In this document: positions 1 to 64,000 of the stretch, piece after piece
Position numbering within the stretch: the first letter of the stretch is position 1
Layout of the letters: each line of letters begins with the position of its first letter
Assembly (NCBI GenBank): GCA_025363655.1
Contig: JANYDK010000109.1
Coordinates: 1-64,000, forward strand
Length of the DNA: 64,000 nucleotides
Direction of reading: 5' to 3'
From: Deltaproteobacteria bacterium
GTDB lineage: Bacteria > Myxococcota_A > Polyangia > Polyangiales > JADJMO01
Notes under the pieces: generated by a model
Database searches by the model: none
What the model was told of the DNA's origin: nothing
The model's input: the letters and a program-made list of their open reading frames with translations, nothing else
Made by a program: the position numbers and the translations under genes

Positions 1-1529
<1,529 letters not shown>

Positions 1530-2096
1530 CTCGCTCCTCAGTGCTCAGCAGGTGTGTCCCGCAACGGATGCGCGCGGGATACGAGCGCGACAGGTATCTA
1601 GGCCCCTAGTGCGTAGGGGCTTCGAAGGTCGAGTCGCGCGGGGGTTCGGGCGGCGGTGCGGCGGTTGCATAGCGCCGTCTCGGGCCCCGGGGAAGTCTGG
1701 AAGGCACGATTCGTGAAAGACACAGAATTTCCCGGTGATTTCACGGTCCCAAAAACTCGCAAGAGGTGTTTGGGATCACTCGGGAGCAAAAGCGCAAGGT
1801 CGAAGGGATGAGCCGGAGAAGAATTTCTCGGGGACACGAACCCTTCGACCTTGACTTTCACGACATTGGCGGCGGCACTTTCGTGACGCAGCGGGGGGAC
1901 TCGAAGGAGCGGCCTTTCGGTCGCTCACCGGTCGAGGTGCTCGTCTTCGCGAAGCCTTCTCGAGGCCAGGAGAAGAGCGAGCACACTCGTACGTGGGATG
2001 AGATGAAACAGACTCAGACCCGGTTACGGACGAGGCTCTCGGGGGCCCCGGCGAGTGCCGGGGTGAAGCCGAGGCCCGGCCATGGCCGGGGTGGGA
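1530..2096 (-). other. rplL-rpoB intergenic spacer, no gene seen
   Basis: This 567-base spacer separates rplL from rpoB. I find no convincing coding frame, tRNA or strong promoter on either strand. It contains a 12-bp inverted repeat (separate entry) and a GC-rich stretch near 1620-1700. In enterobacteria the same junction carries an attenuator and an RNase III site, so a processing or attenuation role is possible here, but that is inference. Confidence 0.5.
1796..1852 (-). promoter_or_regulatory. 12-bp inverted repeat in the rpoB leader
   Basis: AAGGTCGAAGGG at 1796-1807 is exactly complementary to CCCTTCGACCTT at 1841-1852. A smaller imperfect hairpin lies between the arms (about 1813-1831). 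There is no T-tract, so a simple intrinsic terminator is unlikely. Its place in the rplL-rpoB spacer suggests mRNA processing or attenuation. Confidence 0.45.
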
Positions 2097-2480
2097 CTAT
2101 TTGAGCTCGACCTTCGCGCCGGCTTCCTCGAGCTTCTTCTTCATTTCATCGGACTCGGCCTTGCTGACGCCTTCCTTGAGGGGCTTCGGCGCGGCTTCGA
2201 CGATGTCCTTCGCCTCTTTGAGGCCGAGACCCGTGAGCTCACGGACGACCTTGATGATGCCGATCTTCTTGTCGGCAGCGAACGAAGCGAGGACGACGGT
2301 GAACTCGGTCTGCTCGATGGCAGCAGCCACCGGGGCGGCGGCGACGGCGGGACCGGCGACGGCGACGGGCGCAGCCTTCACGCCCCACTTCTCTTCGAGC
2401 TGCTTGATGAGCCCGGCGAGCTGGATGACGGGCATGTTGCTGAGGTGGTCGATAACCTGCTCGGTCGTGATGGCGCTCAT
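2097..2480 (-). CDS. rplL: 50S ribosomal protein L7/L12
   Basis: Stalk protein of the large ribosomal subunit, where it recruits translation GTPases. At 127 aa it has the family length. It shows the N-terminal dimerisation helix with the [20 protein letters not shown] stretch, an Ala/Pro-rich hinge at about 38-54, and the C-terminal globular domain with [20 protein letters not shown] and the [11 protein letters not shown] factor-binding helix. The ATG at 2480 has AGGAG about 8 bases upstream. It lies 75 bases after rplJ in the same unit. Confidence 0.98.
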
Positions 2481-2555
2481 GATGAATCTCCTATCGAGTC
2501 GTGACGAAAAAGTCTGGTTTGCAGAAGGCCCGCGCTTCAGGCAGCGCGGCGTTGA

Positions 2556-3113
2556 TCACTCGCTCGTGCCGCCCAATTCGCGATGCTTGGCATCGAGGAG
2601 GTAGGCGAAGTTCTGAGCGGGTGCGTTGAGGAGCATGACGAGCTGCTGCATCGGTGCCTGGAAGGTGGCGAGCAGGCTGGCGCGCAGCTCGTCCTTTCCG
2701 GGCATCGTCGCGAGCTGATCTTCCACGCCCTTGCCATCGAGGAGCTGTCCGTCGATGACACCGCCACGGATGTTGAGCTTCTCGTAGCCCTTCTTGAACT
2801 CCTTCACGACCTTGGCGGCCGCGGCGGGGTCTTCGTAGGACCACGCGAGACCAGTCATCCCGCGGAGGCTCTTGCCGATGGTGTCGCCGAGCGTCGAGCC
2901 TTTGAGGGCCTGCTTGACGATCGTGTTCTTGACGACCTTGTACTCGACGCCGACCTTACGGAACTCGGCGCGGAGCTTGGAGACCGTCTCGACGTTCATC
3001 CCGGCGTAGTCGACGAGGACCATGGAGGTCATCTTGTCGAACTTCGCCTTGATGTCGCCGATCTGCGACGTCTTGCCGGAGCGCGTGTTGCGCGGATTCG
3101 CGGTGACGGGCAT
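2556..3113 (-). CDS. rplJ: 50S ribosomal protein L10
   Basis: Base of the ribosomal stalk that binds L7/L12 dimers. It has 185 aa, and the core matches L10: SMVLVDYAGMNVETVSKLR near the start, then KVVKNTIVKQAL, then a C-terminal helix (PMQQLVMLLNAPAQNFAYLL) for L12 binding. The start codon at 3113 is three bases after the rplA stop, with a GAGAGGA ribosome site inside the rplA end, so the two are probably translationally coupled. That leaves no room for a long L10 leader directly upstream, unlike E. coli. Confidence 0.98.
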   Translation of the reverse strand: MPVTANPRNTRSGKTSQIGDIKAKFDKMTSMVLVDYAGMNVETVSKLRAEFRKVGVEYKVVKNTIVKQALKGSTLGDTIGKSLRGMTGLAWSYEDPAAAAKVVKEFKKGYEKLNIRGGVIDGQLLDGKGVEDQLATMPGKDELRASLLATFQAPMQQLVMLLNAPAQNFAYLLDAKHRELGGTSE

Positions 3114-3116
3114 GGC

Positions 3117-3830
3117 TTAAGTTTCCTCTCCGGTCGACATGAGCGCGGCGGCGTCGACGCGGACGCCGGGACCCATGGTCGAAGAAAGAGTGACGGACCT
3201 GAGGTAGATACCCTTGGCCGTGGACGGCTTGGCGCGGACGAGAGCCTCGATGATCGCGCTGGCGTTCTCCGAGAGCTGCTTCGCCTCGAACGAGACCTTG
3301 CCGATGCGGGCGTGGACGATGCCAGCCTTCTCGACGCGGTACTCGACCTTACCGGCCTTGGCTTCTTTGACGGCAGTGGCGACGTCGTCCGTCACCGTGC
3401 CGACCTTCGGGTTGGGCATGAGGCCTCGGGGACCGAGGACACGACCGAGCTTGCCGACCGCACCCATCATGTCGCGGGTGGCGATCACTCGATCGAAGTC
3501 CATGAATCCTTCTTGGACCTTCTGCACCAGTTCGTCGCCACCGGCGATGTCGGCGCCCGCAGCCTTGGCAGCTGCCTCTTTTTCGCCTTTGGCGAAGACG
3601 AGGACGCGCAGCTTTTGGCCGGTGCCGTGCGGCAGGACGATCGCGCCGCGGACCATCTGGTCAGCGTGCTTCGGGTTGACGCCGAGTCGCACCGCGAGAT
3701 CGACGGTCTCGTCGAATTTCGCGGAGGCCCTCGATTTCACCTGTGCGATGGCCTCTTCGACCGTTACGCGCTTGGTGAGATCGAGATCCTTGAGCGCTGC
3801 AGCGCGCTTCTTTCCGATCTTCTTTCCCAT
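3117..3830 (-). CDS. rplA: 50S ribosomal protein L1
   Basis: L1 forms the mobile stalk at the ribosomal E site and often represses its own mRNA. I place the start at the second Met ([15 protein letters not shown], 3830) because AAGGAGG sits 5 bases upstream. The longer frame to 3857 adds nine residues without a better site. The resulting 237 aa is the normal length. Family signatures include [32 protein letters not shown] and the C-terminal [17 protein letters not shown]. Confidence 0.97.
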
Positions 3831-3981
3831 GTGCCTCCTTGCGGCATTGCCTCCCACCGAATCCGTGCGCGCTCTGTTTCTAGGAGAGCTCGTCGGGCGG
3901 TGGTGTGGAGGAGTCAGCGCAACGCCCGGCGAATTCCGGAACGTCGCCTCTTCATCGCGACGGCGCTTTCGCGCAGCGCGA

Positions 3982-4419
3982 TCAAGCCTTGATTTCGATC
4001 CCCATCGAACGCGCGGTGCCAGCGATGGTCTTCATCGCGGCTTCGACCGAACCGCAGTTCATGTCTTGGATCTTGAGCTTGGCGAGCATCTCGAGCTGCT
4101 TCGTGGTGACCGAGCCGACCTTGTTCTTGTTCGGCTCTTTCGACCCGCTGCCAGGCTTCTTGTTCGTCGCGAGGCCGGCTTCCTTCTTCAGGAGGACCGA
4201 GGCCGGCGGCGTCTTCGTGATGAACGTGAAGCTGCGGTCGGAGTACACGGTGATCACGACCGGGATGATCATGTCACTCCCGGCGGTCTTCGCGTTGAAC
4301 TCCTTGCAGAACGACATGATGTTGACGCCGTGCTGACCGAGCGCCGGGCCGACGGGGGGCGAGGGGTTCGCCTTTCCCGCGGGGAGCTGCAGCTTCACGT
4401 AGCCGGTGATCTTTTTCAT
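3982..4419 (-). CDS. rplK: 50S ribosomal protein L11
   Basis: L11 binds 23S rRNA at the GTPase-associated centre with L10/L12. The protein has 145 aa, starts [17 protein letters not shown], and contains the conserved [15 protein letters not shown] stretch and the C-terminal rRNA-binding part ending with the Gly-Ser-rich loop and [23 protein letters not shown] ribosome site lies upstream. It is the first gene of the rplK-rplA-rplJ-rplL-rpoB unit, served by the promoter at 4536-4563. It is not adjacent to nusG, its usual neighbour. Confidence 0.98.
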
Positions 4420-4504
4420 CGGAGGTTCCTCGAGCCTTCGCTCTGCCGCATCGCCGGAAGGTTCGCGCGTCGTTGCGGTCGACGATGCGCGGGCGCTTTT
4501 GCCC

Positions 4505-4523
4505 CCGACCGGGTACCGGTCGG
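4505..4523 (-). promoter_or_regulatory. perfect hairpin in the rplK leader
   Basis: CCGACCGG (4505-4512) and CCGGTCGG (4516-4523) form an 8-bp perfect stem with a GTA loop. It sits near the 5' end of the predicted rplK transcript, just after the TATAAT promoter. It could be a leader control element such as an L1 autoregulatory site, but the L1 target motif was not demonstrated. Confidence 0.4.
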
Positions 4524-4535
4524 AAAGGGGCGCGG

Positions 4536-4563
4536 ATTATACGGGCTTCGCGGCGCTGTGCAA
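4536..4563 (-). promoter_or_regulatory. sigma-70-type promoter for rplK operon
   Basis: On the minus strand the -10 is a perfect TATAAT (4541-4536). A TTGCAC -35 candidate lies at 4563-4558, 16 bases away. Transcription should begin near 4529, giving a leader of about 110 nt before rplK. AT-rich hexamers are rare in this DNA, which makes the match stand out. It explains how rplKAJL-rpoB can be expressed apart from secE-nusG. Confidence 0.7.
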
Positions 4564-4622
4564 GTGCCGGACCGAACTTCGTTGAAAACCTGCGAAAATC
4601 CCTGCGCAGGAAGAGAGCCGGC

Positions 4623-6836
4623 TCAAGGCTTGAGCTTGACCTTCGTCTCTTTGCCGCACTCGATGAACACCGATTGCGACTTGGTCAGCTTCTTCTGCAA
4701 CTTGCCCTTGGGGTCGGCCTTGCCGAGGAGAACCCAGCGGTAGCCGCAGGGGACGACCATCGATTCACCGGGCGGACCGTAGTTGCGATCGCCGATGAAG
4801 ACGTCGGTGTCGGGGATCGTCGCCTCGACGACGAGGCGTCCCATGCCCTTCTTCAGAGGCGCATCGGGCGAGTCGCTCGTCGACTTGGCGGTGGTCTTGA
4901 CCACGACGCTCGTCCCACTCTTCGACGGAGGCGCCGCCGTGTCGGTGGTGGTCGCGCTCGTCGTCGAGTCGTCGCCGGGTGTCTTCGCCCCGCCCTTGGT
5001 CTTGTTCGTGTCGGTGGCAGCGACGTCGTCCTTGTCCTTCGACTTCGATTTGCCGGAGACGAGCGCGACGACGAGGCCGATGAGGCCGACGAAGGCGAAG
5101 AAGCCGACGACACCGAGGACGATCAGCCTGCTTCGCTTCCGACGCGCGCGACTGATCGTGTCGTCGTCGCTCTCCTCCGCCAGCCTCGCGCGATTCGAGC
5201 TGATGACCGTGTCGCGGAGATCTTCCATCGAGCGCGGCGGGCGCGCGGTGGGATCGAGCACCACGCGTGGCGCGTCCATCGCAGGCATCGGTCGATCGAG
5301 CGGCTTCGGAGGCTCGCGTGGGGGACGCACGACGGTGGCGCCGGAGGGATCGACGACGAGCTCTGCTTCCAGCTCTTCTGCAGCTTGCGCGGGCGACGGC
5401 GTCGGAAGCGGCGCGGCGACGGGAGGCGACGGCGTGAACGCGGCGGGCGGCGGCGCTGCGAGCATCGGCGCGCCCTCGTGCGGGTTCGCGGCGACGAGGC
5501 TGCCCGAAGAGTCGATCGGATCACCGACCACGCGTTGCGTATCCGCCATCGTCGGCTGGGACGATACCACTCGCTGCGTCTCCGACACGTGCGGCTCGAG
5601 GTGACTCGGCGTGAGCTCGACGACCGCCGGCACTTGTCCCGACGCAGCGGCGTCGAGCGGCTTCGTTCCAATCCCGAAGAGCGTGCCCATACGCACCGGT
5701 CGCGCAGGCGTGCGCGGCGCAGGTGCACGCGGCACGGCTGGGCTCGGCAGCGGCGTCTTGCTCGGACGCGGCGGCGCACCTTGGGGCGACGTGCTCGCCG
5801 ACGAATCGTTCGACTTCGAGTCGGAAGAGCTCACCGCTACCCCTCTCCCATCTTCGCCCATCTTCGCAGGCTTGGCGATTGCGCGCGTCGATGGCCGCCC
5901 AGGCGGAATGGTGGGCGGGGGTGGTCCATCGGCCATTTGCTCGACGAGTGTACGCAGCGCCCGACGGCCTCGGTCGACGTCCGCGACCTTGGCGATCCAC
6001 CGGGCGAGCTCGTCGCAGGAGATTTCACGCGTGATCGGATCGGGCTCGAGGGCGGCCTCGAGGGCGGCGACGAGCTCCTTGGGAGCGCCTACTTTCATCG
6101 CGTCGACGTCTCCGCCCGCCATGTGCGCGATCAGCGCCGGGCCATGGAGGAGCGGATCGGGTGCCTTTCCCGTGACCAATTGCCAAGCGAGGAGCGCCGC
6201 GCCGTAGACGTCGACCTTCTCCGTCGGCCGCTCGCCCCGCAGCTGCTCCGGCGCCATGTAGCCGGGCGAACCCTTGATGACTCCGATCGCCGTCTCTGGC
6301 GTACGGTCGAGGATCTTGCCGAGCCCGAAGCCGGCGAGCTTCACCGACGCGTCGCGCGAGAGGAGGACGTTCGGCGGCGAGACGTCGCGATGGATCACCG
6401 GCGTGTGCGCGCCTGCACCGTCGGTGAGCGCGTGTGCGTGCGCGAGCGCCTCGGTGACACAGGAGGCGACGTACCACGCAGCCTCTTGCGGCAAGGCCTG
6501 CTTCCGCGTCGCGAGCCAATCGAGGAGACGCGAGAGGGAGGTCCCGTCGACGACCTCGAGGACGAGCACGAGCCAGGGCGGATCCTGGAAGAAGTCGTAC
6601 ATCCGGAGGATCGAGGGATGCTGCAATTGCTCGGAAATCACCGCTTCGCGGGCGAGCTCTTCGGCATACGCGGCGTCACCTTCGGTCGCGTCGGCGACGA
6701 GTTTGAGGGCGACGTCGCGTGAGAAACCGTGCGTCGCGTCACCCCGCGCGAGGTACACGCGCGCACCACGGCGCGACTCGAGGCGGCGCAGGATGCGATA
6801 GCCGCGTATCGTCGGCGGCGCCTCCTCCGGGAACAT
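4623..6836 (-). CDS. membrane Ser/Thr kinase-like protein, likely pseudokinase
   Basis: Protein kinase fold at residues about 10-270, then a long Pro/Ser-rich linker, one membrane segment (about 567-592), and a C-terminal PEGA-like domain outside the membrane. The beta3 Lys (K45), alpha-C Glu (E64), HRD with Asp151 and Asn156, and APE are present. The DFG Asp is replaced: residues 169-171 read GFG. The glycine loop is also degenerate (SRRGARVY). Catalysis is therefore doubtful. Start: the ATG at 6836 is preferred; a GTG at 6905 would add 23 residues but leave little room for the divergent neighbour. It sits between rplK and the receiver protein. The kinase fold is certain; its activity is not. 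Confidence 0.9.
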
Positions 6837-6940
6837 CGAACCAAGTGTACCGGCGTTCGACTTGGCACCCGAAGTTCCCGACCAGAGCGTGACCTCGGCA
6901 GGCACCCGCGGCTCGAATGCGCATGGTACGCTGAGCTCGA

Positions 6941-8083
6941 ATGCCTCCCGACGCGCGCATCGTCGTCGTCGAGAAGAGCGATTGGTTGCGACGCCTGCTG
7001 ACGACCGGCCTCCGCGATCATGGCTTCGAGGTGACCTCTGCGCGCTCGGGCGATGAAGCCCTCGAGCACATCCACATGCACTCGCCTGACTGCATCGTCT
7101 GCGGCCTCAAGGTCGAAGGCGCCGACGGCTATTGGCTCGTGACGCGAATCCGCGAGGAAATCATGCCGATCAGCGCGACACCGGTGCTCTTCATCGGCGA
7201 GCCCGACGAGCCGCGCGGGCGGAGCGCGCAAGACGGTCGACTGCGCGCGCTCGAGAGCGGGGCCGACGCCTTCGTCACCAAACCGTTCCGCATCGACGAG
7301 CTCGTCGCGCAGGTACGGGCTCTCATCGAACGACACCGCCGCAGCGCGCCGGCCAAGGTGTCAGCGCCGCGCGCCACGCCCTCGTCCATCTCGGGCGGCA
7401 ACTCGGGCGGCATCTCGAGCGGCATCTCGAACAGCGCGAGAAGCTCCAGCAGCCCGCCGACTTCCGCCGAAGCCAACCTCCGCGGAGACCTCGAGCAGAT
7501 GTCGCTCGTGAGTCTGCTCACGCTCCTCGAGATGGAGCGGCGTAGCGGTCGCGTCACCGTTCGAGCCGAAGGCTTGCGCGCGATCGTCGACGTCGCCTCC
7601 GGCTTCGCTTCGGTCGCGAACATCAATGGGCGCGACGTCGACCCCGTCGCCATCGTGCGCGCGTCGTTCGATTGGGGCGCTGGTCGCATCGCCTTCCGCG
7701 CTTCCGCGCCGAAAGAGGCATCAGCTGGGGCCGCTCCGTTGCGGGTCTTGCTCGCCGAGGCGCGGCAGGTCGACAAGCAGACACGCGGCGCGGCGCCGGC
7801 CCTGCGACGAGGCCTCGACGAAGCCCCGACACGCAAGGTCGATGGCGACGACCTGGCGCCGATCAGCACGACGCCGGCCTCGAGCCAGAAGCGCGCAGCC
7901 GAATCGACTCGGCCGCGTGGGAGGCCGAGCGCCAGGCCCTCGACACGACCAAAGCGAAACACGCACGCGCCTCCCGCCGAGGCCTCGCGTGCCGCCGACA
8001 AGGAGCCGAGCGTGGCCACGCGTCAGCCGCCGCGCGGCCGAATTCCCGCTGCGCCGCGGCCATCGCGACCGCCGAAGCGATAA
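6941..8083 (+). CDS. receiver-like domain plus DUF4388 (PATAN) protein
   Basis: Residues 1-125 have the CheY-like fold, with the FVTKPF lysine motif and a final helix ELVAQVRALIERHRR. A Ser/Gly-rich linker follows, then a DUF4388/PATAN domain at about 180-280 (LRGDLEQMSLVSLLTLLEME, SGRVTV) and a basic Pro/Arg-rich tail. The phospho-acceptor Asp is Gly55 and the acidic pair is weak (VVEKSD), so classical phosphorylation is unlikely. PATAN domains are known from gliding, regulatory and chemotaxis proteins. It is transcribed divergently from the kinase-like gene, which suggests a shared signalling role. Confidence 0.87.
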   Translation: MPPDARIVVVEKSDWLRRLLTTGLRDHGFEVTSARSGDEALEHIHMHSPDCIVCGLKVEGADGYWLVTRIREEIMPISATPVLFIGEPDEPRGRSAQDGRLRALESGADAFVTKPFRIDELVAQVRALIERHRRSAPAKVSAPRATPSSISGGNSGGISSGISNSARSSSSPPTSAEANLRGDLEQMSLVSLLTLLEMERRSGRVTVRAEGLRAIVDVASGFASVANINGRDVDPVAIVRASFDWGAGRIAFRASAPKEASAGAAPLRVLLAEARQVDKQTRGAAPALRRGLDEAPTRKVDGDDLAPISTTPASSQKRAAESTRPRGRPSARPSTRPKRNTHAPPAEASRAADKEPSVATRQPPRGRIPAAPRPSRPPKR

Positions 8084-8109
8084 CGACTCGCGGTGCTCGT
8101 TCTGCTCTT

Positions 8110-9471
8110 CTACTCGTCCGACTCAGAGGAGGAGGACACTGAAGGAGCGGGCGTGCTCGAGGGCGTCGGCGCGGATTGACGTCGGCTGGGGAGAACGCCG
8201 AAGTGGAGAGCGGCGTAGATGCCGGCGGCGAAGAGGACCAAGACGAGCACGGCGAGCCACCAGCCACCTCGGGCGTCGGCGGCGGGAGAAGGAGCAACGC
8301 GGGCGGGCGCGGGCGCAGGTGCGGGCGCCTGTATCGCAGGCGCGGGCGTTGGCGCCTGTATCGCAGGCGCGGGCGTTCGAAGCGGCGAGAAATCGGGCGG
8401 GGGCGGCGAGGGTGTGCCCGCTGCGAGCGCTTCACCGAGCGGTCGATCTTCCTCGACGGGCTCGAGGCCGCCGAGACCGGCGAGATCGATGGGCGGCGGG
8501 TGCTCGGAGATGTTGACCGAGCGTTGAGCGACGATGGGCTCGAACCTTTGCACCGGCGGTGTGACCTCTGCCATCAGGCGCCGCTCTTCATCGAGCGGGC
8601 GGACGACGGTGGTCTCCTCGGACGGGTATTCGCGGTCGATCGTGCGCTCGGAAGAGGAGAGATCTTCGAGCTCGGGCGCGCGGATGAGGGTCGCCTCTTC
8701 GTCGAAACCAGTGCGCGCTGCTGCGGGCATCGGCGGCGTGCGGCCGGCGAGTCGGGGGTCGGCTACCGGCGGTGCGCTCGGCGTCGGTGCCGGTGGCATG
8801 TCGGAGGTGAGGGTCGGCCGTCCCATCAGCAACGTGCGCGTGCGCGTCGCGGGAGGACGCTGCTGTGGTGGCGATGCTGCGGAAGGCACGCCGCCGAGAG
8901 GCCGCGGTGCGATTGCCTGCATCGGGCGCGGCGTCAGGAGTTGTTCGGACGGCTTGGCGACGGGCAGCGGCACCGTCTCGCTAGGTCGTGGGGTATGCAC
9001 GGACGTTCGTGCAACGACGGGTTGCGTCGCTTCGGGAGCGGGCGCGGCGCGCGGCGCAGGCGCTTGCACGGCAACGGGCGCAGGTGTCGCTGATGCGGGC
9101 ACCGGAGCACGCGCAGCCACCGGAGGAGCTGCGGGAGCAGGAGCCGCCGGCATCGGCATCGGCGTGTGCTTGCGCGAGGCGACAGGCTGGGCGAGCAGGC
9201 CAGGTGTCTGCGCCGGTTGTTCTTGCGGCTTCGACCACGGTGGCGACGGCGCAGGCTGCGCAGGGCTCGCGGGCTTGGCCCACGGCGGCTGCGCGGACGA
9301 GGCCGGCTTCGGCTCGGTGCGGATCGGCGTCGTCGGCGCGGGCGCGGGCGCGGCAGGTGCCGGCGTGGGCGCGCGCGCGACGATGAGGCTCGCCGCGCGA
9401 GGCGCGCGTGCGTTGCGCTGAATGCGCTCGAGAAGCGACTCCAATCGATCGATGCGCGCTTGGTTGCTCAT
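8110..9471 (-). CDS. Pro/Ala-rich protein with C-terminal membrane anchor
   Basis: A 453-residue protein of unknown function. It starts with a short helical segment ([17 protein letters not shown]), followed by about 360 residues of Pro/Ala/Thr-rich disordered sequence. Near the end there is one membrane span ([20 protein letters not shown]) and a short Ser-rich tail. Acidic Thr motifs ([15 protein letters not shown]) in the middle resemble phospho-Thr sites read by FHA domains; this is inference. A short internal DNA repeat at about 8328-8375 encodes PAIQAP units. It converges on the receiver gene with 26 bases between stops and lies just downstream of nusG. Confidence 0.75.
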
Positions 9472-9586
9472 GTTGCTCGTCGAGCCAGGCCATCCGCGCG
9501 GGCGCGTTCAGCCTTGGAGCGCGAGCATACAGCGCCGACGGTCTCGCCGTCGAACACCCTGCAGAACGAACGAGCCGGAGCTGCTG

Positions 9587-9606
9587 GCAGGCGCAAAGTC
9601 GCCTGC
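9587..9606 (-). terminator. hairpin downstream of nusG
   Basis: A 7-bp perfect stem (9587-9593 with 9600-9606, loop of 6) begins 6 bases after the nusG stop codon. No T-run follows on the minus strand, so it is a weak or Rho-assisted terminator candidate, or an mRNA 3' stabiliser. Confidence 0.35.
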
Positions 9607-9612
9607 GAACTC

Positions 9613-10158
9613 CTACGCGCGCTTTTTCTCGACCTGGTTGAAGTCGAGCTCGACCGGGGTAGAGCGACCGAAGATCGACACCTTGACGCGGACCTTCTGC
9701 TTCTCCGGCTTCACTTCTTCGACGGTGCCGGTGAAGTTCGAGAACGGACCGTCGGTCACGCGGACCTCGTCGCCAGGACCGAAGGTGACCTTCGGACGCG
9801 GCTTGGTGGTGCCTTCGGTGATGCCCTGACGGAGCTGCTCGATTTGAGAGGCCTTGACCTCGATCGGGTCTTTGCCGCCGGGGCCGCCGACGAAGCCCAT
9901 GACCTTCGAGGTGTCCTTGACGAGGTGCCAAGTCTCTTCGTTCAGGTCCATCTCGACGAAGATGTAGCCGGGGAAGCTGCACTGTTCACGGGTGCGCGAC
10001 TTACCACCCGCACGATTCTCCGTGACCTGTTCGGTGGGGATGAGGACCTCCCCGAATTTGTCTTCGAAGCCCTTGAGCTTGATGCGCTCTTGGAGGTTCG
10101 ATTTCGCACGCTTCTCGGACTGGGAGTACGTCTGGACGGCGTACCACTTCTTCGCCAT
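9613..10158 (-). CDS. nusG: transcription termination/antitermination factor NusG
   Basis: NusG binds RNA polymerase and links it to Rho or ribosomes. From [19 protein letters not shown] the protein is 181 aa, the standard length. It has the N-terminal NGN domain ([25 protein letters not shown]) and a C-terminal KOW domain ([19 protein letters not shown]). The ATG at 10158 has GGAGA upstream. An alternative ATG at 10218 overlaps the secE stop as ATGA and would add 20 residues, so coupled translation from there is possible. It belongs to the secE-nusG pair. Confidence 0.96.
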
Positions 10159-10214
10159 GTCGGTTCTCCGTGCCACTGGTTGCTCGGCAACCACGGCCGC
10201 TTTCGCCACGCTGC

Positions 10215-10916
10215 TCATGCCCGCCCCGTTCCCACCAGGAACCGCAACCCCAGGGCGCGGATCAAGTAGATGGCCAAGCCGCCCAGTCCGACGCGGAGCA
10301 GGACGACCCAAGTCTTGGAAGAGTCGGCGATGAAGCCGATCGCTCGGTTGGCGCCGATGTCGTAGAGCCAGAAGCCGAGCGCCGAGCCGAGGCTGGCGAC
10401 GACGACGATGGTGGTCGATCGACGAACCTTCTCCTTCGTCGGCCACTCGACCTTGGAGAGCTCGAGTGTCACCTCGTCGGCGAGCGTACGGACCGCTTGG
10501 CGACGATAGACGAGGAACATCGCGATGCCGGAGACGGCCGCCGCGATCGGCGTGATGAGGTCTTCGCGCGGCTCGCCGATTTTGCCGGGGATCCACTGGT
10601 TCAGCCGGTGCCAGAGCGCGAGGCCCGCCTTGCTGAAGAAGTACGCGAGCGCGATCGCGAAGGTGAAGAACGTGGCGTAGACGTAGCGACGCTGGCCCAT
10701 CTGCGTGGGGAGGAGATCGTCGTCTTCCTCTTCGCCGTCGCCGTCGCCGCCTTCTTCGGATGCGCCTGCGGCATCTCCGCCTTCTTCGCTGGGCTCGTCA
10801 CCATCCGCGCGCACGAGGGCCTGCTTCGCCACCTTATCGGCGGCGTCGCCCTCTTCGGATTCCTCTTGGGCGACCTTCTCTTCGTCGTCCTTCTCGTCGC
10901 GCGGATCGTCGGCCAT
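10215..10916 (-). CDS. secE: preprotein translocase subunit SecE, extended
   Basis: SecE clamps SecY in the Sec translocon. The C-terminal half carries the conserved amphipathic motif VTLELSKVEWPTKEKVRRST followed by a membrane span. At 233 aa it is much longer than minimal SecE (about 60-130 aa). The first 75 residues are highly acidic, and four hydrophobic segments are visible: around YVYATFFTFAIALAYFF, LITPIAAAVSGIAMFLV, TTIVVVASLGSALGFWL and WVVLLRVGLGGLAIYLI. Its position between tRNA-Trp and nusG supports the call. Confidence 0.94.
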   Translation of the reverse strand: MADDPRDEKDDEEKVAQEESEEGDAADKVAKQALVRADGDEPSEEGGDAAGASEEGGDGDGEEEDDDLLPTQMGQRRYVYATFFTFAIALAYFFSKAGLALWHRLNQWIPGKIGEPREDLITPIAAAVSGIAMFLVYRRQAVRTLADEVTLELSKVEWPTKEKVRRSTTIVVVASLGSALGFWLYDIGANRAIGFIADSSKTWVVLLRVGLGGLAIYLIRALGLRFLVGTGRA

Positions 10917-10941
10917 CAGGGTACTCGCTTCGATGCGTGGG

Positions 10942-11014
10942 CAGGGGAAGGGGGACTCGAACCCACAGCCTGCGGATTTGGAATCCGCTGCTCTACCAAT
11001 TGAGCTATTCCCCT
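10942..11014 (-). tRNA. trnW: tRNA-Trp (CCA)
   Basis: Full cloverleaf on the minus strand: acceptor AGGGGAA pairs with TTCCCCT, the D arm is AGCTCAATTGGTAGAGC, the anticodon loop TTCCAAA gives CCA, and the T arm holds GGTTCGAGTCC. It lies between rpmG and secE, a common bacterial arrangement. Confidence 0.97.
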
Positions 11015-11075
11015 AGAAAAATCAGGGGCCCGGTTGAGATAACCGCGGCCGCCACGATGTCGAGGGTCGAGGGAC

Positions 11076-11231
11076 TTACTTCGACTCCTTGTGCTGGGTG
11101 TGCGTTCCGCACTTCGGACAAAATTTCTTCAGCTCGATCGGCTTGGTGCCGACCTTTCGCGATCTCGTCGTGCGGTAGTTGCGTTCACCGCAGACCGAGC
11201 ACGCGAGGACGATCGGCACTCGCTCGCCCAT
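11076..11231 (-). CDS. rpmG: 50S ribosomal protein L33
   Basis: A 51-residue protein beginning MGERVPIVLACSVCGERNY and ending HTQHKESK. It has the two zinc-binding pairs of L33 (CSVC and CPKC) and the conserved KFCPKCGTHT end. L33 is a small protein of the large subunit near the E site. The frame was read directly from the DNA. No clear Shine-Dalgarno sequence precedes the ATG. It follows tuf, from which it is separated by a hairpin terminator, and precedes tRNA-Trp and secE. Confidence 0.96.
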   Translation of the reverse strand: MGERVPIVLACSVCGERNYRTTRSRKVGTKPIELKKFCPKCGTHTQHKESK

Positions 11232-11242
11232 CTTTGGTCACC

Positions 11243-11286
11243 GAAAAAAACGCGAGAGCGGGCGGGACCACGAGGGACCCGCCCGC
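11243..11286 (-). terminator. intrinsic terminator/attenuator after tuf
   Basis: A 9-bp perfect GC stem (11258-11266 with 11278-11286) is followed on the minus strand by seven T residues (11250-11244) after a 7-base gap. It lies 12 bases past the tuf stop. The gap before the T-run may make it leaky, letting some transcripts reach rpmG, secE and nusG. Confidence 0.7.
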
Positions 11287-11298
11287 CTTCAGCGATTC

Positions 11299-12495
<1,197 letters not shown>

Positions 12496-12574
12496 CTGAG
12501 CAATCCTCCGTTGGTGTCCTGAAAACGTTTTACCGCCGGGAGCGGCAGGGGAATCGTTACTTTTTCCGGCGTTG

Positions 12575-12647
<73 letters not shown>

Positions 12648-12704
12648 GACGTCGACTTCGACTGAACTTCACTGCACTGCTGAAGAAAGAAAGACTTCCG
12701 AGAG

Positions 12705-12777
12705 AGCGGGAGACGGGACTCGAACCCGCGACGTTCAGCTTGGAAGGCTGACGCTCTACCAACTGAGCTACTCCCGC
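12705..12777 (-). tRNA. trnG: tRNA-Gly (TCC)
   Basis: Acceptor GCGGGAG pairs with CTCCCGC. The anticodon loop CTTCCAA gives TCC, and the T arm has GGGTTCGAGTCCC. It is third in the cluster feeding tuf. Confidence 0.97.
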
Positions 12778-12840
12778 GACGTACCGCGAGACTCGCAACC
12801 TGCGCGGTTGTCAGACGGAGCGCGAACGCTCGCCGGACAG

Positions 12841-12922
12841 TGGAGGGTGTTGGATTCGAACCAACGTAGGCATAGCCGGCAGATTTACAGTCTGCTCCCT
12901 TTGGCCGCTCGGGCAACCCTCC
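12841..12922 (-). tRNA. trnY: tRNA-Tyr (GTA)
   Basis: A class II tRNA of 82 nt with a long variable arm. Acceptor GGAGGGT pairs with ACCCTCC, the anticodon loop CTGTAAA gives GTA, and the T arm is GTTGGTTCGAATCCAAC. It is second in the cluster. Confidence 0.97.
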
Positions 12923-12966
12923 GGAATTGTTGAAAGAAACTACGTCGTGAACCCTCTGGTTTCGCG

Positions 12967-13040
12967 AGCTGACGAGGGGAGTTGAACCCCTAACCGCCTG
13001 TTTACAAAACAGGTGCTCTGCCGGGTTGAGCTACGTCAGC
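12967..13040 (-). tRNA. trnT: tRNA-Thr (TGT)
   Basis: Acceptor GCTGACG pairs with CGTCAGC. The anticodon stem CCTGT/ACAGG encloses loop TTTGTAA giving TGT, and the T loop is GGGGTTCAACTCCCC. It is the first gene of the tRNA-tuf unit. Confidence 0.97.
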
Positions 13041-13209
13041 GAAGCCCCTCGGGCCCGTCACCGGGACCTCGAGACTGTCGAGGGCGGCGGAGCTTAGCGG
13101 CCAAACGCTCTCTTCGCAACCCACGCGCAGACGAAAACCTTAACACCCCCCTCGAGAGAGGTGCCTCGGACCCGAAGGACGCACGGATGCGTCTGATTCG
13201 GGGACGCGC

Positions 13210-13238
13210 TTGCTAGCAGGGTGGTCCATGTCGGTCAA
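13210..13238 (-). promoter_or_regulatory. candidate promoter of the tRNA-tuf unit
   Basis: On the minus strand a TTGACC -35 (13238-13233) is spaced 17 bases from a weak TAGCAA -10 (13215-13210). It lies about 170 bases upstream of the first tRNA, in the only gap between it and the preceding gene. The -35 is good and the -10 poor, so this is tentative. Confidence 0.4.
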
Positions 13239-13274
13239 GACACGAACTTCAGGTCGAGAAAGAGGCGGAGTTGC

Positions 13275-14483
13275 TCAGGCTTTCCCCTTCGGATCGGGCT
13301 TCGAGAGATCGTCGAGGGCCTTCTGCAGTTGCTCCTCGGTGTAGGGGAGCTTCTTCAGCTCGGCCTTCTCGGACTCGAGCTCCTTGTCGAGGGTGGCCTT
13401 CGCTTCGCGGGCCCGCTCGAACCAAGCCGACTTCACGCCGGTGGTGCCTTCGAGGTTGAGCGTGTGCTCGAGGGTGCCGAGGCCCTTCTGCAGGAGGATG
13501 CGGTAGCGGAGGCGCATCGCGCCGCGGAAGAGCTCTTTCTTCTGATCGGTGGTCGCCGACTTCGGCGGAGGGATGGCGAGGAGATCGTCGTGGAGCGAAG
13601 TGTAGAGCGACGCGACGCGAACGCCGGCGCGCACCGCCCACTTCAGTTGCTCGGTCTTGATCGCTTCGACGTAGGCGTCTTCGGCGTCGAGGATCGACTG
13701 GCAGCGCTGCTCCATCTTGACGCCGAAATCGGGCGGCGGCGGGTTGAGGACGATGCGCAGACCCTTGCCGCGAATGAGCTCGCCTTTGGCGAACCAGAAG
13801 GCAGCTGCGTTCTGCGGCGGCGCGATCGCGTCGTCCTTCGGGAAGAGGAGCGCTTCGGCGGCGTTGACGTCCTTGTCGGCGCTGGCGAGCTCGCCCGCTT
13901 GCACGAGGGCGATGGCCTGGAGCGAGAGCGCCTCGGCGCGATCTCCGGCGACGAGATCGTTGCGACCGAGGAGCGACGACGAGGCTTGCGAGAGATCGGT
14001 CCAATCTTCGAGCTCGACGTCGAGGCGGCCGCGACGAAGCAGCGCGTCGGTGGCGTCGGTGGAGTCGGGGGCTTCCGAGGCGAGCTTCTGGAAACGATCG
14101 CGTGCGTCCTTCGATTGGCCGAGCTGTTCGCTGCAGAGGGCGGCGTTGTAGGCAGCGGCGCGCCCCATCGAGGAGAGCGCGGCGCCGGCCGGGTGCTCGG
14201 CCCGATCGGCGTCGACGACGCGGTCGAAGAGCAGACGAGCGTGTTGCCAGCTGCCCTTGTCCATCGCGATCTTCGCGCGCTCGAAGACGTCGGGGGCGGT
14301 GCCGCCGGCGTCGTCGTCGGTGGGAGCGATCTGCGCGTGGCTGAGCGGCGGATCGCCTTGCGTCGCGCTCGTCTTGGCGCCGGCTACGTTGGGGCCGGTC
14401 GGCGTCGTCGCGGCGTTCGTGCACGCGACGGGGACGAGGAGGGCGAGCGGCAGGACGAGCTGGGCGAAGGAACGGAGACGCAT
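13275..14483 (-). CDS. TPR-like lipoprotein
   Basis: A 402-residue predicted lipoprotein of unknown function. The start at the ATG 14483 is set by an AGGAG site and by the signal peptide MRLRSFAQLVLPLALLVPVAC with its lipobox Cys. The body is helical with tetratricopeptide-like pairs (for example WQHARLLFDRVVDADR, AAAYNAALCSEQLGQSKDAR and AEALSLQAIALVQAGELASA) and a charged C-terminus. It probably acts as an envelope scaffold. It ends about 40 bases before the candidate tRNA-tuf promoter. Confidence 0.8.
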   Translation of the reverse strand: MRLRSFAQLVLPLALLVPVACTNAATTPTGPNVAGAKTSATQGDPPLSHAQIAPTDDDAGGTAPDVFERAKIAMDKGSWQHARLLFDRVVDADRAEHPAGAALSSMGRAAAYNAALCSEQLGQSKDARDRFQKLASEAPDSTDATDALLRRGRLDVELEDWTDLSQASSSLLGRNDLVAGDRAEALSLQAIALVQAGELASADKDVNAAEALLFPKDDAIAPPQNAAAFWFAKGELIRGKGLRIVLNPPPPDFGVKMEQRCQSILDAEDAYVEAIKTEQLKWAVRAGVRVASLYTSLHDDLLAIPPPKSATTDQKKELFRGAMRLRYRILLQKGLGTLEHTLNLEGTTGVKSAWFERAREAKATLDKELESEKAELKKLPYTEEQLQKALDDLSKPDPKGKA

Positions 14484-14638
14484 TCGTGGGTGCTCCTGCG
14501 CGCACCCACGAGCGCAGGAACGCGCACGGGGAAGCACGGGCAGATTTTCATCTTACCTTGCGGACATCGCGACTGCTCGTAGGTTCCCGGACGGCCGGGG
14601 GGCTGGAATTCTCGGTGCGTTCGTGATGAAGATGCCGC

Positions 14639-14968
14639 ATGCCGATTCGCGAGATCACCGTCGCCGAGCTCGCCACGGCGATCGCGGGTCCGACCAAGCC
14701 TCTGCTGCTCGACGTGCGCACCGAGGGTGAGCATGCCATCGCCGCGCTCGAGCCCTGCGTGCTCGTCCCGCTGCACGAGCTCGACGGTCGCGTGGGCGAG
14801 CTCGCCGAGCTTCGCGACGGTGCGGTGGTCGTCTATTGCCACCACGGGGTGCGCTCACGGAGCGGCGCGGCCATCCTCGAAGCGCACGGTTTCCGCGACG
14901 TCGTCAGCCTTCGTGGCGGCATCGACGCTTGGTCGCTGCAGGTCGATCCCAAGGTCCCGCGGTACTAG
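14639..14968 (+). CDS. rhodanese-like sulfurtransferase domain protein
   Basis: A single-domain rhodanese of 109 aa, the usual size for GlpE/PspE-type proteins. It starts MPIREITVAELATAI, has the LLLDVRTEGEHAIAAL stretch, then the active-site loop YCHHGVRSRSGA with the catalytic Cys, and the closing SLRGGIDAW motif. Rhodaneses move sulfane sulfur to acceptors; the physiological partner is not visible. It is divergent from the TPR-like lipoprotein and stands alone. Confidence 0.92.
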   Translation: MPIREITVAELATAIAGPTKPLLLDVRTEGEHAIAALEPCVLVPLHELDGRVGELAELRDGAVVVYCHHGVRSRSGAAILEAHGFRDVVSLRGGIDAWSLQVDPKVPRY

Positions 14969-15142
14969 CGCGGATCAGACGCAGCCGACGCCGCCGACGC
15001 CCGAGGACGAACGCCGCCTGTCCGCGGCGGTGGAGCGCTTCGTCTGGAGCGAGTTGGGGAGCCGCGGTCGGCGCGACGTACCTGCGCTTCTCGCTCGATC
15101 GAACGCACTTCCATCGTCTCGTGCGTAAGCTGCGATCACCCT
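14969..15142 (+). pseudogene. possible frameshifted coding remnant
   Basis: After the rhodanese stop a frame reads TPPTPEDERRLSAAVERFVW with coding-like composition but no start codon. A neighbouring frame then reads VGATYLRFSLDRTHFHRLVR to a stop at about 15144. A single indel near 15055-15070 would join them into a short protein end. No family was recognised, so this could be chance. Confidence 0.25.
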
Positions 15143-15174
15143 GAAAAAAGAGCACGCCCAGTCAGGCGTGCTCT
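15143..15174 (-). terminator. intrinsic terminator of the Lys/Asp-rich lipoprotein gene
   Basis: A 10-bp perfect stem (15149-15158 with 15165-15174), 6-base loop, and a T-run on the minus strand (15149-15144). It starts 41 bases beyond the stop of the gene at 15216. Confidence 0.88.
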
Positions 15175-15215
15175 CTCGTCGAAGCTCGGTGCTCACCGTG
15201 AGGCGAGCGCGCGGA

Positions 15216-16040
15216 TCATTCGTAAGTGCGGCCGTAGATCGTGAACGACTGCCAGACGCCATCCATGATTTCGTCGTTGGCGTCGTACTTGTCGGCGTCG
15301 ATGTCGACGAAGAGCATGTAGTTGTCGGTCACGTCGGTGAAGACGAGGACCATGCCCTTCTGGTGCTTTCCGCCTTCGAGGGTCTCGTCGTAGTGGACGA
15401 GCTTCGAGCGGCCGTTGATCTGAATCGGCTCGTCGAACTTCACGTCGGTCGCCTTGTCGTCGTCGACCAGCCAGGCCTGGGCGTCGTCGATGAGGTCGTC
15501 CTGGGTGAGGGTGGCGTCCTTGAAGGAGACGAAGTCGATGGTGAACTCGTAGGGGCTCGGCGGGACGATGTCCCAGTACGAGAGCTTGCCGTCGCTCGAG
15601 ATGGTGCTCTCGAGCTCGTCGGTCGTGTACATCGAGCCCTTCGGCGCAGCGAAAGCGTATTGGCGGACGTCATCGTAGAAGACGTCCCAGTCTTTCGGCG
15701 CGGGGTTCTTTTTGACGGTCTCTGGGAGTTTGTCGGAGATGGCCGCGGGAGGCTTGTCCGCCGGGGGCTTCTTGCCCTGATCGGCGTCGTCGAGCTTCTT
15801 CTCGTCCTTCTTCTCTTTCTTCTTCGCGGCGACGGTCGGCTTCTTCTTGTCGTCCTTCTTCTTGTCGTCTTTCTTGTCGGCCGGCTTGTCCGCGGGCTTC
15901 TTGTCTTCGGTCTTCTTGTCGGCCGACTCGGTCTTCTTGTCGTCCGCCTTCTTCTCGTCCTTGGGGCAACCGGCGACGCCGAGCGCGAGGAAGAGACCGA
16001 GTGTCCACGAGCCGTACGTACGGAGGATCTTGCTGTTCAT
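15216..16040 (-). CDS. Lys/Asp-rich lipoprotein
   Basis: A 274-residue lipoprotein with signal peptide and lipobox in MNSKILRTYGSWTLGLFLAL and following VAGC. Residues about 28-95 are a striking charged repeat of Lys, Asp and Pro (KKADDKKTE-like units), probably a flexible spacer or wall-binding arm. The C-terminal 160 residues form a compact domain, with sequences such as WDVFYDDVRQYAFAAPKGSM and FTIDFVSFKDATLTQDDLI. No family was recognised. The start at 16040 is fixed by the signal peptide. It ends at a strong terminator. Confidence 0.82.
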   Translation of the reverse strand: MNSKILRTYGSWTLGLFLALGVAGCPKDEKKADDKKTESADKKTEDKKPADKPADKKDDKKKDDKKKPTVAAKKKEKKDEKKLDDADQGKKPPADKPPAAISDKLPETVKKNPAPKDWDVFYDDVRQYAFAAPKGSMYTTDELESTISSDGKLSYWDIVPPSPYEFTIDFVSFKDATLTQDDLIDDAQAWLVDDDKATDVKFDEPIQINGRSKLVHYDETLEGGKHQKGMVLVFTDVTDNYMLFVDIDADKYDANDEIMDGVWQSFTIYGRTYE

Positions 16041-16170
16041 TTTCGCGTGACTCCCTCTGGTTCGATGCCGCACCTGCTCACGGGCTGGGCTGGCGGGAGG
16101 CCGAGAGTACGCGAAAGTCGGGGCACTCGACACGTGTCCATGCGAGCTGAGTTCGAGCAGAAAAAAGCCT

Positions 16171-16240
16171 CTCGTTTCGCCAAAGATCGCTTCGCGACTC
16201 TGGCCGTTTCGGTCAATCTCGTTCGCTCGGTTGCCGAAAC
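16171..16240. repeat. palindromic repeat element, copy 1
   Basis: A 70-bp element with two adjacent hairpins: first stem CCAAAG..CTCTGG-type at about 16180-16204, second at about 16206-16240 (TTTCGG with CCGAAA). It matches the element at 47791-47870 over its whole length, with paired changes in the stems. It directly abuts the stop codon of the Kazal-type lipoprotein gene. Confidence 0.7.
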
Positions 16241-16936
16241 TCACTTCGGGCAGGGGCCGTTGTTGCGGACGCCCGAGCCGGAGAGCGCGGCGGCGCATGG
16301 GCTCTCGTACGTCTTGCCGTCGCATCCGCAGAAGATGCCGTCGGCAGGGATGCAGGACGCGGGGCGCGCCTTGCATGTGCCGGTGCCGTCGTCGCCGCCA
16401 CAGGCGCTCGGGATCGCGCCCCAGTCGCAGTACTCGGACGAGGCGCAGGTGCCTCCTGCGAGGCCGCCGCAGATCTTGCCGGGGAGCGAAACGCACGGGC
16501 CGAGGTGATCGACGCTGATGCCGGAAGAGGTGGCGGCGCACTGGTTGCCATACGTGGTGCCGTCGCAGCCACAGACCGCATCGCTGCCATCGGGGCGAGG
16601 TGCGGCGCAGGGAAGTGCTTCGCGTTTGCGGCAGACGCCGAGCTCGTCGGGATTGTGGCAAGTGCCGATCGCATAGCTGCACCACGAACCGGTCGGGCAG
16701 AGGAGGCCGGCTTTTCCTCCGCAGGCGCCGGAGCCAGCGTCGACGGGGGACGAGTCGACGGAGATGGTGTCGGAGCTGGTGAAGGTGTCCTTGGAGGTCG
16801 CGGAGTCGGAGGCGGCCGTGTCGGCAGCGCCACCGGCGTCGGAGTTGTCGGAGACGGAGCCACCGCAAGCGACGGTGGAGAAAAGGGCGAAAGAGAGACC
16901 GAGAGAGAGACCGATCGAGGGCGTTCGCGAGTCCAT
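16241..16936 (-). CDS. lipoprotein with two Kazal-like domains
   Basis: A 231-residue lipoprotein: signal peptide and lipobox (LFSTVAC), a Ser/Thr/Asp-rich linker to about residue 65, then two Cys-rich units. Each ends in the Kazal signature (VCGCDGTTYGNQCAA and FCGCDGKTYESPCAA) and a closing GPC. Kazal modules usually inhibit serine proteases, so it may protect the cell surface during predation or lysis; that is inference. The reactive-loop specificity cannot be read here. It is divergent from the moxR/bat operon, 147 bases away. Confidence 0.85.
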   Translation of the reverse strand: MDSRTPSIGLSLGLSFALFSTVACGGSVSDNSDAGGAADTAASDSATSKDTFTSSDTISVDSSPVDAGSGACGGKAGLLCPTGSWCSYAIGTCHNPDELGVCRKREALPCAAPRPDGSDAVCGCDGTTYGNQCAATSSGISVDHLGPCVSLPGKICGGLAGGTCASSEYCDWGAIPSACGGDDGTGTCKARPASCIPADGIFCGCDGKTYESPCAAALSGSGVRNNGPCPK

Positions 16937-17083
16937 GGCTTGGGGTAGAGCAAATCCTTCGCCAGGGGCAGGGCCCTATTTTTGCCGAGAAATGCCCGAA
17001 TGCGTGCACACCTTGGCACGATCGGCACGCCCGACACCGGCGGGCTTGTCGTTCGACCCCTCGCGCGACTATTTGACGACGCA

Positions 17084-18073
17084 ATGGCTTTCGACATCCG
17101 CGCGCTGAACGACCGGGTCGCCAAGGACAGTGCCTTCATCGATCGGGTGATCGGCGAGGTCTCCACCGTGATCGTCGGTCAGACGTACATGATCGAGCGA
17201 ATCCTCATCGGGCTCCTCACGGGTGGGCACGTCCTCCTCGAAGGGGTGCCTGGTTTGGCGAAGACGCTGACGGTACGGACGATGTGTCAGGCGATCGACG
17301 CCAAGTTCGCGCGCATCCAGTTCACGCCCGACCTCCTCCCGGCCGACCTGATCGGTACGGTCATCTACAACCAGCGCACCGGCGACTTCACGAGCAAGCT
17401 CGGACCCATCTTCGCCAACTTGGTGCTCGCCGACGAGATCAACCGCGCGCCGGCCAAGGTGCAGAGCGCGCTCCTCGAGGCGATGCAGGAGAAGCAGGTG
17501 ACCATCGGTGACGGCAGCCATCCCCTGCCCTCGCCGTTCGCGGTGCTCGCGACGCAGAACCCAATCGAGCAGGAGGGCACCTATCCCCTGCCCGAAGCAC
17601 AGGTCGATCGCTTCATGATGCTGGTGAGGGTCGGTTATCCGACGCGCGAAGAAGAGCGACAGATCATGGATCGCATGACGACGCAGTCGTCGCGGGAGAT
17701 CCAGAAGGTGGCGACGCCGTCGGATTTGCTCGAAGGGCGCCGCACGGTCGAGCAGATCTACGTCGACGACAAGGTGAAGGACTACATCGTCGACGTCGTC
17801 CACGCGACGCGCGCGCCGGCCAAGCATGGGCTGAAGGATCTCGAAGGACTGGTCGAGTACGGCGCCAGTCCTCGTGCGTCGATCGCGCTCAACATGGCGG
17901 CGCGCGCGCACGCGTTCCTCCGTCATCGCGGCTACGTGACGCCGGAGGACGTGAAGGAGGTCGGGCCGGACGTGCTGAGGCACCGCATCGTGCTCACCTA
18001 CGAGGCGGAGGCCGAGCAGGTCACGTCCGAGCAGGTGGTGCGCAAAGTCTTCGAGGTCGTCGAGGTTCCCTGA
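17084..18073 (+). CDS. MoxR-family AAA+ ATPase
   Basis: MoxR ATPases act as chaperones with VWA-domain partners. It has 329 aa from MAFDIRALNDRV. Walker A is GVPGLAKT, Walker B LVLADEIN, and sensor 1 lies in LATQNPIEQEGTYPLPEAQVD, a MoxR hallmark. The C-terminal lid contains ASPRASIALNMAARAHAFL. A longer frame exists upstream (to 16982) but family members start near this Met. No clear ribosome site was seen. It is first of the eight-gene bat operon. Confidence 0.95.
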   Translation: MAFDIRALNDRVAKDSAFIDRVIGEVSTVIVGQTYMIERILIGLLTGGHVLLEGVPGLAKTLTVRTMCQAIDAKFARIQFTPDLLPADLIGTVIYNQRTGDFTSKLGPIFANLVLADEINRAPAKVQSALLEAMQEKQVTIGDGSHPLPSPFAVLATQNPIEQEGTYPLPEAQVDRFMMLVRVGYPTREEERQIMDRMTTQSSREIQKVATPSDLLEGRRTVEQIYVDDKVKDYIVDVVHATRAPAKHGLKDLEGLVEYGASPRASIALNMAARAHAFLRHRGYVTPEDVKEVGPDVLRHRIVLTYEAEAEQVTSEQVVRKVFEVVEVP

Positions 18074-18117
18074 TTCGTCGATTCGTCGTTCGTCGAGTTC
18101 GTCATTTTTGATCGAAG

Positions 18118-19089
18118 ATGGCTCCGCCGCGCCCCGCCCCCGCCCCGAAGACGCCGCCCAAAGAAGGGCAAGGCGGGCAGGGTCGTGTGCCGAAGGAGCT
18201 CTTGGCGGCGCTTCGGCAGATCGAAATTCACACTTCGCGGCTCGCCACCGACGCGCTCGCCGGCACCTACACGAGCGTGTTTCGTGGGCAGGGCATCGCC
18301 TTTCGCGAGGTGCGTCCGTACCAGCCGGGCGACGACGTGCGGCAGATCGATTGGAACGTCTCGGCGCGCACGGGCGAAACCTTCATCAAGCTCTTCACCG
18401 AAGAGCGCGAGATGACCGTCATGCTCCTCGTCGACGTCTCGGCGAGCGAGCACTTCGGCACGCAGCTGAAGACCAAAGGACGGCTCGCGGCCGAGATCGC
18501 CGCGCTCGTCGCCTTCTCGGCGATCAAGGGCGGTGACCGCGTCGGGCTGGTGATGGTGAGCGATCGCGTCGAGCGCATCGTCCCGCCGCGCAAGGGCGAA
18601 AAACACGTACTGCGCGTGACGCGCGAGGTGCTCGGGGGCGTGCCTACGGGCCGCGGCACCGACTTGGCAGTGGGGGTCGAAGCGCTGTCGCGGCTCGCCA
18701 AGCGACGGAGCGTCGCCTTCGTCATCAGCGATTTTTTCGCCGGCCATGGGCGCAAGCGCGCGGCGTTCGAGCGGGCGATCGCGCTCGCCTCGGCGAAGCA
18801 CGATCTCATCGCCGTCGAGCTCGTCGATCCGCGCGACGACGAGCTCCCCGACATCGGCCTCGCGACGTTGGAAGATCTCGAGACCGGCGAAGAGGCGATC
18901 GTCGACACCAGCGATCGCGGCGTGCGCGACTACTACACGGCGGTCTCGCGAAAGCGTCGCAAGGGCATTCGCGATCTCTTCCGCAAGCTCGCCATCGATC
19001 ACGTCGTCGTCCGCACCGATGGCTCGTACGTGAAGCCGATTCGCGATCTGTTCGCCCGGCGCGCCCGTCGAGCGAGGAGCGGACGATGA
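18118..19089 (+). CDS. DUF58 domain protein
   Basis: A 323-aa protein with the DUF58 signature FRGQGIAFREVRPYQPGDDV followed by RQIDWNVSAR, and a VWA-like core (LLVDVSASEHFGT). A Pro-rich N-terminus (about 25 residues) precedes it. DUF58 proteins pair with MoxR ATPases and Bat proteins at the membrane. Its stop overlaps the next start as ATGA, indicating coupled translation. Confidence 0.93.
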   Translation: MAPPRPAPAPKTPPKEGQGGQGRVPKELLAALRQIEIHTSRLATDALAGTYTSVFRGQGIAFREVRPYQPGDDVRQIDWNVSARTGETFIKLFTEEREMTVMLLVDVSASEHFGTQLKTKGRLAAEIAALVAFSAIKGGDRVGLVMVSDRVERIVPPRKGEKHVLRVTREVLGGVPTGRGTDLAVGVEALSRLAKRRSVAFVISDFFAGHGRKRAAFERAIALASAKHDLIAVELVDPRDDELPDIGLATLEDLETGEEAIVDTSDRGVRDYYTAVSRKRRKGIRDLFRKLAIDHVVVRTDGSYVKPIRDLFARRARRARSGR

Positions 19090-20303
19090 GCGCACCTTCT
19101 CGGGCCGCGCTCGTCGTCGCCCTGCTGCTCGCCTTCTTCTGCTTTGCGATCGAAGTACGTCCTGCGCGCGCCGCCGACGCCGGACCGCCGGCTCCGCAAG
19201 GGGCATGCGTCGAGCAGATTCCGAGCGGCGCGCAGAAACCGAAGATCGTCGAGCGGGTGCCGACGCGGGTGAAGGCGGGCGAGCTCATCACCCTGGAAAT
19301 CGTGGTCGAACATGGGTCGGGGGAGTCGGCGACGGTGCCGGCCGATCTCCCGCAGCTGATCGTCAAAAGCGAGAACGGCGAGGTCCGGGTCGCCGACGAC
19401 GGCAGCTTCGGCCGCGGGATCGCCCCCGTCGCCAAGCCGCTCGCCGACGACAAGAGCAAGGCGACGACGATCCTCGAGATACCCTTCGTGGTCCTCTCGA
19501 CGTCGCTGGTGCGCGCGAAATTCACGTTGCCTGCGGTGCGGGTGATCGTGCTTCGCAAGGGCGGCGGCGACATCTCGGTGTGTACGGCCACGCACGTCGT
19601 CGACGTCGATCAGCCGATCGCCAACGATCCCGATCCGTGGCCCAGGCCGAACCCCGCGTCGATGCCGCAGAAGACGCGCGATACGCGGACGCAAGAGCTG
19701 GTGCAGTGGGGCATCCTCGGCGCGCTCGCCGGGGCGGTGATCGTCGCCGCGCTCATCTACTACTTGCGTCGGCCGAAGGTGGCGCCGCCGCCGCCGGCGC
19801 CGCATCCGCCGTGGACCATCGCCATCGCCGAACTGGGCGCGGCGCGCAGCGAGTTCCTCGCCGGCAAGCTGCATGGAAAGCACTATTACGATCGCCTCTC
19901 CGACGTCGTGCGCGTCTATCTCGGCAAGCTCTATGGGTTCGACGGCCTCGACATGACGAGCGACGAGCTCCTCGCGCGCATTCGTCGGCTGGTGACGCCG
20001 GTGCCGATCGACGACGTGCGCACGTTCCTCGGAATGTGCGATCTCGTGAAGTTCGCAGGGATGTCGGCGTCGCAAGAAGAGGGCACGCAGACGGCCGATT
20101 TGGCGATGTATCTCGTGCGGGTGACCTCGCCGCATGGGGGCGGAGGTCTGCGTCCGCCGCGGCCGAGCCTGACGCCAGAGCCCGAGCCAGTGGCACCGCG
20201 CGAGGTCGAAGAACCGCGCTTCATCGAGGCCGACGAAGAGCCGCCTCCGCCGCCCCCTGCCCCGCCAGCTCCTCCGCAGCCTCCCGAAGGAGGTGACGAA
20301 TGA
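19086..20303 (+). CDS. Bat-operon membrane protein (DUF4381/BatD-N-like)
   Basis: A 405-aa protein with a signal sequence (VALLLAFFCFAIEV, then ARA), an extracytoplasmic beta-rich domain to about residue 210 similar in style to BatD, and one membrane span (WGILGALAGAVIVAALIYYL). A cytoplasmic helical domain follows (KHYYDRLSDVVRVYLGKLYG), ending in a Pro-rich tail. The layout fits DUF4381-type proteins found between the DUF58 and batA genes. The exact family is uncertain. It overlaps both neighbours by 4 bases. Confidence 0.75.
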   Translation: MSAPSRAALVVALLLAFFCFAIEVRPARAADAGPPAPQGACVEQIPSGAQKPKIVERVPTRVKAGELITLEIVVEHGSGESATVPADLPQLIVKSENGEVRVADDGSFGRGIAPVAKPLADDKSKATTILEIPFVVLSTSLVRAKFTLPAVRVIVLRKGGGDISVCTATHVVDVDQPIANDPDPWPRPNPASMPQKTRDTRTQELVQWGILGALAGAVIVAALIYYLRRPKVAPPPPAPHPPWTIAIAELGAARSEFLAGKLHGKHYYDRLSDVVRVYLGKLYGFDGLDMTSDELLARIRRLVTPVPIDDVRTFLGMCDLVKFAGMSASQEEGTQTADLAMYLVRVTSPHGGGGLRPPRPSLTPEPEPVAPREVEEPRFIEADEEPPPPPPAPPAPPQPPEGGDE

Positions 20304-21406
20304 GCCGTTTTTTCCGGATCATCGTCGCGTTCCTCGGCTTCGCCTTCGTGGTCGGCACTGCCTTCGGGTACGCGTTCGCGCGCCTCGATGGCGACGACAT
20401 CTGGGCGCTACGATGGGACCGGCCGTGGTTTCTCCTCGGTCTCGTCGTGGTGCCGCTCGTCTTGGTGCGGGCGACGGTCGGCGAGGATGCGCGCGTGCCT
20501 CGCTTGCGGGTGCCGAGCATCGACGCCGGGCGGGCAGCGATCGGCGGGATTCGCGCTCGTTTTCGCGACGTGCCGGGCGTCTTGCGGGCGGCGGCGCTCG
20601 CGCTCGTCGTCGTCGCGATGGCGAGACCGCAGTCGCTCGGTGCTGCCGAGATCGACGAACGCAGCGGCATCGACATCATGATCTCGCTCGACCTCTCGGG
20701 CTCGATGCGCGCAGCCGACCTGCGACCGACGCGGCTCGAAGCGGCGAAGGCGGTGGTGCAGGAGTTCATCGAACGGCGCACGACCGATCGCATCGGAGCG
20801 GTGATTTTCGCGCGAGACGCGTTCCTCCTCTCGCCGCTGACCTTCAACCACACGGCGCTGGCGCAGCTCGTCGGCAAGATGAAGATCGGCCTCGAGGGCG
20901 TGAGCGGTGACGGCACCGCGATCGGCGACGGGCTCTCGCTTTCGATCGCGCGGCTCCGCAAATCGAAGGCGACCACCAAGGTGGTGGTGCTTCTCACGGA
21001 CGGTGACAACAACGCCGGCAAGCTCAGCCCCGAGTACGCGATGGCCGCCGCCAAGGAGCTCGGCATCAAGATCTACACGGTGCAGATGGGCAACGGCGAC
21101 GAGGTCGATGTCGAGGTCGACAAAGATCCGTACGGGCGTCCAATCTACGGAAGAGCCAAATTTCCCGTGCGCCCTGAGCTGCTGAAGCAGATCGCCTCGG
21201 AGACCGGGGGCGAGATGTACATCGCCACGCAGACCGACGAGCTGCGCTCTTCGATGCACGCCATCCTCGACAATCTGGCGAAGACGCGCTTCGAGATGGC
21301 CTCGTCCGATCCGGTCGAGCGCTTCGGGCTGGTGCTGGTGCCGGCGGTGGCGCTGGTGATTCTGGAGTCACTCCTGCGCGCGATGCTCCTCCGGAGGTTC
21401 CCGTGA
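20300..21406 (+). CDS. batA: BatA-type VWA membrane protein
   Basis: A VWA protein of the Bat aerotolerance group, 368 aa. Membrane segments flank the domain near the N-terminus (residues about 5-25 and 40-60) and at the C-terminus (LVLVPAVALVILESLL). The metal-ion site (MIDAS) is complete: DLSGS, a Thr in DGTAIG, and Asp in LLTDGDNN. BatA and BatB are thought to form a periplasmic complex. Overlaps of 4 bases with both flanking genes show operon structure. Confidence 0.92.
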   Translation: MSRFFRIIVAFLGFAFVVGTAFGYAFARLDGDDIWALRWDRPWFLLGLVVVPLVLVRATVGEDARVPRLRVPSIDAGRAAIGGIRARFRDVPGVLRAAALALVVVAMARPQSLGAAEIDERSGIDIMISLDLSGSMRAADLRPTRLEAAKAVVQEFIERRTTDRIGAVIFARDAFLLSPLTFNHTALAQLVGKMKIGLEGVSGDGTAIGDGLSLSIARLRKSKATTKVVVLLTDGDNNAGKLSPEYAMAAAKELGIKIYTVQMGNGDEVDVEVDKDPYGRPIYGRAKFPVRPELLKQIASETGGEMYIATQTDELRSSMHAILDNLAKTRFEMASSDPVERFGLVLVPAVALVILESLLRAMLLRRFP

Positions 21407-22500
21407 GCTTCGCGTACCTCTGGGTGCTCTGGCTCTTGCCGATTCCGCTCGCGCTCCTCGGGCTGATGCTCTTCGGAGACGTGGCGAGGCGCAAGGCGAC
21501 GAGCAAGCTCGGCGTGCCGACGATGATCGATCGGCTCGTCACCTTCGACGCCGGTCCGCGTCGTGCGTTCAAGGGCGCGCTGCGAGTGCTCGCCGTCGTC
21601 TTCGCGATCATCGCCGCCGCGCAGCCTCGCTACGGACGTGGCACCAAGATCGTCCCGGCGGCGGACGTCAGTGCGATGGTGGTCTTCGACGTTTCCAAAT
21701 CGATGTACGCGCAAGACGTCTTGCCGTCGCGACTCGAGCGCGGACGCAACGACGTCGCGCGAATGGTCAAAGGGCTGCCGCAGATTCGTTGGGGAGCGGT
21801 CGCCTTCGCGGGTGAAGCGGTGGCGAGCCCGCCGAGCATCGATCCTTCGGAAGCGCTGCAATTCCTCAGCGGGCACGAGCCCTACGAGATGCCGGGCGGA
21901 ACGGCGATCGCGCGCGCGCTCGAGCTCGCACGTCGCCAGCTGGTGCCGCAAGGGCTCGATGGTCAGCCCGTGCAGCCGACGACGAAGAAGCAGCGGCCGG
22001 TGATCGTCCTCGTCACCGACGGTGAAGATCTCGAAGGCGATCCCGTCGCCGTCGCCCGCGCGTGCAAGGACGAAGGCATCCAGATCCACGTGGTGATGGT
22101 CGGTGGGCGCGCGCCGCAGCCGATCCCCGACGTCGATCCCGACTCGGGCGTGGCCAATGGCTACGTGCACGACAACGGGCAGCTGGTGACGACCGAGCTG
22201 ACGCCGGAGGCCGAGGCGCAGCTGCGAGGGATCGCCGCCGAGACGAAGGGTGTGTTCGTTCGTTCGGAGGACGGCACCACCGGGCTCCTCAAGGTCGAGA
22301 CCGAGCTGAAGCGTCTCATCGCCACCGAGGGCGGCGAGCGGGTCGACGTGCTCTACGCCGAGCAGTACGCGATTCCACTCGGCATCACCTTCGTCCTCCT
22401 GCTCGTCGACGTCTTCGTCGGTGAAGCGCGGCGTCGTCGCAAATCGGACACGAACGACCTGGAAAACAGGCTCGGCGTGGGGGTGACCCATGCGCGCTGA
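21403..22500 (+). CDS. batB: BatB-type VWA membrane protein
   Basis: Second VWA protein, 365 aa. It has N-terminal membrane segments (YLWVLWLLPIPLALLGLMLF and ALRVLAVVFAIIAAAQP), MIDAS FDVSKSMYAQD, the Thr in MPGGTAIARAL and the Asp in LVTDGEDLEG, then a C-terminal span (YAIPLGITFVLLLVDVFVG). It probably works with BatA and the MoxR ATPase. It overlaps the next gene by 11 bases. Confidence 0.92.
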   Translation: MSFAYLWVLWLLPIPLALLGLMLFGDVARRKATSKLGVPTMIDRLVTFDAGPRRAFKGALRVLAVVFAIIAAAQPRYGRGTKIVPAADVSAMVVFDVSKSMYAQDVLPSRLERGRNDVARMVKGLPQIRWGAVAFAGEAVASPPSIDPSEALQFLSGHEPYEMPGGTAIARALELARRQLVPQGLDGQPVQPTTKKQRPVIVLVTDGEDLEGDPVAVARACKDEGIQIHVVMVGGRAPQPIPDVDPDSGVANGYVHDNGQLVTTELTPEAEAQLRGIAAETKGVFVRSEDGTTGLLKVETELKRLIATEGGERVDVLYAEQYAIPLGITFVLLLVDVFVGEARRRRKSDTNDLENRLGVGVTHAR

Positions 22501-23620
22501 GCATGTCGCACGCCTCCTCGTCGTCGTCTCGGTGCCGCTCGCGATCGGCCTCTTCCTCGGCGCGTGCTCGTGGGATCTGGGAAAGATTTTCGATCGCGAC
22601 GATCCGCAGGTCGAGCATGCGAGGCAGGCGCTCGAAGCCTCGGCCTATGGCGGCGACGCCGATTTGACGAGCGCGCGGCGCGATCTCGAGGAGGTGCTCG
22701 AGTATCGCTGCGAAGGCGACGGCGGTCGCGACCTGGTGATCGATCGTCCCTTCGCATCGCTCGATCTCGGGCTCGTCATCTTTCGCATCAGCGAGCTCGT
22801 GGGCCGTCGCTTCGGGGAAGAAGAGATGGGGCCGAGCACGGGCGAAGAGGCCGAGAGCGTCACCGCGGCGCGGGCGAAGGAGCTCGATTGTGCGCATCTC
22901 TTGCTCCTCAAGCTGGCGAACGATCCGACGACGACGCCGGCGATGCGACTTCGCGCGCGCTATCTGCTCGGCAACTTCGAGTTCCTCTCGCAGCGGTACG
23001 AGCAATCGATCGTCGAGTATGATCGCGTGCTGGTCGCGCATCCGGCGCGGGGCATCGATCCAGCGGGTGAGGTCGGACCGCCGAGCGACGACGACGCCGT
23101 TGCCCGCGATGCCGCGTGGAATCGTGCGATCGCGCTCAAGCGCATTCACGACAAAGACGCCGGCAGCGACTCGGGACCCGACGCCGACGCCGACTCGGGC
23201 AACGATGGCGAGACCGATGGCGACGCGGGACAAGACAGCGACGGCGAGACCGACGCGGCCGACGCCAGTGACAGCGAGACTCCCGACGCCGGACAAGACA
23301 GCGACAGCGGCGATGGCAACGGCGACACTGGCGGCGACACCGGCAACGACGGCAAAGACACGGGCGGCGACGCGAAGAACGACAAGGGTGACACCGCGGT
23401 CGACGAGGGTGGCCCTTCGGACAGCGGGCAGGACACCAAGGCGCCCGCGTCTCCCTCGCAACAGCCGCAGCCGCAGAGCAGTGCCGCGCCGCAACCCGCA
23501 CCGTCCGGCGGCATCGATCTGCGAGAGCTCGATCGCCTGGAAAAACAAGCACCGCTCGATCTCGACCTGCCCCAGAAGTTGAAGGAGCGGAAGAAGCTCC
23601 CGAAGGGGCTCGACAAATGA
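22490..23620 (+). CDS. BatC-like lipoprotein with acidic repeat
   Basis: A 376-aa lipoprotein (lipobox LFLGAC). The N-terminal half is helical with a TPR-like region (LRARYLLGNFEFLSQRYEQS). Residues about 222-310 are an extreme Asp/Ser/Gly/Thr tract with DSDG- and DTGGD-type units. A Pro/Gln stretch and a basic end follow (PQKLKERKKLPKGLDK), similar to the C-terminal tail of BatC proteins. It lies between batB and batD. The acidic tract may bind divalent ions or space the domain; this is inference. Confidence 0.72.
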   Translation: MRAEHVARLLVVVSVPLAIGLFLGACSWDLGKIFDRDDPQVEHARQALEASAYGGDADLTSARRDLEEVLEYRCEGDGGRDLVIDRPFASLDLGLVIFRISELVGRRFGEEEMGPSTGEEAESVTAARAKELDCAHLLLLKLANDPTTTPAMRLRARYLLGNFEFLSQRYEQSIVEYDRVLVAHPARGIDPAGEVGPPSDDDAVARDAAWNRAIALKRIHDKDAGSDSGPDADADSGNDGETDGDAGQDSDGETDAADASDSETPDAGQDSDSGDGNGDTGGDTGNDGKDTGGDAKNDKGDTAVDEGGPSDSGQDTKAPASPSQQPQPQSSAAPQPAPSGGIDLRELDRLEKQAPLDLDLPQKLKERKKLPKGLDK

Positions 23621-25536
23621 TCGCGACACGTCGAGGACGTCGGCGAGGTAGAGGATGGCGGCTCGCAGCGCTCATCGCGGCGACGACTCCGCTCGCAGCG
23701 ACGTCGCTGTTCGATCTCGGCGGCGTGCCGAGCGCAGAGGCAGCGGGAGCGTCGGGCAAGGCCGAGGTCGACGGCGCGACGGTCGGGATCGGTGACGTGC
23801 TCGAGTACACGCTGACGGTGACCTCGAGCGGTGACGACTCGCCGGCGCGCAATCCGACGCCGGGAAGTACCGACGGCTTCACGCTCGTGAAGACCACGAC
23901 CTCGACGCAGCACTCGTTCTCCTTCGGCGGCGGTGGGGGCAAATCGTCGGTCTCGGTCACCGTGCGCTATCGACTTCGCGCAGAAAAACTGGGCGTTCAC
24001 ACGCTCGGTCCGGGGCGCATGTACGTCGACGGCGTGCCGGTGAAGACGCCCGCCGTCACCGTCAACGTCGTCCCCGCGGGCAAGGCCCCGAAGGCGAAGC
24101 CGGCCGCGCCCGATCCGTTCACCGACGACTCGTTCTTCGGCGGCGATCCTCCGCAGCCCGTGGACGAGCCGCCGCCGACGCCGAACATCGCGCCGGTCGA
24201 TCCGCTCGCGGCCGTCGATTCGCTCCCGACCGATCCGGCCGAGCGCACGATCTTCGTCCGCATCGTCCCGGCGACGCGTCGTCCGGTGGTCGGTGAGCAG
24301 GTGACGACCAAGCTCTTCGTCTACACGCTGCATCCACCGCGGTTGGCCGTGAAGAGGCCGCCCACGTTCCCCGACTTCGCGACCATCGACCTCGGCCACA
24401 TCGACAGCGAGTGGCATCCGATGACCATCGGCGGGCAACACTGGGCCTACGCCGCTGCCGCTGGATACGGCGCATTTCCCTTGAAAACAGGCTCGCTGAC
24501 GATTGGCGCGGCGGAGGTCGAGTACGCCGATCCGTTCGCGCCTTCGGGAGGTCACGACCTGGCGTCCAACACCGTGTCGCTCGAGGTGATCGAACCGCCG
24601 CTCGACGGGCGACCGCCCGGTTACGTGCTCGGCGACGTCGCGAGCGATCTGCACGTCCTCGCCGAGCTCACCCCACGACTCGTCGTCGACGGGCACGCGG
24701 TGCTGACGTTGCGGATGCGCGGCAACGGCAGGCTCGACGGTCTTCGCGCGGTGCTCCCGAGCCCAGCGGGAGTGACCTGGACCCCGACCGGTGACGAGGC
24801 GAAGACGGAGGTCGACGGCACCGCGGTGCGTGGTGCGCGCAAGCTCGTCTACGACTTGGCGTTCGAAACGCCAGGCGATTACGAGCTCGGCGACGCCGCC
24901 TTCCACGTCTGGGATCCTCAGAAAAAAACCTACGCATCGCCGTCGGCGAGCATCGGCAAGGCGCGCGTGACGAAGGCGGTGGCGCCCGCTTCTTCGACGG
25001 AGGCGGCGGGGCCCATCGACAAGCTGCCCGACGTGAGGCACGAGCTCGGCGCCGGCGGTGAAGGGAGCTCGCTCGCCGATCACACCTGGACCTTCGGGCT
25101 CATCGCAGGAATGCCGCTCGCGGTGGTGCTCGCGCAAGGCGGCGTCGCCTTCGCGCGGCGTTCGCTTCGTAAGCGTGCCGCGACCAAAGAGCGGCCCGAG
25201 TCGCTCGCCGAGATGGCCCTCGCCGAAGCGCGCGACGCGGAGAAACGTGGAGACGTGCCGGCGTGCGCAGCGGCCTCGACGCGGGCCATCGATCGCTCGC
25301 TCGAAGCGGCGACGGGGCTCCGTTCGCGTGGCCTGACGACGAGCGAGCTGACGCGTGGGCTCGGCGAGGCAGGCGTCGAGGACGCGCTCGGCACGCGAAT
25401 CATCGAGGCGCTCGCGTCGCTCGAAGCAGCACGTTTCGCCGGTGCAGGGATGCCGACCGTCGCCGAAGTCTCGCGCATCGTCGGTGCGCTTCATGAGCTC
25501 GCCCGTCGCGCCGCGAGCTCGGAGGCGCCTTCGTGA
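23617..25536 (+). CDS. batD: BatD family membrane protein
   Basis: A 639-aa protein: signal sequence (ALIAATTPLAATSLF), then tandem Ig-like beta domains typical of BatD (VGIGDVLEYTLTVTSSG, VSVTVRYRLRAEKLGVHTLG, TIFVRIVPATRRPVVGEQVT, YRL-type strands). A membrane span follows near LIAGMPLAVVLAQGG, and a cytoplasmic helical region closes the protein. BatD is the large periplasmic part of the Bat system. It is coupled to both neighbours by 4-base overlaps. Confidence 0.88.
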   Translation: MIATRRGRRRGRGWRLAALIAATTPLAATSLFDLGGVPSAEAAGASGKAEVDGATVGIGDVLEYTLTVTSSGDDSPARNPTPGSTDGFTLVKTTTSTQHSFSFGGGGGKSSVSVTVRYRLRAEKLGVHTLGPGRMYVDGVPVKTPAVTVNVVPAGKAPKAKPAAPDPFTDDSFFGGDPPQPVDEPPPTPNIAPVDPLAAVDSLPTDPAERTIFVRIVPATRRPVVGEQVTTKLFVYTLHPPRLAVKRPPTFPDFATIDLGHIDSEWHPMTIGGQHWAYAAAAGYGAFPLKTGSLTIGAAEVEYADPFAPSGGHDLASNTVSLEVIEPPLDGRPPGYVLGDVASDLHVLAELTPRLVVDGHAVLTLRMRGNGRLDGLRAVLPSPAGVTWTPTGDEAKTEVDGTAVRGARKLVYDLAFETPGDYELGDAAFHVWDPQKKTYASPSASIGKARVTKAVAPASSTEAAGPIDKLPDVRHELGAGGEGSSLADHTWTFGLIAGMPLAVVLAQGGVAFARRSLRKRAATKERPESLAEMALAEARDAEKRGDVPACAAASTRAIDRSLEAATGLRSRGLTTSELTRGLGEAGVEDALGTRIIEALASLEAARFAGAGMPTVAEVSRIVGALHELARRAASSEAPS

Positions 25537-26264
25537 GCGATCCGACGTTCGACGACGCGACCTCGGCGCTCGAAGGCGGAAGGGCCGACACCGCGGTGGC
25601 GCTCTTCGAATCGCTCGCCGATCACGGCGTGGTCGGCGCTGGAGTCGCCTTCGATCGCGGCCTCGCCTACGCCGCCCGTGCCCACACCGGGCAAGGCGTC
25701 ACTGGCGACTTCGGACGCGCGGTCCATGCCTTCGAAGAGGCGCTGCGACGTTCGCCCAACGATCGCGAAGCGGCCCGCGCCCTGGAAATCGTGCGTCGGG
25801 AGATCGCACGACGAGAAGTGGCGGGCGGAGCCAAAGCCGAAGAGGTCGGTGCACCGCCGATGTGGCGCGCCCTCGTGACGGCTGCACCGGCCGATGCATG
25901 GATGGCGATCGCCCTTCTTTCCTCGCTCGCACTCTCCGTCGCGCTCGCGGTGCGACCCCGCGTCCAGAGAGGCTTGCGCTTGGCAGCTTCGACGACGGCG
26001 ATCGTCGGCTTCTTCGTCGCGGTGCTCGCCAGCGCGCTCGGCTTCGGTGCCAGCTACTTGCGACGCAACGTGCGTGAGGCGGTGGTCGTGGTCCCCGGGC
26101 TCGTCGCCAAACCGATGGGCAGCGGCGATCCACTTCGCCTCGTCGAAGGCACGCGGGTCGACGTCCTCGAAGAGCGGATGTCGGAGGCCCACGTGCGAAC
26201 CGATCGCGGCGAGGGCTGGCTCCCGCGATCGGCGCTCCGCACCTTGCCGCCTTATCGGCCCTGA
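25533..26264 (+). CDS. BatE-like TPR/SH3 membrane protein
   Basis: A 243-aa protein with N-terminal TPR units (TAVALFESLADHGVVGAGVA and FGRAVHAFEEALRRSPNDR), two membrane spans (MAIALLSSLALSVALAV and STTAIVGFFVAVLASALGF), and a C-terminal SH3-like domain (EGTRVDVLEERMSEAHVRT, GEGWLP). This order matches BatE proteins. It is the last gene of the bat operon; its stop is one base from the convergent stop of the DUF4139 array. Confidence 0.82.
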   Translation: MSDPTFDDATSALEGGRADTAVALFESLADHGVVGAGVAFDRGLAYAARAHTGQGVTGDFGRAVHAFEEALRRSPNDREAARALEIVRREIARREVAGGAKAEEVGAPPMWRALVTAAPADAWMAIALLSSLALSVALAVRPRVQRGLRLAASTTAIVGFFVAVLASALGFGASYLRRNVREAVVVVPGLVAKPMGSGDPLRLVEGTRVDVLEERMSEAHVRTDRGEGWLPRSALRTLPPYRP

Positions 26265-26265
26265 A

Positions 26266-27735
26266 TCAGCACCAACGCACTCGCACGCGGTACTTCACCT
26301 TCACTTCGCCCTTGGCCGGGACCTTGGGGTGGAAGAGGAAGGTGAATTGATCTCGCTTCTCGGCCGGCAACGACGAGCTGAGAATTTCCCAGTCGCCGCC
26401 GGCCGGCTCGACGAGCTCGACCTCTTCGATCGAGTCCTTGTGGTTGCGGACGGAGATTTCGTAGGCGCTCTCGGAGACGCAGGAGCCGAACGGTTTCCAA
26501 TCGGTTTGCTTCTTGTCGGCGACGATGTCGAAAGCCTCGCCCATCTTCACGCGCACCTTCTCGTCGCGCGCGGTGTGATCGATGGCGTCTTCGCCGATGA
26601 ACTGCTTGGCGCCCGACTTGTCGGCTTTGTAGACCCGGACCGTGCCCTTCGGCAGCGGAATTCCCAGGTGATTCGACTCTTTGTTCTCGATGTCGAGATA
26701 GACGCCGACCTTCTGATTGTTGGCGATGAAGCCGCCGTAGCTCGAGTGGTAGTAGTAGCTCGCGCCGCCGAAGATGAGCTTCTTCGTCAGCTTGATGCCC
26801 TTGCCTTCGAGCAGCGTCACCTGCTTCTGCTCGTTGTTCTGCAGCGTCGTCGGCACGTTGAGCGTGTAGAGGTGGTACTCGAAGAGCCCCTCTTCGACGA
26901 ACTTGGGCTTGGCCGGCTCCTTCGCCTTTTCGAGGTAGATCCCGCCCTCGCCTTTGCCACCCATCGGGTAGTCGACGACTTTGTGCACGTTGCCGGCGAC
27001 GAGCTTCAGCTGCGCGTTCTCGTACGTCGTGCCGGTCGTGTTGTTGAGCGTGACCCAGCCTTGCAGGTCGCCGAGGGTGTCTTTGTCGTCGATGGAAAGC
27101 ACGTAGTCGGCCTTCCAACCAAAGCCGCGCGAGAGGTAGGTGACCTCGACTTTTTGCGTCGCCGCCGTGCTGTCGAGGAGCCACACCAGCGTCGGCTTGG
27201 CGATGAGATTGGCCGGCACTTCCGGGAAGGCGATGCGCCCGGGGAAGCCGTAGGTGATCTCGCCGTTGATTTGATAGACCGGTGAGCCGCTCGCCACCGA
27301 GAGCACCTTGGCGTCGAAGGCGTCTTCTTTTCCGGTGGCGCCGTTCCAGCGATAGAGCTTCACCATCTTGCCGACGTACTTCTCGAGCAGCTTCTGCGGG
27401 CTCAAGAGGTCGTAGCGATAGTTCTGCTCGAAGACCTTCAGCGACGTCGCGGTGTTGCCCTTGATGGCCACCGTCTCGGGCTGGATTTGCGCGGAGACGT
27501 CGCGCAACTCGAGGCTCGCACGACCCGTTCCGAGCGGAATTTCTCGGGTCTCGCGCACGAGGCCGAAGCCATCGTTGTAGACGGTGACGGAGACTTCCTT
27601 GCGCTGCTCCATCGTCGAGACGAGCGACTTGCCTGCCGTCTGCGCTTGCGAAGGCGTGACCAGACCGGAGAGCACCGCGAGGCCGGCGGCCGCCAGGAGA
27701 CTCGCCGGAATTCGGAAGGTGGAGCGGTTCAACAC
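26266..27735 (-). CDS. DUF4139 protein, array copy 5
   Basis: Last of five tandem paralogues, 489 aa, with a Sec signal peptide ending around SQAQ. The DUF4139 core is clear: VSVTVYNDGFGLVRETREI, ADYVLSIDDKD, a middle region ending in FEYHLYTLNVPTTLQNNEQK, then PLPKGTVRVYKADKSGAKQF and a C-terminal RVRVRWC. Start: GTG at 27735 or TTG at 27732, both overlapping the end of copy 4, so translation is probably coupled. It is very close to copy 4. The function of the family is not established; a beta-rich envelope protein is likely. Confidence 0.88.
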   Translation of the reverse strand: MLNRSTFRIPASLLAAAGLAVLSGLVTPSQAQTAGKSLVSTMEQRKEVSVTVYNDGFGLVRETREIPLGTGRASLELRDVSAQIQPETVAIKGNTATSLKVFEQNYRYDLLSPQKLLEKYVGKMVKLYRWNGATGKEDAFDAKVLSVASGSPVYQINGEITYGFPGRIAFPEVPANLIAKPTLVWLLDSTAATQKVEVTYLSRGFGWKADYVLSIDDKDTLGDLQGWVTLNNTTGTTYENAQLKLVAGNVHKVVDYPMGGKGEGGIYLEKAKEPAKPKFVEEGLFEYHLYTLNVPTTLQNNEQKQVTLLEGKGIKLTKKLIFGGASYYYHSSYGGFIANNQKVGVYLDIENKESNHLGIPLPKGTVRVYKADKSGAKQFIGEDAIDHTARDEKVRVKMGEAFDIVADKKQTDWKPFGSCVSESAYEISVRNHKDSIEEVELVEPAGGDWEILSSSLPAEKRDQFTFLFHPKVPAKGEVKVKYRVRVRWC

Positions 27736-29201
27736 CAACGCACCCGTACGCGGTACTTCACCTTCACTTCGCCCTTGGCCGGGACCTTGGGGTGGAAGAG
27801 GAAGGTGAATTGATCTTTCTTCTCCGCGGGCAACGAGGAGCTGAGGATTTCCCAATCGCCGCCGGCGGGCTCGACGAGCTCGACCTCTTCGACTGAGTCT
27901 TTGTGGTTCCGCACCGAGATTTCGTAGGCGCTCTCGGAGACGCAGGAGCCGAAGGGTTTCCAGTCGGTTTGCTTCTTGTCGGCGACGACGTCGAAGGCTT
28001 CACCCATCTTCACGCGCACCTTCTCGTCACGCGGCGTGTGGTCGATGGCGTCCTCGCCGATGAACTGCTTGGCGCCCGACTTGTCGGCTTTGTAGACGCG
28101 CACCGTGCCTTTCGGCAGCGGAATTCCCAGGTGATTGGCCTCTTTGTTCTCGATGTCGAGATAGACGCCGACCTTCTGATTGTTGGCGATGAAGCCGCCG
28201 TAGCTCGAGTGGTAGTAGTAGCTCGCGCCGCTGAAGATGAGCTTCTTGGTGACCTTGATGCCTTTGCCTTCGAGCAACGAGACTTGCTTCTGCTCGTTGT
28301 TCTGCAGCGTCGTCGGGACGTTCAGCGTGTAGAGGTGGTACTCGAAGAGCCCCTCTTCGACGAACTTCGGCTCGGGCGCTTTCTCCGCGATCTTCTTCTT
28401 GTAGTCGCCGGCGTAGTCGTCCTTCCCCTCAGGGTAGGAGTAGACCTTGTGCACGTTGCCGGCGACGAGCTTCAGCTGCGCGTTCTCGTAGGTGGTGCCG
28501 GTCGTGTTGTTGAGCGTGACCCACCCTTGGAGGTCACCGACGGCGTCTTTGTCGTCGATCGAGAGGACGTAGTCGGCCTTCCAACCGAAGCCGCTCGACA
28601 GGTACGTGACCTCGACTTTTTGGCTCGCCGCCGTGCTGTCGAGGAGCCACACCAAGGTCGGCTTCGGGATCAAATTCGCCGGAACTTCCGGGAACGCGAT
28701 GCGACCGGGGAAGCCGTAGGTGATCTCGCCGTTGATTTGATAGACCGGTGAGCCGCTCGCCACCGAGAGCACCTTGGCGTCGAAGGCGTCTTCTTTTCCA
28801 GTCGCGCCGTTCCAGCGATAGAGCTTCACCATCTTGCCGACGTACTTCTCGAGCAGCTTCTGCGGGCTCAAGAGATCGTAGCGATAGTTCTGCTCGAAGA
28901 CCTTCAGCGACGTCGCGGTGTTGCCCTTGATGGCCACCGTCTCGGGTTGGATTTGTCCCGAGACGTCGCGCAGCTCGAGGCTCGTGCGACCCGTTCCGAG
29001 CGGGATTTCTCGGGTCTCGCGCACGAGGCCGAAGCCGTCGCTGTAGACCGTGACCGAGACGTCTTTTCGCTGCGCCATCGTCGAGACGAGCGACTTGCCC
29101 GCCGTCTGCGCTGACGAAGGACCCGCGAGGCCGGCGATGAGCGCGAGACCCGCGAGACCCGCGAGACCCGCGAGGCGACCGATGGATCGGCGGTTCAACA
29201 C
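27729..29201 (-). CDS. DUF4139 protein, array copy 4
   Basis: A 490-aa secreted protein with a Leu/Ala/Gly-repeat signal peptide (RLAGLAGLAGLALIAGL, then SSAQ). Domain content is the same as copy 5, with long identical stretches such as FEQNYRYDLLSPQKLLEKYV and NQKVGVYLDIENKE. The main difference is a charged loop (about 270-290, DDYAGDYKKKIAEKAPEP). The GTG start at 29201 overlaps the end of copy 3 (stop at 29195). It ends in RVRVRWC. Confidence 0.88.
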   Translation of the reverse strand: MLNRRSIGRLAGLAGLAGLALIAGLAGPSSAQTAGKSLVSTMAQRKDVSVTVYSDGFGLVRETREIPLGTGRTSLELRDVSGQIQPETVAIKGNTATSLKVFEQNYRYDLLSPQKLLEKYVGKMVKLYRWNGATGKEDAFDAKVLSVASGSPVYQINGEITYGFPGRIAFPEVPANLIPKPTLVWLLDSTAASQKVEVTYLSSGFGWKADYVLSIDDKDAVGDLQGWVTLNNTTGTTYENAQLKLVAGNVHKVYSYPEGKDDYAGDYKKKIAEKAPEPKFVEEGLFEYHLYTLNVPTTLQNNEQKQVSLLEGKGIKVTKKLIFSGASYYYHSSYGGFIANNQKVGVYLDIENKEANHLGIPLPKGTVRVYKADKSGAKQFIGEDAIDHTPRDEKVRVKMGEAFDVVADKKQTDWKPFGSCVSESAYEISVRNHKDSVEEVELVEPAGGDWEILSSSLPAEKKDQFTFLFHPKVPAKGEVKVKYRVRVRWC

Positions 29202-30682
29202 CAACGCACCCGAACGCGCCAGGTGACCTTGACCTCGCCTTTGGCAGGCACCGGAACATCGAACGTGAACACTTGTTGCGACTCCTTCGTCGACGGATGG
29301 CTGGAGGCGACGATCGTCCAATCGCCGCCCGCCGGCTCGACGACGAGCACGTTCTCGGCCTTCTCTTTGTGATTGCGGAGCGAGAGCTCGTAGGCGCTCT
29401 CGGAGGAGCAGGTGCCGAGCGGCTTCCAGTCGATTTGCTTCTTGTCGGCGACGATGTCGAAGGCCTCACCGAGCTTGATGCGCACCTTCTCGTCGCGCGG
29501 CGTGTGATCGATCGAGTCTTCGCCGATGAACTGTTTGGCGCCCGATTTGTCTTTCTTGTAAACGCGGAGCGCGCCCTTCGGGAGTGGCATGCCGAGGTGG
29601 TTCGACTCTTTGTTCTCGATGTCGAGGAAGACGCCGACCTTCTGGTTCTGCGTCACCCAGCTGCCCGAATAGTTGCTGCGATAGGCGTAGCTGCTGCCGT
29701 TGAAGATCAGCTTCTTGCCGAGCTTGATGCCGCTCGCTTCGAGGAGCGACACCTGCTTCTGCTCGTTGTCGAGGAGCGTCGTCGGCTGATCGAGCGAGTA
29801 GAGGTGGTACTCGAAGAAGCCCTCTTCGACGAAGCTCGGCGCGGCGTTGCCCGCGGCGGCCGACGCCTTCGCCATCACCGGCGCGTCGTAGGCTCCGTCT
29901 TGGTCTTGCGGGGGCTGGAAGTGTTGCACGTTGCCGGCGACGAGCTTCAGTTGCGCGTTCTCGTAGGCGACGCCGCTGCTGTTGCGGAGCGTGACCCAGC
30001 CTTTGAGATCGCCGAGCGTGTCGGTGTCGTCGACGTCGAGCACGTAGTCGGCCTGCCAGCCGATGCCGTTGGTGAGGTAGGTGACCTCCAGCTTCTGCTT
30101 CGCCACCGACGAGCCGAGGAGCCACACCAAGGTCGGCTTGGCGATGAGGTTCGCCGGCACGTCGGGGAAGGCGATGCGACCGGGAAAACCGTAGGTGATG
30201 CGATCGCCGATTTTGTAGACCGGCTGTCCACCGTCGACCGAGAGGACCTCGGCGTCGAAGGAGTCTTCACCGTTCGTCGCTTCGTTCCAGCGGTAGAGCT
30301 TCACCTTCTTGCCGACGTACTTCTCGAGGAGCGTGCCCGGCGTCAGCAAATCGAAGCGGTAATTCTGCTCGTAAATCGCCATCGAATCGGCGTTGGTGAG
30401 CGATTTGACGTGCACCGTCTCGGGCTGGATGTACGAGGCGACGTCGCGAAACTCGAGCTCGACGCGCCCGGTGGGGACGTCGATGTTGCGCACCTCGCGC
30501 ACGAGCCCGAAGTTGGAGTTGTAGACGGTGATGCCGACCGACTCGCGCTGCGCGGCCGTCGATTGACCCGGATGCACCGGACCGTCGAAGCCGGGCTTCG
30601 GCGACTTGGCGTTGCCGCACGCGATCAGCGTGGCAGCGGCGGCGAAGGTCGCGAGAGCGGAGGTGAGGCGCTGCGTGCTCAT
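29195..30682 (-). CDS. DUF4139 lipoprotein, array copy 3
   Basis: A 495-aa lipoprotein: MSTQRLTSALATFAAAATLI then the lipobox Cys. The ATG at 30682 is 2 bases from the stop of copy 2, suggesting re-initiation; an in-frame TTG at 30694 also exists. The core is as in the family (VGITVYNSNFGLVREVRNID, GWVTLRNSSGVAYENAQLKL), with a loop containing Gln/Asp/Ala-rich sequence at about 250-280. It is more diverged than copies 4 and 5 and shares the GxxxPG-ST post-lipobox region with copy 1. Confidence 0.88.
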   Translation of the reverse strand: MSTQRLTSALATFAAAATLIACGNAKSPKPGFDGPVHPGQSTAAQRESVGITVYNSNFGLVREVRNIDVPTGRVELEFRDVASYIQPETVHVKSLTNADSMAIYEQNYRFDLLTPGTLLEKYVGKKVKLYRWNEATNGEDSFDAEVLSVDGGQPVYKIGDRITYGFPGRIAFPDVPANLIAKPTLVWLLGSSVAKQKLEVTYLTNGIGWQADYVLDVDDTDTLGDLKGWVTLRNSSGVAYENAQLKLVAGNVQHFQPPQDQDGAYDAPVMAKASAAAGNAAPSFVEEGFFEYHLYSLDQPTTLLDNEQKQVSLLEASGIKLGKKLIFNGSSYAYRSNYSGSWVTQNQKVGVFLDIENKESNHLGMPLPKGALRVYKKDKSGAKQFIGEDSIDHTPRDEKVRIKLGEAFDIVADKKQIDWKPLGTCSSESAYELSLRNHKEKAENVLVVEPAGGDWTIVASSHPSTKESQQVFTFDVPVPAKGEVKVTWRVRVRWC

Positions 30683-30684
30683 CT

Positions 30685-32154
30685 TCAGCACCAACGCACG
30701 CGCACGCGGTACTTCACCTTCACCTCACCCTTGGCCGGAACCTTGGGGTGGAAGAGGAAGGTGAATTGATCTTTCTTTTCCGAGGGAAGCGACGAGCTGA
30801 GGATTTCCCAATCGCCACCGGCGGGCTCGACGAGCTCGACCTCTTCGGCGGTGTCCTTGTGGTTGCGCACCGAGATTTCGTACGCGCTCTCGGAGACGCA
30901 GGTGCCGAACGGCTTCCAGTCGGTTTGTTTGCGATCGGCGACGACGTCGAAGGCTTCGCCCATCTTGATGCGAATCTTCTCGTCGCGCGGGGTGTGGTCG
31001 ATGAGGTCTTCGCCGATGAACTGCTTGGCGCCCGACTTGTCGGCTTTGTAGACCCGCACCGTGCCCTTCGGCAGCGGAATTCCCAGGTGATTCGACTCTT
31101 TGTTCTCGATGTCGAGATAGACGCCGACCTTCTGGTTCTGCGAGATGAAGCCTCCGTAGCTCGAGTGGTAGTAGTAGTTCGAGCCGCTGAAGATCAGCTT
31201 CTTCAGCACCTTCACGTCCTTGCCTTCGAGCAGCGTCAGTTGCTTCTGCTCGTTGTCGAGGATCGTCGTCGGCGCGCTCAGCGTGTAGAGGTGGTACTCG
31301 AAGAAGCCCTCTTCGTTGAACTTCGGCGGAGGAGGCGGCGCAGCGCTCGCGGTCGCCGCCGGCACGCCCGGGTAGTAGCCGCCGCCGTAGTTTTGAATTT
31401 TCTGCACGTTGCCGGCGACGAGCTTGAGCTTGGCGTTCTCGTACGCCGCGCCGGTGCCGTTGGTGAGGGTGACCCAGCCGGTGAGATCGCCGAGGTCGTC
31501 TTTCTCGTTGAGCGAGAAGACGTAGTCGGCCTTCCAACCGAAGCCGCGCGTGAGGTACGTGACCTCGACCTTCTGCTTCGGAGCCGTGCTGTCGAGGTTC
31601 CACACCAAGGTCGGCTTGGCGATGAGGTTCGCCGGCACCTCCGGGAAAGCGATGCGACCGGGGAAATCGTAGGTGATTTCACCGTTGATCTTCATCACCG
31701 ACTGACCACCGGCGACCGAGAGCACCTCGGCGTCGAAGGCGTCTTCCTTCCCCAGCTTCTCGTTCCAGCGATAGATTTTCACCTTCTTGCCGACGTACTT
31801 CTCGAGCAGCTTCTGCGGGCTCAAGAGGTCGTAGCGGTAGTTCTGCTCGAAGACCTTGAGCCCGCCGCCGCTGACCGGCTTGATCGAGACCGTCTCCGGC
31901 TGAATCTGCGAAGAGACGTCGCGGAACTCGAGGGCGACGCGGCCGGTGCCGATGGGGATGTCGCGGATCTCGCGGACGAGGCCGAAGCCGTCGTTGTAGA
32001 CGGTGATGCCGACCTCCGTTCGCTGCGCCGAGGTCGACGTCAGCGACTTGCCCGCAGACTGCGCGGAGGCACCACCGGCGAGCAGCGGAACGGCGGCGAT
32101 GGCGGCCAAGAGCCACGGGCTGGCGGTGAGAAACAGGCTCCGTCGACGAGTCAT
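30685..32154 (-). CDS. DUF4139 protein, array copy 2
   Basis: A 489-aa secreted protein. The signal peptide begins MTRRRSLFLTASPWLLAAIA and could be Tat-like (RR-containing), cleaved near GASAQS. It shows the same DUF4139 modules (VGITVYNDGFGLVREIRDIP, FEYHLYTLSAPTTILDNEQK, PLPKGTVRVYKADKSGAKQF) and ends in RVRVRWC. A Gly/Tyr/Ala/Pro loop (NYGGGYYPGVPAAT) replaces the charged loop of copy 4. It is separated from copy 1 by 58 bases, the longest gap in the array. Confidence 0.88.
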   Translation of the reverse strand: MTRRRSLFLTASPWLLAAIAAVPLLAGGASAQSAGKSLTSTSAQRTEVGITVYNDGFGLVREIRDIPIGTGRVALEFRDVSSQIQPETVSIKPVSGGGLKVFEQNYRYDLLSPQKLLEKYVGKKVKIYRWNEKLGKEDAFDAEVLSVAGGQSVMKINGEITYDFPGRIAFPEVPANLIAKPTLVWNLDSTAPKQKVEVTYLTRGFGWKADYVFSLNEKDDLGDLTGWVTLTNGTGAAYENAKLKLVAGNVQKIQNYGGGYYPGVPAATASAAPPPPPKFNEEGFFEYHLYTLSAPTTILDNEQKQLTLLEGKDVKVLKKLIFSGSNYYYHSSYGGFISQNQKVGVYLDIENKESNHLGIPLPKGTVRVYKADKSGAKQFIGEDLIDHTPRDEKIRIKMGEAFDVVADRKQTDWKPFGTCVSESAYEISVRNHKDTAEEVELVEPAGGDWEILSSSLPSEKKDQFTFLFHPKVPAKGEVKVKYRVRVRWC

Positions 32155-32212
32155 CGGGCAATCTCCTTCAATTTGAGAACGGCGTTCTCGAGAAAAAAAC
32201 TGGTCGTCATGA

Positions 32213-33688
32213 TCAGCACCAGCGCACGCGGACGCGGTACGTGACCTTTGTCTCGCCCTTCTTCGGCACCATCACCTCGAAGAAGAACGTTTGTTGATCG
32301 TCTTTGGTCGGGTTGTGGCTCGACTGGAGAATCGTCCAATCGCCGCCGGCGGGCTCTTCGATGCGCACCGTCTCGTCCGTGTCCTTGTGGTTGCGGACCT
32401 TGATTTCCCAGGCGCTCTCCGAGAGGCAGTAGCCCATCGGCTTCCAGTCGGTTTGCTTCTTGTCGGCGACGACGTCGAAGGCCTCGCCCATCTTCACGCG
32501 CACCTTCTCGTCGCGCGGCGTGTGGTCGATGAAGTCTTCGCCGATGAACTGCGGGCTCCCCGATTTGTCGGCCTTGTAGACGCGAACGGTGCCCTTCGGC
32601 AGCGGCATTCCCAGCTTGTTCGCCTCTTTGTTCTCGATGTCGAGGTAGACGGCGACCTTCTGGTTCTCTTGCAGTCCGTAGTCGTTGCGGAACTCGTAGC
32701 CGTCGCCGCGGAAGATGAGCTTCTTGTCGAGCTTGATGCCCTTGGCCTCGAGCAGCGACACCTGCTTCTGCTCTTTGTCCTTCACCGAGGTCGGCTGATC
32801 GAGCGTGTAGAGGTGGTATTCGAAGAAGCCCTCTTCCACGAATTTCGGCGCCTCTTCCGCGATCTCTTTGTCCTCGTCGAGCTCGTCGACGATGGTGGTG
32901 GTCTCGGTCATCGGCGGCGCGATTTTCTGGACGTCGCCGGCGACGAGCTTGAGCTTGGCGTTCTCCCAACTGGCGCCGCTCTGGTTGGTCAGCGTCACCC
33001 AACCTTGCAGGTCACCCAGCTTGTCCTCGGCGTCGATGAGCAGCACGTAGTCGGAGCGCCAGCCCATGTTCGAAGTGAGGTAGGTGACCTCGACCTTCTG
33101 TTCGGCGACGCCGCTGCCGAGGAGCCAGACCAACGTCGGCTTGGCGACGAGGTTCTTCGGCACCTCTGGGAACGAGACGCGACCCGGGAAACCGTAGGTG
33201 ATTTCACCGCCGACGTTGAAGACGGGCGAGCCGCCTTCGGTCGAGAGCACCTCGGCGTCGAAGTCTTCGTCCTTGCCGAGGAGACGGTTGTAGCGATGGA
33301 GGATGACCTTCTTGCCGACGTACTTCTCGAGCAGCTTCTGCGGGCTCAAGAGGTCGTAGCGATAGTTCTGTTCGACGACCGCGAGCGCACCTGGATCGGT
33401 CAGCGAGCGGATGTGCACCGTCTCGGGCTGGATGTGCGCGGAGACGTCGCGGTACGCGAGCTCGACCTTGCCGACCGGGAGCTTGACCCGCCGAATCTCG
33501 CGAACGAGGCCGAAATTCTGGTTGTAGATGGTGATGCCGACCGACTCGCGATCGACCGCGGTCGATTCGCCGGGCTTGCTCGGCCCCTCGAAGCTGGCCT
33601 TGGCACCCGACGTCTGCGACGGGCCCGCCGGACAACCGACGAGCAGGAGCGGGGCGACGAGCGCCCATGGCAACGATCTGACGGACAA
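32213..33688 (-). CDS. DUF4139 lipoprotein, array copy 1
   Basis: First gene of the five-gene array, 491 aa, with lipobox LLLVGC. Modules are as in the others: VGITIYNQNFGLVREIRRVK, EEGFFEYHLYTLDQPTSVKD, PLPKGTVRVYKADKSGSPQF, ending in RVRVRWC. Its variable loop is acidic with many Thr and Glu residues (ETTTIVDELDEDKEIAEEAP). No promoter was identified in the 132 bases upstream. The array probably yields one polycistronic mRNA through copy 5. Confidence 0.88.
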   Translation of the reverse strand: MSVRSLPWALVAPLLLVGCPAGPSQTSGAKASFEGPSKPGESTAVDRESVGITIYNQNFGLVREIRRVKLPVGKVELAYRDVSAHIQPETVHIRSLTDPGALAVVEQNYRYDLLSPQKLLEKYVGKKVILHRYNRLLGKDEDFDAEVLSTEGGSPVFNVGGEITYGFPGRVSFPEVPKNLVAKPTLVWLLGSGVAEQKVEVTYLTSNMGWRSDYVLLIDAEDKLGDLQGWVTLTNQSGASWENAKLKLVAGDVQKIAPPMTETTTIVDELDEDKEIAEEAPKFVEEGFFEYHLYTLDQPTSVKDKEQKQVSLLEAKGIKLDKKLIFRGDGYEFRNDYGLQENQKVAVYLDIENKEANKLGMPLPKGTVRVYKADKSGSPQFIGEDFIDHTPRDEKVRVKMGEAFDVVADKKQTDWKPMGYCLSESAWEIKVRNHKDTDETVRIEEPAGGDWTILQSSHNPTKDDQQTFFFEVMVPKKGETKVTYRVRVRWC

Positions 33689-33820
33689 GCGATCCTCCCG
33701 AACACGAATGCGCGCGAAGCGACGAATCGACGTACCGACGAAATGGCGCGAGCGAGCTGGAGACTACGCCCCTCACGAATCCGTCGTCACCTGCTTCGAC
33801 GGGACAACGCGGGAAACGAT

Positions 33821-34894
33821 CTAACCTGACATCGAGCTGGCTGAATCTTCGGCCCGTTCGAGCGCGAAGGGGATCTTCGCCGCGGCGAGACGCGACTTGG
33901 TCGTCGCCAAGGAGACGGGGCTCTCGTCGACGGTGACGAACGGTCGCCCGAGGCGCGCCGCCACCACCGCCGTCGTCCCGCTCCCGCCGAAGCAGTCGAG
34001 GACGCGATCGCCTGCATTGCTCGTCGCTTCGAGCAGACGCTCGAGGAGCTTCTCCGGTTTCTGGGTCGGATATCCAGTGCGCTCGAGAGGCGAAACGTGA
34101 CGGAGCGGCGGCACGTCGTCCCAAAAGCTGTCGACTGCGCGCGGCTTCAGCGGCGTGCCGTCGACACCGACCTCGAGGAAGTACTTCACGTAGACCTTCC
34201 CGCTCGGCGTGCGATGGATGCGTCCTTCGCGCTCGAGGCGCGAAACGCTCTCGTCGGTGTAGTCGCCGCGCGGGGCGAGGGTGAAGAATTTCTGCGCCGC
34301 CTCGTCCCACCTCGGCTTGCCCTCTTTCAGCGGCGTGAGCACGTGGAGCCGGTTGAAACGAGGCGAATCGCCCTTCGCATAACCAAGCAATGTATCGACG
34401 TTGCGGGGGAACTGTCCGCTCTGCACCTGCCTCCCGAGCGGCGGCGCGCGCCTCCAGGCGATGGCGTTGCGGAAGCGTTGCACGCCGAAGATTTCGTCGA
34501 GCAGTACTTGGAGCAAGTGCGCGGCGCGGTGATCGACCTGCACCCAAATCGTCCCGTGTGGTGCGAGCAGACGATGGAGGAGACGAAGGCGCGGATAGAG
34601 CACGTCGAGGTAATCGCCGCGCTGCGCCCAACGATCTTTGTAGGCGTGGGTGCGGGCGCCTTTGCCGTCTTCGTGCGCGTAGTCGGCGCCACTCATGTAC
34701 GGCGGATCGAGATACGTCCAGTCGATCGAGCCTTCGCCGCCTTCTTCGAGGAGCGCGCGCAGGGCGAGGAGGTTGTCACCGACGACGACGCGGCCCTTCG
34801 AGCCCTCGGGCGGAGGCTCGACCGGTACCAGGCGGGCGCCACGCGTCTCGATCGGTCGATCGTCGCGGCCCGGCCAGGTGAGTCGAACGGACAC
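33821..34894 (-). CDS. site-specific DNA methyltransferase (adenine type)
   Basis: A 357-aa enzyme with motif IV DPPY (in DWTYLDPPYMSGADYAHED) and the SAM-binding motif I near the C-terminus (VLDCFGGSGTTAVVAARLG), the order seen in beta-class N6-adenine/N4-cytosine methyltransferases. RTGYPTQKPEKLLERLL precedes motif I, as usual. The start is set at the GTG 34894; longer frames run into the divergent transpeptidase gene. No restriction endonuclease gene is adjacent, so it looks solitary, for regulation or phage defence. Confidence 0.9.
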   Translation of the reverse strand: MSVRLTWPGRDDRPIETRGARLVPVEPPPEGSKGRVVVGDNLLALRALLEEGGEGSIDWTYLDPPYMSGADYAHEDGKGARTHAYKDRWAQRGDYLDVLYPRLRLLHRLLAPHGTIWVQVDHRAAHLLQVLLDEIFGVQRFRNAIAWRRAPPLGRQVQSGQFPRNVDTLLGYAKGDSPRFNRLHVLTPLKEGKPRWDEAAQKFFTLAPRGDYTDESVSRLEREGRIHRTPSGKVYVKYFLEVGVDGTPLKPRAVDSFWDDVPPLRHVSPLERTGYPTQKPEKLLERLLEATSNAGDRVLDCFGGSGTTAVVAARLGRPFVTVDESPVSLATTKSRLAAAKIPFALERAEDSASSMSG

Positions 34895-34943
34895 CAGACG
34901 CGCGTACCGCGGCCTGCGCGGCGATGGTACCGTGGTCGCACGA

Positions 34944-36278
34944 ATGACCTGGAAATCTTCGTCTCTGCGTGCGCTATCGCTGCCATCGCTCGCGCTCGTC
35001 GCGGTCCTCGCGACGTTGTCGATCGCCGGGCTCCTCGATGCACGCACGAAGCTCGCGCGCGCCGACGAGCCGGCACCGTCGTCGTCGATTTGGCTGACCA
35101 AGGGCGACGTGCCGCTCGCCGATTGGGCCACGAGCGTGGAGATTCTCCGCGACGACGAGGCGCTTTCGATCGCCCCCGCCGGTGCGCGTCGTGGGCTCAT
35201 CGCCGCCGGCGTGAAGCTCCCTCTCCTCGGCGCGATTCGCGGACCCGGCTGCACCGGACGTTGGCTCTTGGTCGGACCGCTGGCCTACGTTTGCAGCGAC
35301 AAAGTGCAGCTCTCGAGCGATCCGCCGGGCGTCGCCCAGACCATCCACCCGACGCCGCTCGATGGGCTCCCCTATCGCTACTACTTCGTCGGCGCCGAGG
35401 GCGCGGACGCCTACGCCAAGCTCGCCGACGTCGCCGACGAGACGCCGAGCACGCAGCTCGACAAGGGCTGGGCGGTCGCTGGAGTCACCGAGGTCGGCTA
35501 CCAAGGCACCGTCTACATCCGCACGCGCAAGAACGAATACATCCCGAAGAAGCAGCTCGCTCCCGTGACGGCGACGAGCTTCCACGGCGAAGTGCTGGCG
35601 CTCGCCGAGGGTGACGCGCCCGACGTCGGTTGGGTGCTCCCCGACAAGGCCAACGTCTTCGCCGCTGGGAAGGCCGGCAGCAAGAGCGTCGGCGCGCGCA
35701 CGCGGCTGCAGAAAATCAACGTGCTCGAGACGACGAAGACGGGCGACGGCAAGGGCGGCTTCGTCCGCATCGGCGACGGCGAGTGGATGCGCGCGATCGA
35801 TTTGCGCGTACCGACGAAGGCGCTCCTCCCCGAAGGTCTCGGCCCGGGTGAGCGTTGGATCGACGTCGACACCACCACGCAGACCGTCGTCGCCTACGAG
35901 GGCGCGCGCCCCGTCTTCGCCACCGTGATGTCGAGCGGAAGGCCGGGCTCACCGACGCCGAAGGGAACCTTTCACATCTGGGTCAAGCTCCGGAGCGCGA
36001 CGATGTCGAACGCCGACGATCCGCCGGAGACCACCGAAGACGCAGCGACGTACTCGATCGAAGACGTGCCCTGGGTGCAGTACTTCGAGAAGGGCGTCGC
36101 GCTGCATGGGGCGTTTTGGCACCGCAAGTTCGGCTACGTGCACAGCCATGGGTGCGTGAACCTGGCGCCGCTCGACGCCATGCGCCTCTTCGAGTGGACC
36201 CTCCCGCGCCTCCCGCGAGGGTGGGATGCCGCCTTCCCGACGACCGCCGAGCCGGCGACGATCGTCAAAGTCCGATAA
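34944..36278 (+). CDS. L,D-transpeptidase (YkuD)
   Basis: Makes 3-3 peptidoglycan cross-links or attaches proteins to the wall. It has 444 aa, with a signal/anchor segment (LSLPSLALVAVLATLSIAGLL), a periplasmic N-terminal region and a C-terminal YkuD domain. Catalytic residues appear in VALHGAFWHRKFGYVHSHG followed by CVNL (His and Cys of the SHGC motif). The ATG at 34944 follows only 49 bases after the divergent methyltransferase start. A hairpin terminator overlaps its stop region. Confidence 0.93.
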   Translation: MTWKSSSLRALSLPSLALVAVLATLSIAGLLDARTKLARADEPAPSSSIWLTKGDVPLADWATSVEILRDDEALSIAPAGARRGLIAAGVKLPLLGAIRGPGCTGRWLLVGPLAYVCSDKVQLSSDPPGVAQTIHPTPLDGLPYRYYFVGAEGADAYAKLADVADETPSTQLDKGWAVAGVTEVGYQGTVYIRTRKNEYIPKKQLAPVTATSFHGEVLALAEGDAPDVGWVLPDKANVFAAGKAGSKSVGARTRLQKINVLETTKTGDGKGGFVRIGDGEWMRAIDLRVPTKALLPEGLGPGERWIDVDTTTQTVVAYEGARPVFATVMSSGRPGSPTPKGTFHIWVKLRSATMSNADDPPETTEDAATYSIEDVPWVQYFEKGVALHGAFWHRKFGYVHSHGCVNLAPLDAMRLFEWTLPRLPRGWDAAFPTTAEPATIVKVR

Positions 36279-36305
36279 AGGGGCCGCGCTGGAGGAGGCC
36301 TTTTT
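36277..36305 (+). terminator. terminator after L,D-transpeptidase
   Basis: AAAGGGGCC (36277-36285) pairs with GGCC plus TTTTT (36297-36305) through an 11-base loop, with two G-U pairs, and ends in a T-run. It begins at the stop codon. Confidence 0.55.
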
Positions 36306-36413
36306 CCGCAGGATCTAGGGCCTGCTGCGCCTGTCGCTCCCCTTCTGCGCGGATCTACTACCCATGTTCGTTGAGATCGGGCAATCTTGGGTTGTTCACC
36401 CCTAGGAGGAGCC

Positions 36414-36650
36414 GTGGCGGATAACGAGTCGAAGTCGCGGATCAGCTTCGCCGATGCAAGGTCTGACAAGCGGAAGCAGAGCCTCTATTTCCCAGAGGAG
36501 ATGCTCCAAGAGATCAAAGACGAGGCCGCGCGCCTCGACCGTTCGCTCTCGTGGGTCGTTCAGCGCGCGTGGAAGATCGCGCGTCTCGAGATCCGCAAGC
36601 TGCCGAGCGTGAACGAGATCGCGAGCGGGGAAGAAGACGACGAGGGCTGA
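36414..36650 (+). CDS. small TIGR04563-like protein
   Basis: A 78-residue soluble protein with the motif KQSLYFPEEMLQEIKDEAAR and LDRSLSWVVQRAWKIAR, which I recognise as the TIGR04563-type small proteins common in myxobacteria. The helical layout resembles ribbon-helix-helix DNA-binding proteins; that is inference. The GTG start at 36414 is strongly supported by AGGAGGA 4 bases upstream; the in-frame ATG at 36387 has no such site. An intrinsic terminator follows, so it is probably monocistronic. Confidence 0.85.
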   Translation: MADNESKSRISFADARSDKRKQSLYFPEEMLQEIKDEAARLDRSLSWVVQRAWKIARLEIRKLPSVNEIASGEEDDEG

Positions 36651-36676
36651 GACGCCAACGTCACAGACGTCTTTCG

Positions 36677-36715
36677 ACGAGGCGAGGGTGGAGACACCTT
36701 CGCCTCGTTTTTTTT
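36677..36715 (+). terminator. strong intrinsic terminator
   Basis: A 14-bp stem (36677-36690 with 36695-36708; one G-U pair), GAGA tetraloop and a T-run (36708-36715). It begins 27 bases after the small protein gene. Confidence 0.93.
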
Positions 36716-36777
36716 CGCATTCTCAGGCGTATCAGGCGCCCTTCTCCGCGCGTGGGCCATCTGCTAAGCCCTCTTCC

Positions 36778-37326
36778 ATGCGCTTGCGTCCTCGCGTCTC
36801 TCTCTTCTCTGCGGTGCTCATGGTCCTCGCGTCGGCTGGCTTCGTCGTCGCCTGCAGCAAGCAGGGCGAGGGCGAGCGTTGCAGCACCAGCAACAACAAC
36901 GACGACTGCCAGTCCGGGCTCGTCTGCAAAGAGAAGCTCAACGTCTGCTGCCCCGACGCCATCGCCGACGCCACGACCGAGGTCTGCAAGAACGGCAACA
37001 CGACCGTCACCGACTCCGGCGCCACCGAGACGAGCAGCGAGACGGGCGATGATACCGGCGCCGACACGGGCGCCGACACGGCGACGACGCCGACCGATGG
37101 CGGCCTCGGCGCGACCTGCCTCTTCAACAGCGACTGCGTCGAGCCGTACCTCTGCGATCGCTCTGGACACTGCAATTTCCAGTGCGCTGGCGATCGTGAC
37201 TGCGCGAGCGGCCAACACTGCTGGAGCGACAAGTCCTGCCACGACACCGTCGAGCCGACCGACTCGGGCACCGACACCACGCCGCCGGCCGACACCGCCT
37301 CGGCCGACACCGCCGAAGCCGGCTGA
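36778..37326 (+). CDS. Cys-rich lipoprotein
   Basis: A 182-residue lipoprotein (lipobox FVVAC) of unknown function. Two Cys-rich segments (CSTSNNNDDCQSGLVCKEK and CLFNSDCVEPYLCDRSGHC) are separated by an Asp/Thr/Ser linker; the end is another Thr/Asp/Ala-rich tract. The style recurs in at least four other lipoproteins here. The start ATG 36778 is fixed by the signal peptide. Next gene is 6 bases downstream. Confidence 0.8.
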   Translation: MRLRPRVSLFSAVLMVLASAGFVVACSKQGEGERCSTSNNNDDCQSGLVCKEKLNVCCPDAIADATTEVCKNGNTTVTDSGATETSSETGDDTGADTGADTATTPTDGGLGATCLFNSDCVEPYLCDRSGHCNFQCAGDRDCASGQHCWSDKSCHDTVEPTDSGTDTTPPADTASADTAEAG

Positions 37327-37332
37327 GCACCG

Positions 37333-37584
37333 ATGGATCCGGCCGCTCCCTTCGCGCTCGCACGAGAGGCTCTCCTCTTGGCGACGGCGATGAGCCTGCC
37401 GATCGTCGCCGCGGCTGCGCTCGTCGGCATCGTCGTCGGCGCCATCCAGAGCGCCACGAGCTTGCAAGACGCGGCCATCGCCCACCTCCCGCGCCTCCTC
37501 GCGGTCGTGGTCGCGATCGCGCTGACGGCACCTTGGATGGCCCGCACGCTCGGCGCCTTCGCGACGCGCGCATTCGGCGGCTGA
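37333..37584 (+). CDS. FliQ/SctS-like export apparatus protein
   Basis: An 83-residue membrane protein with two hydrophobic spans (ALLLATAMSLPIVAAAALVG and LLAVVVAIALTAPWMARTLG) and the middle GAIQSATSLQDAAIAHLPRL. This matches the FliQ/SctS pattern of type III export gates (GxxQ-T-x(4)L, then P-x(7)A-x(4)PW). The gene stands alone: no fliP/fliR-type genes are nearby. It follows the Cys-rich lipoprotein by 6 bases, so they may be co-transcribed. The family call is strong; its role here is open. Confidence 0.82.
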   Translation: MDPAAPFALAREALLLATAMSLPIVAAAALVGIVVGAIQSATSLQDAAIAHLPRLLAVVVAIALTAPWMARTLGAFATRAFGG

Positions 37585-37640
37585 ATTCACGTCCCGCGTC
37601 CCGGGTGTAAGACCGCCGAAGCGCGTCGCGTTGTCGGGGC

Positions 37641-38330
37641 ATGTCGATGCTCCGCCTTCTTCCCGTCGCCTTCGCCGCGCTCACCGCGTTCGCTGCCACC
37701 AGCGCCCTCACGCCTCGCGCGCACGCTGACTGCAACTACCTCGGCGAAGGGTGCAAAGAGGACCACGAGCCGGACGATCCCGGTGAAAACGGCAAGCCCG
37801 AGGTCGGCGTCGGACTCGACGTCTTTCGGCTGACGCCGACGATGGGCGGCTTCTCGGGGAGCGCGGAGCTCTTCGGTCTACGGGCGAGCATGCACGCGCG
37901 CCTCGGTCGTCGCATCGCGCTCGGCGTCGGCATGGAGCCCGTCTTCGGCGTCGATCAGAGCGGGTACAAGCGCTACGACCTCGGCTGGACGCTCCCCGAC
38001 GTCTACCTCTACCTGACGCCGCTCTCGCGCTTTCAGCTCTACACGGTGATGGGCGTCGACATGCGCGTGTCCCACTTCGACAACAACGAAGGGATGGTCG
38101 TGCCCAACGACGTGCCGTGGGGGCACTTCTACTTCGGCGGCAGCGTCGGCGCCGGCATCGAGCATCGCATGACCAAGTACAACGCCCTCCGCATCGAGCT
38201 CCGTGGCTTCGTCCGGGGCCGCCTCGACGGCGCGCAGACCGAACAAGCGCTGCAGAAATACCCGGAATTTTACGAGGGAACGCGCACTACGAAGGGCGCC
38301 ATGCTCTCGATCGGGATGGTCTTCTTTTGA
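37641..38330 (+). CDS. outer-membrane beta-barrel-like protein
   Basis: A 229-aa secreted protein with a signal peptide ending at about AHA (residue 30). Then come a short charged segment and alternating strand-like sequences with aromatic girdles, ending in the classic C-terminal Phe (ALSIGMVFF-like). This suggests a small outer-membrane beta-barrel. No specific porin family was identified. Its stop lies 4 bases from the convergent glgC stop. Confidence 0.7.
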   Translation: MSMLRLLPVAFAALTAFAATSALTPRAHADCNYLGEGCKEDHEPDDPGENGKPEVGVGLDVFRLTPTMGGFSGSAELFGLRASMHARLGRRIALGVGMEPVFGVDQSGYKRYDLGWTLPDVYLYLTPLSRFQLYTVMGVDMRVSHFDNNEGMVVPNDVPWGHFYFGGSVGAGIEHRMTKYNALRIELRGFVRGRLDGAQTEQALQKYPEFYEGTRTTKGAMLSIGMVFF

Positions 38331-38334
38331 GAAG

Positions 38335-48518: not shown

Positions 48519-51023
48519 CTACGCCGGCCCGGCGCAGACCACTCCCTTGATGCTGCTGCTCTTGTTGTCCTTGTTGCACTGGCGCACGTGGCCTTCGGCG
48601 TCGATGAGGATGAAGACATCCTCCGGCGTCGACTTCGGCGGATCGGTCCAGTCGCAGCTGAGGGTCTCGCACTCGCCGACGTCGAGCGGCTTGTCGGTCT
48701 TGGCGGTGCAGATCACCTTCGTCGGATCGGCGGCTCCGCCGCGGTAGAACGTCACCGAGTAGTTGTCGCCGGCCTTCTCGGCGCCGCGGTTGCAGACCTG
48801 CACCGAGAGCGTGAGCTTGCCGCCGGTGCACGTTTGCCGGCTCCCTTTCGCCGTCAAATCAGGCGATTTCAGCGGATCGGCGGTGCCCGGCGTGTTCTTG
48901 CGGAAGTCGTTGTACTTGGGCACGGTCGATTTCCAATTCGACACCCACTTGCTCGTCTGCGGGATGGTTCCGTCGTCGTTGACGTTGGTGATCGAGTACG
49001 CGTGCTGGTTCCAGATGTTGCGCGAACGAACCCAGCGATCGGCGAAGTCGTGATAGACGCGCACGCCGGCGACCCCGTGCGGATGGGCGGCGCGGCACGT
49101 CTTTCCGGTGCCCGGCGTTCCGGTTGGCGGCGGCATGCAGATGAAGCCAATTTCCATGCACTTGGCGTCGTCCTTGTCGGGACAGCACTGCGCGTCTCCC
49201 GTGCAACGACAGAAGCCGGAGTCGCAGACGCCCGACACACAATCGGTGGCGGCTTTGCAGCGGAGCCCGGAGAAGACGGCGTCGACGCCGACCGACGGTC
49301 GCGCAACGTCCGGATATTCGACCTCGCCGGCGCCACAGGTGACGCCCGAGGTCGCGGTCGGTCCGCAGTTCAAGTTGCCTACCGCGATGAGCTCGGCGCG
49401 GTCGTCGTTGTTGGTGTCGGCGACGATCGGGTTCTCGTACCAAGTGCAGCTCGAGGTGTACTGGCTGAAGACGACGTCGCCCTTGTCACCCGAGTAGACG
49501 CGGGTGAAACACTCGTCGGCGTAGATCGCCTCGGCGATGCCGTCAGCGTCGAAATCGAAGACCGACGAGCCGGTGATGTTCGACGAATGGTCCTGCGATT
49601 TGCGGGTCCAGAGCACGCCGTCGGTCTTGCCGGTGGCGCACTTGCCGCCCGGTCGAACGGTCGCCGCTTGGCAGTCGGGATCGAGCACCGTGTAGCTGTC
49701 GCTGCCGGCCGCGGCGATCTCGGGCTGACCGTCGCCGTCGAAGTCGGCGATGGTCGGCGGACCGCCGCCACCGCTGCCAGGAAGCGTGATCGGACCCCAC
49801 ACCACCTTGCCGCTGATCGACTCGACGACGACCTTTCCGGAGAGCACGACGGCGATCTCGGCCTTGCCGTCTTGTTTGCCGTCGACCGAGTCGGTGCCGA
49901 AATCGGCGAGCGCCGTGAGGCCGGCGAAGCCTCCAGTGACCGCCGTGACGAGCACCCACTTCTTGGTCGGCTTGTCGAAGCGCCAGACGTTGGCGCCATT
50001 GACCATTTCGACGCTGCCGTCACCATCCAGATCGGCGACGACCGGGAATTGTCCGACGCCGTAGCCCTCGGCGAACCCAGCGGGCGGTCCGGCGACGAGC
50101 GCGCCCTTGGAATCGAAGACGTAAGCCTCGCGCAAGACCTCCGGTTTGCCGTCGTCGTCGAGGTCGTGCACCGACGGTCCTGCCCACTCGTGATTGCCCG
50201 CGCCCACCAGCCACGGCGTGGTGTCGGCGTTGTGCGCTCGCCAGAGCACGGACCAGGCGCCGCCCTTCTTGGTGAAGGCGATGACGCTCCCGGTGGACGA
50301 CGTCGGCTTCGAATAGGCGATGATTTCCGGTATTTTGTCGCCGTCGAGATCACCGAGCGCGACCGACGACGACGCGGAGACGAACGTCGGTGCTCCGCCG
50401 ACTTCGCCGAGCTGCGCGAGCTGCGTGCAGTCCTTCCCCGAGAGCACACGGACGATGCCGTCTTGCTCGGAGCTGCCGTCGAGGCCGTTGTAGAAAGGGA
50501 CGACGATGCTCGGCGTGCCGCCGGCTTCGAAGGTGGCGACGGTCGGCGTCGCCAGCACGTTGAGGTAGGTCGCGAACTTGTCGCCTGCCGGTGCCGCGCG
50601 GAACTCGCACATCACCGCCGGCGCGAAGAGCCCGACGGGGACCACCGACACGCAACCGTCGTTGTGCGTCTTGCCGGGCGGCCCATAGGGCAGGCACTTC
50701 TTCGTAGCCGGGTCGCAGTACGAGTCGTTCTGACAATCGTTGTCGCTGGTGCACGGTGGCTGATCGGCGACGCACGTCCCCGAGATGCACGAGTAGCCAG
50801 TGGTGCAGGGCGGCAGGCAACCGCCACCGGCATCGAGTTGGAAGCCATCGGGATCGGCGTCGGCGGCGATGCCATCGGCACCCGGTCCGCTGTCGCCGAA
50901 GTCGATGTTGCCGTCGCCGCCGCTCGATCCGCAGGCGCCCGACCCGCAGATGAGCAGCGAGCCCGAGAAGAGCGCGAGCGCGCCACGGAGCGACTTCCAC
51001 CGAGAAGACAATTCTGCCGCCAT
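48519..51023 (-). CDS. FG-GAP/VCBS repeat lipoprotein
   Basis: An 834-aa surface protein. The signal region (LRGALALFSGSLLICGSGAC) ends at a lipobox Cys. Next come a short Cys-rich module (CLPPCTTGYSCISGTCVADQ and NDCQNDSYC) and a beta-propeller-like body with repeated calcium-type DxDxDG loops (ALGDLDGDKIPEII, VADLDGDGSVEMV, IADFDGDGQPEIA, DFDADGIAEAIYAD). The C-terminal region contains a CARDB-like Ig fold (LSVQVCNRGAEKAGDNYSVT). The start ATG 51023 is fixed by the signal. The domains suggest adhesion or ligand binding. Confidence 0.85.
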   Translation of the reverse strand: MAAELSSRWKSLRGALALFSGSLLICGSGACGSSGGDGNIDFGDSGPGADGIAADADPDGFQLDAGGGCLPPCTTGYSCISGTCVADQPPCTSDNDCQNDSYCDPATKKCLPYGPPGKTHNDGCVSVVPVGLFAPAVMCEFRAAPAGDKFATYLNVLATPTVATFEAGGTPSIVVPFYNGLDGSSEQDGIVRVLSGKDCTQLAQLGEVGGAPTFVSASSSVALGDLDGDKIPEIIAYSKPTSSTGSVIAFTKKGGAWSVLWRAHNADTTPWLVGAGNHEWAGPSVHDLDDDGKPEVLREAYVFDSKGALVAGPPAGFAEGYGVGQFPVVADLDGDGSVEMVNGANVWRFDKPTKKWVLVTAVTGGFAGLTALADFGTDSVDGKQDGKAEIAVVLSGKVVVESISGKVVWGPITLPGSGGGGPPTIADFDGDGQPEIAAAGSDSYTVLDPDCQAATVRPGGKCATGKTDGVLWTRKSQDHSSNITGSSVFDFDADGIAEAIYADECFTRVYSGDKGDVVFSQYTSSCTWYENPIVADTNNDDRAELIAVGNLNCGPTATSGVTCGAGEVEYPDVARPSVGVDAVFSGLRCKAATDCVSGVCDSGFCRCTGDAQCCPDKDDAKCMEIGFICMPPPTGTPGTGKTCRAAHPHGVAGVRVYHDFADRWVRSRNIWNQHAYSITNVNDDGTIPQTSKWVSNWKSTVPKYNDFRKNTPGTADPLKSPDLTAKGSRQTCTGGKLTLSVQVCNRGAEKAGDNYSVTFYRGGAADPTKVICTAKTDKPLDVGECETLSCDWTDPPKSTPEDVFILIDAEGHVRQCNKDNKSSSIKGVVCAGPA

Positions 51024-51114
51024 GACGGAAGCATGCGGCAGCAAGGCGGGGTTCGACAAGCCACTCCGTCCAGACGCGGCGTCACGTCGATGTGACGATC
51101 TGCCGGGAAAATGG

Positions 51115-53682
51115 CTATTTGGTGCGCGCGACGACGAGCTGCGCACGGTCTTCGTCGAGCACTTTGGCCGCGACCGCGCGCAAACGGGCGAGGTCGACCG
51201 AGGTCACCGCCGGCTCGAGCTCGCCGAGGAACAAGTCGACGACGCGGGCGCGTGGTTCGATTTGTCGGAGGAGGCGCGCGTCCTTCTCTTTGCCGAGCGC
51301 GCGTGCGAAGTCGGCGTAGACGAGCCCGGCGCCGCGAAGGCTGGCGAAGAGCGCACGCAGCTTCTCGACCACGGCCTCGACGTTGGCATCGGGCGCGAGG
51401 GCGACGACGACGAGGGCGCCGTGGCCGACGCCGCGCACGTAACGAGCGTCGAGCGAGGAGACCAATCCGGATGCGGCGAGCGCGCCGTCGAGCTTTCCGC
51501 CCGCTCCGCCGATGGCCTGCGCGAGGAGCATCGCCGACGGGCGTTGCGCTTCGTCGACGGGGAACGCGAACGCGACGCCGGTCCCTGCTTTGACGGTGAG
51601 CGGATGAATCGCGCCCTTCGGCGTGGTGGCAGCGTCGACGACTGGACACGCACGCGACTCGCCGGGCCTCCGTGGCGTCCAACGATCGGCCGCGTGCGCC
51701 GCGACCTCGACCTGCTGGGCGTCGACGTTGGCGAGCACGGCGATGCGAAGCGGACTCGCGCGCAAGGTCGCCAGACGAAGGTCGATCCACTCGGGTCCGA
51801 CGCGGGCGACGCCTTCGAGGGTGCCGAGACCATCGAGCCAACTCGGGTGCTCGGGCGCGAGCGAACGGAGCGCCAAGCGCACCAGATCACCCGGCGGAGG
51901 TGGATTTCCCAGATCGACGAGTGAGGTGCTGCGCGCGGCGAGCTCGTCGTCGACGTCTGGATACGTCGCGAGGAAGGCGCGCGCCACACCATCGGCGACG
52001 CGGTGGGCGAGCGCACTCGAGCTCTCGGACGGACGTGGCACGGCGTGCGCGACCGCACCGACGCCGAGCGCACCGCCCCACGGCTCGAGGGTGACGCCAT
52101 CGAGGAGAGCGCGCGGATGGGCGGCGGTGACGAGCGCCTGCATCGCCACCCGACCGATGCCGGCGTCGAGCACACCTTCGTGCGCCGATCCGCACGAGCT
52201 CCCGAGCGCGAGCCAGAGCTCTCCTTGGCCGGCCTCGACGCGGGAGACGACGTCGACCTCGCCACGCGCCCACGAGAGGCGCGCGCGATCGACGGCGGCC
52301 TGCATCTTCGGACCGAGCGGCGCGAGGAGGACGTCGACCTCGGCGCTGCTCGCAGCGATGCTCTTGAGGAGCGTCGGCAACGGCGCCACCAACGTCAACG
52401 TGCTGGTCGGCTTCGGCGGCGGCGGCGAAGACGGCCAACCCCAAAAAGCAGCTCGATCGGCCGATTCACGGGCATCGCTTCCTTGCGCGAGCGAGCGCCT
52501 TGCGGCGTCGGCTTCGGTGAGTCCGGAGGTGGCTTCCAGCGCCAGATCGATCTCTTGTCGCGCGACCTCGAGCGCGACCGCGGCGCGCATCGTCACCCGA
52601 TCGGCGTTCCACTCTTTGGCGGTGAGCCGTGCGCGCGGAGAAGGCTCGAGCTCGACGACGAAGCACGAACCCTCCGGATGCGCGACGCCTCCGACCGCCT
52701 TGGCGTGCCACTCGTCGGCACCACGAAGCCGGAGCATGAGCGGTCCGTCGGGATCGACGAGGCGCGCGACGACGGCCTCGGCGCTCGCACGCGGCGCACC
52801 TTCGACGACCAAGACCGCCGACTCGGACGTGCTCGCCGACGCGGTCACGAGGATGCCTTGCGGAAGGATCGAAGCTGATGGCGATGGCGATGCGACGCTC
52901 TTCGGCGGCGCCGTCGGGAACGCTGGAAGTGCACTCCACGACTGCGCGAAGGTGCCGATCGGACCACTGGCCCCGACGACGCCGACGACCACGCCTTCAG
53001 CGTGCACCGCCTCTTTACGCCAACCCTCGACGGTGGCGACGAGCGCGTCCTTGGCGACGCCTTTGAACGAGGGCGGGCGCGCTGGCCGATCGAGACAGTG
53101 CGTCGAGCGTGCGAGCGCGGGATCGTCGACCGGACGCGCAGCGAACGACGCGAGCGCTTTCTCGATCGCTGCCAGCGAAGGATCAGAGGCGACGATCGGA
53201 AGCGTCAGCGCGCCATCGACGGCCCGCGCGGCCTCGGTCGGCGACGTCACCAGCGAGGGGAAAAATGCGCGGATTCGTGCGTAACGTGCCCCGAGACGGA
53301 CCTCGAGCGCGACGCCGCCGAGACGTTCGAGCCGCGAGGCCGAGAGCGCAGCGAGCGCTGCCAACCTCGGTCCGGCAGCAACGCCAGCAACGCCAGCAAC
53401 GCCATCGACGCCATCGACGCCATCGACGCGAATCTCGATCGCGATCGCAGGGAGCGGATCACCATCGCGTCGCACGAGCGCGAGACGCGGCCGACCGCCC
53501 GCTTGTTGGAGCTCGATGCCACTCCCGGCGATCGGCGCGACCTCCGAGCCCTTCGGCGTCGTGCTCGCACCCTTCGGTGGCCCACACGACGCGAGGCCGA
53601 GGGAGAGGCCCAGCGAGAGCGCAGAGAGACCGACGAGCGCTGGGAGCGTCAGTTCTCGAGATCGGCGGCCGTGCGCGGGCAC
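51115..53682 (-). CDS. M16-peptidase-like lipoprotein, probably inactive
   Basis: An 855-residue predicted lipoprotein (LGLSLGLASC). Its two-halved layout, with segments such as RLAALAALSASRLERLGGVA and LEVRLGARYARIRAFFPS, then SAMLLAQAIGGAGGKLDGAL and SLDARYVRGVGHGALVVVAL, resembles M16 (pitrilysin-type) proteases. No HxxEH zinc motif is visible, so it is probably a non-catalytic homologue. Residues near 85-102 (DGVDGVDGVAGVAGVA) come from a 9-bp DNA repeat. The GTG start at 53682 overlaps the previous gene by 34 bases. The family call is moderate. Confidence 0.62.
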   Translation of the reverse strand: MPAHGRRSRELTLPALVGLSALSLGLSLGLASCGPPKGASTTPKGSEVAPIAGSGIELQQAGGRPRLALVRRDGDPLPAIAIEIRVDGVDGVDGVAGVAGVAAGPRLAALAALSASRLERLGGVALEVRLGARYARIRAFFPSLVTSPTEAARAVDGALTLPIVASDPSLAAIEKALASFAARPVDDPALARSTHCLDRPARPPSFKGVAKDALVATVEGWRKEAVHAEGVVVGVVGASGPIGTFAQSWSALPAFPTAPPKSVASPSPSASILPQGILVTASASTSESAVLVVEGAPRASAEAVVARLVDPDGPLMLRLRGADEWHAKAVGGVAHPEGSCFVVELEPSPRARLTAKEWNADRVTMRAAVALEVARQEIDLALEATSGLTEADAARRSLAQGSDARESADRAAFWGWPSSPPPPKPTSTLTLVAPLPTLLKSIAASSAEVDVLLAPLGPKMQAAVDRARLSWARGEVDVVSRVEAGQGELWLALGSSCGSAHEGVLDAGIGRVAMQALVTAAHPRALLDGVTLEPWGGALGVGAVAHAVPRPSESSSALAHRVADGVARAFLATYPDVDDELAARSTSLVDLGNPPPPGDLVRLALRSLAPEHPSWLDGLGTLEGVARVGPEWIDLRLATLRASPLRIAVLANVDAQQVEVAAHAADRWTPRRPGESRACPVVDAATTPKGAIHPLTVKAGTGVAFAFPVDEAQRPSAMLLAQAIGGAGGKLDGALAASGLVSSLDARYVRGVGHGALVVVALAPDANVEAVVEKLRALFASLRGAGLVYADFARALGKEKDARLLRQIEPRARVVDLFLGELEPAVTSVDLARLRAVAAKVLDEDRAQLVVARTK
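53377..53430. repeat. 9-bp tandem repeats
   Basis: Three copies of AGCAACGCC (53377-53403) are followed by three of ATCGACGC(C/G) (53404-53430). They lie inside the M16-like gene in frame, encoding repeated AGV and DGV triplets. Copy number could change without frameshift. Confidence 0.85.
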
Positions 53683-54491
53683 AACTTGAAGTTGTAGAAA
53701 TAGTTGAGGACGCCGGTGACCGACTTGTACTTGGTGCCCGACTTGGCCGCAGGACCCGCCGGATTCTGCAGATCGAAGAGCTGCGAGGCGATGTTGATGA
53801 GGGAGCCCGACGTCGAGGACGTGCCGTCCATCGCCGCCTCTTTGTACTTCGGGTCGAAGGAGCTCGAGAGGGTGACGTTCTTGATGGTGACGAGCCGACC
53901 GACGTAGGCCATGCCTGGCTTGTAGTCCTTGGTGGTCCCGAGCTCGGCGAGGGTGATCTCGATCGGCACCGGGGGATAGCCTTCGAAGGCCTGCGAGATG
54001 GCTCCGTTGTCGACCTCGGGGAGAACGACGCCGGGCGGGAAGTCGTTCTTCGGCCCGGGAAACGGCTGATATTTACCGCCCACGTCGACGCCCATGCCGA
54101 CGACGACCGCGAGCGTGCTCGGCACCTTCTGCGAACGGAAGAGCGTGAGCCCGGAGTACGCCGTGCCCTTCGGCCCTGTCTGCACCGCGTCTTGCACGTA
54201 GATGTTGCCGATGGCGCTGCCGTCGCCGCGCTCGTCGAAGTTGTCGACGCCGACCACGACGACGCCACGCGCGCTGAGGGCCGGGCACTGCTTCTGACAC
54301 GGCACGCCCGTCGGACACTTCCCCTCGCAGTAGATCTGCTTGGCGGGGTCGTTCATCTCGGCGATGGGGTTCGCCTTGAAGGTGGTGTGCGGCTCGAGGT
54401 TGTCGAGATCGCCGCCGCCGTCCTTCGACGAGCACGCCGCGAACGCGAGCAAACCGAGCGCGAAGAGGGCGGGGTGAGCGCGAGACGACAT
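53649..54491 (-). CDS. lipoprotein with possible OB-like domain
   Basis: A 280-aa lipoprotein (lipobox LAFAAC). After the signal there is a short segment with Cys pairs (YCEGKCPTGVPCQKQCPALS), then an apparently beta-rich domain: GVVVVGVDNFDERGDGSAIG, NIYVQDAVQTGPKG, SKVP-type strands, KPGMAYVGRLVTIKNVTLSS, and SVTGVLNYFYNFKLCPRTAA at the end. That pattern recalls OB-fold domains of secreted nucleases and DUF5689-type proteins, but no catalytic motif is visible. The ATG start at 54491 is fixed by the signal peptide. Confidence 0.7.
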   Translation of the reverse strand: MSSRAHPALFALGLLAFAACSSKDGGGDLDNLEPHTTFKANPIAEMNDPAKQIYCEGKCPTGVPCQKQCPALSARGVVVVGVDNFDERGDGSAIGNIYVQDAVQTGPKGTAYSGLTLFRSQKVPSTLAVVVGMGVDVGGKYQPFPGPKNDFPPGVVLPEVDNGAISQAFEGYPPVPIEITLAELGTTKDYKPGMAYVGRLVTIKNVTLSSSFDPKYKEAAMDGTSSTSGSLINIASQLFDLQNPAGPAAKSGTKYKSVTGVLNYFYNFKLCPRTAADLEN

Positions 54492-54537
54492 CTCGGACGG
54501 ACTAGCACATTTGCGCCGGCGCGGCCGTTGGACGGTT

Positions 54538-55485
54538 TCAGCCCCACCAGAGCATCTCGTGCCGTCGCTGCGTTCCCTCTTGGGTGAATTGCACGACGAG
54601 CTTGTCGTCCTCGACGGTGACCGATGCGGGATCACCCGGTGACGCCGGGAACAGCGCTGCGTGCGAGAAGCCCTCGCGATCGAGCCAGAAGACGTGGAGC
54701 CCGCGCTTGCCCCGGCCGTGCATGAGGAGGAAGCGCCCCTCGCCGAGGAGGAGGAACCCGAGCTCGAGGAAGCCGAGATCGGCGAAGGCCTCGGGAGACG
54801 GAAAATCACGGCCCAAATCGCGCAGCTCGGGGAGGTGCGCGCGCAGATGCTTGTAGAGCAAATCGTAGCGGACGATCTTCAACGTCGGCAGCTTGCGATC
54901 GGCGTTGGCCTCGACGATCGGCGTCACGTCTTCCAGCCGCAGCGACGCGCGCTCGACGTATTGGCGGTAGCGCGCGACGAGACCGGCGAGCTCGATCTCG
55001 TCGTCGGCGAGTGACTTGAGCCACCAATGGAAGGGCGTGAGCGCGCCCTCACCCGCCTTGCTCGTGAGGTGGACGACGCTCTCCCAAAGGGGGCGACGAA
55101 CGCCCCACCTGCCGCCATGCGCGCGGACGATGCACTCACCGACGTAGGCCGCGCCGTGGACCACGACCTGGACGATCGGCGCCTCGGGATCGCCCGGCTT
55201 GCTCGCTTCGAGGAGTCGATCGCGGGCGCGGCGATCGAGCGCGGCGCCAAGGTGATGGACCGACGCATCGGTGAAGTCGAGCGCCAGCGAAGGCGCCCCG
55301 AGCGCACGCGGAGCGAGCTGCGCGAAGACGATCGCCGTCTCGGCCAGCGTGCGTGCGAACTGCGGATTTTTCGCGGGATTTGCGTCGATTTCGCGCGCAG
55401 CCACGAGCGCATCGTCGCTCGCCAGGTCGGTCGGATAGAGCGGTCGGAAGTAAGACGAAAAGAGCGAGCTCGCCGTGATCGGCAT
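54538..55485 (-). CDS. hypothetical protein of the lipoprotein run
   Basis: A 315-aa protein with no signal peptide, mostly helical, and several Trp/His-rich stretches (GALTPFHWWLKSLADDEIEL, VRRPLWESVVHLTS). The C-terminus is beta-like (GRFLLMHGRGKRGLHVFWLD). I do not recognise a family. The start is taken at the ATG 55485; a GTG at 55503 adds six residues. It is flanked by lipoprotein genes in the same direction (about 46 and 60 bases), suggesting an operon role, possibly cytosolic. Confidence 0.7.
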   Translation of the reverse strand: MPITASSLFSSYFRPLYPTDLASDDALVAAREIDANPAKNPQFARTLAETAIVFAQLAPRALGAPSLALDFTDASVHHLGAALDRRARDRLLEASKPGDPEAPIVQVVVHGAAYVGECIVRAHGGRWGVRRPLWESVVHLTSKAGEGALTPFHWWLKSLADDEIELAGLVARYRQYVERASLRLEDVTPIVEANADRKLPTLKIVRYDLLYKHLRAHLPELRDLGRDFPSPEAFADLGFLELGFLLLGEGRFLLMHGRGKRGLHVFWLDREGFSHAALFPASPGDPASVTVEDDKLVVQFTQEGTQRRHEMLWWG

Positions 55486-55545
55486 CGCCGGCCGACGTAG
55501 CACGGGCGGAGGTTCGGACCTATCAGCCCGGTCCCATCAACCACA

Positions 55546-57141
55546 TCAGCCGGGGCCGGCCGCGCAGACGAGCCGCGTGAAGTAGATGTGGCTCGCCTTC
55601 GTGCGGTCGTCGCGGAAGATGATGCCGACGTCTCCTTTGGGACCGAACGCGGTCGCCGGACCGATGCTGTCGCCCTGCGCGTGGGTGATGCGCCGCTCGA
55701 CGTCGAGCGGGCCGAGCTTCTGGTCGAGCATCTTGCTGTAGAGCTCGTAGCCGAGGTTGCCGTCCTTGGTGTCGGACCACACGAGCAAGAAGCGATCGCC
55801 GAGCGGGCGAAGCGACGGATAACGCGAGAATTTAGGGCTCTCGGTGAGCGCGTGGGTAGGTACGACGAGCTCGCCCTTCTCGCCGACGAGTGCGCCGTAG
55901 ACCGCGTGGAGCGCGCCGTCGCGATCGTCCCAGGCGATGGCGTAGGAGTCGCGGTTCCAGACGATGGTCGGGTTCTGTCCGCCGTTGGGCAGCTTCGTCA
56001 GCTCGAGCTTCGGCCCCAGCGGCTTGAGGTTGCGATCGAACGAACGGAACCAAATCGAGTGCGACTTGCCTTCGGTGTGCACCCAGGTCGCGCCGATGCT
56101 CCCGAGGCCGACCGCGAGCGCGACGTTCTCTCCCTGATCGTCGTCGAGGGCGACCGCAGCGGCGACGGGCTTTCCCTTGGCGTCGACGCGGCGCGCATAG
56201 AGCGTGAAATCAGGGCCGATGTCGCGCATGTCCTGCCAGCCGACGATCCACTCGAAGCCGGTCCACACGAGCGAGGTGTTGAGCGACCACTCGCCATCTT
56301 CGTCGGAGATGAGCGTGTCGGGGCCGAGCTTGTTGCCCTTCTCGTCGACGAGGACGAAGTACGTCTCCCACGAGTCGCGTCGATCGGACCACGAGAGACC
56401 GAACTCGGAGCCCGTCCAACCGACGACGCCACCGACCGAGTCGGCGGTCGCTTTGCTCAGGGTCGCCTCGGGCACGGTCTTGGTGCCGGCGGCGTCGAGC
56501 ACCGACGTGTAGAAATGGATCTTGCCGCTCGGCTCACCGGTGTACCCGGCGAGATAGCCGGTGGTGCCCCACGCCAAGTCACCGGTGTCGGCGGGCGCGA
56601 TCTCGCCGGAGACGCGGACGGCGTCGATCGAAGGATCGAGCGGCACGTAGCGCTGACCGTCGTCGACCACCCCGTTGCAGTCGTTGTCGACGCCGTCGCA
56701 GATCTCGGAATTGCCTGGAAATGCAGCGCCGTTCGTGTCGTCGCAGTCGTCGCCGCAGGCGCCCGAGTCGGCCGGACGATGCCCGGGCAGAGGCGCGTGA
56801 TGACCGTCCTTGTCGTTGTCGGGAGTTCGCGAGAGGTGCGCGCAGGCGCCCGTCTTCCCGTCGCAGCTGTCGGTCGTGCAGACGTCGTGATCGTCGCAGT
56901 CGACCTGCGGCGCATCCTCGCAACGCCCGAACGGATTGCAGATGACGGGGCTGCAGAGGTCGCCGAATTTCGCGCAGTCGAGATCGGCGTGACAAGCGAC
57001 GGCCGGCGCGGCGGAATCGGGGACGTCGTCGTTGAGCGGACTGGTGCGGCTTCCACACGCAGCTGCGACGGGAAGCGCGACCAAGAGAGCAGCACCGAAG
57101 AGGCGCGAGACGCGCGAGATGCGTCGATGGCTCACGAGCAT
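55546..57141 (-). CDS. lipoprotein with MopE-type metal-binding motif
   Basis: A 531-aa lipoprotein (LPVAAAC). Early Cys-rich segments (CHADLDCAKFGDLCSPVICN and VDCDDHDVCTTDSCDGKTG) precede DDCDDTNGAAFPGNSEICDG then VDNDCNGVVDDG, the putative metal-binding motif also found in MopE of methanotrophs. The rest is a repetitive beta-propeller-like domain (SEFGLSWSDRRDSWETYFVL, IVGWQDMRDIGPDFTLYARR, YAIAWDDRDGALHAVYGALV). Its ATG overlaps the stop of the upstream gene (TGATG), so the pair is coupled. Confidence 0.85.
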   Translation of the reverse strand: MLVSHRRISRVSRLFGAALLVALPVAAACGSRTSPLNDDVPDSAAPAVACHADLDCAKFGDLCSPVICNPFGRCEDAPQVDCDDHDVCTTDSCDGKTGACAHLSRTPDNDKDGHHAPLPGHRPADSGACGDDCDDTNGAAFPGNSEICDGVDNDCNGVVDDGQRYVPLDPSIDAVRVSGEIAPADTGDLAWGTTGYLAGYTGEPSGKIHFYTSVLDAAGTKTVPEATLSKATADSVGGVVGWTGSEFGLSWSDRRDSWETYFVLVDEKGNKLGPDTLISDEDGEWSLNTSLVWTGFEWIVGWQDMRDIGPDFTLYARRVDAKGKPVAAAVALDDDQGENVALAVGLGSIGATWVHTEGKSHSIWFRSFDRNLKPLGPKLELTKLPNGGQNPTIVWNRDSYAIAWDDRDGALHAVYGALVGEKGELVVPTHALTESPKFSRYPSLRPLGDRFLLVWSDTKDGNLGYELYSKMLDQKLGPLDVERRITHAQGDSIGPATAFGPKGDVGIIFRDDRTKASHIYFTRLVCAAGPG

Positions 57142-57695
57142 CACAAGCAGACTCCATACCCCGGGACGTCGATCGGATCGCACACCAGCCCATCGGGGCA
57201 GGTGCCGAGCTCACCCGGTTTGCAGTTGGCGCCACAGACGTTGCCCGCGCCGGAGACGACGCAGACGAAGCCCTCGGCGCACCCCGCGACCTCGCACGGA
57301 TCGCCTTGTTTTCCAGTGCCCGCGGTGATGCACATGGTGCCGTACTGCTCGGGCTCGCAGGGCGTCGTCGGATAGTCGACGAACGGGAAGCACGCTTCAC
57401 CCGTCGGACAGCCGGTCGGCTTGGCGTACGGATCGCAATCGCGACGCGGCGGCGGCAAGGGCACGTCGGGGCAGCCCGGATCGACGTAGGTGTCGTGGAC
57501 CACGCGCGTGTCGGGCGGCGGCGGCGTGGTGTCGGGGGTCGCGTCGTGATGACGAATCACGCCGGTGTCATCTTCGGCGCCGACGTCGGCCGGGTGATCG
57601 TCGGGGACGATCGAACCGCCGCATGCGGAGACGAGGGCCGACAGCGACGAGATCGACAGTGCACCAAGCAACGAGGAAAAGGGACGCAACGACAT
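57141..57695 (-). CDS. Cys-rich lipoprotein
   Basis: A 184-aa lipoprotein (lipobox LVSAC). A His/Asp/Thr/Pro-rich linker (about 30-70) is followed by a Cys-rich module ending CVVSGAGNVCGANCKPGELG, TCPDGLVCD and GYGVCL. The Cys spacing resembles the modules in the other lipoproteins of this region, but no named family was recognised. It is the first gene of the minus-strand run to 48519 and is divergent from the kinase gene at 57809. Confidence 0.8.
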   Translation of the reverse strand: MSLRPFSSLLGALSISSLSALVSACGGSIVPDDHPADVGAEDDTGVIRHHDATPDTTPPPPDTRVVHDTYVDPGCPDVPLPPPRRDCDPYAKPTGCPTGEACFPFVDYPTTPCEPEQYGTMCITAGTGKQGDPCEVAGCAEGFVCVVSGAGNVCGANCKPGELGTCPDGLVCDPIDVPGYGVCL

Positions 57696-57808
57696 CGAAC
57701 CCCCGACTCTGGAACGGTACCTGGCTGAGCCTAGCGCTCGGGAGATGCCCGCGGGGAGGATCCACCTACCCCTTGCCGCAACACACGTTTCGAGGGTGTA
57801 TTCCCAGC

Positions 57809-58693
57809 GTGGACGTCCCGCCTCGTTATCTCGACCTCCGCGAGCTCGGCCGCGGTGACTTCGGGGTGGTCTACTCCGCCGACGACGTCGAGCGCGGTGA
57901 ACGCGTCGCCCTCAAGTGCGCGCCTCATTCCCCAGGCTCGCCAGGCTCGCCAGGATCGGATGGGACGTCGACACCGAGGCGAGCTCCGCCGTTGCACCCG
58001 AACGTGGTGCGCATCCACGACGTGTCGATCGTCGGTGAGCACCGCTGGACGAGCATGGAGCTGATCGACGGCATGGACGTGATGAGCTGGATTCGCCCAC
58101 CGAAACCGGTCATGACGCGCGATCCGCGGCCGCTCGCCCATCCGCTGCTCCTCGGTCAACCGACGCAAGACGCGGGCGTGTCGGTCTTCACCGCGGCGAG
58201 CGCCGACGAAGTGCGACGGCTCCGCGACGTGCTGCCGCAGCTCGCGGCCGGCTTGGCGGCGCTGCACCGCGCCGAACTGCTCCATCGCGATCTTCGTCCC
58301 GCCAACGTGCTCGTCGAAAAATCGAGTGGGCGCGTCGTCCTCGTCGACTTCGATCTGGAAGATGCCTTCGCCGGCTCACCCGCGTACATGGCGCCCGAGC
58401 AAAGCCAAGCCGAGGGACTGGGGCCGAAGGTCGATTGGTATGCGCTCGGCGTGCTCCTTTTCGAAGCGTTGACGGGCGCGCTGCCCTTCTTCGGCAACGC
58501 CCAAGAGGTCGTGCTACGCAAACAGACAGGGAGCGCGCCGGCGCCTTCTTTTTGCGTCGATTTGTCGAACGTCGACGCCGACGATCTCGACATCCTCTGC
58601 ACCCGACTCCTCCGTCGCGAACCGACGCTGCGCGCCGGCGAGGCCGAGGTGATGGCCGTCGCCGCGCACGGCCTTGCTACGAAAATCGCCTAA
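57809..58693 (+). CDS. small Ser/Thr protein kinase, atypical motifs
   Basis: A 294-aa soluble kinase. The Gly loop is LGRGDFGVVY, the beta3 Lys in VALKCA, HRDLRPANVLV gives catalytic Asp and Asn, and the activation region reads DFD (in VLVDFDLEDA), then SPAYMAPEQ. The alpha-C helix region is replaced by an SPGSPGSPGS insertion from a 9-bp repeat, so the alpha-C Glu cannot be placed. The start GTG 57809 (VDVPPRYLDLRELGRG) is preferred; an upstream ATG at 57623 would overlap the divergent gene. Activity is plausible but unproven. Confidence 0.83.
   Translation: MDVPPRYLDLRELGRGDFGVVYSADDVERGERVALKCAPHSPGSPGSPGSDGTSTPRRAPPLHPNVVRIHDVSIVGEHRWTSMELIDGMDVMSWIRPPKPVMTRDPRPLAHPLLLGQPTQDAGVSVFTAASADEVRRLRDVLPQLAAGLAALHRAELLHRDLRPANVLVEKSSGRVVLVDFDLEDAFAGSPAYMAPEQSQAEGLGPKVDWYALGVLLFEALTGALPFFGNAQEVVLRKQTGSAPAPSFCVDLSNVDADDLDILCTRLLRREPTLRAGEAEVMAVAAHGLATKIA
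57932..57958. repeat. 9-bp tandem repeat in kinase gene
   Basis: Three units of CCAGGCTCG (the last CCAGGATCG) in frame, encoding repeated Ser-Pro-Gly. They fall where the kinase alpha-C region should be. Confidence 0.85.
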
Positions 58694-59395
58694 TCACATC
58701 GCACCCCAAAGATCGTCGCCGGCGAGGCCGAAACGAAAGGTCTCGCCTTCGCGCACGCCTCCGGAGCCGACGAGGTCGAAGAAGCGCACGGTGCGTTCGT
58801 CGAGATCGACGAGTCCGAAACAAGGGTCGAATGCCGGATGCAAGGTGCCGGCGTTGATGAAGACGGTGCCGCCGACGGTCCGCACCATGCGCACGTGCGA
58901 GTGACCACTGACGTGAACCGCGACCTCGAGCGCGAGCACCCGCTGCACCGCGTCGTTGTTGGCGAGCGCGTAGCCATCGTCGTAGGGGAGGAGCCGCGCC
59001 ATGTCGTCGTCGCCGATGCCGTGACAGAGGAGCAGTGGACCGAGCGCGCTGGCGAATCGCTTCGTCGCCGGGAGCGCGCGCAAGAACTCGCTCGAGGCCG
59101 CAGACACCTCGCCAGCCGTCGTCGCATCGGGGAGATCGCGCATGCTTCCGGCGAGCCACCAGCGCTCGTGGTTGCCGCGCACACACGTGACCTCGGGCGC
59201 ACAAAGCAGCGCACAACACGCATTCACGTCACCATGGCCATCGACCACGTCGCCGACGCAGAGGACTCGTGCGACATTCTGGTGACGCAAATGGTCGAGC
59301 GCGAGGCGGAGCGCGACCGCTTGGGCGTGGACATCTCCGATGATGCCGAAGCGGCGAAGCTCAGGTGCCGATTCCTGCGCCGTTTCCTGCGCCAT
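58694..59395 (-). CDS. metallophosphoesterase
   Basis: A calcineurin-like phosphoesterase, 233 aa from the ATG 59395 (a GTG at 59419 adds eight residues). All metal-binding motifs are present: GDVHA (IIGDVHAQAV), GDVVDG, GNHE (VRGNHERWW), a catalytic-type His in LLCHGIGDDD and GHSH (VHVSGHSHVRM). The substrate is unknown; members include Ser/Thr protein phosphatases and nucleotidases. Its stop directly abuts the convergent stop of the kinase gene at 58693, a suggestive pairing, though not proof of shared function. Confidence 0.9.
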   Translation of the reverse strand: MAQETAQESAPELRRFGIIGDVHAQAVALRLALDHLRHQNVARVLCVGDVVDGHGDVNACCALLCAPEVTCVRGNHERWWLAGSMRDLPDATTAGEVSAASSEFLRALPATKRFASALGPLLLCHGIGDDDMARLLPYDDGYALANNDAVQRVLALEVAVHVSGHSHVRMVRTVGGTVFINAGTLHPAFDPCFGLVDLDERTVRFFDLVGSGGVREGETFRFGLAGDDLWGAM

Positions 59396-59526
59396 TCTCC
59401 GCCGAGCATGCCACGCCACGCAGGCGCCCGAAACGCCCGCGCCTGCTGCTGACCGTCGCGTTTCGCCAGAGTCTTCGCGCCGGCTAGCCGTGCCTGCGTT
59501 CGACCTGTAGATTCGATCGCGAGGGT

Positions 59527-61338
59527 GTGAAGGTGGGAAGGGCGAGGCTTGGGCACGGCGTCATCGGCTTGATGATGGTCGCGGCGTGCACTGGACCGAC
59601 CGTCGGGTCGGAGGTGGACGACGACGGCGGGACGGACACGTCCACTCCGGACTCGACGACCGACAGCGTCGTTCCGATCGACAGCACGACCGACGCCGCC
59701 GACACGTTCGATGCGCTGGACACGAGTGATACGACGGATACGAGCGACACGGGCGTACCCGACACCGCAGACACGGCCGACACCCTCGAGGCCGGCGACG
59801 CGTGCGTCGATCCCACCGGGTTCGCGGGCAAGGCATGTTGGAAGTGCGAACCGACGTCGTGGGAACAACTCGAAAACGCCTGCACCGGCGCCGCGTGCGT
59901 GCCCTTCGACAACACCAAGCTCGGCCTCGACGGCGGCCTACCTCCCCTGCCGAGCGGTGACGCCGGAACCGATGCCGCAGATGCGGCCGATGCGACGGCC
60001 GATGCGACGGCTGATGTGACCGATAGCGCCGATTCGACGGTCGACGCCAGTGACGCTGGAGCCGATACGACCCCTGACGCGACGGCCGACACGAGTGATG
60101 CTGCGACCGACGCGACCGACGCGAGTGACGCGACCGACACAGCCGATGCTCCGCCGCCACCGCCCAAGTGCTCGAGCTTGAGCGGCGGAAACGTCGTCTA
60201 TCTCACCGGCGCTTCTGCGGTGACTGCGTTCATCGGCATCCTCGCGCAGTCGCTCGAGAACAACGCCACGCCGCTCTCCGTCGTCTACGTCACGCAAGGC
60301 TCGTGTCTCGGCGTCAACGCCGCGCTCAACCCGTCGACCGCGTTGCTGAAGGGCAAGGGCACCTATTGGACGGCCGACACCGCCGTCGATCCGAGCTCGG
60401 CTGCCGCGCAGCTGACGTGCACGCTCGACAGCGCCGGCGTCCAAGCGGACATCGGCGTCTCGGACGTCTTCGCCACCTCCTGCTTCGATCTCCCCTCCGG
60501 CCTCCCCTCCGGCCTCTCCGACTTCTACGGGCCGGTGCAGACCTTCGGCTTCGTCGTCCCCAAGCTCTCGAGCGCGACGAGCATCAGCGCCGAGGCTGCA
60601 TATTTGGTTTATGGATTCGGCGGCGCCTCGTATCCGGTCGCGCCGTGGACCGATTCGAACTTCATTTTCCAGCGTTTCGCCACTTCGGGCCCGCAGACGC
60701 TGATCGGCGCGGCCATCGGTCTGCCACCCGCCAAGTGGCAAGGCCAGGTGCAGTCCGGGAGCGCGCCGATGCGTGACTCGCTCATCGCCGCCGACCTCGC
60801 GGGCGCCGCCACGTCGGCCAAGGCGCTCGGCATCCTCACCGCCGACTTCGCCGACGACTACCGCGACAAGCTCCAGTTCCTCAGCTTCCAAGATCACGGT
60901 CAGCGCTGCGGCTTCCTCCCCGACTCCAACGCCACCACCTTCGATCGCAAGAACGTGCGCGACGGCCACTACCCGCTCTGGGGGCCGCTCCATCTCATCG
61001 CCCACGTCGACGGCGCGGGGAGACCGACGACCAACGTGCAGCGCTTCGTCAACGTCGTGAACGGCGTCGAGACGCTCACCGGCATCGACATCGTCGGCCT
61101 CTACGCCGCCCGTCACCTCGTGCCGTCGTGCGCGATGCGCGTCGCGCGTGACGCCGATGGTGGCGCCTTGCGCTCGGTAAAGCCGACCAAGGGCTGCGGC
61201 TGCTACTTCGAAGAGAAGGCCAACGGCGTGGCGTCGTCGAGTTGCACCCCGTGCACCGTCATCGGCGACTGCAAGTCGACGGCAGCACCGAATTGCAACA
61301 AATTCGGCGGCAGCGCGACCGGCTACTGCGAGCCCTGA
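59527..61338 (+). CDS. PBP-like lipoprotein with Asp/Thr linkers
   Basis: A 603-aa lipoprotein (lipobox MVAAC). Two long low-complexity stretches rich in Asp, Ala and Thr (about 30-90 and 140-210) flank a Cys-rich segment. The C-terminal 390 residues look like a type II periplasmic substrate-binding fold of the PstS type (NVVYLTGASAVTAFIGILAQ, LNPSTALLKGKGTYWTADTA, VQADIGVSDVFATSC). No transporter genes lie nearby. The GTG start at 59527 follows GAGGG. Its stop abuts the kinase start at 61339, so they are surely co-transcribed. The PBP call is moderate. Confidence 0.75.
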   Translation: MKVGRARLGHGVIGLMMVAACTGPTVGSEVDDDGGTDTSTPDSTTDSVVPIDSTTDAADTFDALDTSDTTDTSDTGVPDTADTADTLEAGDACVDPTGFAGKACWKCEPTSWEQLENACTGAACVPFDNTKLGLDGGLPPLPSGDAGTDAADAADATADATADVTDSADSTVDASDAGADTTPDATADTSDAATDATDASDATDTADAPPPPPKCSSLSGGNVVYLTGASAVTAFIGILAQSLENNATPLSVVYVTQGSCLGVNAALNPSTALLKGKGTYWTADTAVDPSSAAAQLTCTLDSAGVQADIGVSDVFATSCFDLPSGLPSGLSDFYGPVQTFGFVVPKLSSATSISAEAAYLVYGFGGASYPVAPWTDSNFIFQRFATSGPQTLIGAAIGLPPAKWQGQVQSGSAPMRDSLIAADLAGAATSAKALGILTADFADDYRDKLQFLSFQDHGQRCGFLPDSNATTFDRKNVRDGHYPLWGPLHLIAHVDGAGRPTTNVQRFVNVVNGVETLTGIDIVGLYAARHLVPSCAMRVARDADGGALRSVKPTKGCGCYFEEKANGVASSSCTPCTVIGDCKSTAAPNCNKFGGSATGYCEP

Positions 61339-62991
61339 ATGACCGCCGATCTCGTCCAGCTCGAGGGCCGGGTGATCGCGGGCCGCTACCGCGTCGTCGG
61401 TCGGCTCGGCGTCGGCGGCATGGGCAGCGTGTGGCTCGTGCAGCACGTCGAGTCGTTGCAGCGTCACGCGCTGAAGACTCTCCATTTACGCGCGTCGCTC
61501 GATCCGGCGATGGTCGATCGCTTCCTCCGTGAAGCGCGCGCCGCCGCCAGCTTGCAGTCGAAACACGTGGTCAAGGTGATCGACGCGCAGACGTCGTACA
61601 TCGATCCGGAGACGCAGCTGCCGTGCCCGTTCATCGTCATGGAGCTCCTCGACGGGTGCAACCTCGAGCAGCGGCTGAAGACGAACGGCGCGCTCGGGCG
61701 GGCGGAGGTGGCTTGGTGCTTCCAACAGATCGCGCGCGCGCTCGACATGGCGCACGAGAAGGGCATCGTCCACCGCGACCTCAAGCCGGAGAATCTCTTC
61801 CTCCATCAAGACGTCGAGGACGATCGGCGACCGGTGCTGAAGGTCTGCGATTTCGGCATCGCCAAGCTGAGCGGCGATGCAGCTGCGAACCTGATGTCGA
61901 CCGGCGCGATGGGCACCGACGCGCACACGCTCTTCGGTACGCCCCTCTACATGGCGCCGGAGCAAGCGCGCAGCAGCAAGGGAGCGAGCCCGCAGAGCGA
62001 TCAATGGGCCCTCGGGCTCATCGCCTACCGCGTGCTCACCAACGTCGAATACTTCGTCGGCGCCGAGACCCCGAGCGATCTGCTGATGAAGATCATCAGC
62101 GATCCGCTCACCCCGCCGAGCGAGCGCGGCACGGGTTTTCCCAAGGCCCTCGATGCGTGGTTCCTCCGCTCGTGCGCCCGCGATCCGTCGCACCGTTGGG
62201 CCTCGGTCGGCGAGATGACGCGCGAGTTGCTGACCGCGCTCGGTGACGTGACCCCGGCGGCACCTTCGTTCGACGTGCGCAAACAGCCGGTGACCGCGCC
62301 GCCGACCCTGCACGCGACCAGCTTGGTCTCCGAGGCCGCACGCTCGGGCGATGCGAGACGTTCTCAGCCCCAGCCCGGGACGTCACAGAGCGCGATCGAT
62401 CTCAACGAAGCAACCGCGACCGCGGTCGTCGGTCCGCCGGCGATGGAAGCCCCGCCATCGTTTCGCTCGGGCTCGAACCCGACGTTTGCACCGATGTCGC
62501 AGACGGGTCGACTGCAGGTCGGACCTCCGCCGACGGAGCGGATGGGGACTGCGGCGCCGAAGTCGCGGTGGGTTTTGATTGCTGGGGCGGTGGTGGTGGT
62601 TTTGTTGGGGTCGTATTGGTTGGGGCGGACGAGCAGCACGAAGTCGGAGGGGAGTGCCGGGGTGGGTGCGAGCGTGGGAACGGGAAGTGCGGGTGCGAGC
62701 GCGGGCGTGAGTGCGAGCGCGGGCGTGAGTGCGAGCGCAGGCGTGAGTGCGAGCGTGAGCGCGAGTGCGGGCGCGAGCGCGAGCGTGAGTGCGGGCGCGA
62801 GCGTGAGTGCGAGTGAGACGCCCGTGGGGGCCAAAGATGCTGGTGTGGTCGCCGTGAAGACGGCGAAGCCGAATGTGAGTGCGACGGCGAAGGCGAGTGT
62901 GGCGGCGAGTACGAAGAAGGCGGCTGGGGCGCCTTGTGAGCGGTCGAGTGATTGCGAGAGCGGGTTGTGTACGGCCTACACGTGCAAATGA
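61339..62991 (+). CDS. membrane Ser/Thr protein kinase
   Basis: A 550-aa receptor-type kinase with all catalytic motifs: Gly loop LGVGGMGSVW, Lys in HALKTL, alpha-C Glu in REARAAASL, HRDLKPENLFL, DFG (KVCDFGIAKLSG) and TPLYMAPEQ. After residue 290 there is a linker, then a membrane span (WVLIAGAVVVVLLGSYWLG), then an Ala/Ser/Val/Gly repeat tract (ASAGVS units, 62695-62820) and a short Cys-rich end (CERSSDCESGLCTAYTCK) outside the membrane. It is immediately downstream of the PBP-like lipoprotein, a possible ligand sensor. Confidence 0.95.
   Translation: MTADLVQLEGRVIAGRYRVVGRLGVGGMGSVWLVQHVESLQRHALKTLHLRASLDPAMVDRFLREARAAASLQSKHVVKVIDAQTSYIDPETQLPCPFIVMELLDGCNLEQRLKTNGALGRAEVAWCFQQIARALDMAHEKGIVHRDLKPENLFLHQDVEDDRRPVLKVCDFGIAKLSGDAAANLMSTGAMGTDAHTLFGTPLYMAPEQARSSKGASPQSDQWALGLIAYRVLTNVEYFVGAETPSDLLMKIISDPLTPPSERGTGFPKALDAWFLRSCARDPSHRWASVGEMTRELLTALGDVTPAAPSFDVRKQPVTAPPTLHATSLVSEAARSGDARRSQPQPGTSQSAIDLNEATATAVVGPPAMEAPPSFRSGSNPTFAPMSQTGRLQVGPPPTERMGTAAPKSRWVLIAGAVVVVLLGSYWLGRTSSTKSEGSAGVGASVGTGSAGASAGVSASAGVSASAGVSASVSASAGASASVSAGASVSASETPVGAKDAGVVAVKTAKPNVSATAKASVAASTKKAAGAPCERSSDCESGLCTAYTCK
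62695..62748. repeat. 18-bp tandem repeats
   Basis: Three near-perfect copies of GCGAGCGCGGGCGTGAGT (third with one change), in frame in the kinase gene, followed by degenerate units to about 62820. They encode repeated ASAGVS. Confidence 0.85.
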
Positions 62992-63004
62992 GTAGGAGGC
63001 AGGG

Positions 63005-64000
63005 ATGAAGCGGCTTTCGATGTTGGCTCTGGTGGCGGCGCTGGCAGTGCCGACGTTGGCCCACGCGGACGCCTGGGACGCGGCGATGGCGCAAGGGGCG
63101 GCGGCGCGCGATCGGGCGAGCGACACCAAGGATCCGGCGGAGTGGAACCAGGCGTTGCGCTTCTTCGAAGAAGCCGACGAGATCAAGAGCACGGCCGACT
63201 CGAAGTTCGAACTCGCCAACGCAGCGTCGCACCTGCATGCCGATGCGCAGGCGTACGAGGCGTACGAGGGGGCGATCGCAAAGGGGCTCACCGGCAAGGC
63301 GAAGGACCTCGCGCAGGCGTTCCTCGCGGCGCACGAGAAAGACATCGCGCGGCTCGACGTGAAGGGGCCGGCCGGGGCAGTGGTGACGATTCAGGAGCAC
63401 CGCCGCGGAGTCTTGCCTCTGGCGTCGCCGATCGTGGTTTTCCGCGGGAAATCCCGAGTGATCGTCGATCTACCGAACGGCAAGCGGGTCGAGCGCGAGA
63501 TCGACGCCGATGGCACGACGACGACCTCGATCGACGTCACGCCGGTCGGCGACGAGGTGAAGACGACCGAGACCTCTACGACCGGGATGCCCCGGCCCCC
63601 CCTGAAGCCGGCTCGTTCGCATGACGGCGAGTGGCTCACCATCGCGGTCGGCGGCGGCGTGATGGCCGCGAGCTTTCTCACGTACATCGTCGGCAGCGCA
63701 GCGCTCGAGAGCAAGCGCAACAAGCTCGGCGAGAACTGCGCAGTGCTCGATGGCTCCGATGGCTGTGCGCACCCCAAACCGGGGAAGACGACCGACGCGC
63801 AAGGCACGGTCGACGCGATCGCGACGTGGAAGACGGTGCGCGTCGGCAGCGCCGTGACCGCGATGGTCGGGCTCGGCGTCGCCGTGTTCGGTCTCGTGCA
63901 ACTGGCGCAAGGGATGAATGACGAGCCCCAAAAAGGCTCGGTGGTGCCTTCGGTGATGCCGACTTTCGACATCGCCGGCGGTGGCGCGCGGCTGGGAATC
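63005..64000 (+). CDS. secreted TPR-like membrane protein (partial)
   Basis: The frame is open for 332 codons and runs off the window. The signal peptide is MKRLSMLALVAALAVPTLAH. The first half is helical with TPR-like units (WNQALRFFEEADEIKSTADS and FELANAASHLHADAQAYEAY). A PEGA-like beta segment follows (LDVKGPAGAVVTIQEHRRGV), then two membrane spans (LTIAVGGGVMAASFLTYIVG and VGSAVTAMVGLGVAVFGLVQ). AGGAGG lies just upstream of the ATG. Proteins of this layout are common beside myxobacterial kinases. It is 13 bases after the kinase stop and probably in its operon. Confidence 0.85.
   Translation, partial: MKRLSMLALVAALAVPTLAHADAWDAAMAQGAAARDRASDTKDPAEWNQALRFFEEADEIKSTADSKFELANAASHLHADAQAYEAYEGAIAKGLTGKAKDLAQAFLAAHEKDIARLDVKGPAGAVVTIQEHRRGVLPLASPIVVFRGKSRVIVDLPNGKRVEREIDADGTTTTSIDVTPVGDEVKTTETSTTGMPRPPLKPARSHDGEWLTIAVGGGVMAASFLTYIVGSAALESKRNKLGENCAVLDGSDGCAHPKPGKTTDAQGTVDAIATWKTVRVGSAVTAMVGLGVAVFGLVQLAQGMNDEPQKGSVVPSVMPTFDIAGGGARLGI

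Follow-up and report, generated by a model that had tools for sequence, protein, structure and literature searches.

Five tandem DUF4139 paralogues with a copy-specific loop: a candidate envelope module of two subunit kinds in a myxobacterial-type genome

Introduction

Why should one genome keep five secreted copies of a protein side by side, alike in their bodies and different in one short loop? The question is raised by a minus-strand tandem array (33688-26266) of five head-to-tail DUF4139 genes, here called A to E, in a window of 64,000 nucleotides, by which we mean the whole stretch of DNA that was analysed. A first-pass annotation of these letters had described five copies of one protein, two as lipoproteins and three with cleavable signals, each with its own version of one loop on a fixed scaffold, and had suggested either a set of subunits or different ligands. 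We know of no established molecular function for this widespread family. Mentions of DUF4139 in the literature searched were incidental only, and no description of tandem two-class DUF4139 arrays with copy-specific loops was found there.

Materials and Methods

The array was compared with loci from about 30 related genomes. Automatic signal calls were corrected by eye before tree building for a few secreted copies, where a Cys falls within the hydrophobic stretch, and for one lipoprotein (LWGC). To tell a fast-changing loop from an old one, divergence was compared at silent sites.

Results

Array and gene starts. Open reading frames and PF13598 matches bear out the single-strand array of secreted paralogues, down to the terminal RVRVRWC in five of five copies, and a profile search of the whole genome (9.0 Mb, myxobacterial-type) gave DUF4139 matches in these five copies only. 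The division into two lipoproteins and three cleavable signals also stands: judged by sequence, A (LVGC) and C (LIAC) are bacterial lipoproteins with a lipobox ending the signal peptide, and B, D and E carry ordinary signal peptides (Table 1). For D and E the listed open reading frame starts are too early: the genes begin about 117 bases further downstream, at TTG/GTG codons overlapping the preceding stop codon, so that each gene overlaps the one before it by about 10 bases. Most related loci of the order have the same layout, with the start codon within the preceding gene's last codons. Since the starts of C, D and E fall within or right behind the last codons of the previous gene and this layout is recurrent, the array very likely forms one translationally coupled operon; no internal sigma-70-type promoters were found in it.

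Table 1. Features of the array, in positions of the window
Feature	Positions	Strand	Description
Copy A	32213-33688	-	lipoprotein class, lipobox LVGC; TTG start behind GGAGG; 491 aa; DUF4139
Copy B	30685-32154	-	signal-peptide class; ATG start behind AAGGAG; 489 aa
Copy C	29195-30694	-	lipoprotein class, lipobox LIAC; start overlapping B stop codon (TTGGTGCTGA), alternatively ATG at 30682
Copy D	27729-about 29204	-	signal-peptide class; start within C's last codons (TTGGTGTTGA)
Copy E	26266-about 27738	-	signal-peptide class; closest paralogue D (core 93% nt); start within D's last codons
Internal cysteine A	32426-32428	-	same 70-residue spacing as in B
Internal cysteine B	30898-30900	-	exactly 70 residues before C-terminal cysteine
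Internal cysteine C	29408-29410	-	same 70-residue spacing
Internal cysteine D	27942-27944	-	same 70-residue spacing
Internal cysteine E	26479-26481	-	same 70-residue spacing
Loop of A	32846-32929	-	acidic: QKIAPPMTETTTIVDELDEDKEIAEEAP
Loop of B	31324-31404	-	Gly/Tyr/Pro: QKIQNYGGGYYPGVPAATASAAPPPPP; predicted disordered, pLDDT 41-48
Loop of C	29837-29926	-	Gln/Ala: QHFQPPQDQDGAYDAPVMAKASAAAGNAAP
Loop of D	28368-28451	-	charged: HKVYSYPEGKDDYAGDYKKKIAEKAPEP
Loop of E	26905-26985	-	charged: HKVVDYPMGGKGEGGIYLEKAKEPAKP
Sm/Hfq-like barrel of B	31639-31809	-	predicted; about 65 residues inserted in N-terminal domain; equivalent stretch in other copies

Family membership. All five copies are close paralogues, though three of them score slightly under the curated PF13598 cut-off of 31.8 bits: A (40.2) and C (32.3) lie above it, and D (30.4), B (26.4) and E (24.4) below. 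The domain is matched at E<=0.01 by all 79 aligned relatives. MuiA of Pseudomonas aeruginosa is weakly similar near the start of DUF4139, but the array copies do not belong to the MuiA family TIGR02231, where the best of them reaches 19.4 bits against a cut-off of 112.6. Nor was the DUF4140 plus DUF4139 architecture found in the array: the N-terminal parts of D (22.1 bits) and E (20.8 bits) resemble PF13600 yet score under its cut-off of 27 bits, and these are the best of the five.

Shared tail. In every full-length copy that bears the RVRVRWC tail, the tail cysteine has a partner exactly 70 residues upstream. Both cysteines are present in 48 of the 79 aligned relatives, neither in 31 and one alone in 0. 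This perfect co-occurrence makes a disulfide between the internal and the C-terminal cysteine likely, which would pin the last strand.

Two paralogue classes. The related genomes hold two classes, lipoprotein and signal-peptide, rather than five equal copies. About 20 genomes of the order have a lipoprotein gene ahead of the signal-peptide gene or genes, with no exception among loci where both are readable. The source genome reads lipo-sp-lipo-sp-sp, where sp is the signal-peptide class; relatives read lipo-sp, lipo-sp-lipo-sp (G101) or lipo-sp-sp (G002, and G004 in fragments). Across a 119-sequence tree, 8 changes account for the lipoprotein label, compared with 22.3 in shuffles, and well-supported branches force at least four class changes; in the source genome A and C are placed beside B, D and E. 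The strong clustering of the labels on the tree indicates that the two classes are old. By the same sequence comparisons, the array is best described as a lipo-sp unit plus a lipo-sp-sp unit, with D and E the youngest pair. The tandem paralogues of the first-pass annotation thus stand, but not as equal members, given two old classes and a young D/E duplication; its proposed set of subunits is favoured by two features, the recurrent order of lipoprotein before secreted copy and the class-linked loop charge described below.

Other arrangements also occur among relatives. In genus g85 of family f14 (L180-L189) each genome has two arrays, in which a single divergent lipoprotein is joined by as many as three secreted copies, and Novosphingobium and a relative (L170-L179) show a tandem pair of very divergent family copies in sphingomonads. 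Gemmatimonadota have mostly one secreted copy in the stretch examined. NC10, Rokubacteria and others have a single copy, without the C-terminal cysteine.

Neighbourhood. No gene neighbours are conserved around the arrays across genera of the order. In the source genome a Bat-type cluster (VWA, BatD and TPR genes, 21403-26264, plus strand) converges with the array and ends one base before the array end. At the other side 132 bases separate copy A from an upstream DNA methylase gene in the same orientation (N6_N4_Mtase, 33821-35254, minus strand); next comes a plus-strand L,D-transpeptidase (YkuD) gene. Neither the Bat-type cluster nor the methylase is conserved beside the arrays of relatives.

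Single-copy loci of other lineages (L135-L160) have a recurrent context: at least 15 of 26 lie directly behind a zf-HC2 anti-sigma-factor-like gene, itself preceded by an ECF sigma factor, with identities from a Pfam check on representatives. The loci with this pair upstream of the homologue are L136, L138, L139, L141, L143, L145, L147, L148, L150, L152, L153, L155, L156, L159 and L160, from NC10, Rokubacteria and other lineages. ECF sigma factor, zf-HC2 protein and DUF4139 homologue are likely to form a regulatory unit there, going by gene order. No such sigma/anti-sigma pair occurs among the neighbours examined near the source array.

Loop divergence. The loop types had been read correctly at first pass (Table 1), and its variability on a fixed scaffold proves stronger than the single sequence showed. 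Among the five copies, protein identity is 64-96% in the core and 15-44% in the loop, a drop limited to the loop and the leader. Loop length is 27-30 residues in the array and nearly fixed (22-31) across all relatives. Six close paralogue pairs have nucleotide identities of 0.86-0.96 in the core and 0.47-0.71 in the loop, where chance level is about 0.51, whereas orthologue pairs with similar cores mostly keep 0.65-0.94 in the loop. Nucleotide identity between the two G101 lipoprotein genes is 95-98% to either side of the loop and falls to chance level within it. Paralogues differ in their leaders too; those of the two G101 lipoproteins are 65% identical in nucleotides though the cores are 95-98%. 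Among pairs whose cores are at least 0.77 identical, the loop/core ratio has a median of 0.65 for paralogues (15 pairs) and of 0.79 for comparisons between species (164 pairs; p = 3e-6, with pairs that are not independent). In the four species of genus g85 each array position keeps its own loop character; the second gene, for example, has a Gly/Tyr-rich loop. The paralogues of this genus are not homogenised, which speaks against a general role of gene conversion. Loops are therefore not random among orthologues of the same position, the pattern that would have refuted the first-pass proposal: orthologous loops are conserved, paralogous loops are not. This conservation between orthologues makes a diversity-generating retroelement an unlikely source of the loops. 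Compensated frameshifts were also rejected as a source, the nucleotide alignments of the loops containing no shifted identity.

Loop charge. Mean net loop charge is -3.0 in lipoproteins (n=23) and +0.67 in secreted copies (n=27), p = 2.6e-6, with counts that are not phylogenetically independent. When the two classes are compared within loci, the lipoprotein has the more acidic loop in 16 of 18 informative cases (paired, 16 to 2). This suggests that anchored and soluble paralogues meet via their loops, or meet partners of different charge.

Silent sites and gene conversion. In 16 orthologue pairs silent divergence (pS) is 0.288 in the loop and 0.279 in the core. In six paralogue pairs it is 0.522 and 0.209 (p = 8e-12), the loop value being uncertain because paralogue loops align poorly; of 48 paralogue loop codons with the same residue, only 15 differ. 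A loop pS far above the core in paralogues, with the two equal in orthologues, fits scaffolds rejuvenated by gene conversion with the loops spared. Divergence drops abruptly at the loop edge, without a gradient, a pattern that rapid loop replacement would explain as readily as protection from conversion. Paralogue loops show very high nonsynonymous change. In orthologues omega is 0.50 in the loop (95% interval 0.38-0.67) and 0.13 in the core, values that place orthologous loops under weak constraint.

In three gene sets (G101/G050, G001/G003 and G004/G002) the loop is nearer the orthologue and the core as near or nearer the paralogue. The first two could also have arisen by duplication after the species split. 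The third is the cleanest case: G002 and G004 both carry the copies S1 and S2, so the duplication is older than their split. Fourfold-site differences in the core are 59 of 266 between paralogues versus 93 of 276 between orthologues (p = 0.003), whereas in S1 both the leader (0.76 versus 0.44-0.53) and the loop (0.80 versus 0.52-0.53) follow orthology. This one testable quartet behaves as expected from loop-sparing gene conversion. Paralogues nearer than orthologues at silent sites, the mark of concerted evolution, are thus found in these relatives, and in the array indirectly, as a mosaic: the upstream half of copy B (core1) is 80-81% identical in nucleotides to D/E and 82% to a copy from another genus, and the downstream half (core2) 88% to D/E and 78% to that genus's copy. 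From these patterns we infer gene conversion as the cause of the alike cores, though for D/E and the G101 pairs the same data may reflect duplication in recent times and rapid change of the loop thereafter.

Predicted structure. An AlphaFold2 model of an array protein is confidently all-beta (mean pLDDT 88.5). The loop, for which the first-pass annotation had proposed structure prediction, is disordered on this scaffold (residues 228-247 of the modelled protein below 50, block means 41-48), and a separate model of the N-terminal part agrees. No solved structures related by sequence were found. Within the match lists obtained, the full-length fold gave weak beta-sandwich and aminopeptidase-N-domain-like matches only. 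The N-terminal half resembles Ost1 and M1 aminopeptidase N-domains (VIA Z 7-8 at an rmsd of about 5, a weak match; Foldseek to Ost1, E 6.5e-5 but TM 0.15), and the C-terminal part common beta sandwiches, several carbohydrate-active ones being among the weak matches. In these exported proteins the N-terminal domain apparently carries an inserted Sm/Hfq-like barrel (Foldseek probability 1.00, TM 0.60 to archaeal Hfq; VIA Z 6-7.5). The models would point to a binding rather than a catalytic role.

Discussion

The account that we prefer, and to which we give about an even chance, is an envelope module of two subunit kinds on one scaffold, with bodies homogenised by conversion and a selected, copy-specific loop. 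The array would be one operon for this module, with the all-beta DUF4139 scaffold throughout. A and C would be lipoprotein subunits anchored in the outer membrane, their predicted location, and B, D and E soluble partners exported to the periplasm, possibly in complex with them. Gene conversion would keep the scaffolds within one genome alike, while the disordered loop, about 27 residues long, would escape homogenisation together with the leader; both would remain specific to each copy, most likely through selection against converts that lost their own loop. The loop would then act as an address that pairs each copy with its own partner or ligand; it is acidic on the anchored subunit and neutral to slightly basic on the soluble one. 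In its wider form, an address system in which bodies are interchangeable by ongoing conversion and identity is held by selection on a short disordered loop, with class-specific charge tendencies kept through speciation, the idea is tentative, and we put it somewhat short of an even chance.

The loop might instead be an unconstrained disordered linker with no copy-specific role, drifting because its heterology bars recombination while the cores are converted. Its predicted disorder and low complexity agree with this, as do the leaders, which likewise diverge between paralogues, and an omega of 0.50, which means weak constraint only. We nevertheless consider such drift rather unlikely: loop length is nearly fixed in all relatives, orthologous loops keep their character by position across species with omega below neutral, charge differs systematically between the classes, and converted stretches flank a loop of 80 bases that conversion tracts should at times span. 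Gene conversion itself could be dispensed with if the tandem duplications were recent and the loop then changed rapidly under positive selection, or if the segment was replaced. The D/E and G101 pairs could be young, their cores being nearer within the genome than to the nearest species, and the very high nonsynonymous change in paralogue loops and the sharp loop edge would follow. That scheme is quite improbable, however, in view of the S1/S2 duplication, which predates the G002/G004 split and yet has nearer core silent sites within genomes, of the converted and unconverted halves of copy B, and of the G101 lipoprotein leaders, so much less alike than their cores.

Another reading, nearer to the different ligands first suggested, is a receptor set rather than one complex, each copy binding a different external ligand (a nutrient, a polysaccharide or a prey surface). 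Different loops on one scaffold and the carbohydrate-active beta sandwiches among the weak structural matches speak for it, but the two-class order and the class-linked loop charge fit subunit roles better, and no neighbour gene of any kind is conserved; we regard it as unlikely.

A role in envelope stress or at the surface is at most a reasonable prior for the family. It comes by analogy, because sigma/anti-sigma genes precede many of the single-copy loci and because muiA of P. aeruginosa, linked to envelope stress, is controlled by SbrI/SbrR, SbrI being an ECF sigma factor (PMC10418997). The ECF association is common to muiA and the single-copy relatives of other phyla.

Paralogues under concerted evolution with an island of divergence are a known phenomenon, met here in a family without established function. 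What the array singles out as the probably important part is a loop whose identity looks protected from gene conversion. The array offers a testable model of a disordered segment that sets subunit specificity on a common fold, and lets selection against gene conversion be studied in bacteria as a natural experiment.

Where gene conversion operates, a peak of divergence has been described as a mark of selection for difference (Teshima and Innan, reviewed in PMC3924837). The human red/green opsin genes have such a peak at a functional site (PMC3924837); the likeness to the array lies in the peak, and the difference is that its functional consequence is known for the opsins, whereas the DUF4139 peak is known from sequence. 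Closer in kind are homA/homB and babA/babB of Helicobacter pylori, paralogous envelope proteins with a related segmental pattern, in which one segment evolves in concert and a divergent middle segment defines the alleles (PMC2795765). Their segment alleles are common to both genes across strains, whereas each DUF4139 loop, about 27 residues long, stays with its gene position from species to species.
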